From: Candidatus Enterococcus testudinis
Lineage (GTDB): Bacteria; Bacillota; Bacilli; Lactobacillales; Enterococcaceae
Assembly (NCBI RefSeq): GCF_002140915.1
Contig: NZ_NGKU01000001.1
Location: 560,967 to 601,570, forward strand
Reading direction: 5' to 3'
DNA length: 40,604 nucleotides
In this document: in pieces, positions 1 through 40,604 of the stretch
How positions within the stretch are numbered: position 1 is the stretch's first letter
How the letters are laid out: every line of letters begins with the position of its first letter
Position numbers and translations under genes: made by a program
The notes under the pieces: generated by a model
What the model was told of the DNA's origin: nothing
The model's database searches: none
The model's input: the letters and a program-made list of their open reading frames with translations, nothing else

Positions 1-82
1 CGGTTTATATATCTAGTGAATTAAATATTTTTAATTAAATAGAGATGTAAAATGCTTTTTATAAAAAAGGGGGATTTGAAGC

Positions 83-1891
83 ATGAAAAAACTAATAGCT
101 TGCATGTCATTTTTATTCGTTATTTTATTAAGTGCTTGTGGAGAAAGTGAAGAGGCTGCCGAAGTTTTAGAGACAGGGAAATTAGTCATTAATGGAGACT
201 ATGTTGTGCCGCCAACAGCCCACGGAAATCCGTATATAGGTGGATATATAGGTGGGGGTGCTGAACCATATCTACAAGAGCCATTATTTTCTTTCACACC
301 TGTTGGAACGGATGGTGAAAATTTTAAACCACGCTTAGCCGATAACTATCAAATAGATGGTAATCGAATCACTGTTCAATTAAAAAAAGGTCTCAAATGG
401 AATGACGGCACTGAGTTAACCGTAGACGATGTCTTAACTAGCTATCAAATGTGGATTGGGAAAAAGCAATTATGGGAATTCTTAGAAGACATTGAACCAA
501 TTTCAGATGATACATTAATCTTTCACTTTAAAAATGAAAGTGAATTAATGATGAACTTATTGGTAGATGTCAAAATTTCAGCAAAAACAGATGCCTATGG
601 TGCTTTTGCTGAACGATATCAAGAGGTTGCGGATAATGAGCGAGAGTGGCATGACGAAACCAATACATTTTGGTATTCCGAAGCGGGCAATGAAAAATTG
701 CAAAAAATCAACGAAGAATTAGAGGAACACATGCCTGAAATTACTGATATGGTTGGTTCTGGAGCATTTGCTATCAGTAATTTATCCACCAGTGAAGCAG
801 TACTTACACGAAATGATCATTTTTATACTGATACAGGAATTGATGAATTGACGATTATTCGTGCAGTCACCCCAGAAGTTGCTGCTAATAGCATGATTGA
901 TGGTACTTTAGATATGCATAGTGGTGGAATGACAGAAGATTTAATTAAACAAGTTGAAACCAAGTTGCCTTTCTTCCAAGAGTTTTATTTGCCGGAGTAT
1001 TCTCAAATGTCTGTGGTATTTAATATCACGCAGAAGTTTGCTGAAGAAAGAGCTTTTAGAGAAGCGATTGCTTATTTAGTAAATCCAGATGAAATTTTAC
1101 CATTGGCAGAAGTAGGAAGTATGGAGAGTGAGAACAGCAGCTCAGGATTGCCAGTATCATTACAGAAAGTTTTTGGTCTGGAAGACTGGGCGGTACAAAC
1201 GCTAGATGCTAGGACATACAATGTGGATAAAGCAGAAGAAGTGTTATTAGCTGCTGACTGGAAAAAAGAAAATGGGTCATGGATAGATGCACAAGGCAAT
1301 AAAGTGGCTTTCGATTTTTCTTGCAATAATGGATGGGGCTCAGCTTTGCTACCAGGTGAAGCAATAGTCAATGAACTCAATAATTTTGGTTTTGACGTTA
1401 CATTTTTACCAATGGAAGGCGCTTCTTATGATGCATATCTTAGAAATGGGGAACATACGGTAGCGATTGAATTCGCACCGCCGTCTAATATGCTGTATGC
1501 AAATCCATATGGAACCTATGAGCAATTATATAAAGGTCGAAGCTGGTTGTTTGGTTTAACAACAGAAGAAACAGGTCAACTTTTCTTAGAAGATCATGCT
1601 GGTGGACAGATTGACGTGATTGGTTTGACGAACAAACTCTTTGATAGTAAAGAGGAAACATTTATTGAGGTAACGAAAGAGTTGATGACTGTCACTGATC
1701 ACAATATTCTCTTTATACCATATTTAGAAAAAGGATTTCCTGTCCGTGTTTTAAATGAAGCCATCAATTTTGATATAGAGCCTCATGCATTGATTCAAGA
1801 TCCTAGGTTTATAGGTGTGGGTGAGACAATGTTTTCTTCTTTGATTTCTGAAGAAACGATGAAAGAAAGTATGACAACAACTGTTGAATAG
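83..1891 (+). CDS. ABC transporter substrate-binding lipoprotein, family 5 (Dpp/Opp type)
   Basis: Extracellular solute-binding lipoprotein of 602 residues, a usual length for family 5 proteins that feed dipeptide/oligopeptide-type ABC importers. The N-terminus has a Lys-rich start, a hydrophobic core and a lipobox LSAC with Cys19, so the mature protein should be anchored to the outer membrane face. The start follows an AAGGGGGA ribosome-binding site at 68-75. The two permeases and two ATPases lie directly downstream. Family 5 proteins bind peptides, nickel, or oligosaccharides such as cellobiose and mannobiose in Thermotoga. Because the same cluster ends in a GH130 phosphorylase and a phosphohexomutase, I infer a manno-oligosaccharide ligand, but the sequence alone does not prove it. 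The 82 bases before the gene hold no other gene and the true operon start may lie outside the window. Confidence 0.88.
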   Translation: MKKLIACMSFLFVILLSACGESEEAAEVLETGKLVINGDYVVPPTAHGNPYIGGYIGGGAEPYLQEPLFSFTPVGTDGENFKPRLADNYQIDGNRITVQLKKGLKWNDGTELTVDDVLTSYQMWIGKKQLWEFLEDIEPISDDTLIFHFKNESELMMNLLVDVKISAKTDAYGAFAERYQEVADNEREWHDETNTFWYSEAGNEKLQKINEELEEHMPEITDMVGSGAFAISNLSTSEAVLTRNDHFYTDTGIDELTIIRAVTPEVAANSMIDGTLDMHSGGMTEDLIKQVETKLPFFQEFYLPEYSQMSVVFNITQKFAEERAFREAIAYLVNPDEILPLAEVGSMESENSSSGLPVSLQKVFGLEDWAVQTLDARTYNVDKAEEVLLAADWKKENGSWIDAQGNKVAFDFSCNNGWGSALLPGEAIVNELNNFGFDVTFLPMEGASYDAYLRNGEHTVAIEFAPPSNMLYANPYGTYEQLYKGRSWLFGLTTEETGQLFLEDHAGGQIDVIGLTNKLFDSKEETFIEVTKELMTVTDHNILFIPYLEKGFPVRVLNEAINFDIEPHALIQDPRFIGVGETMFSSLISEETMKESMTTTVE

Positions 1892-1899
1892 CCACTAAC

Positions 1900-1942
1900 T
1901 AGTGAAACTAGGTGACGGAACAGTAGTTACCTAGTTTCATTA
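1900..1942 (+). other. Intercistronic stem-loop between binding-protein and permease genes
   Basis: Arms 1900-1913 and 1929-1942 (core GAAACTAGGT / ACCTAGTTTC) form about 14 pairs with one G-U and a 15-base loop. There is no T-run after it, so it is not a classic terminator. Such hairpins after a binding-protein gene commonly protect the upstream mRNA and raise binding-protein levels above permease levels; that role here is inferred. Confidence 0.65.
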
Positions 1943-1993
1943 ATATAGAACACGAGACATTCATTCCGCAATTTAAATTGAAAGGATGAAACC

Positions 1994-2974
1994 ATGAAAA
2001 AAAAGCTAGCAAATGTCTTTATTACGATTGCGGCAGGCGTCTTTATGACATTTTTAATCATTAAAATCATGCCAGGTGACCCTGTAATGATTTTGGCGAA
2101 TGAGCTTCGAAGTTCCCTAGGCATTTCCGAAGCTGATGCAATCAATCGTGCGGTTGCTATGTTGAACTATGATCCATCACAACCGCTTGTCCAACAAATT
2201 GGGCATTTTATCGCACATCTGATTCGTGGAGATTTGGGCACGTCTATACGTTTTCGAACACCTGTATTGGATATTGTTTTAAGTGCATTACCGTGGACCC
2301 TCTTTTCAGCTGGAACTGCTACTGTTTTATCCTATCTTGCGGGTACTCAAATAGGGTTATTTGTTGCATGGTCGAAAAACAAAAAAATCAATGCGGTGAC
2401 GGAAATGCTGACTTCGATGATTGGCTCTTTTCCAGATTACGTTATCGGTTTTTTCCTAGTATCGATTTTCGCTGTTCAATTGACATGGTTACCTAGTCGG
2501 GGAGCTTATGCTTCACGCGTTGTGGTTGGTTTCAATGGACCATTTATCTGGAGTGTTGTTATTCATGGGATATTACCAATTGCTGCGATTTTCATTGTAT
2601 ATTTAGCAAACTGGATTTTAAATATGCGTGGAAGTGCAATGAACGTTATGCATCAAGAATATATTAAGTATGCAAGAGCTCGTGGTTTAAGCGATAAAGT
2701 TATTCGCGGAAAATATGTAGGTAAAAACGCCAGATTGCCGATGATTACGACACTAGGAACAACATTTGGCATGCTTCTTGGCGGAGCACCATTGATTGAA
2801 AATATTTTTTCTTATCCTGGTCTTGGCTATTACCTTAATACAGCCATAGCAGTGAGAGATATCCCGCTGATGCAAGGTATGTTCTTTATGATTATTGTAA
2901 CTGTTGTGGGTGCGAATTTTATTGTGGATAGTCTGTATGGGATTTTGGATCCTAGATTAAGAAGGGGGAAATAA
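1994..2974 (+). CDS. ABC transporter permease, DppB-like
   Basis: Integral membrane permease of 326 residues, the usual size for the DppB/OppB branch. It opens with a membrane segment (FITIAAGVFMTFLIIKIMPG) ending in the typical PGDP turn, and carries several further hydrophobic segments. The cytoplasmic EAA-like loop (EYIKYARARGLS, about residues 218-229) that contacts the ATPase subunits is clear. An AAAGGATG ribosome-binding region precedes the ATG. It overlaps the next permease by one base (TAATG), which implies translational coupling. It should form the heterodimeric channel with the 2974-3837 product; substrate as for the binding protein. Confidence 0.9.
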   Translation: MKKKLANVFITIAAGVFMTFLIIKIMPGDPVMILANELRSSLGISEADAINRAVAMLNYDPSQPLVQQIGHFIAHLIRGDLGTSIRFRTPVLDIVLSALPWTLFSAGTATVLSYLAGTQIGLFVAWSKNKKINAVTEMLTSMIGSFPDYVIGFFLVSIFAVQLTWLPSRGAYASRVVVGFNGPFIWSVVIHGILPIAAIFIVYLANWILNMRGSAMNVMHQEYIKYARARGLSDKVIRGKYVGKNARLPMITTLGTTFGMLLGGAPLIENIFSYPGLGYYLNTAIAVRDIPLMQGMFFMIIVTVVGANFIVDSLYGILDPRLRRGK

Positions 2975-3837
2975 TGTTGGATGAGCTGAAGCGTTTTATT
3001 AGAGTTATTTTAGCCAATAGACAAGCGGCCTTCGGTTTTTATGTCCTCCTAGTATTGATCGGATTTGCTGTGTTCGGAGAATGGTTGATCGGAGATCTCC
3101 CAGCAGATTATGCCAATCGCTTGCAAGGTCCTTCATGGAATCATTGGTTAGGGACAGATTTCACTGGAAGGGATACTCTTTATCAATTCATTTTAGGAAC
3201 CAAAGATGTCATTATGATTGCTGCCTGTGCTGGATTCTTCTCTATTTTGATTGGCGTACTTGTAGGTATTTTCTCAGGCTATATTGGCGGTATTGTCGAC
3301 AAAATTTTAATGTTAATCACAAATGTAGTGTTAACGATTCCTTCTTTCCCAGTATTGATGGCATTGTCATTAGTTATTAGTGCTGGAAATGTTTTGGCCT
3401 TCGGGTTTTTACTGGCTATTTGGAATTGGGCTGGATTGGCAAGAAGTATTCGAAGTCAAGTCATGACATTGAGAAACAGTGATTATATATTAGCTAGTCA
3501 AATGTTGGGGATGAGTAATAAATATATTGTTTTTCAAGATATTTTCCCGAGTATTGTTCCTTTCATTGTCATCAATTTTGTGTTGATCATGCGTGCATCT
3601 GTACTTGCTTCAGTTGGTCTGATGCTGCTTGGTTTAGCACCATTTAAAGGTGAGCACTGGGGAATCATGTTGAATCTAGCGATGACAAAGACAGGCGCGA
3701 TGTTTGGTTCCTCTGCATGGATCTATTTGCTGACGCCTATTGTCGGAATAGTTATCTTTCAATCGTCATGCTTCATGTTTGCCAAAGGTTTGGAAGATGC
3801 ATTCAACCCTAGGATCAGGAGTGAAATGAATGGATAA
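2974..3837 (+). CDS. ABC transporter permease, DppC-like
   Basis: Second membrane permease, 287 residues, of the DppC/OppC branch. The N-terminal part has one membrane segment followed by an extracellular part with the family-typical LGTDFTGRDTLYQ motif (about 59-71), then a membrane core with the EAA-like loop DYILASQMLGMS (about 169-180). The ATG overlaps the stop of the DppB-like gene and its own end overlaps the ATPase gene by 8 bases, so the transporter genes are translated as a block. Partner of the 1994-2974 product. Confidence 0.9.
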   Translation: MLDELKRFIRVILANRQAAFGFYVLLVLIGFAVFGEWLIGDLPADYANRLQGPSWNHWLGTDFTGRDTLYQFILGTKDVIMIAACAGFFSILIGVLVGIFSGYIGGIVDKILMLITNVVLTIPSFPVLMALSLVISAGNVLAFGFLLAIWNWAGLARSIRSQVMTLRNSDYILASQMLGMSNKYIVFQDIFPSIVPFIVINFVLIMRASVLASVGLMLLGLAPFKGEHWGIMLNLAMTKTGAMFGSSAWIYLLTPIVGIVIFQSSCFMFAKGLEDAFNPRIRSEMNG

Positions 3838-4855
3838 AATTATCGAAGCCAATCATATGACCGTATGCTTTAATTTGAAAAAAGGAAAAGAATTACGACC
3901 ATTAAAAGCAATAGAAGATGTTTCTATAGCCATTGAACGTGGCGAGATTTTAGGTATTATCGGGGAAAGTGGTAGTGGGAAATCAACGTTGGCTTTCGCA
4001 ATATTAAACTTGATTGATACACCAGGAGAAATTATTGATGGCGAAGTTTGTTATATTGATGGTGAAAAAAAGCAAGTGGATTTACTAACATTAAGTCTAA
4101 AAGACGAAATGGCCTATCGTTGGCAAGAAGTGGCTACAGTTTTTCAGGCAGCACAAAGTGCATTAAATCCGATTATCACAGTCGAAGAACATTTTATTGA
4201 AACCTATGCAGCCCATGTTAAGGAATGGCAAAAAGATCAACTGCTGGCTCATATTACGGAATTGATTGAATATGTAAGGTTGGACAAAAGTGTTTTGAAA
4301 ATGTATCCATTTGAGTTAAGCGGGGGAATGAAGCAACGTGTTTTGATTGCACTAAGCTTATTACTAGATCCAAAGGTCATCATTCTTGATGAACCGACGA
4401 CAGCACTAGATGTAATTACACAATGGTACATCTTAGAAATATTAAGAAAAATCAATCGCGAAAAAGGAATTACCATTATTTTCCTCACACACGATATCTC
4501 CATCGTTAGTTCTATGGTGGATCGAATCGCAGTCATGTATGCAGGACAAATTGTTGAAATCGGTCCAGTTGGTGAAGTTGCACAGTACCCAGGGCATCCC
4601 TATACGCAAGCTTTATTAGAGGCAATTCCCAACTTAGAAGACTCAATCGAAACTAGACAATCAATTAGAGGTGCTACTTTCAATATGTTAGAAGCTGATG
4701 GCACTTGCCGGTTTAAATCACGGTGTTCATTGGCCAGAAAAATCAATTGTGAAGGACTATCAAGTCAATGCAATCAATTATTCTCGGTATCAAATAATCA
4801 CTTTGCTCGATGTGCCCATGCAAATGAAATGCGAGGGGTGAGTCATGATGAATAA
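3830..4855 (+). CDS. ABC transporter ATP-binding protein, DppD-like
   Basis: ATPase subunit of 341 residues. Walker A GESGSGKST (45-53), signature LSGGMKQR (163-170) and Walker B VIILDEPT (183-190) are all intact. The C-terminus has the oligopeptide-transporter extension (GHPYTQALLEAIPN) followed by spaced cysteines (CRFKSRC, then further Cys residues ending in RCAH), the pattern seen in Dpp/Opp ATPases that can hold an Fe-S cluster. It overlaps the preceding permease by 8 bases and the following ATPase by 11 bases. It should pair with the 4845-5852 product at the cytoplasmic face to power uptake. Confidence 0.92.
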   Translation: MDKIIEANHMTVCFNLKKGKELRPLKAIEDVSIAIERGEILGIIGESGSGKSTLAFAILNLIDTPGEIIDGEVCYIDGEKKQVDLLTLSLKDEMAYRWQEVATVFQAAQSALNPIITVEEHFIETYAAHVKEWQKDQLLAHITELIEYVRLDKSVLKMYPFELSGGMKQRVLIALSLLLDPKVIILDEPTTALDVITQWYILEILRKINREKGITIIFLTHDISIVSSMVDRIAVMYAGQIVEIGPVGEVAQYPGHPYTQALLEAIPNLEDSIETRQSIRGATFNMLEADGTCRFKSRCSLARKINCEGLSSQCNQLFSVSNNHFARCAHANEMRGVSHDE

Positions 4856-5852
4856 TTTGCTCGAAATCAGCCAATTATATAAGTCCTTTTCAAATCATGG
4901 AGAAATGATTTTGAGGGGAATCAATTTGACGATTAAAGAAGGAGAAAGTGTGGCAGTCGTTGGGGAGAGCGGTTGCGGTAAAACGACCTTAGGAAAGGTA
5001 ATCGTTGATATCCATCAGCCTACTAGTGGGACCGTCAGCTATCGTGGCAAAAACATTCGTGAGATGAACAAAAAAGAATATCGTGAATATCGCTTGAAAG
5101 TTCAGATGGTACAACAAGACTCCTTTGCCGCACTCAATCCTTACAAGACAATTTATCAATCTTTAAAAGCGCCAATCGTCGCGCACAAAATCGTTAAAAG
5201 TGAACAAGAAGCACGCAAAACAGTTTCAGCATTACTTGAGGACGTCGGTTTAACGCCTACGTCACATTTTATAGACAAATATCCACATCAATTAAGTGGG
5301 GGACAAAGACAACGAATCTTGATTGCCCGAGCGATTTCGGTAAAACCGGAAATTATCGTCGCTGATGAGCCGGTTTCTATGGTAGATGTATCCTTAAGAA
5401 TTTCTTTGTTGAAACTTCTACGAAAAATGAATGAAAAATACGGTATTTCTTTTGTATATATTACTCATGACTTAGCTACAGCAAGGTATATTTCGGATGA
5501 TGGTAAGTTAATTGTTATGTACTTAGGTGAGATTGTTGAATTAGCAGATATAACCGAAGCAACAAGTAATCCATTGCATCCATACTTCAGAGCCTTGATA
5601 GCAGCAGTGCCAAAAGGAATCAACATTGGTCATCAGCAAATGCCAGCATTACCGCTGAAAGGGGTCGATATTCCCAATATCAAGCAACTGCCCAAAGGCT
5701 GTATTTTTCATCCTCGCTGTATTTATGCGAAAGAAACCTGTAGTCAAAATAAACCACTGTTAAGGAATTGTAATAACACGGAAGTTGCCTGTTTCTTTGC
5801 CGAGGAGATCGACAATCTTCAACAAGAAAATGAAATAGGCCATCCAGTATAA
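4845..5852 (+). CDS. ABC transporter ATP-binding protein, DppF-like
   Basis: Second ATPase subunit, 335 residues. Walker A GESGCGKTT (40-48), signature LSGGQRQR (150-157) and Walker B with ADEP (173-176) are intact; the D-loop region reads SMVDVS in place of the more common SALDVS. The C-terminal extension has PLHPYFRAL and Cys-containing segments (GCIFHPRC, then CSQNKP). Two adjacent ATG codons (4845, 4848) follow GAGGGG; either could be used. It completes a canonical five-gene importer and is followed after 24 bases by the sugar genes, apparently in the same transcript. Confidence 0.92.
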   Translation: MMNNLLEISQLYKSFSNHGEMILRGINLTIKEGESVAVVGESGCGKTTLGKVIVDIHQPTSGTVSYRGKNIREMNKKEYREYRLKVQMVQQDSFAALNPYKTIYQSLKAPIVAHKIVKSEQEARKTVSALLEDVGLTPTSHFIDKYPHQLSGGQRQRILIARAISVKPEIIVADEPVSMVDVSLRISLLKLLRKMNEKYGISFVYITHDLATARYISDDGKLIVMYLGEIVELADITEATSNPLHPYFRALIAAVPKGINIGHQQMPALPLKGVDIPNIKQLPKGCIFHPRCIYAKETCSQNKPLLRNCNNTEVACFFAEEIDNLQQENEIGHPV

Positions 5853-5876
5853 TCAAATTGAAAAAAGGAGCACAAA

Positions 5877-6773
5877 ATGATTCAAATAAACGAACTATTA
5901 GAAAAACATCGAATCCATTCTAATCGATTTACTCCAAAAAAACTTACCTTCATAGGTGTGGGAGACAAAGATGTCTACAATATAACCGCATCATTCACAT
6001 TCAATGATCACGAACTTCTTGCTGGTCGGATCGAATCTCGCCATGATGAACAGTCGGTGATTGGTTTTTTTGAAGAAGAGAAAGAAAATATTTGGGTGAT
6101 GGTGCCAGATGCAATTTGTTTACCATTACAAGATCCCTTTGTCACTTTCATAGATAATCAATTGATTATAGGTGGAGTCGAAGTCCATTTTGAAGAGAGC
6201 AAAGCCCACTGGCGGACAGTTTTTTATCGGTTAATCACAATTAGTGAAGTGGAAAAAGTATTCACTGGACCTTGGGGAATGAAAGATTTGCGTATAAAGC
6301 AATTAAATAATGGTCAAATTCTTGTTTTAACACGTCCACAAGGAGACAAGGGCGGTCGAGGTAAAATGGGTGCTTGCATAGTTGATCATTTAGGACAATT
6401 AACAATTAAAGCGATAGATCATGCACCGCTACTGGAAAATCAGTTTTCAGATGAAGAATGGGGTGGTGCAAATGAGATCCATTGCATAGATGATAAAGTG
6501 TTTGTTTTGGGTCATGCCGCAAAGTTTGATGATTTTGGTAACCGCCATTATTATGCGCTGACATTTGAACTAAAAGTGCCATCATTTGAAATTAGATCAC
6601 CAAAAATTATTGCCGAAAGAAAAGATTTTGCTGAAGGTCCCGCTAAAAGAGAAGATCTTTATGACGTTGTTTTTAGTGGAGGTATAGAGATCAAAGATGA
6701 TGAGGCAATGCTTTTTGCAGGTATCAGTGACGCTGGTGCACAAAAAATAAAAATAGAAAACCCGTTTAGATAG
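5877..6773 (+). CDS. DUF1861 family protein, probable beta-propeller glycoside-related
   Basis: A 298-residue cytoplasmic protein with no signal peptide, started by an AAAAAGGAG ribosome-binding site. I recognise it as DUF1861, a family that, like GH130, is expected to be a five-bladed beta-propeller. Repeated short strands and motifs such as GPWGMKDLR and EWGGANEIH (about 189-197) support this. It sits immediately before the GH130 gene and the phosphohexomutase. From memory, Listeria has the same three-gene order at lmo0863-lmo0865, so the grouping is likely functional. Its activity is unknown to me; an accessory or additional mannoside-processing enzyme is the best guess. Confidence 0.72.
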   Translation: MIQINELLEKHRIHSNRFTPKKLTFIGVGDKDVYNITASFTFNDHELLAGRIESRHDEQSVIGFFEEEKENIWVMVPDAICLPLQDPFVTFIDNQLIIGGVEVHFEESKAHWRTVFYRLITISEVEKVFTGPWGMKDLRIKQLNNGQILVLTRPQGDKGGRGKMGACIVDHLGQLTIKAIDHAPLLENQFSDEEWGGANEIHCIDDKVFVLGHAAKFDDFGNRHYYALTFELKVPSFEIRSPKIIAERKDFAEGPAKREDLYDVVFSGGIEIKDDEAMLFAGISDAGAQKIKIENPFR

Positions 6774-6784
6774 AGGATACCTAT

Positions 6785-7846
6785 ATGAAAATTGAACGTT
6801 TTGAAGAAAACCCATTAATTACACCAACGGATGTAATGCCGTTACATGAAGGGTATGAGGTCATTGGAGCATTTAATGGGGGTGTAGCTGAATACAATGA
6901 TGAGGTGATTTTGTTGTTACGCGTTGCAGAGCGACCTATTTCAGAAGATCCTTCTATCATTAAAGCGCCTGTATATAATACGTTGACAAAGACTATGGAT
7001 ATTATTTCATTTGATATAAATGATCATGCCTACGATTTTGAAGATCCTAGAATGATTCGTAAAAAAGACAAGCTCGATAGTTTTGTTTATCTAACCTCAT
7101 TATCTTATATCCGGATTGCACGAAGTAAAGATGGGCATCATTTTACAATTGACGATGAAGCTTTCCTTTATCCTTTTAATAACTATCAGACCTATGGTAT
7201 CGAGGATGCACGCTGTACAAAAATCGAAGACAATTATTATATCAATTTTAGTTCTGTATCTCCTGTAGGTGTCTGTGACTCATTGGTGATGACCAAAGAC
7301 TTTAAAACCTATGAAGACTTAGGGAATATCTTTGCACCTGAAAACAAAGATGTATTGATTTTCCCAGAAAAAATCAATGGAAATTATTATGCATTACACA
7401 GGCCATCATTGAAAAGTATTGGAAACTATGATATTTGGATTGCTTCTTCCCCAGATTTGCAAAGCTGGGGTAACCACCAGCACCTATTAGGTATTAGGGA
7501 ACAAAGTTGGGAAAACGGACGGATTGGAGGAGGTCTTGTACCAATTAAAACAGCACAAGGTTGGTTGGTTATTTATCATGGTGCGACTCCGGAACATCGC
7601 TACTGTATGGGGGCAGCTTTGTTAGACTTAGCTGATCCCACAATCGTTTTGAAGCGAAGTAAGAAACCAATTATGGAGCCAGATGCACTGTATGAAAAAA
7701 ATGGTTTTTTTGGTGATGTTGTGTTTGGTTGCGGCGGTATTGTTGAAGGGGATAAACTGACCATGTACTACGGGGTAGCTGACACGTCTATGGCAGGGTG
7801 CACCCTATCAATTAAAGAAATCCTACGCCAACTTGATGAGGAATAA
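6785..7846 (+). CDS. Glycoside hydrolase family 130 beta-mannoside phosphorylase
   Basis: A 353-residue protein with the GH130 hallmarks: N-terminal NPLITPTDV, then GAFNGGV (28-34), FEDPR (85-89) and GIEDAR (138-143), whose Asp (about 141) matches the family's proton-donor position. GH130 enzymes cleave beta-mannosides with phosphate and release mannose 1-phosphate. No signal peptide is present, so it acts on imported sugar. It lies 11 bases after the DUF1861 gene and 2 bases before the phosphohexomutase, which would use its product. Sequence resemblance to Listeria Lin0857-type 1,2-beta-oligomannan phosphorylases is my recollection; the exact linkage (beta-1,2 or beta-1,4) cannot be read here. 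Confidence 0.85.
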   Translation: MKIERFEENPLITPTDVMPLHEGYEVIGAFNGGVAEYNDEVILLLRVAERPISEDPSIIKAPVYNTLTKTMDIISFDINDHAYDFEDPRMIRKKDKLDSFVYLTSLSYIRIARSKDGHHFTIDDEAFLYPFNNYQTYGIEDARCTKIEDNYYINFSSVSPVGVCDSLVMTKDFKTYEDLGNIFAPENKDVLIFPEKINGNYYALHRPSLKSIGNYDIWIASSPDLQSWGNHQHLLGIREQSWENGRIGGGLVPIKTAQGWLVIYHGATPEHRYCMGAALLDLADPTIVLKRSKKPIMEPDALYEKNGFFGDVVFGCGGIVEGDKLTMYYGVADTSMAGCTLSIKEILRQLDEE

Positions 7847-7848
7847 TT

Positions 7849-9579
7849 ATGATGTGGAAAGATAAATTTGAAGAGTGGCAATTAAATCAAACATTGGCTG
7901 CTAGATACAAAGAACAGCTCGCATCCTTAGTGAATGATAAAGACAAAGAAGAGCATTTTGATGGATACTTGTCTTTTGGAACCGGTGGTATGCGAGGAGA
8001 GCTAGGTGTTGGCACCAATCGAATCAATGAGTATACGATCAAACGTGTTGCACTTGGACTAGCAAAATATGTTATTGAATCAAATGGAAAAGAGAAAGGT
8101 GTTGTTATATCTTACGATAATCGTCATTTTTCGAAAGAGTTTGCTGAGTGGACAGCATGTGTTTTGGCTAGTTATGATATCAAAGTTTTTTTGTCTGATC
8201 AATTGCGACCAACACCAGAATTGTCATTTATGGTGCGATTATTTCAGGCGTTTGCAGGGGTTATGATTACGGCAAGCCATAATCCCAAGGAATATAATGG
8301 ATTTAAAGTATACGGAGCAGATGGGGGACAAATCACGTTAGAAACGGCAGACAGACTAGCAGCTATTTTAGCAACCATGACCAATGAATTAGCTATCCAA
8401 ACCGACTCGCTGCCAAATTATCTATTGTCAAAACAAATTCAATATGTTGGGGAAGAAATGGATGAACAGTACCTAAGAAACATAACAGAAGTCATCCAAA
8501 ATAAACAACAAGTTAAACAATCTGGCGGGGGATTATCTATTGTGTATACGCCCTTGCATGGTGCTGGAAACCAATTGATGCAAAAAGCCCTTGAGCACGT
8601 AGGTTTTTCTCAGGTACATGTTGTTGCAGAACAGTCAGTACCTGATCCTAATTTCTCGACTGTTCTTTCACCAAATCCAGAAGATCCAAATGCTTTTGAA
8701 TTGGCAATAAAAGCTGCGAATAGTTATGAAGGGAAAATTATATTTGCGACGGATCCTGATGCAGATAGACTAGGTGCAGTGGTGATGAGAGAAGGAAAAC
8801 CTAATTTATTGAATGGTAACCAGATAGGTGTTTTATTGCTCGATTATCTCATTAAAGAAAAGCAACGTCAGGGACATTCACTGACTGACTATTTTATTGC
8901 TAAAACAATTGTTACTTCTGATTTAGGGGAGAAAATTGCGAATCAATATGGAATAGAAACCAGAAATACTCTGACAGGATTTAAATTTATTGGTGAACAA
9001 ATCCAACAATCCGAAGAGAAACAGGATAAAGAGTTCCTACTAGGATACGAAGAGAGCTATGGCTACTTGATTGCACCATTTGTGAGAGATAAAGATGCGA
9101 TTCAATCTGCCGTACTGCTTGCTGAAATTGCATTAGATTGCAAGTTGAATAATCAAGATTTAATTGATCGTTTGGATAGGATAGCGGAAGAATTTGGCTA
9201 TTATCAAGAATATTTAGAAACGGTTTCGTTTACCGGGAAAGATGGACTGAAGGCAATGAATCAACAACTTGAATTTTTTCGGACTCATCCTTTTGAAAAA
9301 TTAGGTTCATTTCAGTTATTATCGAAAGAAGACTATCTTGTTTCAGAAAGTTGTGATTCTTCAGGTTTGATCACACCACTGAGCTTACCGAAATCTAATG
9401 TTTTGAAATATCGATTTACTGATGGATCATGGATTTGTCTAAGGCCTTCAGGGACTGAACCCAAGTTTAAAATCTATTACTCTGTCAATGCGAAGACGGA
9501 AGAAGCATCTAGGAATAATTTATCACAATTGAAAGATGCTTTTAGTTATTTGATTGAGAAATCTGATAGTATATATTAA
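7849..9579 (+). CDS. Phosphoglucomutase/phosphomannomutase (alpha-D-phosphohexomutase)
   Basis: A 576-residue phosphohexomutase with the full set of family motifs: phosphoserine loop TASHNP (141-146, Ser143), metal-binding DPDADR (302-307), sugar-recognition GYEESYGY (about 400) and phosphate-binding RPSGTEPK (532-539). It interconverts hexose 1- and 6-phosphates. Placed last in the cluster, two bases after the GH130 gene, it most likely converts mannose 1-phosphate to mannose 6-phosphate for glycolysis; a general PgcA-like role is also possible. Two ATG codons (7849, 7852) follow GAGGAA. A strong terminator follows, so this is the operon end. Confidence 0.92.
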   Translation: MMWKDKFEEWQLNQTLAARYKEQLASLVNDKDKEEHFDGYLSFGTGGMRGELGVGTNRINEYTIKRVALGLAKYVIESNGKEKGVVISYDNRHFSKEFAEWTACVLASYDIKVFLSDQLRPTPELSFMVRLFQAFAGVMITASHNPKEYNGFKVYGADGGQITLETADRLAAILATMTNELAIQTDSLPNYLLSKQIQYVGEEMDEQYLRNITEVIQNKQQVKQSGGGLSIVYTPLHGAGNQLMQKALEHVGFSQVHVVAEQSVPDPNFSTVLSPNPEDPNAFELAIKAANSYEGKIIFATDPDADRLGAVVMREGKPNLLNGNQIGVLLLDYLIKEKQRQGHSLTDYFIAKTIVTSDLGEKIANQYGIETRNTLTGFKFIGEQIQQSEEKQDKEFLLGYEESYGYLIAPFVRDKDAIQSAVLLAEIALDCKLNNQDLIDRLDRIAEEFGYYQEYLETVSFTGKDGLKAMNQQLEFFRTHPFEKLGSFQLLSKEDYLVSESCDSSGLITPLSLPKSNVLKYRFTDGSWICLRPSGTEPKFKIYYSVNAKTEEASRNNLSQLKDAFSYLIEKSDSIY

Positions 9580-9585
9580 ATATCT

Positions 9586-9632
9586 AAAAAAGAATGGGGG
9601 AAGTGATAGTCATCGCTTTCCCCATTCTTTTT
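9586..9632 (+). terminator. Intrinsic terminator of the mannoside/ABC operon
   Basis: Arms AAAAAGAATGGGG and CCCCATTCTTTTT flank a loop of about 20 bases and end in a T-run. It lies directly after the phosphohexomutase stop. The last two T bases are also the start of a TTGACA box. Confidence 0.85.
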
Positions 9633-9659
9633 GACAAATCCCCCCAACTGTCCAATTCT
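9631..9659 (+). promoter_or_regulatory. Putative promoter of the 44-residue ORF / oleate hydratase unit
   Basis: A perfect TTGACA (9631-9636), a 17-base spacer and AATTCT (9654-9659), a weak -10. It lies about 100 bases before the small ORF. The -35 is strong, but the -10 matches only half of the consensus. Confidence 0.4.
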
Positions 9660-9759
9660 CAAAAAATCACAAAGGTTATCATTTGAAGTATTTCACCCTA
9701 AGGACTACGATGAATCCGTAAGTTGAACAAAACATCTAAACACGAAGGAGCGAAATCAC

Positions 9760-9894
9760 ATGAAGAAAAAAATGATCTTACTGGGTATCGGCTTAGGTAT
9801 CGTTGCGGCAGGTGCTGGATATTTGGCGAAGAAGACCGGTTTTTTTGAGGATGATGCTTGGTTATATGATGAATATGATTCAACATTGAACTAG
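9760..9894 (+). CDS. Small single-pass membrane protein upstream of oleate hydratase
   Basis: A 44-codon ORF: four basic/Met residues, a Gly- and Ala-rich hydrophobic segment (about residues 5-22), two Lys, then an acidic tail with FFEDD and DEYD. An AAGGAG site (9744-9749) sits 10 bases before the ATG, and 36 bases separate its stop from the oleate hydratase ATG, so the two are probably co-transcribed. The topology suggests a short membrane anchor with a charged tail. I do not recognise a named family. The good ribosome-binding site and the coding-like composition argue that it is real. Confidence 0.65.
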   Translation: MKKKMILLGIGLGIVAAGAGYLAKKTGFFEDDAWLYDEYDSTLN

Positions 9895-9930
9895 CCAGAA
9901 GTAGTGGACGAACGATTAGGAGGAAGCACA

Positions 9931-11625
9931 ATGCAAAAGAAAAAAGCAATCATGATCGGTGCAGGATTATCCAATATGGCAGCAGCTGTTTACCTGATTC
10001 AAGAAGGCCATTGGCAAGGCGACCAAATCACTTTTTATTCACTCGATGACCATGGATCAAATGATGGGGCACCAACTGAAGATGTCGCAGATGAATACTG
10101 GAATAAACATCACCCAATGGAGAATCAAAAAGGTTATGTGGCCCGCGGTGGCCGGATGTTAAATTATCGCACCTATGTTGATTTGATGGACTTGTTGGAT
10201 CGGATTCCCTCTGCGACTGAACCCAACATGACGGCTGCCGAGGACACCCGCGATTTCGATGCCAAGCATCGGACGTTTGATAAAGCACGGTTGTTGGAAG
10301 GTGGGAAAGGGATTATTGATGGCGGTCATTTAGGGCTGAATAACAAAAGCCGCATGCTGTTGACACAGATGATCATGATGCCAGATTCAGAGGAAGAAAA
10401 ACTCGACAATGTGACAATTGCTGAATATTTCAAGGAAGATCCGGCATTCTTTGAATCAAACTTTTGGTTTATGTGGGAAACGACCTTTGCATTTCGGACC
10501 CGTAGTTCAGCGCAAGAATTGCGTCGGTACATGCATCAAATGGTCTATGAATTTACCCAAATCGAACATTTAGTCGGTGTCAATCGGACCCGCTACAATC
10601 AATATGAAAGTATTATGCTGCCGTTGATCAATTATTTGAAAGAGCAAGGTTGTCACATCGTGTTGGATCGATTGGTGACGGATTGGGCATTTAAAGAAAC
10701 TGCGATGCAAGATGAAATCACGGTCACTGGTTTGCACATGCGCAATGTAAAGACCAATACGGATGAATTTGTTTCAGTAGACGAAGATACGGCGGTCATC
10801 TTTACCAATGGATCCATCACAGATTCAGCAACATTGGGAGATTTCGACACACCAGCGGCTGAAAACATGGATTATGGTGCAGCGTCAAGCTTGTGGAAAA
10901 AGGCTGCTGAACGTTTTTACAACGTTGGTAATCCAGACAAATTCTTTGCTGATCGTGATGCCAGTGAGTGGGTCAGTTTTACGTTGACGACCAAAGATCA
11001 TTTGCTGCTGAATGAAATCACACGCATTACCACTCAAGAACCAGGCAATGCGTTGAACTCGTTTATTTCAACTACACCTATCACAGCTTTGAATCAAAAA
11101 GACGTCAACATGTCGATCGTGGTTCATCATCAACCGCATTTTACCAGTCAAAAACCAAATGAAACCGTGATTTGGGGCTACTTCTTATATCCGCGACGGA
11201 TTGGCGAGTTTGTCAATAAAGCGTATATAGAAATGAATGGGAAAGAAATGGTTCAAGAGTTGATTGGTCAGTTATCAAAAGTGGATCCAGGACCAGGGAA
11301 TATCCGTGAGAAGGAAGCGCTGATCATGGAGAGTGTTATCAACAATATCCCTGTGTATATGCCTTATGCTTCAGCCTTATTTAACAATCGCGCCAAAAGT
11401 GATCGGCCAAAAGTGATCCCAGCTCATGCAACCAACTTGGCATTTACCGGTGAGTTTGTTGAACAACCGTATCAAATGATTTTCACAGAACAAAGTGCTG
11501 TTCGCTCAGGAGAAATCGCCGCATTTCATTTTGCGGGTATCCCCATGTCACGCTTGGTACCAACACCACGATATGACAAAGATTTGAAGACGTTGGCGCG
11601 GGCAGCTAAGAAAATGTTCGCTTGA
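9931..11625 (+). CDS. ohyA: Oleate hydratase (MCRA family), Met-type variant
   Basis: A 564-residue FAD enzyme of the myosin-cross-reactive-antigen family. It adds water to cis-9 unsaturated fatty acids such as oleate, giving 10-hydroxy acids, and can detoxify host or dietary fatty acids. The N-terminus carries the FAD-binding GAGLSNMAAA (10-19). The signature loop reads RGGRM followed by LNYRTY (72-82); the widespread RGGREM form has a catalytic Glu after the last Arg, and here Met76 occupies that place. I chose ATG 9931 because AGGAGG lies 6 bases upstream; an in-frame ATG at 9904 has no such site. A terminator follows. The gene seems to form a unit with the 44-residue ORF. Confidence 0.93.
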   Translation: MQKKKAIMIGAGLSNMAAAVYLIQEGHWQGDQITFYSLDDHGSNDGAPTEDVADEYWNKHHPMENQKGYVARGGRMLNYRTYVDLMDLLDRIPSATEPNMTAAEDTRDFDAKHRTFDKARLLEGGKGIIDGGHLGLNNKSRMLLTQMIMMPDSEEEKLDNVTIAEYFKEDPAFFESNFWFMWETTFAFRTRSSAQELRRYMHQMVYEFTQIEHLVGVNRTRYNQYESIMLPLINYLKEQGCHIVLDRLVTDWAFKETAMQDEITVTGLHMRNVKTNTDEFVSVDEDTAVIFTNGSITDSATLGDFDTPAAENMDYGAASSLWKKAAERFYNVGNPDKFFADRDASEWVSFTLTTKDHLLLNEITRITTQEPGNALNSFISTTPITALNQKDVNMSIVVHHQPHFTSQKPNETVIWGYFLYPRRIGEFVNKAYIEMNGKEMVQELIGQLSKVDPGPGNIREKEALIMESVINNIPVYMPYASALFNNRAKSDRPKVIPAHATNLAFTGEFVEQPYQMIFTEQSAVRSGEIAAFHFAGIPMSRLVPTPRYDKDLKTLARAAKKMFA

Positions 11626-11646
11626 TCTAATGACATGACATCACAC

Positions 11647-11693
11647 AAAAAAGCTGCTTCCTTTATCCTGTAATAAAAGGGTGCAGCTTTTTT
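11647..11693 (+). terminator. Intrinsic terminator after oleate hydratase
   Basis: AAAAAAGCTGC and GCAGCTTTTTT arms flank a 25-base loop that can itself pair partly (CCTTTAT / ATAAAAGG). The T-run is on the + strand. Confidence 0.82.
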
Positions 11694-12003
11694 GGTATAG
11701 ATGATTTTGCAAACAATAAAACAACTGTGTGGGTAAGTTTTCTGGAATATGTCAGCTAATTTATAACAGTAAATTATTTTCATATAGAACTCAGAATCAG
11801 ACGAATCGTGTTTTGATACCAAATGAAATTGTCAAAGACGCCTCTTCGACAGACATTCCATTGTTACAAATTCCCCGATGAAATAACACTGATCGTTTTT
11901 ACTCCCCAGCAAGCGCTATTGTTTCTATACCAAGGATACATAACTTAAGGTATACTTGGTTTGAAATGTGACGAAATGTACCTTAAATAAAAGGAGTAGC
12001 AAC
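11694..12003. other. Non-coding stretch before the Rgg-like gene
   Basis: About 310 bases, A+T-rich. I found no convincing ORF on either strand. I specifically looked for a short hydrophobic peptide gene of the kind paired with Rgg regulators and saw none. The only structure is the inverted repeat near its right end. Confidence 0.5.
11945..11986 (+). promoter_or_regulatory. Inverted repeat and possible operator before the Rgg-like gene
   Basis: TTAAGGTA (11945-11952) and its exact complement TACCTTAA (11979-11986) are separated by 26 bases. A TATACT (11951-11956) that could be a -10 box abuts the left arm; no good -35 lies at the right distance. The placement just before the regulator's ribosome-binding site suggests autoregulation, which is inference. 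Confidence 0.4.
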
Positions 12004-12855
12004 ATGAAAAGTAATGAAGTAATCAAGGTGTTACGTGAAGAGCGGGGCTTCACGATTGCTCGATTGGCTGAAGGAATCATGAGCCGAGAAACGCTGAACA
12101 AATTTGAACTAAGAGGCACATCCATGTCTTCGGAAAAACTGACTCAGATTCTCTCTAAATTGAATGTGACCTATGAAGAATATCTCAATCGTTTGGATAT
12201 GCCTAGCATGGATAGCAAAAAAGTCTACGACCGTCTATTTAGACAAGCGCTAATGCATCCCAATGAGGTGAAGTATCAGGCGTTGTTGCAGCAGTTATCC
12301 GAGCAGTATGCGGAGACCGAAGATGTCTTTTTTCAAATCAAAATAGAACAGTTTACGATAGAATACAATTATATGAAGCATCATACCTTGGCGGGGAGTC
12401 AGTCTGGCATCGACTACATCACCGACTATTTAAACAGTATTGATACGTGGGGAAAATTTGAGATTTCAATTTTTGGCAGTTGTATGTTTGCCTTTTCGAA
12501 TGACTATATCTATGGAAATTTGAATCGATTGAATCGCCGGATCCATACATTTATCAAAGAGTCGCCGATCCACAGCGATTTCTCTCACATTTTATTGAAT
12601 GCATTGATTTTGTTGGTGGCGATTCGCAAGGATTATACGTATGGACCTAAATTGTTGGCACAACTGTTTGAATACACGGATGATCCCAACTATATGTATG
12701 AAAAGATTTGCGGCAATATTTTTAGTAAAGTGATCGAAAAGAAAGACCAATTTACGATCAGTGATGTCGAAAAAGAGCGATCGATTTTGACCTATCTGGG
12801 TTATGAAGATGTAGCAAAAGGTATTGAAGAAGTGTTAGTCGCTCATAATTGTTGA
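12004..12855 (+). CDS. Rgg/MutR-like helix-turn-helix transcriptional regulator
   Basis: A 283-residue cytoplasmic regulator. Residues about 5-60 form an XRE-type helix-turn-helix with the Rgg-like pattern LREERGFTIARLAEG then SRETLNKFELRG. The rest is an all-helical domain like the peptide-sensing repeat domain of Rgg/PlcR-type proteins, and the total length fits the family. ATG 12004 is preceded by AAAAGGAG; an upstream in-frame start at 11968 lacks one. No cognate peptide gene is visible. It is downstream of oleate hydratase but separated by that gene's terminator, so a regulatory link is possible yet unproven. Confidence 0.8.
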   Translation: MKSNEVIKVLREERGFTIARLAEGIMSRETLNKFELRGTSMSSEKLTQILSKLNVTYEEYLNRLDMPSMDSKKVYDRLFRQALMHPNEVKYQALLQQLSEQYAETEDVFFQIKIEQFTIEYNYMKHHTLAGSQSGIDYITDYLNSIDTWGKFEISIFGSCMFAFSNDYIYGNLNRLNRRIHTFIKESPIHSDFSHILLNALILLVAIRKDYTYGPKLLAQLFEYTDDPNYMYEKICGNIFSKVIEKKDQFTISDVEKERSILTYLGYEDVAKGIEEVLVAHNC

Positions 12856-12869
12856 TACACACGCAATAC

Positions 12870-12914
12870 AGCCCAACATGCCAGTGAAGAATGGTATGTT
12901 GGGCTATTTTTTTT
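12870..12914 (+). terminator. Terminator between Rgg-like gene and P-type ATPase gene
   Basis: AGCCCAACATGCCA pairs with TGGTATGTTGGGCT (one G-U), with an 8-base loop and an eight-T run. The T-run serves the + strand gene; the convergent ATPase gene ends 13 bases away and lacks its own clear terminator. Confidence 0.85.
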
Positions 12915-12926
12915 CGAGTAACTGAT

Positions 12927-15281
12927 TTATGATGCTTTTTGCAAGGCACGCTTCTTGGTGTAGCGGCGATGCAGCTGTTTCATCCATTTTTCAATAAAAC
13001 GGTGCATATAGGTAGCATAATTCAAGAGGGCAATCAGTAAAATCATATTGATATAGGTGGTGTTGCCTAGATTGAATAGGTTTTGGCCAATAATCAAGGC
13101 GACAAAGTAGAAAAATTGTGTACAAAAGAAAATCGTCGTCCGATAGTGGTTGATTGGCGGATAGACTTTTCTTTGCAGCAGCCGATAGTTCCAAGCTGTA
13201 AAAATAATACTCATGATCGATAGGGCTTGTGTGCTGCTATTGAACCAGTATCCCACATTAATGATCAACAAGGTGCCAATCGAAATCGTGAGCGCCGTTG
13301 GAAAGGCGTTTTGGAAAATCGTTGTCATGAAATCCCCTTTGATCCGCTTGAAATCAGGTTCAAAGTTCAAGAAGAATGTAGGAATGCCGACAAAGCAGGC
13401 ATTGATCATGGTTAATTGTATTGGTTCAAAAGGATACGTTGTGCCTGACAGCAATGTACCGATCGTGATGATGATCGAGAACAACACTTGGACCAACACC
13501 AATGAACCAGAGCGGGTGATATTGTTGATGACCCGTCGGCCTTCATCCATGACGGAAGGCAGTGCTGCAAATTGATTGTCCAGTAACACCAAATTCGATA
13601 CTTGTCGGGCAGCATCTACACCTGAAGCCATTGCAATCGAGCAATCAGATGCTTTCAAAGCAAGGACGTCATTGACGCCATCGCCGGTCATAGCAACCGT
13701 ATGGCCAAGTTCTTTGAGATAAAGCACCATGGCTTTCTTTTGTTGCGGTGTGACACGACCGAAAATTTGGTACGTGCCAACAGCTTCCTTCAATTCAGCG
13801 TCAGTCAATGAGGAGACATCGATATACGCTGAAGCTCCTGGTAAATTGACTTTTTGCGCGATCTGGCTGACAGTGACAGGATCATCACCTGAAATGACTT
13901 TACATTGAATGCCTTGGGACCGGAAGTAGTCCAAAGTTGTTTCGGCATCTGACCGAATCGTGTCTGACAATAGGAAGAAGCCTAAGGGCGTAATGTCTGT
14001 CAACGTCTTTTCCGTTTCGTAGGCTTGTTTGCTATGGGCCAGTAAGATTACGCGATGACCTGCACTGGCAAAGGCATGTTCTTGGTCCAACACTGACTGA
14101 TAGGCATCAGATAGCAGCATGGACGCGGCTCCAATGAAGTATGTGCCCCTTTCAGCAAACGTGACGCAACTAAATTTACGGTCAGATGAAAAAGGGGTCA
14201 CATGCGTCATCGTAAAGGTGGATACAGGCGCAAAATGTTCCTTTAAGGCTAATGCTGTTGGGTTTTGATCCGGCAGGTGGGCCAGCAGATTGCCTGTGAT
14301 CTCGGTCAGGTCTGTTTCGGCAGCGAGAGGGATCACCTTTTCCACGGTCATTTTTCCTTCTGTGATCGTGCCGGTTTTGTCCAAACAAATCACATCGACC
14401 CGTGCCAAAGTATCGATACAGTTCAATTCTTGTACCAATACACGACGTCTGGCCAAGTAGACTGCACTGATTGTGAGGGTCACACTGGTCAATAGGAAGA
14501 GGCCTTCGGGAAACATGCCCACCGCTGCGGCCACGGTCCGCAAAATTGCGGTATTGAAGGACGCCTGTGAGAATAGATATTGTTTCACGAACAAAAGGCT
14601 GCATAGCGGTACCAGTATCAAACTGATCCAACGGATGATTTTGTTTAAGCTGCCTTGGATCAAGTACGTCTGGCGCTTGCTGGATTTGGCCTCTTTGTTG
14701 ATTTTTTCGATATAATTGTCTGCGCCGACATGGGTCACTTGGCAGACGGCTTCCCCTGATGTGATGAAACTACCAGAGAACAAGGAATCTGCTGTTTGTT
14801 TATAAATACTATCTACTTCACCCGTCAACAGCGATTCATTGACTTCCAGCGTACCTTCGATGATTTTGGCATCTGTCGGTACTTGATCTCCGCTTTTCAA
14901 TACGATTTGATCGTCTAAAACCAGCTTTTCAATCGGCAAGTTTGCCAAAACACCGTCGCGATAGACATCGACTTTGGCTACTTTTAACAAAGCCATTTTA
15001 TCAAGGGTTCGTTTTGCGCGGATTTCTTGAAATAGGTTGATGATGACATTGCTGAAAACCACAAAAACAAACAACCCGTTTTGGTAGGCCCCTGTTAAGC
15101 AGACGAGGAAAAACAGCAGTGTATTGATCAAATTGAAAAAAGTGAATATATTGGTGAATATAATTTTTGGATAACCATTTGAATGGTCTTTTTTTGTTTT
15201 GTTGACGGCCCCGCGTTGCACACGCGCTTTTACTTCTGCTGTCGTCAATCCACGTGCATCTTTGTGTTCGATCCTACTCAT
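12927..15281 (-). CDS. Cation-translocating P-type ATPase, CtpE-like
   Basis: An E1-E2 ATPase of about 784 residues. The actuator motif is LLTGE (151-155), the fourth membrane segment has MFPEGL (266-271), the phosphorylation motif is DKTGT (Asp301), and the hinge motif is TGDGVNDVLALKASD. The C-terminal third has several membrane segments. The PEGL motif and lack of N-terminal metal-binding Cys motifs exclude copper/zinc pumps and resemble calcium-type CtpE pumps; the ion itself is not proven. I start it at 15281 (MSRIEHKDARG) because the upstream reading-frame extension has no coding character. The AGAAAGG before that ATG is unusually close, so the start is less certain than the product. 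Confidence 0.85.
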   Translation of the reverse strand: MSRIEHKDARGLTTAEVKARVQRGAVNKTKKDHSNGYPKIIFTNIFTFFNLINTLLFFLVCLTGAYQNGLFVFVVFSNVIINLFQEIRAKRTLDKMALLKVAKVDVYRDGVLANLPIEKLVLDDQIVLKSGDQVPTDAKIIEGTLEVNESLLTGEVDSIYKQTADSLFSGSFITSGEAVCQVTHVGADNYIEKINKEAKSSKRQTYLIQGSLNKIIRWISLILVPLCSLLFVKQYLFSQASFNTAILRTVAAAVGMFPEGLFLLTSVTLTISAVYLARRRVLVQELNCIDTLARVDVICLDKTGTITEGKMTVEKVIPLAAETDLTEITGNLLAHLPDQNPTALALKEHFAPVSTFTMTHVTPFSSDRKFSCVTFAERGTYFIGAASMLLSDAYQSVLDQEHAFASAGHRVILLAHSKQAYETEKTLTDITPLGFFLLSDTIRSDAETTLDYFRSQGIQCKVISGDDPVTVSQIAQKVNLPGASAYIDVSSLTDAELKEAVGTYQIFGRVTPQQKKAMVLYLKELGHTVAMTGDGVNDVLALKASDCSIAMASGVDAARQVSNLVLLDNQFAALPSVMDEGRRVINNITRSGSLVLVQVLFSIIITIGTLLSGTTYPFEPIQLTMINACFVGIPTFFLNFEPDFKRIKGDFMTTIFQNAFPTALTISIGTLLIINVGYWFNSSTQALSIMSIIFTAWNYRLLQRKVYPPINHYRTTIFFCTQFFYFVALIIGQNLFNLGNTTYINMILLIALLNYATYMHRFIEKWMKQLHRRYTKKRALQKAS

Positions 15282-15549
15282 CCTTTCTGTATGTTGTCTA
15301 CTAATTAGTCTACCGATTTGGATGAAAGCTGTAATCGGTCTTGGGTAGGGGATATATCCTATGATTATGTTTCTGACTTTTATGAACAAAATAAATGTAC
15401 TGTGTAAAATATAGCATACTCTGCTAGGGAGCAGTCGTTTCATTTTTGTCACTTGGTTGTTAGGTGATGTAAGTAAGGTGAGGACTTTTTGTAGAAAATG
15501 AGGTATGGTGTGAGAGAGGCATTCAGCCAGCAAAAGGAGCGTATCACAC

Positions 15550-15867
15550 ATGGAAAACAAACAAACTTCAATGGACCGTATCAATCAATTTAGAGATGAC
15601 CGTAATTGGCGTCAGTTTCATAATGAAAAAGACTTGGCTTTGTCGATTTCAATCGAAGCCGCAGAGTTGCTGGAAATTTTTCAATGGAAAACATCAGAAG
15701 AAGCTTTGGCAGATTTTGAACACTTAAAAGAAGAAATCGCGGATGTGCTGATTTATAGTTACATGTTGGCGGATAATCTAAAGCTGGATATCGATACGAT
15801 CATTCAAGAAAAACTGATCAAGAACAATAGAAAGTATCCCGTCGATCAGAGTCGAGGTTTGAAATAG
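15550..15867 (+). CDS. MazG-like nucleotide pyrophosphohydrolase
   Basis: A 105-residue protein of the all-alpha NTP pyrophosphohydrolase superfamily, close in length to RS21-C6/MazG-like single-domain enzymes. The metal-binding pattern is visible: EAAELLEIFQW (about 36-46) and EEIADVLIY (about 60-68), giving an ExxE...ExxD arrangement. Such enzymes hydrolyse non-canonical or excess (d)NTPs to the monophosphate. AAGGAG at 15533-15538 sets the start. It is transcribed divergently from the ATPase gene. No clear terminator follows; the stretch to the next gene holds two palindromes. Confidence 0.87.
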   Translation: MENKQTSMDRINQFRDDRNWRQFHNEKDLALSISIEAAELLEIFQWKTSEEALADFEHLKEEIADVLIYSYMLADNLKLDIDTIIQEKLIKNNRKYPVDQSRGLK

Positions 15868-15888
15868 GGGAGATATTTTTTTGTTAAA

Positions 15889-15946
15889 TTTGAAGTTAAC
15901 TTCAAAAAAACTTGGAATTCCGGAAAATTTGAAGTTAACTTCAAAT
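15889..15946. repeat. Paired 18-20 bp perfect palindromes (probable operators)
   Basis: TTTGAAGTTAACTTCAAA occurs twice, at 15889-15906 and 15928-15945 (the second extends to 20 bp, 15927-15946). Centres are 39 bp apart. A smaller palindrome GGAATTCC (15914-15921) lies midway. The second copy overlaps a -35 box. The GTTAAC-centred dyad resembles sites bound by small MerR-type regulators; the actual protein is unknown. Confidence 0.8.
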
Positions 15947-15957
15947 AATGGTAAAAT
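15929..15957 (+). promoter_or_regulatory. Putative promoter of the DUF4143 ATPase gene
   Basis: TTGAAG (15929-15934), 17-base spacer, TAAAAT (15952-15957). The -35 and part of the spacer lie inside the second palindrome, so a bound regulator would directly affect RNA polymerase. Confidence 0.55.
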
Positions 15958-15989
15958 ATATCAAAATTGGAAGTTGAGGTGGAGATTCC

Positions 15990-17183
15990 ATGTTTTCAAG
16001 ACCTGCATATCTTTCACAATTGATTCAGTTTAAGGATAGCGATTTTATCAAAGTGATTACAGGCGTGCGACGCGCTGGAAAGTCTGTGTTACTACAACTG
16101 TATAAAGATTACTTGATTGAATCAGGCGTTCCGGATGATCATATTATTTATATGAATTTCGAGAGTTTCGACTATCAAATGATTAATACTGAAGAAAAAC
16201 TCCATGCAAAGTTGGCTGCATTATTACCAAAAGACCAAAAGAAGTTTTATCTTTTGTTAGACGAAATACAGGCAGTTCAAGGTTGGCAAAGGGTCATCAA
16301 TGGGGTGCGGGTGAGTTATAATAGTGATATTGTGATCACTGGTTCAAATGCCAATATGTTATCAGGAGAATTAGCCACCCTTTTGAGTGGGCGGTATATC
16401 GAGATTCCTATTTATCCCTTGTCTTTCCAAGAATTTCTGACTGTTAAACAAATCGACAAAGATACGCGTCATGTGGATTCTGCCTATCAAGAATATGAGA
16501 TGTTTGGTGGTTTTCCGAGTGTCGTGATTGCTGATCAGTCGATTAAAGATACGATTCTATCAGGCATCTTTGACACAATTATTTTGAATGATGTCGCTTT
16601 GAGAGCGGGTATCAAAGACGCTGAAATATTGAAATCAATCGTTCGATTTTTAGCAGATAATGTTGGTCAATTGGTCAATACATCAAAAATTGCCCATACA
16701 CTTAGAAGTGAAGGCATCGACACATCCAATCATACAGTCAATCGTTATTTAGCATTGCTGGAAAGTGGTTTTTTGTTTTATCGAGTCCGTCAATACGACA
16801 TTCGAGGTCGCGAATTTTTAAGAACAAATGGGAAGTACTTTATTGTTGATGCGGGTTTGAGAAGGCATGCGGTTGGCAAGAAAGATGGTAATTACAGCAA
16901 TAGATTAGAAAATATTGTCTTTATGGAATTGTTGCGCAGAGGCTATACAGTCGATATAGGCAAAATCAATCATAAAGAAATTGATTTTGTTGCCAGAAGA
17001 TTGGACGAAACATTGTATATCCAAGTGGCCTATCAATTGCCGGATAATTCTCACGAAACCGACAACCTGCTGCATATCAAAGACAATTATCAAAAAATAG
17101 TCATCACTGGCAGATACAGTGAAGTCACTCAAGTGGATGGAATTCCAATTGTTTATATAGTGGATTGGTTGTTATCAGAGTAG
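15990..17183 (+). CDS. AAA ATPase with DUF4143 domain
   Basis: A 397-residue protein with Walker A GVRRAGKS (25-32), Walker B YLLLDE (87-92) and a following ITGSNANML segment, typical of the AAA_14/DUF4143 family. The C-terminal DUF4143 part holds an HTH-like region and then a nuclease-like core (KINHKEIDFVARR, later LYIQVAYQL) resembling a PD-(D/E)xK fold. The family is widespread, often sporadic in distribution, and of unknown function. AGGTGGAG precedes the ATG. It stands alone behind the palindromes and is closed by a shared terminator, so it looks like a self-contained, tightly regulated accessory gene. Confidence 0.85.
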   Translation: MFSRPAYLSQLIQFKDSDFIKVITGVRRAGKSVLLQLYKDYLIESGVPDDHIIYMNFESFDYQMINTEEKLHAKLAALLPKDQKKFYLLLDEIQAVQGWQRVINGVRVSYNSDIVITGSNANMLSGELATLLSGRYIEIPIYPLSFQEFLTVKQIDKDTRHVDSAYQEYEMFGGFPSVVIADQSIKDTILSGIFDTIILNDVALRAGIKDAEILKSIVRFLADNVGQLVNTSKIAHTLRSEGIDTSNHTVNRYLALLESGFLFYRVRQYDIRGREFLRTNGKYFIVDAGLRRHAVGKKDGNYSNRLENIVFMELLRRGYTVDIGKINHKEIDFVARRLDETLYIQVAYQLPDNSHETDNLLHIKDNYQKIVITGRYSEVTQVDGIPIVYIVDWLLSE

Positions 17184-17197
17184 ACGAAACGTATGCG

Positions 17198-17230
17198 AAA
17201 AAAACGAACGCTTTTCAGGTTCGTTTTTTT
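17198..17230. terminator. Bidirectional terminator between DUF4143 and SMR genes
   Basis: AAAAAAACGAAC and GTTCGTTTTTTT arms with a 9-base loop. A-runs and T-runs on both sides allow it to act on both convergent genes. Confidence 0.8.
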
Positions 17231-17250
17231 GCTTCATAATCTATTTTATT

Positions 17251-17571
17251 TCAATGTCCACTCGTAAACTTAATACCAAGAATCCCCACAATCAATAACA
17301 CCACGAAAAACCAGGTCAAAAGTGACAATTGATCTTTGAACAAAATCACCCCAACGATAATCGAACCGACTGCACCGATGCCCGTCCAGACTGGATAAGC
17401 GATACTCAATGGCAGTTGTTTGACCGCTAATGCCAAGAACCCAAAACTAAAGACCATACCAATCACTGTGGCAAGACTGTACCAAAGATGTGTAAAACCA
17501 TTACTCAATTTCATCGTACTTGCCCATACTACTTCGAATAAACCACCCAATACTAAATAGAACCATGTCAT
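17251..17571 (-). CDS. gdx: SMR-family exporter, Gdx/SugE (guanidinium) type
   Basis: A 106-residue four-helix membrane protein of the small multidrug resistance family, which works as an antiparallel dimer. The central Glu lies in FEVVWA (about 12-17), the form typical of guanidinium exporters, rather than the AEVIGT form of EmrE. The WTGIGAVG motif (about 62-69) and the C-terminal GILGIKFTSG agree with the Gdx/SugE branch. I start it at 17571 because AAGGAGG lies 8 bases before this ATG; an extended frame to 17604 includes that site. It exports guanidinium in exchange for protons if the branch assignment holds. Its leader contains two hairpins and a U-run (see separate entry). Confidence 0.87.
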   Translation of the reverse strand: MTWFYLVLGGLFEVVWASTMKLSNGFTHLWYSLATVIGMVFSFGFLALAVKQLPLSIAYPVWTGIGAVGSIIVGVILFKDQLSLLTWFFVVLLIVGILGIKFTSGH

Positions 17572-17592
17572 CTGACATTCCTCCTTATACAT

Positions 17593-17661
17593 AAAAAAAA
17601 GCATCTAACCACTCTACAAGACCTAAAGAGTTGGCTACATACTTGGATCACCCGGTGGTGA
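17593..17661 (-). promoter_or_regulatory. Structured leader with terminator-like hairpin before the SMR gene
   Basis: Read on the minus strand, a first hairpin (17648-17661; arms TCACC / GGTGA, loop ACCG) is followed by a second (17606-17637; arms TAGCCA-A-CTCT / AGAGTGGTTA, one bulged A, loop of 11). Five bases later comes a run of eight U (17593-17600), then the ribosome-binding site. Loop 1 (ACC) can pair with GGU in loop 2. This looks like an attenuator or riboswitch. It does not match the class I guanidine (ykkC) consensus as I recall it. Confidence 0.5.
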
Positions 17662-17681
17662 CGTTTTTTTATAATGAAGCT

Positions 17682-17710
17682 ATTATTGCACATTTAGTCA
17701 GTTGGGTCAA
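17682..17710 (-). promoter_or_regulatory. Promoter of the SMR exporter gene
   Basis: On the minus strand TTGACC (17710-17705), 17-base spacer, AATAAT (17687-17682). It gives a leader of about 100 bases, long enough to contain both hairpins. Confidence 0.65.
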
Positions 17711-17731
17711 ACAAAGCGTAAATGGTATGAT

Positions 17732-17760
17732 TTGTTCGATCCCATTCGATACCGTATAAT
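17732..17760 (+). promoter_or_regulatory. Promoter of the DUF4767 lipoprotein gene
   Basis: TTGTTC (17732-17737), exactly 17 bases, then a perfect TATAAT (17755-17760). It lies back-to-back with the SMR promoter. Confidence 0.75.
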
Positions 17761-17793
17761 AGTGATATAGTAAAAAAAGACGAGGTGGAAAAG

Positions 17794-18447
17794 ATGAAAA
17801 AAATTACAGCTTTGTGGATGTTGCCAACGCTATTGTTATTGGCTGCCTGTGGAGGTAGTACAACCAATTCATCTAGTACCAGTAGCCAAACGAGTAGTGA
17901 ATCCTCTGTTTCCTCCACGATGGCTAGCCAATCATCGACGGAAATGAGCACCACAGCCAGTACAGCGGATGCAACGCAAACAACGCAAACGTCAAGCACA
18001 GAAACTGAAGAGCAAACGACACGTTGGAATGAAACAAAGGCCGATCAATTGGCCGATTTCATGGAGGATTGGGGCACGGAGATGGAGCAACGTTATCAAG
18101 CGTATAGCCCAGGAAATACTGTTGATTTATACGGGTTGGCTTTGCCTGATGGCGTGCTAAGTGGGTCAGATAAATGGCAGGCGGTGATCGATGGCACACC
18201 AATCGATATTGCATGGTCAGAAACTGGTGAATCAGAGGCAGAGTATACGTTGGTCGCTGTCTATTCTGATGCTGAGACGCAAGATTATTTAGAAAAACAT
18301 GTCTACTTCTTTACGATTCATCAGGGGGAACCAATGGTATTGGTCACGAGTCAAAACCAAGGCAATGAACAGAATTATTTGTATTTTTCTGAAACCGAAA
18401 ATGCAGCGTTGAAAGATGGGTTTCGAGATATTGTGATGGGTGATTAA
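17794..18447 (+). CDS. DUF4767 domain-containing lipoprotein
   Basis: A 217-residue exported lipoprotein. The signal peptide ends in lipobox LAAC, then a long low-complexity Ser/Thr/Gln linker (to about residue 75). The C-terminal globular part starts WNETKADQLADFMEDWG and fits DUF4767, a domain of unknown function found in lactic acid bacteria. I use ATG 17794 because GAGGTGG (17783-17789) serves it; the GTG at 17785 lies within that site. It has its own promoter and a perfect terminator, so it is monocistronic. Function unknown; it should face the cell wall. Confidence 0.85.
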   Translation: MKKITALWMLPTLLLLAACGGSTTNSSSTSSQTSSESSVSSTMASQSSTEMSTTASTADATQTTQTSSTETEEQTTRWNETKADQLADFMEDWGTEMEQRYQAYSPGNTVDLYGLALPDGVLSGSDKWQAVIDGTPIDIAWSETGESEAEYTLVAVYSDAETQDYLEKHVYFFTIHQGEPMVLVTSQNQGNEQNYLYFSETENAALKDGFRDIVMGD

Positions 18448-18480
18448 ACAATAGGTTTGAGTGGTATAGAATAATTGAAT

Positions 18481-18518
18481 CAAACAAAAAGATGTGCCAA
18501 CGCACATCTTTTTGTTTG
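18481..18518. terminator. Perfect 17-bp stem terminator, bidirectional
   Basis: CAAACAAAAAGATGTGC is exactly complementary to the arm at 18502-18518, with loop CAAC. T-rich arms on both strands let it terminate the lipoprotein gene and the convergent GNAT-TPR gene. Confidence 0.9.
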
Positions 18519-18551
18519 GATCGATATGGACATCCTTGTTGTGTCAAAAGG

Positions 18552-19580
18552 CTATTTTTCATCGTACCTATCAGGCGACCATTGTTCATCCAAGTGGCTC
18601 GCATAAAACTGCAATCCTTTGGCAAAATACTGAATATCTGGGTCCTGATTGTCGGGCAATAATGTGGTGAAAGTCTGTGCCAACGCTTGGTCAAATTGTT
18701 GGGTGTTAAATAATGCCAACGCATAAAACAACTGCAACGGCTTATAGTCGGGAAATTGATTTGTCCCTTTTTCTAGCGTTGCCAATGATTCTGCATATTG
18801 TCCTGTTACGCGGTAAGAACTGCCCAGACCGAGGAAGCAGCGGCGCAGGTCATGATTGGGCAAGCCTAATGTCATTGCTAGTTTATAGCATGGAATCGCA
18901 TCATACGTAAATCCAAGGTTGTCAAAACAAATACCGATTTGATAATGAATCATGGCGTTATTTGGTGCTTCTTTCTGCAATGCTTTAAGCCCATGCAAAC
19001 ACTGCTGCAGCAGCTCGGTGTCTTGGGTGCTCCGGGCGGTTTCTCTTTGTGCAATCAAGTGCTGAAGCTGTTGATCTAAGCCGGTGCTAGTAACGGGATC
19101 AACATCCTTCATTGGATCGTCCGCAGGTAAATGCCGAACCATAGAAATATCGGTCTCCACGTAGCCCATTTTCTTATACAGGTGATGAGCAGACTGATTG
19201 TGGGCAAAAACATGCAAACCGATTTCCGTTAGGTGGTTTTGCAGCGCCCATTGCTCGGCTGCCTGTAAGGATTGTTTGCCATAGCCTTGGCCACGATAGC
19301 TTTCATCGATTTCAAAATCGTAGATGAAGGCTTTTTCCTGCGCGACGTTGAGCCAAAGTGTACCGATCGGCTCAGCGTGTTCATCAGGCAGGATAGAAAA
19401 CAAATAATTGTCTTTGGTGTCTGGTCCTTGTGGCAACAGACGAGTGAAACTTTCCGTAGATAAAGCGATGGCTTCATCTTGTGACCAAGTTCCCGCCGTG
19501 ACTTTGTCTTTGGCATATTCTTTGATGGCGTGAGATAGGTAATGTTGGTACTGTTCAGGTTTCATGGGGGATAATTTCAA
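18552..19580 (-). CDS. GNAT acetyltransferase fused to a TPR-like domain
   Basis: A 342-residue two-domain protein. The N-terminal half is a GNAT acetyltransferase: acetyl-CoA loop ESYRGQGYGKQSL (about 110-122) and the HVFAHNQSAHHLYKKMGY segment typical of the family. The C-terminal half (about 190-340) has helix pairs with TPR character, such as AMIHYQIGICFDNLG and AESLATLEKG. I propose a TTG start at 19580 (protein start KLSPMKPEQ), since GAGAGGAA lies 9 bases before it; ATG 19565 is the alternative but lacks a site. Substrate unknown; the TPR part may recruit a protein target. Confidence 0.78.
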   Translation of the reverse strand: MKLSPMKPEQYQHYLSHAIKEYAKDKVTAGTWSQDEAIALSTESFTRLLPQGPDTKDNYLFSILPDEHAEPIGTLWLNVAQEKAFIYDFEIDESYRGQGYGKQSLQAAEQWALQNHLTEIGLHVFAHNQSAHHLYKKMGYVETDISMVRHLPADDPMKDVDPVTSTGLDQQLQHLIAQRETARSTQDTELLQQCLHGLKALQKEAPNNAMIHYQIGICFDNLGFTYDAIPCYKLAMTLGLPNHDLRRCFLGLGSSYRVTGQYAESLATLEKGTNQFPDYKPLQLFYALALFNTQQFDQALAQTFTTLLPDNQDPDIQYFAKGLQFYASHLDEQWSPDRYDEK

Positions 19581-19711
19581 GGGAATCTTCCTCTCAAGAT
19601 TGATGTCAATGCTTTTGTGTTGCCTAAGCATAGCACATAATAGCCTAGATAAGGAAACAGCTTTCATGTATTTAGCTGATTTTGATTGTGTGCCTAGATC
19701 AAGCATTCAAA

Positions 19712-19740
19712 TTCCCAATTCCATTGTTTATCGTTATACT
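19712..19740 (+). promoter_or_regulatory. Putative promoter of the YczE-like gene
   Basis: TTCCCA (19712-19717), 17-base spacer, TATACT (19735-19740), 27 bases before the ATG. Confidence 0.5.
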
Positions 19741-19767
19741 AAAAAGAAAAGAGAAGGCGGCGGTTGA

Positions 19768-20403
19768 ATGAAAAAAGAAACGTGGTTGCGTTCCCTTTAC
19801 GCATTGATTGGTGTAGCAATCTTAGGGTTAGGGGCAGCACTTTTACGTGTAGGCGGTGTGGGACTCGATCCCTATACTGCAGCAAATATTGGTGTGGGAG
19901 GATTATTGGGTCTATCTTTGGGTATCTATCAATTGATGATCAATATTGTCGTGTTGATCTTGATTTTTATTTTTGGGCGGCGTCATATTGGCATCGGGAC
20001 CGTGATCAATATGGTTCTGACAGGATTCTTTATTGATTTTTATACGATGGTCTTTGATACATTTCAGGTTGGTCCAAATAACTGGATTCAACAAGGCATC
20101 TTTCTAGTGATTGGTATCTTATTTTTCACTTTTGGTGCGTCCTTTTATATGTCCGCAAAATTGGGGAGTGCGCCTTATGATGCGATTGCGCCAACGATCG
20201 TCGATCAAACCAAAGCCAATTATCGTGTGGTACGGGTGATCCAAGACGTTGCTTTTGCCTTGTTAGGGTTATTTACGGGCGGTCCGATTGGTGTTGGGAC
20301 ATTTATCAGTGCCTTTTTAGTGGGTCCGCTGATTCAATTCTGGGATGATTATATTTCTCAACCATTTATTGAACGGACGATCAAAAAAGCGATATTCAAA
20401 TAA
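19768..20403 (+). CDS. YczE/YitT-like integral membrane protein
   Basis: A 211-residue membrane protein with about five hydrophobic segments. Gly-rich turns (GVGLDPYTAANIGVGG near residue 30-45; KLGSAPYDAI near 130-140) match the YczE/YyaS family, in which a conserved small-residue plus Asp/Pro motif recurs in both halves. The family is widespread in Firmicutes and its transport role is unproven. It is monocistronic, with its own putative promoter and terminator, and sits head-to-head with the GNAT-TPR gene. Confidence 0.8.
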   Translation: MKKETWLRSLYALIGVAILGLGAALLRVGGVGLDPYTAANIGVGGLLGLSLGIYQLMINIVVLILIFIFGRRHIGIGTVINMVLTGFFIDFYTMVFDTFQVGPNNWIQQGIFLVIGILFFTFGASFYMSAKLGSAPYDAIAPTIVDQTKANYRVVRVIQDVAFALLGLFTGGPIGVGTFISAFLVGPLIQFWDDYISQPFIERTIKKAIFK

Positions 20404-20443
20404 ATTTCAGGTTGAACATCATGGGCAAGCAATAATCATTAGG

Positions 20444-20476
20444 ACACAACTTATGTGATAGGTTGTGTTTTTTTTT
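20444..20476 (+). terminator. Terminator of the YczE-like gene
   Basis: ACACAAC (20444-20450) and GTTGTGT (20462-20468) with an 11-base loop, followed by a T-run interrupted by no other base for about nine positions. Confidence 0.8.
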
Positions 20477-20496
20477 GTTCATCAAAGGAGTAGTTC

Positions 20497-20525
20497 TTGC
20501 ATAATTGTCTTTCAGTCGCTATGAT
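20497..20525 (+). promoter_or_regulatory. Promoter of rsmF
   Basis: TTGCAT (20497-20502), 17-base spacer, TATGAT (20520-20525), 23 bases before the ATG. Confidence 0.7.
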
Positions 20526-20548
20526 AAAAAAGCTGAGGGGGAACATGT

Positions 20549-21913
20549 ATGGACTTACCAACATCTTTTATTGAAAAATACCAACATTTATTAGGGGAAG
20601 AATCCGCCGCTTTTTTTGCTGCATTGGTCGATGGACAGCCTGTGAAAGGCTTTCGCTTAAATACCGCTAAGCCAGATGCAGAGGCGATGCTTGAAAAGTA
20701 CGGACCAGACCGGGCCAACGCTCCTTATGCCGAAAATGCCTATATTGGCGCAGTCAAAGGGAAGTCGTTGCTGCATCAAGCGGGTTATGTCTACAGTCAA
20801 GAACCAAGTGCCATGATTGTTGCAGCGATTGCGCAGGCTCAACCAGGCGAGCGGGTGCTGGATCTTTGCGCAGCGCCTGGGGGGAAATCGACACAGTTGG
20901 CGAGTCAGTTGAATGGTGAAGGGTTATTGGTCAGCAATGAGATTTTTCCAAAACGGGCAAAAATATTGGCGGAAAATGTGGAACGCTGGGGTTTCTCGAA
21001 TGTGGTGGTGACCAACCATAGCCCCCAAGAGTTGAGTCGTCATTTTCCGGCTTTCTTTGATAAAATCGTTGTCGATGCTCCTTGTTCTGGCGAAGGCATG
21101 TTTCGTAAGGATCCAGTGGCTGTTGCGGAGTGGCACAGTGATGCACCGCAACAATGCGCCATGCGCCAACAAGAGATTCTGATAGAAGCAGTGAAGATGC
21201 TGAAACCTGGTGGACAGTTGATTTACTCCACGTGCACCTTTGCGCCAGAAGAAAATGAAGCAATGATCAGTTGGCTTGTTGAAACATATCCGTTTGCGAT
21301 CCAATCCATCGACATGGACAACGTAGCCCATGGTCGTCCTAATTGGGGGCATGTACCGGACATTGAGAAGACGATTCGCTTGTGGCCTCACTTGAATCAA
21401 GGCGAAGGTCATTTTGCGGCGAAATTACAGTATCAAGCTGAAGCCAAACCTGTGAAGACAAAGAAACAAAAGACCAAAAGCGGACAAAGTAAAGTAGATC
21501 AAGCAACGATGAAGTTGTGGCAGAATGTGCAAGAATTATTTCCATTTTTGGCCGCCAATGAAGGTGTCCTGCAGGTCTTTGGGGAACAATTATGGTTGGT
21601 GCCTAAAGACATGCCGTCATTGAAAGGTTTGAAAGTCCTGCGTCCGGGCTTGCATATTGGTACGCTAAAGAAAAACCGTATCGAGCCGAGTTATGCTGTG
21701 GCAATGGCATTTCTTGCTGGCAGTCAAGGACCGACTGTGTCGATCACGATCGATCAATGGAAACAATATGTTACGGGGCAAACAGTCACAGTACCTGGCA
21801 ATACCGGGTGGGTTATTTTGCAAGTGGATGCAGTGCCAGTAGGTATCGGTAAACAGGTACAAGGAATCGTAAAGAATTTCTTTCCGAAAGGCTTAAGATT
21901 TCAAGTGGACTGA
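20549..21913 (+). CDS. rsmF: RsmF-type rRNA cytosine-C5 methyltransferase
   Basis: A 454-residue SAM-dependent RNA m5C methyltransferase of the NOL1/NOP2/Sun family. The SAM site is LDLCAAPGGKST (104-115). Both catalytic cysteines are present: Cys179 in DAPCSGEGMF and Cys229 in YSTCTFAPEEN. The C-terminal region after about residue 300 is the RNA-binding RsmF/YebU-like extension usual in Firmicutes. In this group such enzymes modify C residues in 16S rRNA near the decoding centre. AGGGGG precedes the ATG, and a strong promoter lies upstream. Confidence 0.93.
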   Translation: MDLPTSFIEKYQHLLGEESAAFFAALVDGQPVKGFRLNTAKPDAEAMLEKYGPDRANAPYAENAYIGAVKGKSLLHQAGYVYSQEPSAMIVAAIAQAQPGERVLDLCAAPGGKSTQLASQLNGEGLLVSNEIFPKRAKILAENVERWGFSNVVVTNHSPQELSRHFPAFFDKIVVDAPCSGEGMFRKDPVAVAEWHSDAPQQCAMRQQEILIEAVKMLKPGGQLIYSTCTFAPEENEAMISWLVETYPFAIQSIDMDNVAHGRPNWGHVPDIEKTIRLWPHLNQGEGHFAAKLQYQAEAKPVKTKKQKTKSGQSKVDQATMKLWQNVQELFPFLAANEGVLQVFGEQLWLVPKDMPSLKGLKVLRPGLHIGTLKKNRIEPSYAVAMAFLAGSQGPTVSITIDQWKQYVTGQTVTVPGNTGWVILQVDAVPVGIGKQVQGIVKNFFPKGLRFQVD

Positions 21914-21942
21914 ACGAAATAGTATTCATATTCGGCGCACCG

Positions 21943-21951
21943 TGCTATCAT
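21943..21951 (+). promoter_or_regulatory. Extended -10 promoter
   Basis: TG-C-TATCAT (21943-21951), 30 bases before the 111-residue ORF. No good -35, as expected for extended -10 promoters. Confidence 0.45.
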
Positions 21952-21981
21952 GGAAGTAGCAAATCAAAGGAGCTGATCGAT

Positions 21982-22317
21982 ATGAAAACATCATCAAAAG
22001 TAACGATTGGATTAAGTATTGCAGCGATTGCTGGCATCACCACTGCAGTCGTTGTTTCAGACAAAGTATTCAATAAAGTACGCTTCGCTTGCAATCGCCA
22101 TAAGGTGAAGAAGTTTGTTGATGACAAATTCAACGGCAACGAAAAGTTATTGGATGTCGTGGACGGTTTGTCTGACAATGAACTAGATTCTTTATTGGGC
22201 GTCATGAAAAAAGTCAAAAATGGGCGTGACAAAGTGTCTGTTTATGGCGACAACATCAAAGATTCAACGGAACATGTCAAAGACAAATTAACCAGTTTTA
22301 TTGATTCTGTTTTTTGA
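21982..22317 (+). CDS. Small exported or membrane-anchored protein, unknown function
   Basis: A 111-residue protein: a short basic start, a hydrophobic Ala/Ile/Val segment (about 8-26), then a soluble helical, Lys- and Asp-rich domain (for example VKKFVDDKF and DNELDSLLGVMKK). The hydrophobic segment has no clear signal-peptidase site, so it is more likely an N-terminal anchor. AAAGGAG serves the ATG, and a terminator follows. I do not recognise a named family; conserved small YtxH-like or stress-related proteins have a similar layout. Confidence 0.7.
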   Translation: MKTSSKVTIGLSIAAIAGITTAVVVSDKVFNKVRFACNRHKVKKFVDDKFNGNEKLLDVVDGLSDNELDSLLGVMKKVKNGRDKVSVYGDNIKDSTEHVKDKLTSFIDSVF

Positions 22318-22333
22318 TCCAATCGATGACTAG

Positions 22334-22365
22334 ACCCGCAACGAGCGACATTGTTGCGGGTTTTT
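22334..22365 (+). terminator. Terminator after the 111-residue ORF
   Basis: ACCCGCAAC / GTTGCGGGT, 10-base loop, then TTTTT. Confidence 0.88.
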
Positions 22366-22433
22366 CTCGTCTTTGGCTGTAGAGTCCGCTATAATAAACG
22401 TATTCAGTAAATATGCAGGAGTGAACGTCAAGG

Positions 22434-22937
22434 ATGGAAAAAGTCAGTAGATTGACCAACGAACAAAAAGAATACTTTATGCGCGAAGCCATGAAAGAAG
22501 CGGATAAGGCGGCCTTGATCGCTGAGGTACCAATCGGTGCAGTCGTTGTATTGGAAGGAGAAATCATTGGTCGCGGACATAACTTAAGAGAACAGCAGCA
22601 ACAAGCGGCGGCCCATGCGGAAATGTTCGCAATCCAAGAGGCTTGCCGAACCGTTGGGAGTTGGCGCTTAGAGGGGGCACAATTATTTGTCACGCTGGAA
22701 CCTTGTCCAATGTGCAGCGGGGCGATGTTATTGTCACGAGTTGAAGAAGTCTATTTTGGCGCCTATGATCCGAAAGGTGGAACCGCTGGGACATTGATGA
22801 ATCTGTTGACCGATGAACGATTTAACCATTGGTCTTATGTAGAAGGCGGCATTTTGGAAGCAGCATGTGGACAAATGCTGACTGATTTTTTCCGTAGCTT
22901 GAGAGAAAAGAAAAAACAAAAAAAGACTGGCAATTGA
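22434..22937 (+). CDS. tadA: tRNA adenosine(34) deaminase TadA
   Basis: A 167-residue zinc deaminase that converts A34 to inosine in tRNA-Arg. The catalytic HAE (61-63, Glu63) and zinc ligands PCPMC (90-94, Cys91 and Cys94) are intact, and NLREQ after GHN marks the TadA branch. The C-terminal Lys-rich tail is normal. The site AGGAG is about 12 bases before this ATG; an internal ATG (codon 16) has no better one. The SRP RNA gene follows directly, a neighbour pair seen in many Firmicutes. Confidence 0.95.
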   Translation: MEKVSRLTNEQKEYFMREAMKEADKAALIAEVPIGAVVVLEGEIIGRGHNLREQQQQAAAHAEMFAIQEACRTVGSWRLEGAQLFVTLEPCPMCSGAMLLSRVEEVYFGAYDPKGGTAGTLMNLLTDERFNHWSYVEGGILEAACGQMLTDFFRSLREKKKQKKTGN

Positions 22938-22962
22938 TGATAAAGTACGTTATACTAAATAC

Positions 22963-23050
22963 TGCCGAAAGGCTAGGACAATGAAGGTCTTGTGAAGCGT
23001 GTCAGATCCGGAAGGAAGCAGCACTAAGCAGGGTCCTTCATGTGTCTGAT
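22963..23050 (+). ncRNA. ffs: Signal recognition particle RNA (small bacterial type)
   Basis: The conserved domain IV core is unmistakable: TCCGGAAGGAAGCAGCACTA and the pairing GC-rich strand after it. The flanks close the helix: ACA-ATGAAGG (about 22978-22987) pairs with CCTTCAT-GTGT. A -10 TATACT at 22951-22956 precedes it and a T8 run follows GTCTGA at the 3' end. The RNA binds Ffh and directs membrane-protein targeting. End points are approximate to a few bases. Confidence 0.92.
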
Positions 23051-23078
23051 TTTTTTTACCCAATTTTAAACGATCATC

Positions 23079-23105
23079 AAACCTAGGGTTAATCCTAGGT
23101 TTTTT
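23079..23105 (+). terminator. Second terminator downstream of the SRP RNA gene
   Basis: AAACCTAGG / CCTAGGTTT, 6-base loop, then a T-run. It isolates the WxL-locus regulator from the upstream genes. Confidence 0.85.
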
Positions 23106-23161
23106 ATTTGTCCAAAAAACTAGTTTCGGTTATTCTGGGGTAAATGTGAATGGAGGCGCCT

Positions 23162-24646
23162 ATGAGAGAACTGCAAATCAATTTTATCTTAAACAAAACA
23201 ACTGTCCGATGGTTTCAACTTTTAAATGATTTTGAACGTGAGCGTACGTGCTCATTGACGGCTTTTGCAGCAAAATTACATGTGACCCAGCGAACGATCA
23301 GTTCGGATATCAAGGGGATCAAAGAACATTTTGGAGATAGTATACAGTTGACGCAGGTTGCTTATGGCTATTATTTTACAGAGAAGGCGCCAATGGATTA
23401 TTTGGAAAAAAAGCGCCAGTTAGTGTCAGAAGAAGGATTATATCAATTGATGGAAGGAATTTTTCATGGAGAGTTACATCCGATTGAAGAATGGGCTTAT
23501 CGCTTGCATGTATCGGAAAGTACGTTACGCAGATACTTGCAAGGAGTGGCACCGATACTAAAGAACTACGGATTGACTATTGGTTATAGCCCTGTCAACA
23601 TGAAAGGGAATGAGACCAATATTCGCAAATTTTTCCAAGATTTTTATTATGAGGCAGATGTCACACCCCATACACTGCTTCCACCGAAGGAATTGGTGGA
23701 TATGGTGATGGTCGATATGGATGTTTCGCCAGCCAAAATAAGGAATAGTGATATTCCGCCAACTGATTTTTTTTATGCCCTGTTCATTATTATTGAAAGG
23801 TGTCGGGAGAAGAATTATGTCACTGTTCCGGATCGGTTTGCGTATCTTATTAGAAATATTTCCGGATTTACCTATTACAATCTTTTGAAGGAAAGAATCA
23901 TTGAAGAGTACGGTGTTGAAATTCCTGAAAAAGAATTTATTTGGCTTTATCTGCTGACGGTCACGAAGAGAACTTTGACTGAACCATTGCTGGAGAAGGA
24001 TTTTATCGAAACTTACTCATTTTGGCCGGAATTTAGGCAGATCAGTCAGGCTTATACAGCAACATGGTCATCCAGTTTCAAACAAACGCAAGACATTGAA
24101 TGTCTGATTCATTCGTTTTTTGTTGCAAAAAAAATTGCTGATGAAACTGCACCTGCTTTAAATGGTGTGCAAGCAGAAATCAGAGAGTTGGCGCAAGAAA
24201 GTCCTCAGTTCAAACAAAATTTGTCTTTTTTGAATCAGCAGCAAAACATTCTTGGATACAGTCCATTGTATCTGGAGGATATCAGCGCTTCCTTGACGCT
24301 GTATCAAGAGGCAATCAGAGAGTATTATGATCGACCTATTCAGCGTATTGCTGTGGTGCTTGAAGGAAACTTGCAAATATGCCAATCGATTCGCGCGCGT
24401 TTTTTGCGGTACGTCGGAAATGACATGCAAGTATATTTTCCACGAATCAATGAAGTGACAACCGGTTATTTGGCATTGCAGCAGATTGATTTGGTGGTAA
24501 CCAATTACAGCGAGTATCTAACGGACTTCATTTTGGTAACAGACTATCTTTTGCTAAAAGCGATTCCCGATAGATTTGATTGGATGCGGGTAATTCAAAA
24601 AATCAATCCGCAGCTAGGTGAAGCAATCCAGATAACAGAACAATAG
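23162..24646 (+). CDS. Mga-like transcriptional regulator of the WxL locus
   Basis: A regulator of about 494 residues. Two N-terminal helix-turn-helix units are visible: AKLHVTQRTISSDIKGIKEHF (near residue 35-55) and YRLHVSESTLRRYL (near 120-135). They match the HTH_11/HTH_Mga pair. The middle is PRD_Mga-like and the C-terminus resembles a PTS EIIB-like domain (RIAVVLEGNLQICQSIRARF). Such regulators commonly adjoin enterococcal WxL gene clusters. I choose ATG 23162, served by GGAGG at 23152-23156; ATG 23150 overlaps that site. It is transcribed toward the WxL genes but separated by a terminator, so it probably activates their own promoter. Confidence 0.82.
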   Translation: MRELQINFILNKTTVRWFQLLNDFERERTCSLTAFAAKLHVTQRTISSDIKGIKEHFGDSIQLTQVAYGYYFTEKAPMDYLEKKRQLVSEEGLYQLMEGIFHGELHPIEEWAYRLHVSESTLRRYLQGVAPILKNYGLTIGYSPVNMKGNETNIRKFFQDFYYEADVTPHTLLPPKELVDMVMVDMDVSPAKIRNSDIPPTDFFYALFIIIERCREKNYVTVPDRFAYLIRNISGFTYYNLLKERIIEEYGVEIPEKEFIWLYLLTVTKRTLTEPLLEKDFIETYSFWPEFRQISQAYTATWSSSFKQTQDIECLIHSFFVAKKIADETAPALNGVQAEIRELAQESPQFKQNLSFLNQQQNILGYSPLYLEDISASLTLYQEAIREYYDRPIQRIAVVLEGNLQICQSIRARFLRYVGNDMQVYFPRINEVTTGYLALQQIDLVVTNYSEYLTDFILVTDYLLLKAIPDRFDWMRVIQKINPQLGEAIQITEQ

Positions 24647-24668
24647 ATAATCTTTCAGAACAAAAAAT

Positions 24669-24714
24669 CTTGTCATTATTTCTAGTAGGGTAGAAATAAC
24701 TGACAAGTTTTTTT
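24669..24714 (+). terminator. Terminator after the Mga-like gene
   Basis: CTTGTCA-TTATTTCTA pairs with TAGAAATAA-C-TGACAAG (one bulged C), loop GTAGGG, then TTTTTTT. Confidence 0.88.
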
Positions 24715-24725
24715 GTGTTTTCAGA

Positions 24726-24734
24726 TGCTATGAT
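24726..24734 (+). promoter_or_regulatory. Extended -10 promoter of the WxL operon
   Basis: TG-C-TATGAT (24726-24734) directly after the regulator's terminator. No -35 at the right distance. An activator-dependent promoter would fit an adjacent Mga-like regulator. Confidence 0.5.
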
Positions 24735-24757
24735 AGTTTTCAGTAAGGGGTACTCAT

Positions 24758-24853
24758 TTGTATCCATTCGCGAAGATCTTCGACGAAGTAAAGCAACAAA
24801 AGTATTCTGGAAAAATGGATGATGAAGGAAACGACATCATGTTAGATAAATAG
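24758..24853 (+). CDS. Possible 31-residue peptide with TTG start
   Basis: A TTG-initiated ORF with AAGGGG 8 bases upstream, in the leader of the WxL operon. It encodes YPFAKIFDEVKQQ early and a charged DDEGNDIMLDK tail. No signal peptide or membrane segment. It could be a small protein, a leader peptide or the tail of a decayed gene. Only the ribosome-binding site and the codon quality support it. Confidence 0.35.
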   Translation: MYPFAKIFDEVKQQKYSGKMDDEGNDIMLDK

Positions 24854-24908
24854 ATTAGCTACATAAAGTGCCTTTTTACGAACTTTTTGTTATCGCAAGG
24901 AGGATGGA

Positions 24909-26048
24909 ATGAAGACAAAGCACAAGATATGGCTCTGTTTTATGGTCGCTTTGACAATGTTTATGGCTACTTCCAAGGAATTGACAGGGACAGAAAGACG
25001 AAGTACGGCAACAAGGGGTAGCATCGGGTTTACTGGTCACTATGATCCAATCGGGGCGCCTGATCCGACACCATCTGAAAGCATCGGGAAACCACCGGTT
25101 GAAGATGTGAATAATCCCTTTATCAATTTGCCACAAACCAATAGCATCACAAATAGGTACTTGAGGAATTTCGGTATCGCGATCATCGCACTCTGTGTAG
25201 TGCGATTTAAACATTTAAAAAAATTAAATTATACGAAAGCAGGAAAGAACTTGAAACTTATTAAATTAGCAACAGTGACCGCACTCACATCATCGATTTT
25301 AGCCGGCGGAAGTAAAATTGTATCAGCAGAAGTAGTTCATAACGTTGATACGGAAGGAAATGTTCAATTTGCACCAGGTGGAGGCGAGGATGAAGAAGTA
25401 GAGGTTTTACCGCCGGTTGTAGATCCTGATGCTCCAGAAGTAGATATTCAACCAGAAGATCCTAATATGACAGGACCTTTGTCAATTGTGAAAGCCGTGA
25501 CTATGAATTTTGGTTCGCAAGTTATCTCAAATCAGTTGCAATACTATAGTATGGTAGCTGAAATGCAGCAACTTGAAGGCACGACCGGAGACGAAAACAA
25601 AGTACCTTATGTGTCATTTGCGCAAGTACAGGATGTCCGTGGAACGAACGGAGGTTGGAATCTGCAAGTAAGTCTATCTGATTTTACTTCAGGCACACAT
25701 AACGGCGTGTTAACCGGTGCAGAGATAGAATTTGTGGAGGGCCGTGTAAGTCATGTGACCAATAATCCGGACAATACCCCGGCAGGTCACCAAAATGGCT
25801 TGAAATTGATACCTAATGTAGGTGCGGTATCTGTAATGACGGCCGACAGAGGCCAAGGTGCAGGATCATCTTCTATAGTCTGGGGAAATCAACGTGATTT
25901 GAATCAACAATTTGCGGATGCAGAGAAAGAAGTCGTAGAAAACCATGCAATTCGTTTGTTTGTACCCGGTTCAACTGCAAAAGATGCGGCAACGTATACG
26001 TCAACGTTGAGTTGGGAATTGACATCAACACCTGGTGCTGACGCTTAA
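24909..26048 (+). CDS. Fused LPXTG-like small surface protein and WxL protein
   Basis: One 379-codon frame holds two surface proteins. Residues 1-105 look like a CscD-type small sortase substrate: signal peptide (1-about 20), short extracellular part, LPQTN (74-78), hydrophobic FGIAIIALCVV (88-98) and a basic RFKHLKK tail. From residue 115 a second signal peptide begins (KLIKLATVTALTSSILAGG, cleavage near SA-E at 140/141), then a Pro/Glu linker and a WxL domain with both motifs, WNL (Trp250) and WEL (Trp369). AAGGAGG serves the ATG. Losing one A from the A7 run at 25217-25223 would end the first protein with a stop right after HLKN. Whether one chain or two is made is the open question. Confidence 0.82.
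   Translation: MKTKHKIWLCFMVALTMFMATSKELTGTERRSTATRGSIGFTGHYDPIGAPDPTPSESIGKPPVEDVNNPFINLPQTNSITNRYLRNFGIAIIALCVVRFKHLKKLNYTKAGKNLKLIKLATVTALTSSILAGGSKIVSAEVVHNVDTEGNVQFAPGGGEDEEVEVLPPVVDPDAPEVDIQPEDPNMTGPLSIVKAVTMNFGSQVISNQLQYYSMVAEMQQLEGTTGDENKVPYVSFAQVQDVRGTNGGWNLQVSLSDFTSGTHNGVLTGAEIEFVEGRVSHVTNNPDNTPAGHQNGLKLIPNVGAVSVMTADRGQGAGSSSIVWGNQRDLNQQFADAEKEVVENHAIRLFVPGSTAKDAATYTSTLSWELTSTPGADA
25251..26048 (+). CDS. WxL-domain cell-surface protein from an internal TTG start (alternative reading)
   Basis: This TTG lies in phase in the fused frame and has AGGAAAG (25241-25247) upstream at a normal distance. From it the protein is 265 residues, a usual WxL length, starts with a clean signal peptide (KLIKLATV and following) and ends in the WEL motif and STPG. 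WxL domains bind peptidoglycan non-covalently. This is probably how a separate WxL protein is made, or was made before the two genes became fused. It is listed in addition to the full frame, not as a second locus. Confidence 0.5.
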   Translation: MKLIKLATVTALTSSILAGGSKIVSAEVVHNVDTEGNVQFAPGGGEDEEVEVLPPVVDPDAPEVDIQPEDPNMTGPLSIVKAVTMNFGSQVISNQLQYYSMVAEMQQLEGTTGDENKVPYVSFAQVQDVRGTNGGWNLQVSLSDFTSGTHNGVLTGAEIEFVEGRVSHVTNNPDNTPAGHQNGLKLIPNVGAVSVMTADRGQGAGSSSIVWGNQRDLNQQFADAEKEVVENHAIRLFVPGSTAKDAATYTSTLSWELTSTPGADA

Positions 26049-26079
26049 AGCAAATGCAAGGCGAGTAAGAGGACTTTTC

Positions 26080-26113
26080 AACAGCGTTACATGTGTGTGT
26101 AGCGCTGTTTTTT
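26080..26113 (+). terminator. Internal terminator/attenuator in the WxL operon
   Basis: AACAGCGTTACA (26080-26091) pairs with TGTAGCGCTGTT (26098-26109; one G-U), loop TGTGTG, then TTTTTT. It lies only 18 bases before the next gene's TTG start. It should limit read-through so the WxL gene is transcribed more than the downstream genes. Confidence 0.8.
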
Positions 26114-26130
26114 AAGAAAGGGGATTAGAT

Positions 26131-27189
26131 TTGTTAAAAAGACATCTATCTATAAATAAATTGAGTATTGTCACCAAAATGGTTTTTGCTATTGCTATGG
26201 TGCTCTTTATCATGCAGCCAAAAGTTGGTTTGGCGGAAGAGAGTGGATTGGATTTTTATGTAACACCAGTGTTTTCAGATCATCAAGTAGAAGGGTCGCT
26301 GAGTTATTTTGATTTGAATATGCCTGCCGGTGAAAGTGACATGTTGCAATTGACTATCCAAAATGCAAGTAGTGAACCAATCCAGGTGCAAGTTACACCC
26401 CATACGGCTTATACCAATGTGCATGGTGTGGTGGAATATGGTAAGGATGCAGAAGAACCAGATACTAAATTAACTTATGCATTGGATACCTTGATTGAAA
26501 CATCCGAAGTCATTACATTAGCCGGAAATGAAACCAAAGAGATTGAAGTACCTATACATATGCCTGAAGCGTCATTTGAAGGATTTTTAGCCGGTGGCTT
26601 GCGTATTGCTGAAGTGAAAGAAGAAGCAGAAGACGAGGTGAAAGATGTTGAAGGGGTTGCTATCAACAATGAATTTGCCTATGTCATAGGTGTAGTTGTC
26701 AGCAATTCCCGAGATTCGATTCAGCCAGATCTTGAACTTCTGGACGTCTTTGCAGATCAATTGAACTACCGAAACGTCATCAGTGCAACGATTCAAAACT
26801 ATACACCAACCTTTGTGAATCGATTGGCTGTAGATGCTACTATACAAAAAGTTGGGGATACAGAGATTTTATATGCAGCAAGTGCGGAACAGATGCAAAT
26901 GGCTCCGAACTCCCATTTTCGTTTCCCCATTTCATTGGAAGGCGATCGTTTTCAAAGTGGAGACTACCTTTTGACACTTAATGCAACTTCTGGTGAGGAA
27001 GAATGGTCGTGGGAACAAACATTCACGATCGAAGCGGATGAAGCCCGTGGATTGAATCGGCAAGATGTAACGATTGATTCTAGTTTGAATTGGTGGATGG
27101 TCGGGTCGATCATTTTGTTTACGCTCTTAATGCTTCTTTCTGTGTACTTGCTTATCAAGAATAGACAAGAAAAACAAGTTAAGGAATGA
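26131..27189 (+). CDS. DUF916/DUF3324 WxL-associated membrane protein
   Basis: A 352-residue exported protein of the WxL-locus type that pairs a DUF916 domain (peptidoglycan-binding side) with a DUF3324 domain (host-binding side), as in CscB. N-terminal signal peptide to about residue 36 (...QPKVGLAEESG), DUF916 start LDFYVTPVF, then DUF3324 region, and a C-terminal membrane segment WWMVGSIILFTLLMLLSVYL followed by a basic tail. The start is TTG at 26131 with AAAGGGG before it. It probably anchors the WxL proteins to the envelope. It follows an internal terminator and precedes the large WxL adhesin by 7 bases. Confidence 0.88.
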   Translation: MLKRHLSINKLSIVTKMVFAIAMVLFIMQPKVGLAEESGLDFYVTPVFSDHQVEGSLSYFDLNMPAGESDMLQLTIQNASSEPIQVQVTPHTAYTNVHGVVEYGKDAEEPDTKLTYALDTLIETSEVITLAGNETKEIEVPIHMPEASFEGFLAGGLRIAEVKEEAEDEVKDVEGVAINNEFAYVIGVVVSNSRDSIQPDLELLDVFADQLNYRNVISATIQNYTPTFVNRLAVDATIQKVGDTEILYAASAEQMQMAPNSHFRFPISLEGDRFQSGDYLLTLNATSGEEEWSWEQTFTIEADEARGLNRQDVTIDSSLNWWMVGSIILFTLLMLLSVYLLIKNRQEKQVKE

Positions 27190-27196
27190 GTACGAG

Positions 27197-29653
27197 ATGA
27201 ACGTATATAAAAAGATAGCAGTGTGGGGACTCATCTTTACCATAATGTCATCATTGATCACTACTTTTGGTTTAAATTCTGTGGAAGCAAGCCAAGTTGT
27301 TGACGAAGCAACGATTGAAAAACTACGTGTACATCAGCCGGATTATTTTGTTAAACCTATGGCTGCAACATCTGACACTACCCCCACGGAAGAAATCCAA
27401 GCATTTTCTTTTGTAAATAAAACCTATCAAACAACGATCAATCAACTTGTTTTATTACAGTTTACGAGTAAGTTAGCCGTGGATGAAGTGTTAGTTCGCA
27501 TTCCTGCAAGTGGACAAGTATACACTTCGTATTTTTCAAAAGGTGAAACCTTTCAGCACGCACATGGAGAGTATTGGACACTGCGCACACAAGGTAAGCG
27601 AACAGCCTTCGAACTGCCAGTTTTTTTTGAAGCAGCTGGACAGTACTTCGTTACTATTGGTCATGATGCGGACTTCTTTTACTTGGAAGTTGAACAGAAT
27701 CGTTCTATTTTGTTTAAAGAGAGCGAAAATATAGCAGAAGTTGATGAGAGAAGCGTGAAAGAAGCACAACATGAAGGAAACATGGACTTCGTTTATGCCA
27801 TAGAGAGTAATTTGGATATTTCGCAAGATTTGCTTGATATTGAAAATGAACGTATCTTAGAAGAGACTAGAGATCCCCATGATCGTTCAATAAGTAATGT
27901 AGATAATTGGCCACAATTCCTTGCTGCTTGGAATAGTGATGCTACGTCGATTATTAATCTAACAAGCGCTATTACTGATGGACCTGATACACTTAATGTG
28001 CGTGATCAAAGTATAAGAATTGAATTTGACAGACATCATCTGAATTTATTTTACGAGAGTAATGTGCTAAGCGTGACAGGAGCAGCTGATTTAGTGTTGA
28101 GTAGTGTTCCTGACAATAGCGCAAGACTTATCGGCCATTTGAGACCCCCTACTCGAATGAATCCTGCGATTATTCAAAGTGGTAGTGGTCGGGTATTGAT
28201 TACGAATCAGGCTGTGATAGAAACAGGAGCATCTCTTCAAAACCTTTCCATAGAAAGAGGAAGCACCTTAAACAATTCCCAAAGTTACATTGAAGTCAGT
28301 CCTAATGGATGTATAGAAATCAGTAATTCAGATAACCGTGCCACTGGGATTTTTGATACTACTATAAAAATGCCGGGTAATGCATATGTAAATATAACAG
28401 GTAGTCAAGCACTCATAAATAGAGATTTATGGGATTTTGTAGATTTGCAACTTAATGGACCTCAAGCAAGAAATATTGTTTCAGCTATCACAACGCCAGA
28501 TGATTTTGAAGTGGTGTATGCTAATTCGGGATTAGGTAATCCTAGTTCAAAACAAAGTATCGGTATAAGCGCATTTAACGGTAATGCGCCGCCGCGTCCT
28601 TTATATACCCTTTCAATAGCGCCTAATCCTAGCCAAGGTGGAAATCCAACGCCGCGATTAGGCCCCATCCGACAAGGATCTACAACAACAATCGCGGCAA
28701 ATCCAAACGAAGGGTATAGGTTTGTTCATTGGGAAATCATTTCAGGAAGGGGCTCAAGAATAGCAGACAAATCTGCCGAGACAACAACTTTTACTATGGG
28801 ATCTGAACGTACAGAAGTCCGTGCTGTATATGAAGAAGTTCAATTTGGTGAAGTCCATGTCCGACATGTAGATAAAGAAGGGGGGAACATTGTATCACCA
28901 GAAGTGATTACAGGCGTGATTGGAGATAGTTATGAGACAGCTGCCAAAGAGATACCGAACTATTATTTGTTTGAGACGCCTGTAAATGCGAAAGGCTTCT
29001 TTGAAACAGATCCAATTGAGGTAATCTATGTCTATGGAAAAAATCCAGTTGCACCGGTTGATCCACTCGATCCTGACGTTGAAGTCAATCCAGAAAACAA
29101 ACCAGATTTACCCCCTCATCAAGATACGTTAAGCATAGATTTTGTGTCCTCATTTAACTTTGGCCAGCAAGCCATTTCGGCAAAAGAGCGTACTTATTAT
29201 GCAAAGCCACAACGCCTATTGAATGCAGATGGGTCAATCAATGAAATTGAAGAAAGACCAAATTATATCCAAATCAGTGATCGCCGAATACCACACTTAC
29301 GACATGGCTGGCAACTTGCTGTGACCCAAAAAGAGCAATTCAAAACTCAAAATGGGTTTGAACTTATCGGTGCGCGTATTCACTTAGCCAACCAAGAATT
29401 AGTGTCTAGTCATTGGAATAATCCCCCATCCATACAGGTACCTGACTCTTTCGAACTAATTCCAGGACATAAGCGAACTTTACTATTGGCGGACGAGAAT
29501 CAAGGAGAAGGCACTTGGATTTACCGTTTCGGAGATCCTGACACATTAAACGAAAGTGTAGGCTTAACTGTTCCTGCAACTGCCGCAGTTGAAGCAGATC
29601 ATTATACGACAACCTTTGAATGGGAATTAAGTTCAGTTCCAGGTAATTATTAA
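27197..29653 (+). CDS. Large multidomain WxL surface adhesin
   Basis: An 818-residue secreted protein. Signal peptide 1-31 (cleavage near VEA-S). Residues about 235-450 fit a pectate-lyase-like adhesive domain (DNWPQFLAAWNSD start, then many short beta turns). About 468-546 resemble a divergent InlB B-repeat (YTLSIAPNPSQGG to AVYEE). About 550-614 is a MucBP domain (GEVHVRHVDKEGG to VIYVYG). The C-terminal WxL domain has WQL (705-707) and WEL (809-811). The protein should attach to peptidoglycan through the WxL domain and present a mucin-binding or glycan-binding stalk. No LPXTG motif. AAGGA upstream is weak and 11 bases away. Confidence 0.88.
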   Translation: MNVYKKIAVWGLIFTIMSSLITTFGLNSVEASQVVDEATIEKLRVHQPDYFVKPMAATSDTTPTEEIQAFSFVNKTYQTTINQLVLLQFTSKLAVDEVLVRIPASGQVYTSYFSKGETFQHAHGEYWTLRTQGKRTAFELPVFFEAAGQYFVTIGHDADFFYLEVEQNRSILFKESENIAEVDERSVKEAQHEGNMDFVYAIESNLDISQDLLDIENERILEETRDPHDRSISNVDNWPQFLAAWNSDATSIINLTSAITDGPDTLNVRDQSIRIEFDRHHLNLFYESNVLSVTGAADLVLSSVPDNSARLIGHLRPPTRMNPAIIQSGSGRVLITNQAVIETGASLQNLSIERGSTLNNSQSYIEVSPNGCIEISNSDNRATGIFDTTIKMPGNAYVNITGSQALINRDLWDFVDLQLNGPQARNIVSAITTPDDFEVVYANSGLGNPSSKQSIGISAFNGNAPPRPLYTLSIAPNPSQGGNPTPRLGPIRQGSTTTIAANPNEGYRFVHWEIISGRGSRIADKSAETTTFTMGSERTEVRAVYEEVQFGEVHVRHVDKEGGNIVSPEVITGVIGDSYETAAKEIPNYYLFETPVNAKGFFETDPIEVIYVYGKNPVAPVDPLDPDVEVNPENKPDLPPHQDTLSIDFVSSFNFGQQAISAKERTYYAKPQRLLNADGSINEIEERPNYIQISDRRIPHLRHGWQLAVTQKEQFKTQNGFELIGARIHLANQELVSSHWNNPPSIQVPDSFELIPGHKRTLLLADENQGEGTWIYRFGDPDTLNESVGLTVPATAAVEADHYTTTFEWELSSVPGNY

Positions 29654-29709
29654 ATCGAAAATAGATATTCTAAACATAAAAGTCGAAACGCTCGAAAGGA
29701 TAAATAAAT

Positions 29710-30093
29710 ATGCAATTAGATCAAATCGATTCTCCAAAACAGTATTTAAGTTATTTTGACACCATGGTCTATCAGGCAAATTGCCAAACTGTATATCCAA
29801 AAATATATAGCTTTTATCAAGATCTATGTCACCAATTTGAAGTGCTATATATGTCAAATAATGAGCAGCTTTTTTATACGTTCTCACAATTGTTGGCTAT
29901 CGATGCGCAACTGCAAATAATATGTGAATTTTTGTCCTTCGATGAAGTCGATGAGTGTATCGCCAATCACGGAGAAGAAGACTTTATTCAAATGATCCAA
30001 ATGGACAAAAACTCTTATTATAGAGAACTTGCAGGATATAAAAAGAACCATCAACCGCCTTGGGGGATAATGTTTTTGAGTGAAAAACTTTAA
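29710..30093 (+). CDS. Hypothetical protein at the end of the WxL locus
   Basis: A 127-residue soluble acidic protein with many Tyr, Phe and Gln (YLSYFDTMVYQ; FEVLYMSNNEQLFYTF). No signal peptide or membrane segment, so it should be cytoplasmic, unlike its exported neighbours. AAAGG lies about 11 bases before the ATG. I do not recognise a family. Its position 56 bases after the adhesin implies it is part of the operon. Confidence 0.65.
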   Translation: MQLDQIDSPKQYLSYFDTMVYQANCQTVYPKIYSFYQDLCHQFEVLYMSNNEQLFYTFSQLLAIDAQLQIICEFLSFDEVDECIANHGEEDFIQMIQMDKNSYYRELAGYKKNHQPPWGIMFLSEKL

Positions 30094-30273
30094 TTTTAAT
30101 GTGTATCAGATGAAGTGAGTGAGTGTGCCTGTTTTCAACATAGCGGAATATGAACAGGTCATCAGCGGATCATTGCATTGAATGATCTATTCCAAAAGGG
30201 AGCAATCCGCAAGCTGCACATTATTCTTCAACGTTTACTTGGACGCTTGAAATGGTTCCTGAAAATAAATAAA

Positions 30274-30312
30274 AGAAGTACGATCAAGGGGTTGCAGTTT
30301 GATCGTACTTCT
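30274..30312. terminator. Bidirectional hairpin between the WxL locus and FUSC-like gene
   Basis: AGAAGTACGATCAA and its exact complement (30299-30312) with an 11-base loop. It closes both convergent genes; the T-run is short. Bases 30094-30273 hold only a small CCTGTT / AACAGG hairpin. Confidence 0.7.
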
Positions 30313-30820
30313 ATTTGTTATCCGTTGTATTTCGTTGATATACCGGCAAAAACCGATTCACCAAAATCGCCACACCCATACCGATAAAACTATCAATAAC
30401 CCGATTAAAGGCATATCCATAGGATTCCGTATGCGGCACCATAAACAAAATCGTCAACAGTGTCGCACAAGCACCAACAGTGCCTTCGTTGTAATCGAAT
30501 TTGACCAATAGTGCAATCATACACATGATGACCAATGGGATAGCAATGATTTGAACGATAGGGGTGAAACCAAAATACTTAAAGATAGCGATACAGATTA
30601 CGGAAGCTAACGCACCAAAGGTATTGCCAGCGATTCGATGCTTGCCGTATTTTAAGGTGTTTTGATGATCTTCACGCAGGGTGAAGACTGCAGTAATCGT
30701 TGAGACAACATATGTTTCTCGTTGTAAGAGGAAGCTGATCAAAATACAAATAAAGACACTGATACCCGTTTTTACATTACGCAGGCCAAATCTTAAGCCG
30801 AAAATCGTCAATCGGTTCAC
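30311..30820 (-). CDS. FUSC/ArAE-family membrane protein
   Basis: A membrane protein of up to 169 residues with about four hydrophobic segments (ISVFICILISFLL, ALASVICIAIF, IIAIPLVIMCMIALLV, AFNRVIDSFIGMGVAILVNR). The GLRNVKTG start and FNRxxDxFIGxxVAxLxN end match the aromatic acid exporter family (ArAE_1/FUSC) in its short form. The first codon is GTG at 30820; a TTG three codons on (30811) has a better distance to GAAAGG and may be the true start. A TG-C-TATAAT extended -10 lies upstream on the minus strand at 30853-30861. Substrate unknown. Confidence 0.8.
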   Translation of the reverse strand: MNRLTIFGLRFGLRNVKTGISVFICILISFLLQRETYVVSTITAVFTLREDHQNTLKYGKHRIAGNTFGALASVICIAIFKYFGFTPIVQIIAIPLVIMCMIALLVKFDYNEGTVGACATLLTILFMVPHTESYGYAFNRVIDSFIGMGVAILVNRFLPVYQRNTTDNK

Positions 30821-30976
30821 CCTTTCCCCATCAAATAAGTAAACAAAGGTCTATTATAGCACAGCTGGGTAGGTCATTCATTCAGTTTTTATTGTAAGCG
30901 GTATAAGTGACTGTGGTGATGATCAAAGGATATATCAATCATCATTCAGAGAATTTATGGTTGTTTTGTAGTAAAC

Positions 30977-30998
30977 TTGTGACAGATAACTGTTACAA
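30977..30998 (+). promoter_or_regulatory. Imperfect inverted repeat upstream of yunD
   Basis: TTGTGACAG - ATAA - CTGTTACAA, one mismatch between the arms. It could be an operator. It does not fit the GlnR, Rex or CcpA consensus well; regulator unknown. Confidence 0.3.
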
Positions 30999-31041
30999 AA
31001 GCTGTTCTTGATGGATCAGAACGGCTGGAAAGAGGCGGCTT

Positions 31042-32421
31042 ATGGAAAAAATCACGATTATTCATACCAATGACATCCATTCACATCTAGAACATTGGCC
31101 CAAAATTAGACGATACTTGGATCAACGGCAAAGAGAAGCGGTCTCCGTTGATGAATCAGTTGTTACTGTAGACTTAGGAGATTTCGTTGATCGCTGGCAT
31201 CCGCTGACAGAAGCCACCAATGGGCAAGCCAATGTTGACTTGATGAACCAAGGGCATTACGATGCAGTCACTATCGGCAACAATGAAGGCGTCGGTAATC
31301 CGAAAGAAGACTTGCAGCACCTGTATGATTTGGCTGAATTTCCAGTCGTATTGGGCAATTTGTTTGATAAAAAAGATTTGCAGCCACCCCGATGGGCGCA
31401 AGATCATCACATCGTTGAAAGCAAAATGGGGACCAAAATTGGTTTGCTAGGTTTGACAGCACCTTTTCCTTTGACCTATGCCCCTAATGGCTGGGATATC
31501 CGTGAACCAATGGAGATTTTGCCTTCATTGATTGCCCATTTACGACCAAAAGTCGATGTACTGGTCTTGATGAGCCACCTAGGGATCAATGCAGATCGTG
31601 ACATAGCGGCCCACTTTCCCCAGTTGGATGTCATCTTGGGCTCACATACCCACCATTTGTTTACCCATGGCGAAACGGTCAACGGAGTACAGATCGCAGC
31701 TGCAGGAAAGTTTGGCCTGTATATTGGCGAAGTCGAAGTGTTGTTGACGGATGACCACAAAATCGAAGGGAAATCGGCGCGAGTGATACCCACCACTGAT
31801 TTGATGGCTTTTCCGCAAGATGAAGAAGAAATCAATGGCTATTTATCGATTGGTCATCGCTTGTTAAAAGCCAACCAAGTAGCCAGACTGCCCCATACAT
31901 TGACTGTATCACCTAGCCAGCATTCATTGATTCACGAGGCGTTGTTGGCTTTATGCGCTGAAGGGGAAACCGAAGCTGCGGTGTTGAACACAGGTTTGTT
32001 TTTAGGTGATTTGCCAGCAGGTGTCTTGGACCAAGATCAACTTCATACGATCCTGCCGCATCCGATGCACTTGATCAAAGTGACCTTGACGGGGGACAAT
32101 CTGATTAGGATGGTTTTGGAGATGGAAAAGAATCGAGCCTTTTTGCGACGGTTTCCAATTGTCGGTATGGGATTTAGAGGCCAAATCTTCGGAGAGATCG
32201 TCTATCAAGGGATCCAATATGATGGAATCAATCACCAAGTCCTCTGGCAGCATCAGCCAATTGTTTCAGAGCAAGCATATACGGTCACGCTTGTGGATCA
32301 CTATCTCTTCATCCCTTTCTTTCCGACGATCGAGATTGCAGGGACTGTTGAATTTTTGTTTCCGGCATTTATTCGTACCGTTGTCGGGCGCTATTTGGGA
32401 CAAAAGTATCCACTGCAGTGA
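31042..32421 (+). CDS. yunD: YunD-like metallophosphatase/5'-nucleotidase
   Basis: A 459-residue cytoplasmic two-domain enzyme. The N-terminal metallophosphatase domain has HTNDIHSH (8-15), DLGDFVD (about 44-50), GNNEG (about 78-82), MSHLG and GSHTHH, the metal ligands of the family. The C-terminal half matches the 5'-nucleotidase C domain. There is no signal peptide, unlike secreted UshA-type enzymes, which fits YunD. It should dephosphorylate nucleotides or nucleotide-like substrates. It is followed by yutD, yutF and a TIGR01906 gene, the usual order in Enterococcus and relatives. Confidence 0.9.
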   Translation: MEKITIIHTNDIHSHLEHWPKIRRYLDQRQREAVSVDESVVTVDLGDFVDRWHPLTEATNGQANVDLMNQGHYDAVTIGNNEGVGNPKEDLQHLYDLAEFPVVLGNLFDKKDLQPPRWAQDHHIVESKMGTKIGLLGLTAPFPLTYAPNGWDIREPMEILPSLIAHLRPKVDVLVLMSHLGINADRDIAAHFPQLDVILGSHTHHLFTHGETVNGVQIAAAGKFGLYIGEVEVLLTDDHKIEGKSARVIPTTDLMAFPQDEEEINGYLSIGHRLLKANQVARLPHTLTVSPSQHSLIHEALLALCAEGETEAAVLNTGLFLGDLPAGVLDQDQLHTILPHPMHLIKVTLTGDNLIRMVLEMEKNRAFLRRFPIVGMGFRGQIFGEIVYQGIQYDGINHQVLWQHQPIVSEQAYTVTLVDHYLFIPFFPTIEIAGTVEFLFPAFIRTVVGRYLGQKYPLQ

Positions 32422-32508
32422 AAGCGAGTACCTTTGGTATTTCTCTGCAAATCCACGACTATCATTGAAAGATAAAACAAGGTATAATAAGCAATAGGTG
32501 GTGAAAAG

Positions 32509-33123
32509 ATGACCGAAAAACAAACAATCACAGATGAAATCACATCTGTACTCGAAGAAATTATAGAAGAGCCAGAAAAGCAGCCCAAAAAAGGCGAGCT
32601 GGTTACTTTGTTGACAGAAGATGAAATCATGGTCGGGACTCGACAGTATAAAGTGATCGTCAACTATCGCGATGGCTTCAATGCTGAAAAACTGGGGGAG
32701 CGGTTTAGTGAAGTGTTGGCACGCTATGATTATATCGTTGGTGACTGGGGATATGAGCAATTGCGCCTAAAAGGCTTCTTTGATTTAGACAATCGCAAAG
32801 CATTGCCAGATCAACGGATCGATATGCTGGAAGACTATCTCTATGAATATTGCAACTTCGGCTGCGCCTACTTTGTGATCCAACGAATGGGTGGCAAGAA
32901 AGAAAAGACTACAACCCGCCGTCGCAAGAAAAAACCAGCTGCCCAAAAGACACAAACGCAAGCGGCACACATCGAAGAAAAAAGAGAAACAGTGCCAAAT
33001 AAAAAAGCGAAACCAACAATCAAAAATCGTAAACCAAAAGAAAATAAACCGAAAACAACTGAAACAACCACAGTCAAAAAGAGCAACAAAAAAGAATTTA
33101 CGATTCGACAAAGGGAAGAATAA
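32509..33123 (+). CDS. yutD: YutD family protein with long basic tail
   Basis: A 204-residue protein. The first about 125 residues are YutD/DUF1027 ([17 protein letters not shown] to [18 protein letters not shown] and [15 protein letters not shown]). The last about 80 residues form a very Lys/Arg-rich, low-complexity tail with [11 protein letters not shown] at the end; many homologues are shorter or have a similar tail. Function not established; the tail suggests nucleic-acid or ribosome contact. AGGTGG precedes the ATG, and a TATAAT is at 32483-32488. It is followed by one base and then yutF. Confidence 0.88.
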
Positions 33124-33124
33124 T

Positions 33125-33895
33125 ATGAGTTATAAAGGATATTTGATTGATTTAGATGGCACGATCTATTTAGGCAAAGAACTGATCCCGGCAGGAAAAC
33201 GCTTTGTGGAGTCTTTGCAAAGCAAAGGATTGCCTTTTTTGTTTGTGACCAATAATACGACACGGACACCAGCAGTTGTTGCTGATCGATTGGCAACAGA
33301 ATTTAATATCCATGTTGGTCCAGAAACAATTTATACTGCGAGTCTGGCGACAATCGACTTTATGAAAGACGATGCGAAGGGCAAGAAAGTATTTGTCATT
33401 GGTGAAGCGGGATTGATCGATTTGATTTTGGCGGCAGGATTTGAATGGGAAGAAACCAATCCTGATTATGTTGTTGTTGGCTTAGACAACGAGGTCACTT
33501 ATGAAAAATTTGTCCTAGTAACATTGGCGATCCAAAAGGGGGCGACGTTTATCGGCACCAATCCGGATAAAAACATTCCTACCGAACGTGGATTGCTGCC
33601 TGGAGCGGGTTCATTGATTGCGATGGTTGAGACAGCCACACAAACACCGCCAATTTTTATTGGCAAACCGGAAGCCATTATTATGGACAAAGCGGTTGAA
33701 AGGATTGGGTTGAATAAAGCTGACGTTATTATGGTTGGAGACAATTATGATACGGATATTTGTTCCGGTATCCGCAATGGCATTGATTCATTATTGGTCC
33801 TCTCTGGCTTTACCCCCAAAGCAGCTGTTCCAATGCTGCCAGTAGCACCCACCTACGTGGTGGATTCCCTTGATGAATGGGATTTTGATCAATGA
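33125..33895 (+). CDS. yutF: YutF-like HAD phosphatase (TIGR01457)
   Basis: A 256-residue HAD hydrolase of the NagD/YutF branch (C2-type cap). Motif I DLDGTI (Asp9, Asp11), motif [12 protein letters not shown], Lys in the IGKPEA segment, and motif [11 protein letters not shown] are intact. It removes phosphate from sugar- or nucleotide-phosphates; the true substrate is not known. I start at 33125, after AAAGGGA, because the preceding frame extension to 32891 merely overlaps yutD out of phase. Its stop overlaps the next gene by 4 bases. Confidence 0.9.
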
Positions 33896-34533
33896 AAAAA
33901 CAAATTTGGCTCGAACGTCTCGCGTATCTCTGTTTGTTTCTCTTTTTGATCAGTTTGGCGATTACCATCACGATCAATTTTCGCCCACTTTACTGGTTTG
34001 ACGTGCATTATTTAAATATTTTAGATGCAACCACTGTTTCTCAGGATGTTTTACACAAAAACTATGGGCTATTATTAGACTTTCTGAACAATCCCTTCAA
34101 TCAAACGTTGGCATTGCCAGATTTTCCGATGTCAGCTACCGGTGCTGGCCATTTTTATGATGTCAAGAAGCTGTTTTTGTTGAACTATGCTGTTATGATC
34201 CTCACGCTCGTGCCGAGTATATGGCTGAAACTGCGTTTCTGGAAAAAAGGACAACAATGGCGGTTCATTCGCCCCTTCCAATGGGGCATGGTAATTCCTG
34301 TCTTTTTCGGCTTTTTGATGGCGATTGGCTTTGATCGATTTTTTGTGACGTTTCACGAGATCTTTTTCAGCAATGATGACTGGTTGTTTGATCCTAGAAC
34401 GGATCCAATCATCAATGTCTTACCAGAAAGCTTTTTCATGCATTGTTTTATTTTATTTTTTGTTTTGATTGAACTCTTTTTCTTTGCTTTCTATTTTTGG
34501 GGTAAGAGAAGTTTGAAAAAGCGCACCGTCTAA
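33892..34533 (+). CDS. TIGR01906 family integral membrane protein
   Basis: A 213-residue membrane protein. Segments: a first hydrophobic stretch (residues about 8-30), an extracellular-looking loop with [10 protein letters not shown]-like residues (here [13 protein letters not shown]), a second ([11 protein letters not shown]), a third ([14 protein letters not shown]) and a fourth near the C-terminus. The pattern [20 protein letters not shown] is the family hallmark. Function unknown. It overlaps yutF by ATGA, so it is translationally coupled to it, and a terminator follows. Confidence 0.88.
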
Positions 34534-34553
34534 CACAGGTCATATGATAATCA

Positions 34554-34596
34554 AAAAAACACTTCAGCGGACGATGTCTGGGCTGAAGTGTTTTTT
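34554..34596. terminator. Bidirectional terminator yutF operon / pgpA
   Basis: AAAACACTTCAGC and GCTGAAGTGTTTT arms, 13-base loop, A-run and T-run on the two sides. Confidence 0.88.
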
Positions 34597-34600
34597 GGTT

Positions 34601-35110
34601 TTATTGCGTAATATAATGTGACTTGCTTGGATGTTGATGGGCCAAGCGGCTGGCTGCCGATGCGGCGATCGCACCTACGATATCATCTAAGAAGGTATGG
34701 ACCCGCGGGCCGTCATGACGATTCAACTCTTTTAAGATGCCGGGTTTGACTTTGTCGATATAGCCATAATTGGTAAAACCAATCGAGCCATAGACATTGA
34801 CGATGGATAAAGCCAAAATTTCATCGATACCATATAGACCTTCATCGTCTTTAACGATTTCTTGCAACGGATGCAGCAGCTGGTTTTCTTCAGCTAAGAT
34901 ATCCAATTGAATCCCTGTCAAAATCGTGTTGTGGACTTCTCGTTTGCTTAGGACCGCATTGACACTGTCAATGCACATAGCCAAAGTGATATCAGCGATG
35001 TAGTCTTTTTGTAAAAACATCACCAACTCACCAATGTCTTGCATGGAAACACCACGATCCGCTAGTAATTCCCGCGCCTTATCTTCTAATGTTTTATTCT
35101 CTAATACCAT
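34601..35110 (-). CDS. pgpA: Phosphatidylglycerophosphatase A-like protein (YutG)
   Basis: A 169-residue protein of the PgpA/YutG family, which removes phosphate from phosphatidylglycerol phosphate. Family motifs are visible: GFTNYGYIDKVKPGIL (about 109-124) and TFLDDIVGAIAASAASRLAH (about 136-155). The N-terminus lacks the membrane segment of Gram-negative PgpA, as usual in Firmicutes. The upstream gene on the same strand is an HD hydrolase; 23 bases separate them, so they are likely co-transcribed. GGGAAGA precedes the start. Confidence 0.88.
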   Translation of the reverse strand: MVLENKTLEDKARELLADRGVSMQDIGELVMFLQKDYIADITLAMCIDSVNAVLSKREVHNTILTGIQLDILAEENQLLHPLQEIVKDDEGLYGIDEILALSIVNVYGSIGFTNYGYIDKVKPGILKELNRHDGPRVHTFLDDIVGAIAASAASRLAHQHPSKSHYITQ

Positions 35111-35133
35111 ATTCTTCCCTCCGATGTGATAGG

Positions 35134-35745
35134 TTATTTTGTGAACATATTGTCCAATTGTGAAGAAGCAGCGACTGCCCAGGGGTGGGGGACAATGATG
35201 TCGCCTTTGAATAGCCAGTCAAGATAAACTTTTGCAGATGCTTCAAGAGAAACAGATAATGCATCAAGTAACTCTGGAAAAAATGGTGCCTGATCCTCGC
35301 GATCCCATTTGATTTTATCCGCCAAAAAAACGACAATATCTAATGGGCTGAAATCTGCTTTCAATGTAGTGTGGCATGCAATTGCGGAAAGAATCTCTGG
35401 ATCTGTCACATGAAAGACTTTCTTAGCCAATATGGCAGACTGTTGTTGGTGCAGTAAGAAGGGCGCTTGTTCTTCAGCGCCCAACACAGGTTCATTCATA
35501 GCTTGTTGGAAAGCGATGCGCTGATGATTGGGAATCACCACGCTAATATCATGGAGCAGACCAGCAGTATAAGCTTTTTGGGCATCAACATGAAACCGTA
35601 GGGCCAATGTTTTTGCGGCTTCGGCCACGTCAATATTGTGTTGCGCTGTATCATCCTCGCCAAATTGCTGTAAATAATGGATCATTTGCAATTGAAGTTC
35701 GTCGTCACCGACAGGTTGCACGTATAAATCAAAGTTGACTGTCAT
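35134..35745 (-). CDS. HD-domain hydrolase, YqeK-like
   Basis: A 203-residue HD phosphohydrolase. Residues HN (36-37), LLHD (63-66), a later HQQQSAILAKKVF and AIACHTT give the metal-site pattern of YqeK-type symmetrical Ap4A hydrolases. FLADKIKWDRED is also typical. The true yqeK usually lies with nadD and rsfS; this copy is next to pgpA and a reductase, so it is likely a paralogue and I withhold the symbol. It is 8 bases downstream of the reductase gene on the same strand. Confidence 0.75.
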   Translation of the reverse strand: MTVNFDLYVQPVGDDELQLQMIHYLQQFGEDDTAQHNIDVAEAAKTLALRFHVDAQKAYTAGLLHDISVVIPNHQRIAFQQAMNEPVLGAEEQAPFLLHQQQSAILAKKVFHVTDPEILSAIACHTTLKADFSPLDIVVFLADKIKWDREDQAPFFPELLDALSVSLEASAKVYLDWLFKGDIIVPHPWAVAASSQLDNMFTK

Positions 35746-35753
35746 TCATCCCT

Positions 35754-36731
35754 TCACTCCTTAAAAAGGCTTGTGCTATGTGCAGGTTGCGTACGTGTCT
35801 TAGGATCTATAAAGTGTAATGCATTGTTGACAGCAGTGGGTGCTTCACCAAAACCAGTTGCGATTAGATCGACTTTGCCGTCATAGAGAACGACATCGCC
35901 GCAACCATAAACACCAGGAATCGATGTGCGCATATCGGAACCGACAAAGACACCTTGGCGACTGCTTTTTAGTCCCCAATCTTTAATATTCAAAGTAGAG
36001 GAGAAGCCGTAGTTCACAATCAGTGCGTCTAAGTTTAATGAAACAGTTTCGTCCCCTTTGACTTGCTGCAGCGAAAGTCCGTTCAATCGTTGGTCTCCTT
36101 GGACTGCTTCGATCACATAGGGTGTTAAGACATTGACTGAGGAAGCTTTCAGTCTGTTGACACTATGTTCATGTGCCCGGAATTCAGGACGACGATGAAT
36201 CAGAAAGACTTCGCTGGCGATAGGTTCTAACATTAAAGCCCAATCAATTGCTGAGTCACCACCGCCGGCGATGGCAACTTTGCGCCCTGCATATTTCATC
36301 AAATCAGTCACAAAGTAATCCAATCCATATCCTTCAAAACAATCTACATCTGGTAAAGTCAATTTTCTTGGTTGGAAAGAACCGTTGCCTAAAGCAAGAA
36401 TCACGGCCTTTGAATAATGGGTCGTTTTGTCGGTCGTGATCTCAAGATAGTCGTCATATTTTTCAATATGCAAAACAGTCTCTTCTAAACAGTACTGGTG
36501 ATTGAAGGTGGTCAGCTGTTTTTCTAGATTTTGGACCAAGTCACCGGCTTTGATTTTCGGATAACCTGGAATATCGTATATATATTTTTCAGGGTACAAT
36601 GTAGCCAATTGGCCCCCTAATTGCGGCAAACTATCGATCAATTTGGTTTTTGCGTTACGCATACCGGCATAGAAGGCTGCGAACATGCCGGCAGGACCAG
36701 CACCAATGATCGTGATGTCAAAAATATCCAT
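35754..36731 (-). CDS. YumC-type ferredoxin/flavodoxin-NADP+ reductase
   Basis: A 325-residue FAD/NAD(P) enzyme. FAD-binding GAGPAGMFAAFYAG (about 10-23), NADPH-binding GGGDSAIDWALML (about 160-172) and a C-terminal GCGDVV (about 279-284). It resembles thioredoxin reductase but has no CxxC, which marks the YumC type 2 reductases. I use ATG 36731 (DIFDITIIGAGP) because AGAGGAA lies 6 bases upstream; the frame continues upstream without that support. It opens a three-gene minus-strand unit with the HD hydrolase and pgpA. Confidence 0.9.
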   Translation of the reverse strand: MDIFDITIIGAGPAGMFAAFYAGMRNAKTKLIDSLPQLGGQLATLYPEKYIYDIPGYPKIKAGDLVQNLEKQLTTFNHQYCLEETVLHIEKYDDYLEITTDKTTHYSKAVILALGNGSFQPRKLTLPDVDCFEGYGLDYFVTDLMKYAGRKVAIAGGGDSAIDWALMLEPIASEVFLIHRRPEFRAHEHSVNRLKASSVNVLTPYVIEAVQGDQRLNGLSLQQVKGDETVSLNLDALIVNYGFSSTLNIKDWGLKSSRQGVFVGSDMRTSIPGVYGCGDVVLYDGKVDLIATGFGEAPTAVNNALHFIDPKTRTQPAHSTSLFKE

Positions 36732-36792
36732 GTGATTCCTCTTTTCTACGCGTATATAGCTGGAAATTTGCGATATTTCATTGAATAATTTC

Positions 36793-36801
36793 ATTATAGC
36801 A
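36793..36801 (-). promoter_or_regulatory. Extended -10 promoter of the YumC-type gene
   Basis: Minus-strand TG-C-TATAAT: a perfect -10 box preceded by TGC. It is about 60 bases before the ATG and diverges from the cyclophilin promoter. Confidence 0.6.
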
Positions 36802-36834
36802 AAGATTATTGAAACTAGCATTTTTTCAATTTTC

Positions 36835-36843
36835 TGCTATCAT
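36835..36843 (+). promoter_or_regulatory. Extended -10 promoter of the cyclophilin gene
   Basis: TG-C-TATCAT, 30 bases before the GTG start. Confidence 0.55.
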
Positions 36844-36873
36844 GGATTTATGATAGAGAAGGAGGAGTTAGTT

Positions 36874-37461
36874 GTGTCTGAATTTCCACAGTTAGCATTA
36901 GCAAACCAAACTGGTCATCAAGCAGTCATCAAAACAAATCGTGGGGATATCGTTGTTCAATTGTTCCCAGAATTGGCCCCTAAAACAGTGAAAAACTTTG
37001 TCGAATTGGCGAAAAAAGGGTATTACGATGGGATTATTTTCCACCGTGTCATTCCTGATTTCATGATTCAAGGTGGCGATCCAACCGGTACTGGTATGGG
37101 TGGCGAGAGTATCTATGGCGGCAGCTTTGAAGATGAATTTTCAAAAGAGTTGTTTAACTTGCGTGGTGCTTTATCAATGGCCAATGCTGGTCCGAATACA
37201 AATGGCAGTCAATTTTTCATTGTTAACAATCAAAATGTACCAAGCAATATGCTAGGACAATTAGAAGGTGCGGGGTATCCAGCCGAAGTGATCGAAGCCT
37301 ATAAAGCAGGTGGAACACCATGGTTAGATTTCCGTCATACTGTGTTTGGTCATGTTGTTGAAGGATTGGCAGTCGTAGATGAGATTGCCGGCGTACAACG
37401 TGGACCGCAAGACCGTCCAGTACATGATGTCGTGATAGAAACAATCGAAATCAGCGAATAA
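36874..37461 (+). CDS. Cyclophilin-type peptidyl-prolyl cis-trans isomerase
   Basis: A 195-residue cytoplasmic PPIase. Cyclophilin motifs are intact: [14 protein letters not shown] (with the catalytic Arg), [27 protein letters not shown] and the [10 protein letters not shown] segment. It catalyses proline isomerisation in protein folding. I set GTG 36874 as start because AAGGAGG (36859-36865) lies 8 bases before; upstream in-frame codons have no site. Confidence 0.93.
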
Positions 37462-37467
37462 TAAAAG

Positions 37468-37518
37468 AAATACCCAATTGTTTGGCGTGATCAATGCCTG
37501 ACAATTGGGTATTTTTTT
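37468..37518. terminator. Bidirectional terminator cyclophilin / MalY-type lyase
   Basis: AAATACCCAATTGT and ACAATTGGGTATTT arms, 19-base loop, then T-run. The minus-strand stop codon overlaps the T-run. Confidence 0.85.
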
Positions 37519-38698
37519 ATTGGTTATCGATTGCCTGAAATGCCTTGGCGATTTGTTGCAAGGCTTGGGTAAGAATGGTCCGAGAGCAAGCGAAGTTCAA
37601 ACGCATATGTTGTGTGCCATGAGGACCGAAGATGGTTCCTTGGTTCAAGACAACGTTGGCTTCTTTGATCAAAATCCGCTGCAATTGATTGTCTGATAAT
37701 CCATAAGCTGAAAAATCAAGCCACATCAAATAGGTGCCTTCTGGCATCTGAAAGCGAACTTTTGGTAGTTCTTGTTGCAAGAAATCGCGAATGAAGTCCG
37801 CGTTACCTGAAAGATATAGCAACAGTTCTTCTAGCCAAGGTGTGCCATCACGATAAGCAGCTTCTGTCGCTACCGCACCGAACGTGTTGATTTCGCCTTG
37901 TACGTTTATCTCTTGTGCTTCTATAAACTGTTTTCTTAATTGAGGATCTTTGATAAATATCATGGAATTTTTGATTCCTGCTAAATTAAATGTTTTGGTT
38001 GCGGAAGACAAGACAATCGAAAACGCCGCAAAACTTGGATCAACAGTCTGAAAAGAAGTAAAAGTATGAGGCGCAAACACGATATCCTGATGAATTTCAT
38101 CACTGACTACTATGACGTGATGCTTTTGACATAATGTCCCGATCGTTCTCAATTCTTCCTTTGTCCAGACACGTCCACCGGGATTGTGTGGGTTGCAAAG
38201 GATGAACAGTTTGACATGATGATCAATAATCGTTTGTTCCATAGAAGCAAAATCAATTTCAAAATGGCCATTTCGTTCAAGTAAAGGTTCTCGGATCAGT
38301 TGACGCTTATTGCGATTGATCACATCAGCAAAGGGATGATAAACCGGATCGTGGATCAATACAGCATCATTTTCTTGGGTATAACTCTGTAAAGCCAACG
38401 CCAAACTCGGTACGACACCGCTGTTGAATAGAATGTCCTGTTTTTCTATTGTATAGTCATGACGGGTTCGCTGCCAATCGATAATCGCGTGATAGAGCGA
38501 GTCGGGGAAAATACTGTACCCATAGATTCCTTGGGCAACAGCTTGCTGCAATGCTTTCGTAACGGGTTCTGGCGCAAGGAAGTCCATATCAGCTACCCAT
38601 AAAGGCAACAAGTTCTCACGACGATACATTTCTTTAATTGCATCCCATTTCACACTATTCGTGTCGATGCGGGGGTGGACTTTATCAAAATCGATCAT
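37517..38698 (-). CDS. MalY/PatB-family PLP-dependent C-S lyase (aminotransferase fold)
   Basis: A 393-residue PLP enzyme of fold type I. Motifs: LWVADMDF near residue 34, CNPHNPGGRVW (about 168-178), SDEIHQD (about 199-205) and the Schiff-base Lys in SSATKTFNLAG (Lys235). This set defines the MalY/PatB cystathionine beta-lyase group, which cleaves cystathionine or cysteine conjugates to pyruvate, ammonia and a thiol. GGAGGG sits 6 bases before the ATG at 38698; a TTG one codon earlier is unlikely. Monocistronic. Confidence 0.9.
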   Translation of the reverse strand: MIDFDKVHPRIDTNSVKWDAIKEMYRRENLLPLWVADMDFLAPEPVTKALQQAVAQGIYGYSIFPDSLYHAIIDWQRTRHDYTIEKQDILFNSGVVPSLALALQSYTQENDAVLIHDPVYHPFADVINRNKRQLIREPLLERNGHFEIDFASMEQTIIDHHVKLFILCNPHNPGGRVWTKEELRTIGTLCQKHHVIVVSDEIHQDIVFAPHTFTSFQTVDPSFAAFSIVLSSATKTFNLAGIKNSMIFIKDPQLRKQFIEAQEINVQGEINTFGAVATEAAYRDGTPWLEELLLYLSGNADFIRDFLQQELPKVRFQMPEGTYLMWLDFSAYGLSDNQLQRILIKEANVVLNQGTIFGPHGTQHMRLNFACSRTILTQALQQIAKAFQAIDNQ

Positions 38699-38737
38699 CA
38701 ATATCCCTCCAATAATCTGTAAGATTGGTTCTGATAC

Positions 38738-38766
38738 TTCAAATCTACCACTTGTTCAAGTATAAT
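38738..38766 (+). promoter_or_regulatory. Promoter of cvfD
   Basis: TTCAAA (38738-38743), 17-base spacer, TATAAT (38761-38766). Confidence 0.68.
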
Positions 38767-38791
38767 AAAAGAGGAAAAGCGAGGAATGACG

Positions 38792-39172
38792 ATGACCTAT
38801 CAAATTGGAAACATTATAGAAGGAACAGTAACTGGCATTCAACCATATGGTGCCTTTGTTTCTTTAGATAAAGAAACGCAAGGGTTGATCCATGTATCAG
38901 AGATCCAATCTGGTTTTACGAAAAGTATTCATGAAGTGTTGCAGATTGGTCAGAAGATTCGTGTGCAAATCATTGATATCGATGAATATAGCCAAAAAAT
39001 CAGTCTGTCGCGACGCACGTTGGAATCCTCATTTGTGCAATCACCCTTTAAAAGAAAACGATACTTTACCAATAAGAATAAGCGGATCGGGTTTCGTACA
39101 ATAGAAGAGAATTTACCTCTATGGACAAGTGAAGCGAAAGAAATGTTAGAAAAAGAAACCAACAACAGATAA
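38792..39172 (+). CDS. cvfD: S1-domain RNA-binding regulator CvfD / general stress protein 13
   Basis: A protein of 126 residues. The first about 70 residues form one S1 domain (GNIIEGTVTGIQPYGAFVSL, GLIHVSEIQ, QKIRVQIIDIDEYSQKISLS). The C-terminal part is basic (FKRKRYFTNKNKR). The single S1 domain with this tail fits the YugI/CvfD family, which binds RNA and affects translation and virulence traits. I favour the second ATG (38792), as GAGG (38781-38784) is at the right distance; ATG 38786 is the alternative. Confidence 0.85.
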   Translation: MTYQIGNIIEGTVTGIQPYGAFVSLDKETQGLIHVSEIQSGFTKSIHEVLQIGQKIRVQIIDIDEYSQKISLSRRTLESSFVQSPFKRKRYFTNKNKRIGFRTIEENLPLWTSEAKEMLEKETNNR

Positions 39173-39176
39173 TCGT

Positions 39177-39197
39177 GCACATTTTCTGAAAATGTGC
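39177..39197. promoter_or_regulatory. CodY-like box (21-bp palindrome)
   Basis: Arms GCACATTTTC and GAAAATGTGC flank a single T. Positions 39180-39194 match the CodY consensus AATTTTCWGAAAATT at 13 of 15 bases. It abuts a TG-C-TAAAAT extended -10 (39195-39203). A hairpin role is unlikely with a one-base loop and no T-run. Confidence 0.6.
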
Positions 39198-39203
39198 TAA
39201 AAT
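39195..39203 (+). promoter_or_regulatory. Extended -10 promoter of the conserved 120-residue gene
   Basis: TG-C-TAAAAT, adjacent to the CodY-like box. Confidence 0.5.
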
Positions 39204-39239
39204 TACCTTGCAAACAAATGAATAACTGAGGTGGGTATT

Positions 39240-39602
39240 TTGGGATCCAAAAAAGTAGCAGGTACAGTTATGATGCACTTAGCAAATGGTTCGAAACGAT
39301 TTTTGATGCATATGAATGAAGGCAATGCAGAACTAGCGTCAACAGATTTTTCAGAGGATAAAACCGGCTTGGCTACGATCCTACAATTATTTAAGGAGCA
39401 GATCCACTTAGATGTGACTGCGATTGAATTGGTTGAATTGACCAATGGTAATATTGATACACAAAACATTCCTTTATTTGTTTTTGAAACACAAGAAGCA
39501 GAACAAACCCAACAATTGCCAAAGGGCTATGCGTGGGAGGAACCAAACATCTTCCGTAGAATCATTGAAGATTATGATATTGAAGGAGTACCGTTCTTTT
39601 GA
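39240..39602 (+). CDS. Conserved hypothetical protein, possibly CodY-controlled
   Basis: A 120-residue cytoplasmic protein (starts GSKKVAGTVMMHL). Beta-rich first half with HLANGSKRFLMHM, a helical middle and an acidic C-terminus (EDYDIEGVPFF). No signal peptide or known motif. I propose a TTG start at 39240; GAGGTGG lies before it and a GTG at 39231 falls within that site. I recall close relatives in other enterococci but no assigned function. The CodY-like box just upstream suggests nutritional repression. Confidence 0.72.
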   Translation: MGSKKVAGTVMMHLANGSKRFLMHMNEGNAELASTDFSEDKTGLATILQLFKEQIHLDVTAIELVELTNGNIDTQNIPLFVFETQEAEQTQQLPKGYAWEEPNIFRRIIEDYDIEGVPFF

Positions 39603-39638
39603 TCGTTGTATCTAGCGGAAACAAAATAGCAACTAATA

Positions 39639-39661
39639 GACTGCGAGAGCGGTCTTTTTTT
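39639..39661 (+). terminator. Terminator before the rRNA operon
   Basis: GACTGC / GCGGTC (one G-U) closing a GAGA tetraloop, then TTTTTTT. Confidence 0.8.
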
Positions 39662-39698
39662 ATGGAAACGATTTTCGTAAAAAAATTGAAAAATTTCC

Positions 39699-39727
39699 TT
39701 GACCGAACGTCAGAAGCATGGTAAATT
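39699..39727 (+). promoter_or_regulatory. rRNA operon promoter P1
   Basis: TTGACC, 17-base spacer, TAAATT. A-rich tracts upstream (AAAAAAATTGAAAAATTT) look like UP elements. Confidence 0.75.
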
Positions 39728-39790
39728 TATCAACGTTGGCAAAACGCCAACAGGTCAAAACATAACTTTCAAAAAAGTTTGAAAAAGTGC

Positions 39791-39819
39791 TTGACCAAAT
39801 GTAAAACAGATGATATTAT
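39791..39819 (+). promoter_or_regulatory. rRNA operon promoter P2
   Basis: TTGACC, 17-base spacer, TATTAT. A-rich UP-like region directly upstream (AAAAAAGTTTGAAAAAG). Located 92 bases after P1. Confidence 0.75.
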
Positions 39820-39886
39820 AACTGAGTCGCAAAATTAAAATGATTAAGCGTTGTTGATATGACAACAAATTAATTAAAAAAAGTTG

Positions 39887-39915
39887 TTGACAAATAACAA
39901 ATCATTTGTTATGAT
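39887..39915 (+). promoter_or_regulatory. rRNA operon promoter P3
   Basis: TTGACA, 17-base spacer, TATGAT. AAAAAAA upstream. 96 bases after P2. Confidence 0.85.
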
Positions 39916-39984
39916 GATTAAGTTGCTAAGGTAGCCGCAACGTTGTTGAAAAACAACAAGCGAAAAAAACTTTTATAAAAAGTG

Positions 39985-40013
39985 TTGACAATCACTTGTC
40001 ACTCTGATATGAT
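39985..40013 (+). promoter_or_regulatory. rRNA operon promoter P4
   Basis: TTGACA, 17-base spacer, TATGAT. AAAAAAAC and AAAAAG tracts upstream. 98 bases after P3. Confidence 0.88.
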
Positions 40014-40019
40014 ATAAAA

Positions 40020-40177
40020 GTTGCTAACACAGCAACGTAGACCTTTGAAAACTGAACAAAGCAAGCAAACGAACCAATGTGTAGGACGCTTCATTTTATG
40101 AAGCAAATACATGCAAGCAATAGCTAGCAAAAGTTTTAATTTATGAGCTTAACGATCCTTTGGATCGTTCAAACAAA
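40020..40177 (+). other. rRNA operon leader
   Basis: Transcribed leader from P4. It starts with hairpin GTTGC / GCAAC (40020-40036), contains CCTTTGAAAACTGAACAAA (about 40042-40060; the leader/boxA-like element common in Firmicutes), then hairpins GCTTCAT-TTT-ATGAAGC (40088-40104) and AACGATCC-TTT-GGATCGTT (40151-40169) just before 16S. These probably serve antitermination and processing. Confidence 0.7.

Positions 40178-40604
<427 letters not shown>

Follow-up and report, generated by a model that had tools for sequence, protein, structure and literature searches.

The closest described counterparts of the locus reported here are the csc gene clusters and the elr operon of Enterococcus faecalis. 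In the available passages of the study that described the csc clusters (cscA-D), CscD proteins are LPXTG proteins of 90-140 residues and CscB consists mostly of a WxL domain (PMC1534035). The methods given there state that some coding sequences were corrected for frame shifts and start codons (PMC1534035). The elr operon, as outlined in the passages at hand, begins with ElrA and encodes a small LPXTG protein (ElrB), then the WxL proteins ElrC and ElrD, together with the DUF916 protein ElrE and a positive regulator (PMC4522977). A literature search covering titles, openings of abstracts and cited passages found no description of a protein in which LPXTG and WxL parts are joined.

We analysed a stretch of 40,604 nucleotides from Candidatus Enterococcus testudinis (the window) that contains the same gene types side by side, all on the plus strand. 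Directly upstream of the frame under study is a gene for an Mga-type transcriptional regulator of the AcpB/EbpR/MafR family (23150..24646; NCBIfam NF053736, 223.8 bits against a cut-off of 130; Pfam Mga). On the other side are genes for a WxL-interacting protein of the cscA type (DUF916/DUF3324; 26131..27189; Pfam WxLIP_PGBD and WxLIP_HBD) and a large WxL protein of the cscC type with MucBP and pectate-lyase-like domains recognized by Pfam (27197..29653). The adjacent DUF916/WxLIP, small WxL and large WxL genes, usually accompanied by a small LPXTG gene, that mark a csc/elr cluster are thus all present, and the order of LPXTG, WxL and DUF916 parts together with a regulator resembles elr. By contrast, the LPXTG and WxL genes are separate in both printed systems, and 'fused' and 'fusion' do not occur in the retrieved text on csc clusters (PMC1534035, PMC4522977), whereas the window carries them as a single frame, 24909-26048. 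LPXTG, WxL, DUF916 and large-WxL clusters are also plasmid-borne in E. mundtii and E. gallinarum (L183-L190), and four of the plasmids bearing them (L183, L185, L188, L190) are typed conjugative. Elsewhere in the window's own genome an N-masked stretch lies upstream of another WxL gene (L010).

As the original prediction held, the frame at 24909..26048 (plus strand) runs through 379 codons without a stop, both in the list of open reading frames and in the sequence, and joins a complete sortase substrate to a second signal peptide and a complete WxL domain. The first half (24909..25223) encodes a small protein of the cscD/ElrB type with a signal peptide, LPQTN, a hydrophobic segment and a basic tail. 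Searching the uncut 379-aa protein with the EF0750_LPXTG profile (NF053819) aligned residues 1-105 with profile positions 1-104 of 105 at 63.6 bits, above the curated cut-off of 47; the family therefore ends at a run of seven As (A7, 25217..25223). The sorting motif LPQTN is at 25128..25142, and relatives carry LPQTN, LPKTN, LPQTD or LPQLN. The short hydrophobic segment that follows, FGIAIIALCVVRF (25170..25208), has the lowest hydropathy among eight tails compared, with a Kyte-Doolittle 19-residue maximum of 1.33 versus 1.45-2.34 elsewhere. Neither Pfam Gram_pos_anchor nor TIGR01167 LPXTG_anchor matched the window protein at E <= 1, short of the curated cut-off. A compensated frameshift within the LPXTG half was considered and ruled out, the alignment to relatives there being gap-free by eye.

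The second half (25251..26048) encodes a small WxL protein of the cscB type with its own signal peptide, after which PF13731 matches at 168.5 bits over profile positions 4-214 of 214, a full WxL domain. The elements from which the WxL protein had been proposed to restart, AGGAAAG and a TTG at 25251, are present, and the TTG aligns with the ATG of relatives. The ribosome-site region contains GAAAGCAGGA (25235..25244), and 20 of 35 junctions have GAAAG[T/C]AGGA ahead of the WxL start. In E. casseliflavus a TTG also stands at the position of the window's WxL start, two codons after an ATG, and in the window itself TTG is apparently the start codon of the WxL-interacting protein gene at 26131 as well. 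Around A7 the codons read CAT TTA AAA AAA TTA AAT TAT; the T-TTA-AAA heptamer is in phase and the loss of one base gives an immediate stop, both as predicted, and a -1 shift adds 13 residues before a stop. The two halves are linked by nine codons (25224-25250, 27 nt). This link is stop-free in 41% of base shuffles, so an open link is unremarkable given the matching phase, and the missing stop appears unusual only relative to near relatives.

WxL relatives of the joined protein were found in all six genomes of the genus. The nearest copies examined, in E. casseliflavus NBRC 100478 (G001), G003, Enterococcus sp. RIT-PI-f (G004) and a metagenome-assembled Enterococcus (G005), are separate genes, as is a related LPXTG-WxL pair in G002. 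Among the matches listed for 105 genomes of the family, only the window matched both halves free of stops; G033, G034, G004 and others matched both halves in one phase but with stops between. No frame longer than 175 codons occurred in the best 150 LPXTG-family matches of the family, although joined copies can score lower than these.

For a strict junction set we required an LPXTG match of at least 25 bits, a sorting signal and a gap of -30 to 200 nt. Of the resulting 35 junctions similar to the window, 33 are separate (8 of them in phase) and two are joined, namely the window and the E. mundtii P6 plasmids, which agrees with the expectation that csc-type loci carry these as separate genes. 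The 35 include the window itself, and one of the separate junctions is a paralogue in its own genome. Because the set was gathered by similarity to the window and lacks the joins described below from G133, G120, one other genus (g13) and family f7, no frequency of joining can be derived from it. A looser survey gave 70 rows, 64 separate and six in the same frame, and the window was the one true join among the latter. With 33 of 35 similar junctions separate, the window copy is private among the near relatives examined, and the join looks recent as well. The boundary itself is loose. Relative to the WxL start, the LPXTG stop of the 35 junctions falls anywhere between 149 nt upstream and 14 nt downstream, and in 16 of the 33 separate junctions no stop interrupts the WxL frame back to beyond the longest A-run; placement of the stop is fluid and the boundary joins easily. 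In seven copies (L068, L071, L072, L128-L131) the LPXTG stop is 3 nt upstream of the WxL start and in phase with it, so that read-through of the stop alone would join the proteins.

These separate genes in near relatives, the position of the join at a homopolymer and the immediate stop that one base fewer would produce are all as expected if A7 contains a one-base sequencing or assembly error and the strain really has two separate genes. We therefore looked at how the assembly behaves at comparable sites, in a sample of 220 kb of the window's genome (8.4 kb masked; gene ends poorly tested). Eighty orthologues from G004, covering 85.8 kb, had no one-base frameshift, one gene lying in two frames across an 850-nt gap, and two further orthologues each from G005 and G001 were likewise free of them. 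The reverse control turned up one split gene in G004 among 79. Moreover, 47 runs of at least seven As or Ts sit in unbroken orthologous stretches. The assembly is thus not generally error-prone at A or T runs of this length; the A7 site itself is unproven. A second genome of the species was not found by an exact-peptide scan of genome contigs, a search for the junction pattern in viral contigs or a plasmid DNA search. An error at A7 is possible, and we regard it as quite unlikely.

The A7 run had also raised the possibility of slippage-controlled output, in which the ribosome or RNA polymerase slips at the A-run and yields free LPXTG protein and joined chain at a set ratio. The in-phase T-TTA-AAA with A7 is what such a mechanism would use, a slip in either direction at A7 soon ends the LPXTG protein, and the run of 12 As in E. 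mundtii P6 is of a length where slippage is credible. The broader pattern points the other way. A-runs in the tails of the 35 junctions are not in excess, with a mean of 5.9 where lysine codon use predicts 6.2. No fold was detected downstream of A7 (z +1.19; 186 of 200 shuffles give a fold that is at least as good). Published passages on the subject report selection against slippage at runs of nine nucleotides in many genomes, with shorter runs possible in some bacteria (PMC1088944), and the window's run is shorter than nine. No conserved slippery run was found in the window's relatives, the 35 junctions or the 13 joined copies known to us, seven of which lack an A-run of at least seven (6/13 have one); lengths are 12 in E. 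mundtii P6, 8 in G133, 5 in G120, 8 in G311 and 2 in G264. We consider controlled slippage highly improbable; an A-run is one way in which a join can arise rather than its hallmark. The original prediction had also looked to the run in relatives, taking six As in all of them as a sign of two normal genes. Because the run is no conserved element there, that comparison is inapplicable as written.

Besides the window, 12 joined copies were found: one in E. mundtii P6, one each in G133 and G120, seven in g13, a genus of Enterococcaceae, and two in family f7 (G311, G264). The 13 copies span three families. The P6 copy, on pP6-3 and pP6-4 (L181, L182; identical over the compared stretch), occupies a joined frame at 1426-2586 that includes the A12 run. 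In the incomplete gene table of these plasmids an LPXTG gene is missing and the WxL gene is annotated as beginning at its own ATG. The G133 copy (387 codons) came from a sample of 395 genomes of the order, over which the G120 protein was then searched, scoring at most five candidates per genome. Ten stop-free rows began before query residue 70, and all ten were examined and proved joined, with LPXTG, membrane segment, second export signal and WxL in one frame: G120, G079 (two), G073, G081, G074, G089, G090, G311 and G264. The g13 copies among them (L242-L246, L248, L249) come from six genomes, so at least six of the 20 g13 genomes in this search carry one. Longer frames starting beyond query residue 70, in G214, G006 and G002, were examined and are not joined. 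The joined state was judged from translated DNA; tabulated frame lengths are not always stop-to-stop (G004; G120:C1:1453857, 243 vs 486).

In the joined copies the distance from motif to WxL start is 27-44 residues, and three of four other joined proteins scanned scored above the TIGR01167 LPXTG_anchor cut-off. The motif in G089 and G090 is FPKTG and their WxL start would be GTG. By eye, a start codon for WxL with a sequence resembling a ribosome site ahead of it is retained in 12 of the 13 copies, which suggests that the WxL protein can probably also be made alone. G264 is the weak one and, being without a well-placed ribosome site before the WxL part, may depend on the joined chain. This copy (L247, reverse strand, 1380-2462) is also the most compact join, with 27 residues from LPHTG to the WxL start, and its basic tail doubles as the beginning of the next export signal.

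The near relatives examined for the window lack the joined frame; in g13 it has been retained across species. There, two groups of joined copies align over their full length, the joint included, with pairwise dS of 0.14-1.7 and one value saturated. Across five pairs with finite dS (0.20-1.17; the sixth pair is saturated), dN/dS was 0.29-0.49 for the LPXTG half; the WxL half of these pairs gave 0.07-0.29. On these values the joined frame was inherited through considerable divergence with a constrained LPXTG half. In a simple simulation, five free tail codons stayed stop-free over three lineages in 7-17% of runs, so the persistence in g13 is suggestive but weak evidence of selection and no proof of it; the ribosome site itself forces open codons, which weakens it further. 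Outside g13 the joins look sporadic, to judge from their relatives: in G133 an orthologue of the G120 copy is separate, as is a relative of the G311 copy in G130, and the nearest paralogue of the G133 joined copy is two overlapping genes.

The private character of the window copy fits a recent accident in which loss of the stop left WxL still to be made from its own start but misrouted the joined chain, leaving this strain effectively without the LPXTG protein. Its membrane segment, the weakest of the eight, and the missing anchor-domain match fit as well, and LPXTG genes in such clusters do break, as in the two pieces listed on E. mundtii pPe16101. These are two short pieces at 43378-43730 of NZ_CP025472.1 (L180, L113); on pPe10301 the gene is full-length and adjoins the same WxL accession. 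Against loss of function, g13 keeps joined forms across species with the LPXTG half under constraint. We think such an accident unlikely.

The reading that we favour, by a modest degree of confidence, is that the window holds a joined form of the known csc gene pair, one that is recurrent, tolerated and conserved in one genus, with processing into two products plausible. No stop closes the LPXTG gene ahead of the WxL gene, which is in phase, and ribosomes starting at 24909 would make a 379-residue chain; WxL would also be initiated alone from its own ribosome site and the TTG at 25251. Given the order of signals in the chain (export signal, sorting motif, membrane segment, short basic tail, second export signal, WxL domain), the out-in-out insertion originally proposed is plausible, as are two products, although for the window this topology is less certain because its hydrophobic stretch is the weakest of eight and lacks an anchor-domain match. 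Sortase would then cut at the motif and signal peptidase before the WxL domain, releasing the same two surface products. Joining is on this view tolerated; it recurs in several lineages and has been retained across the species of one Enterococcaceae genus.

A more far-reaching reading, tentative and in our view somewhat unlikely, is a surface polyprotein used in several Lactobacillales lineages. Sortase and signal peptidase would cleave one membrane-spanning precursor, giving an anchored peptide and a WxL protein at a fixed ratio; the arrangement would be fixed in g13, G264 may depend on it and window-like copies would be new entries. The polyprotein proposed originally, taken as a conserved joined form, becomes more credible with the recurrence of joined frames in three families and their persistence across the species of one genus, but the window's own copy does not share that conservation among its relatives. 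If the chains are cut as predicted, one bacterial precursor would yield two secreted proteins with separate fates, and sortase must accept, in csc proteins, a sorting signal followed by a second exported domain. This can be put to the test in g13, whose genomes hold related genes in both joined and separate form. Joined loci may, in addition, be misreported by gene callers, for example on the P6 plasmids.

Among the systems compared, the g13 copies are similar to the window in having sorting motif, membrane segment, short basic stretch, second export signal and WxL in one frame. They differ in belonging to another WxL subfamily, in a joint that reads YxYxxGGR[KT]MKLW or KGGKKVK and in being kept across species. 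The copies on pP6-3/pP6-4 and in G133, G120, G311 and G264 share with the window one stop-free frame across both halves; they are sporadic, and that of G264 is without a well-placed ribosome site before WxL. Outside the WxL proteins, the available passages on the IgA1 protease and ZmpB, which have an N-terminal LPXTG, indicate that a large exported part can follow a sorting motif (PMC7939560, PMC9637739). Like the window protein, these are single chains in which the motif comes close to the N-terminus and is followed by a large exported part; unlike it, as described there, they have unrelated protease domains and form an established single-gene family (PMC7939560, PMC9637739).
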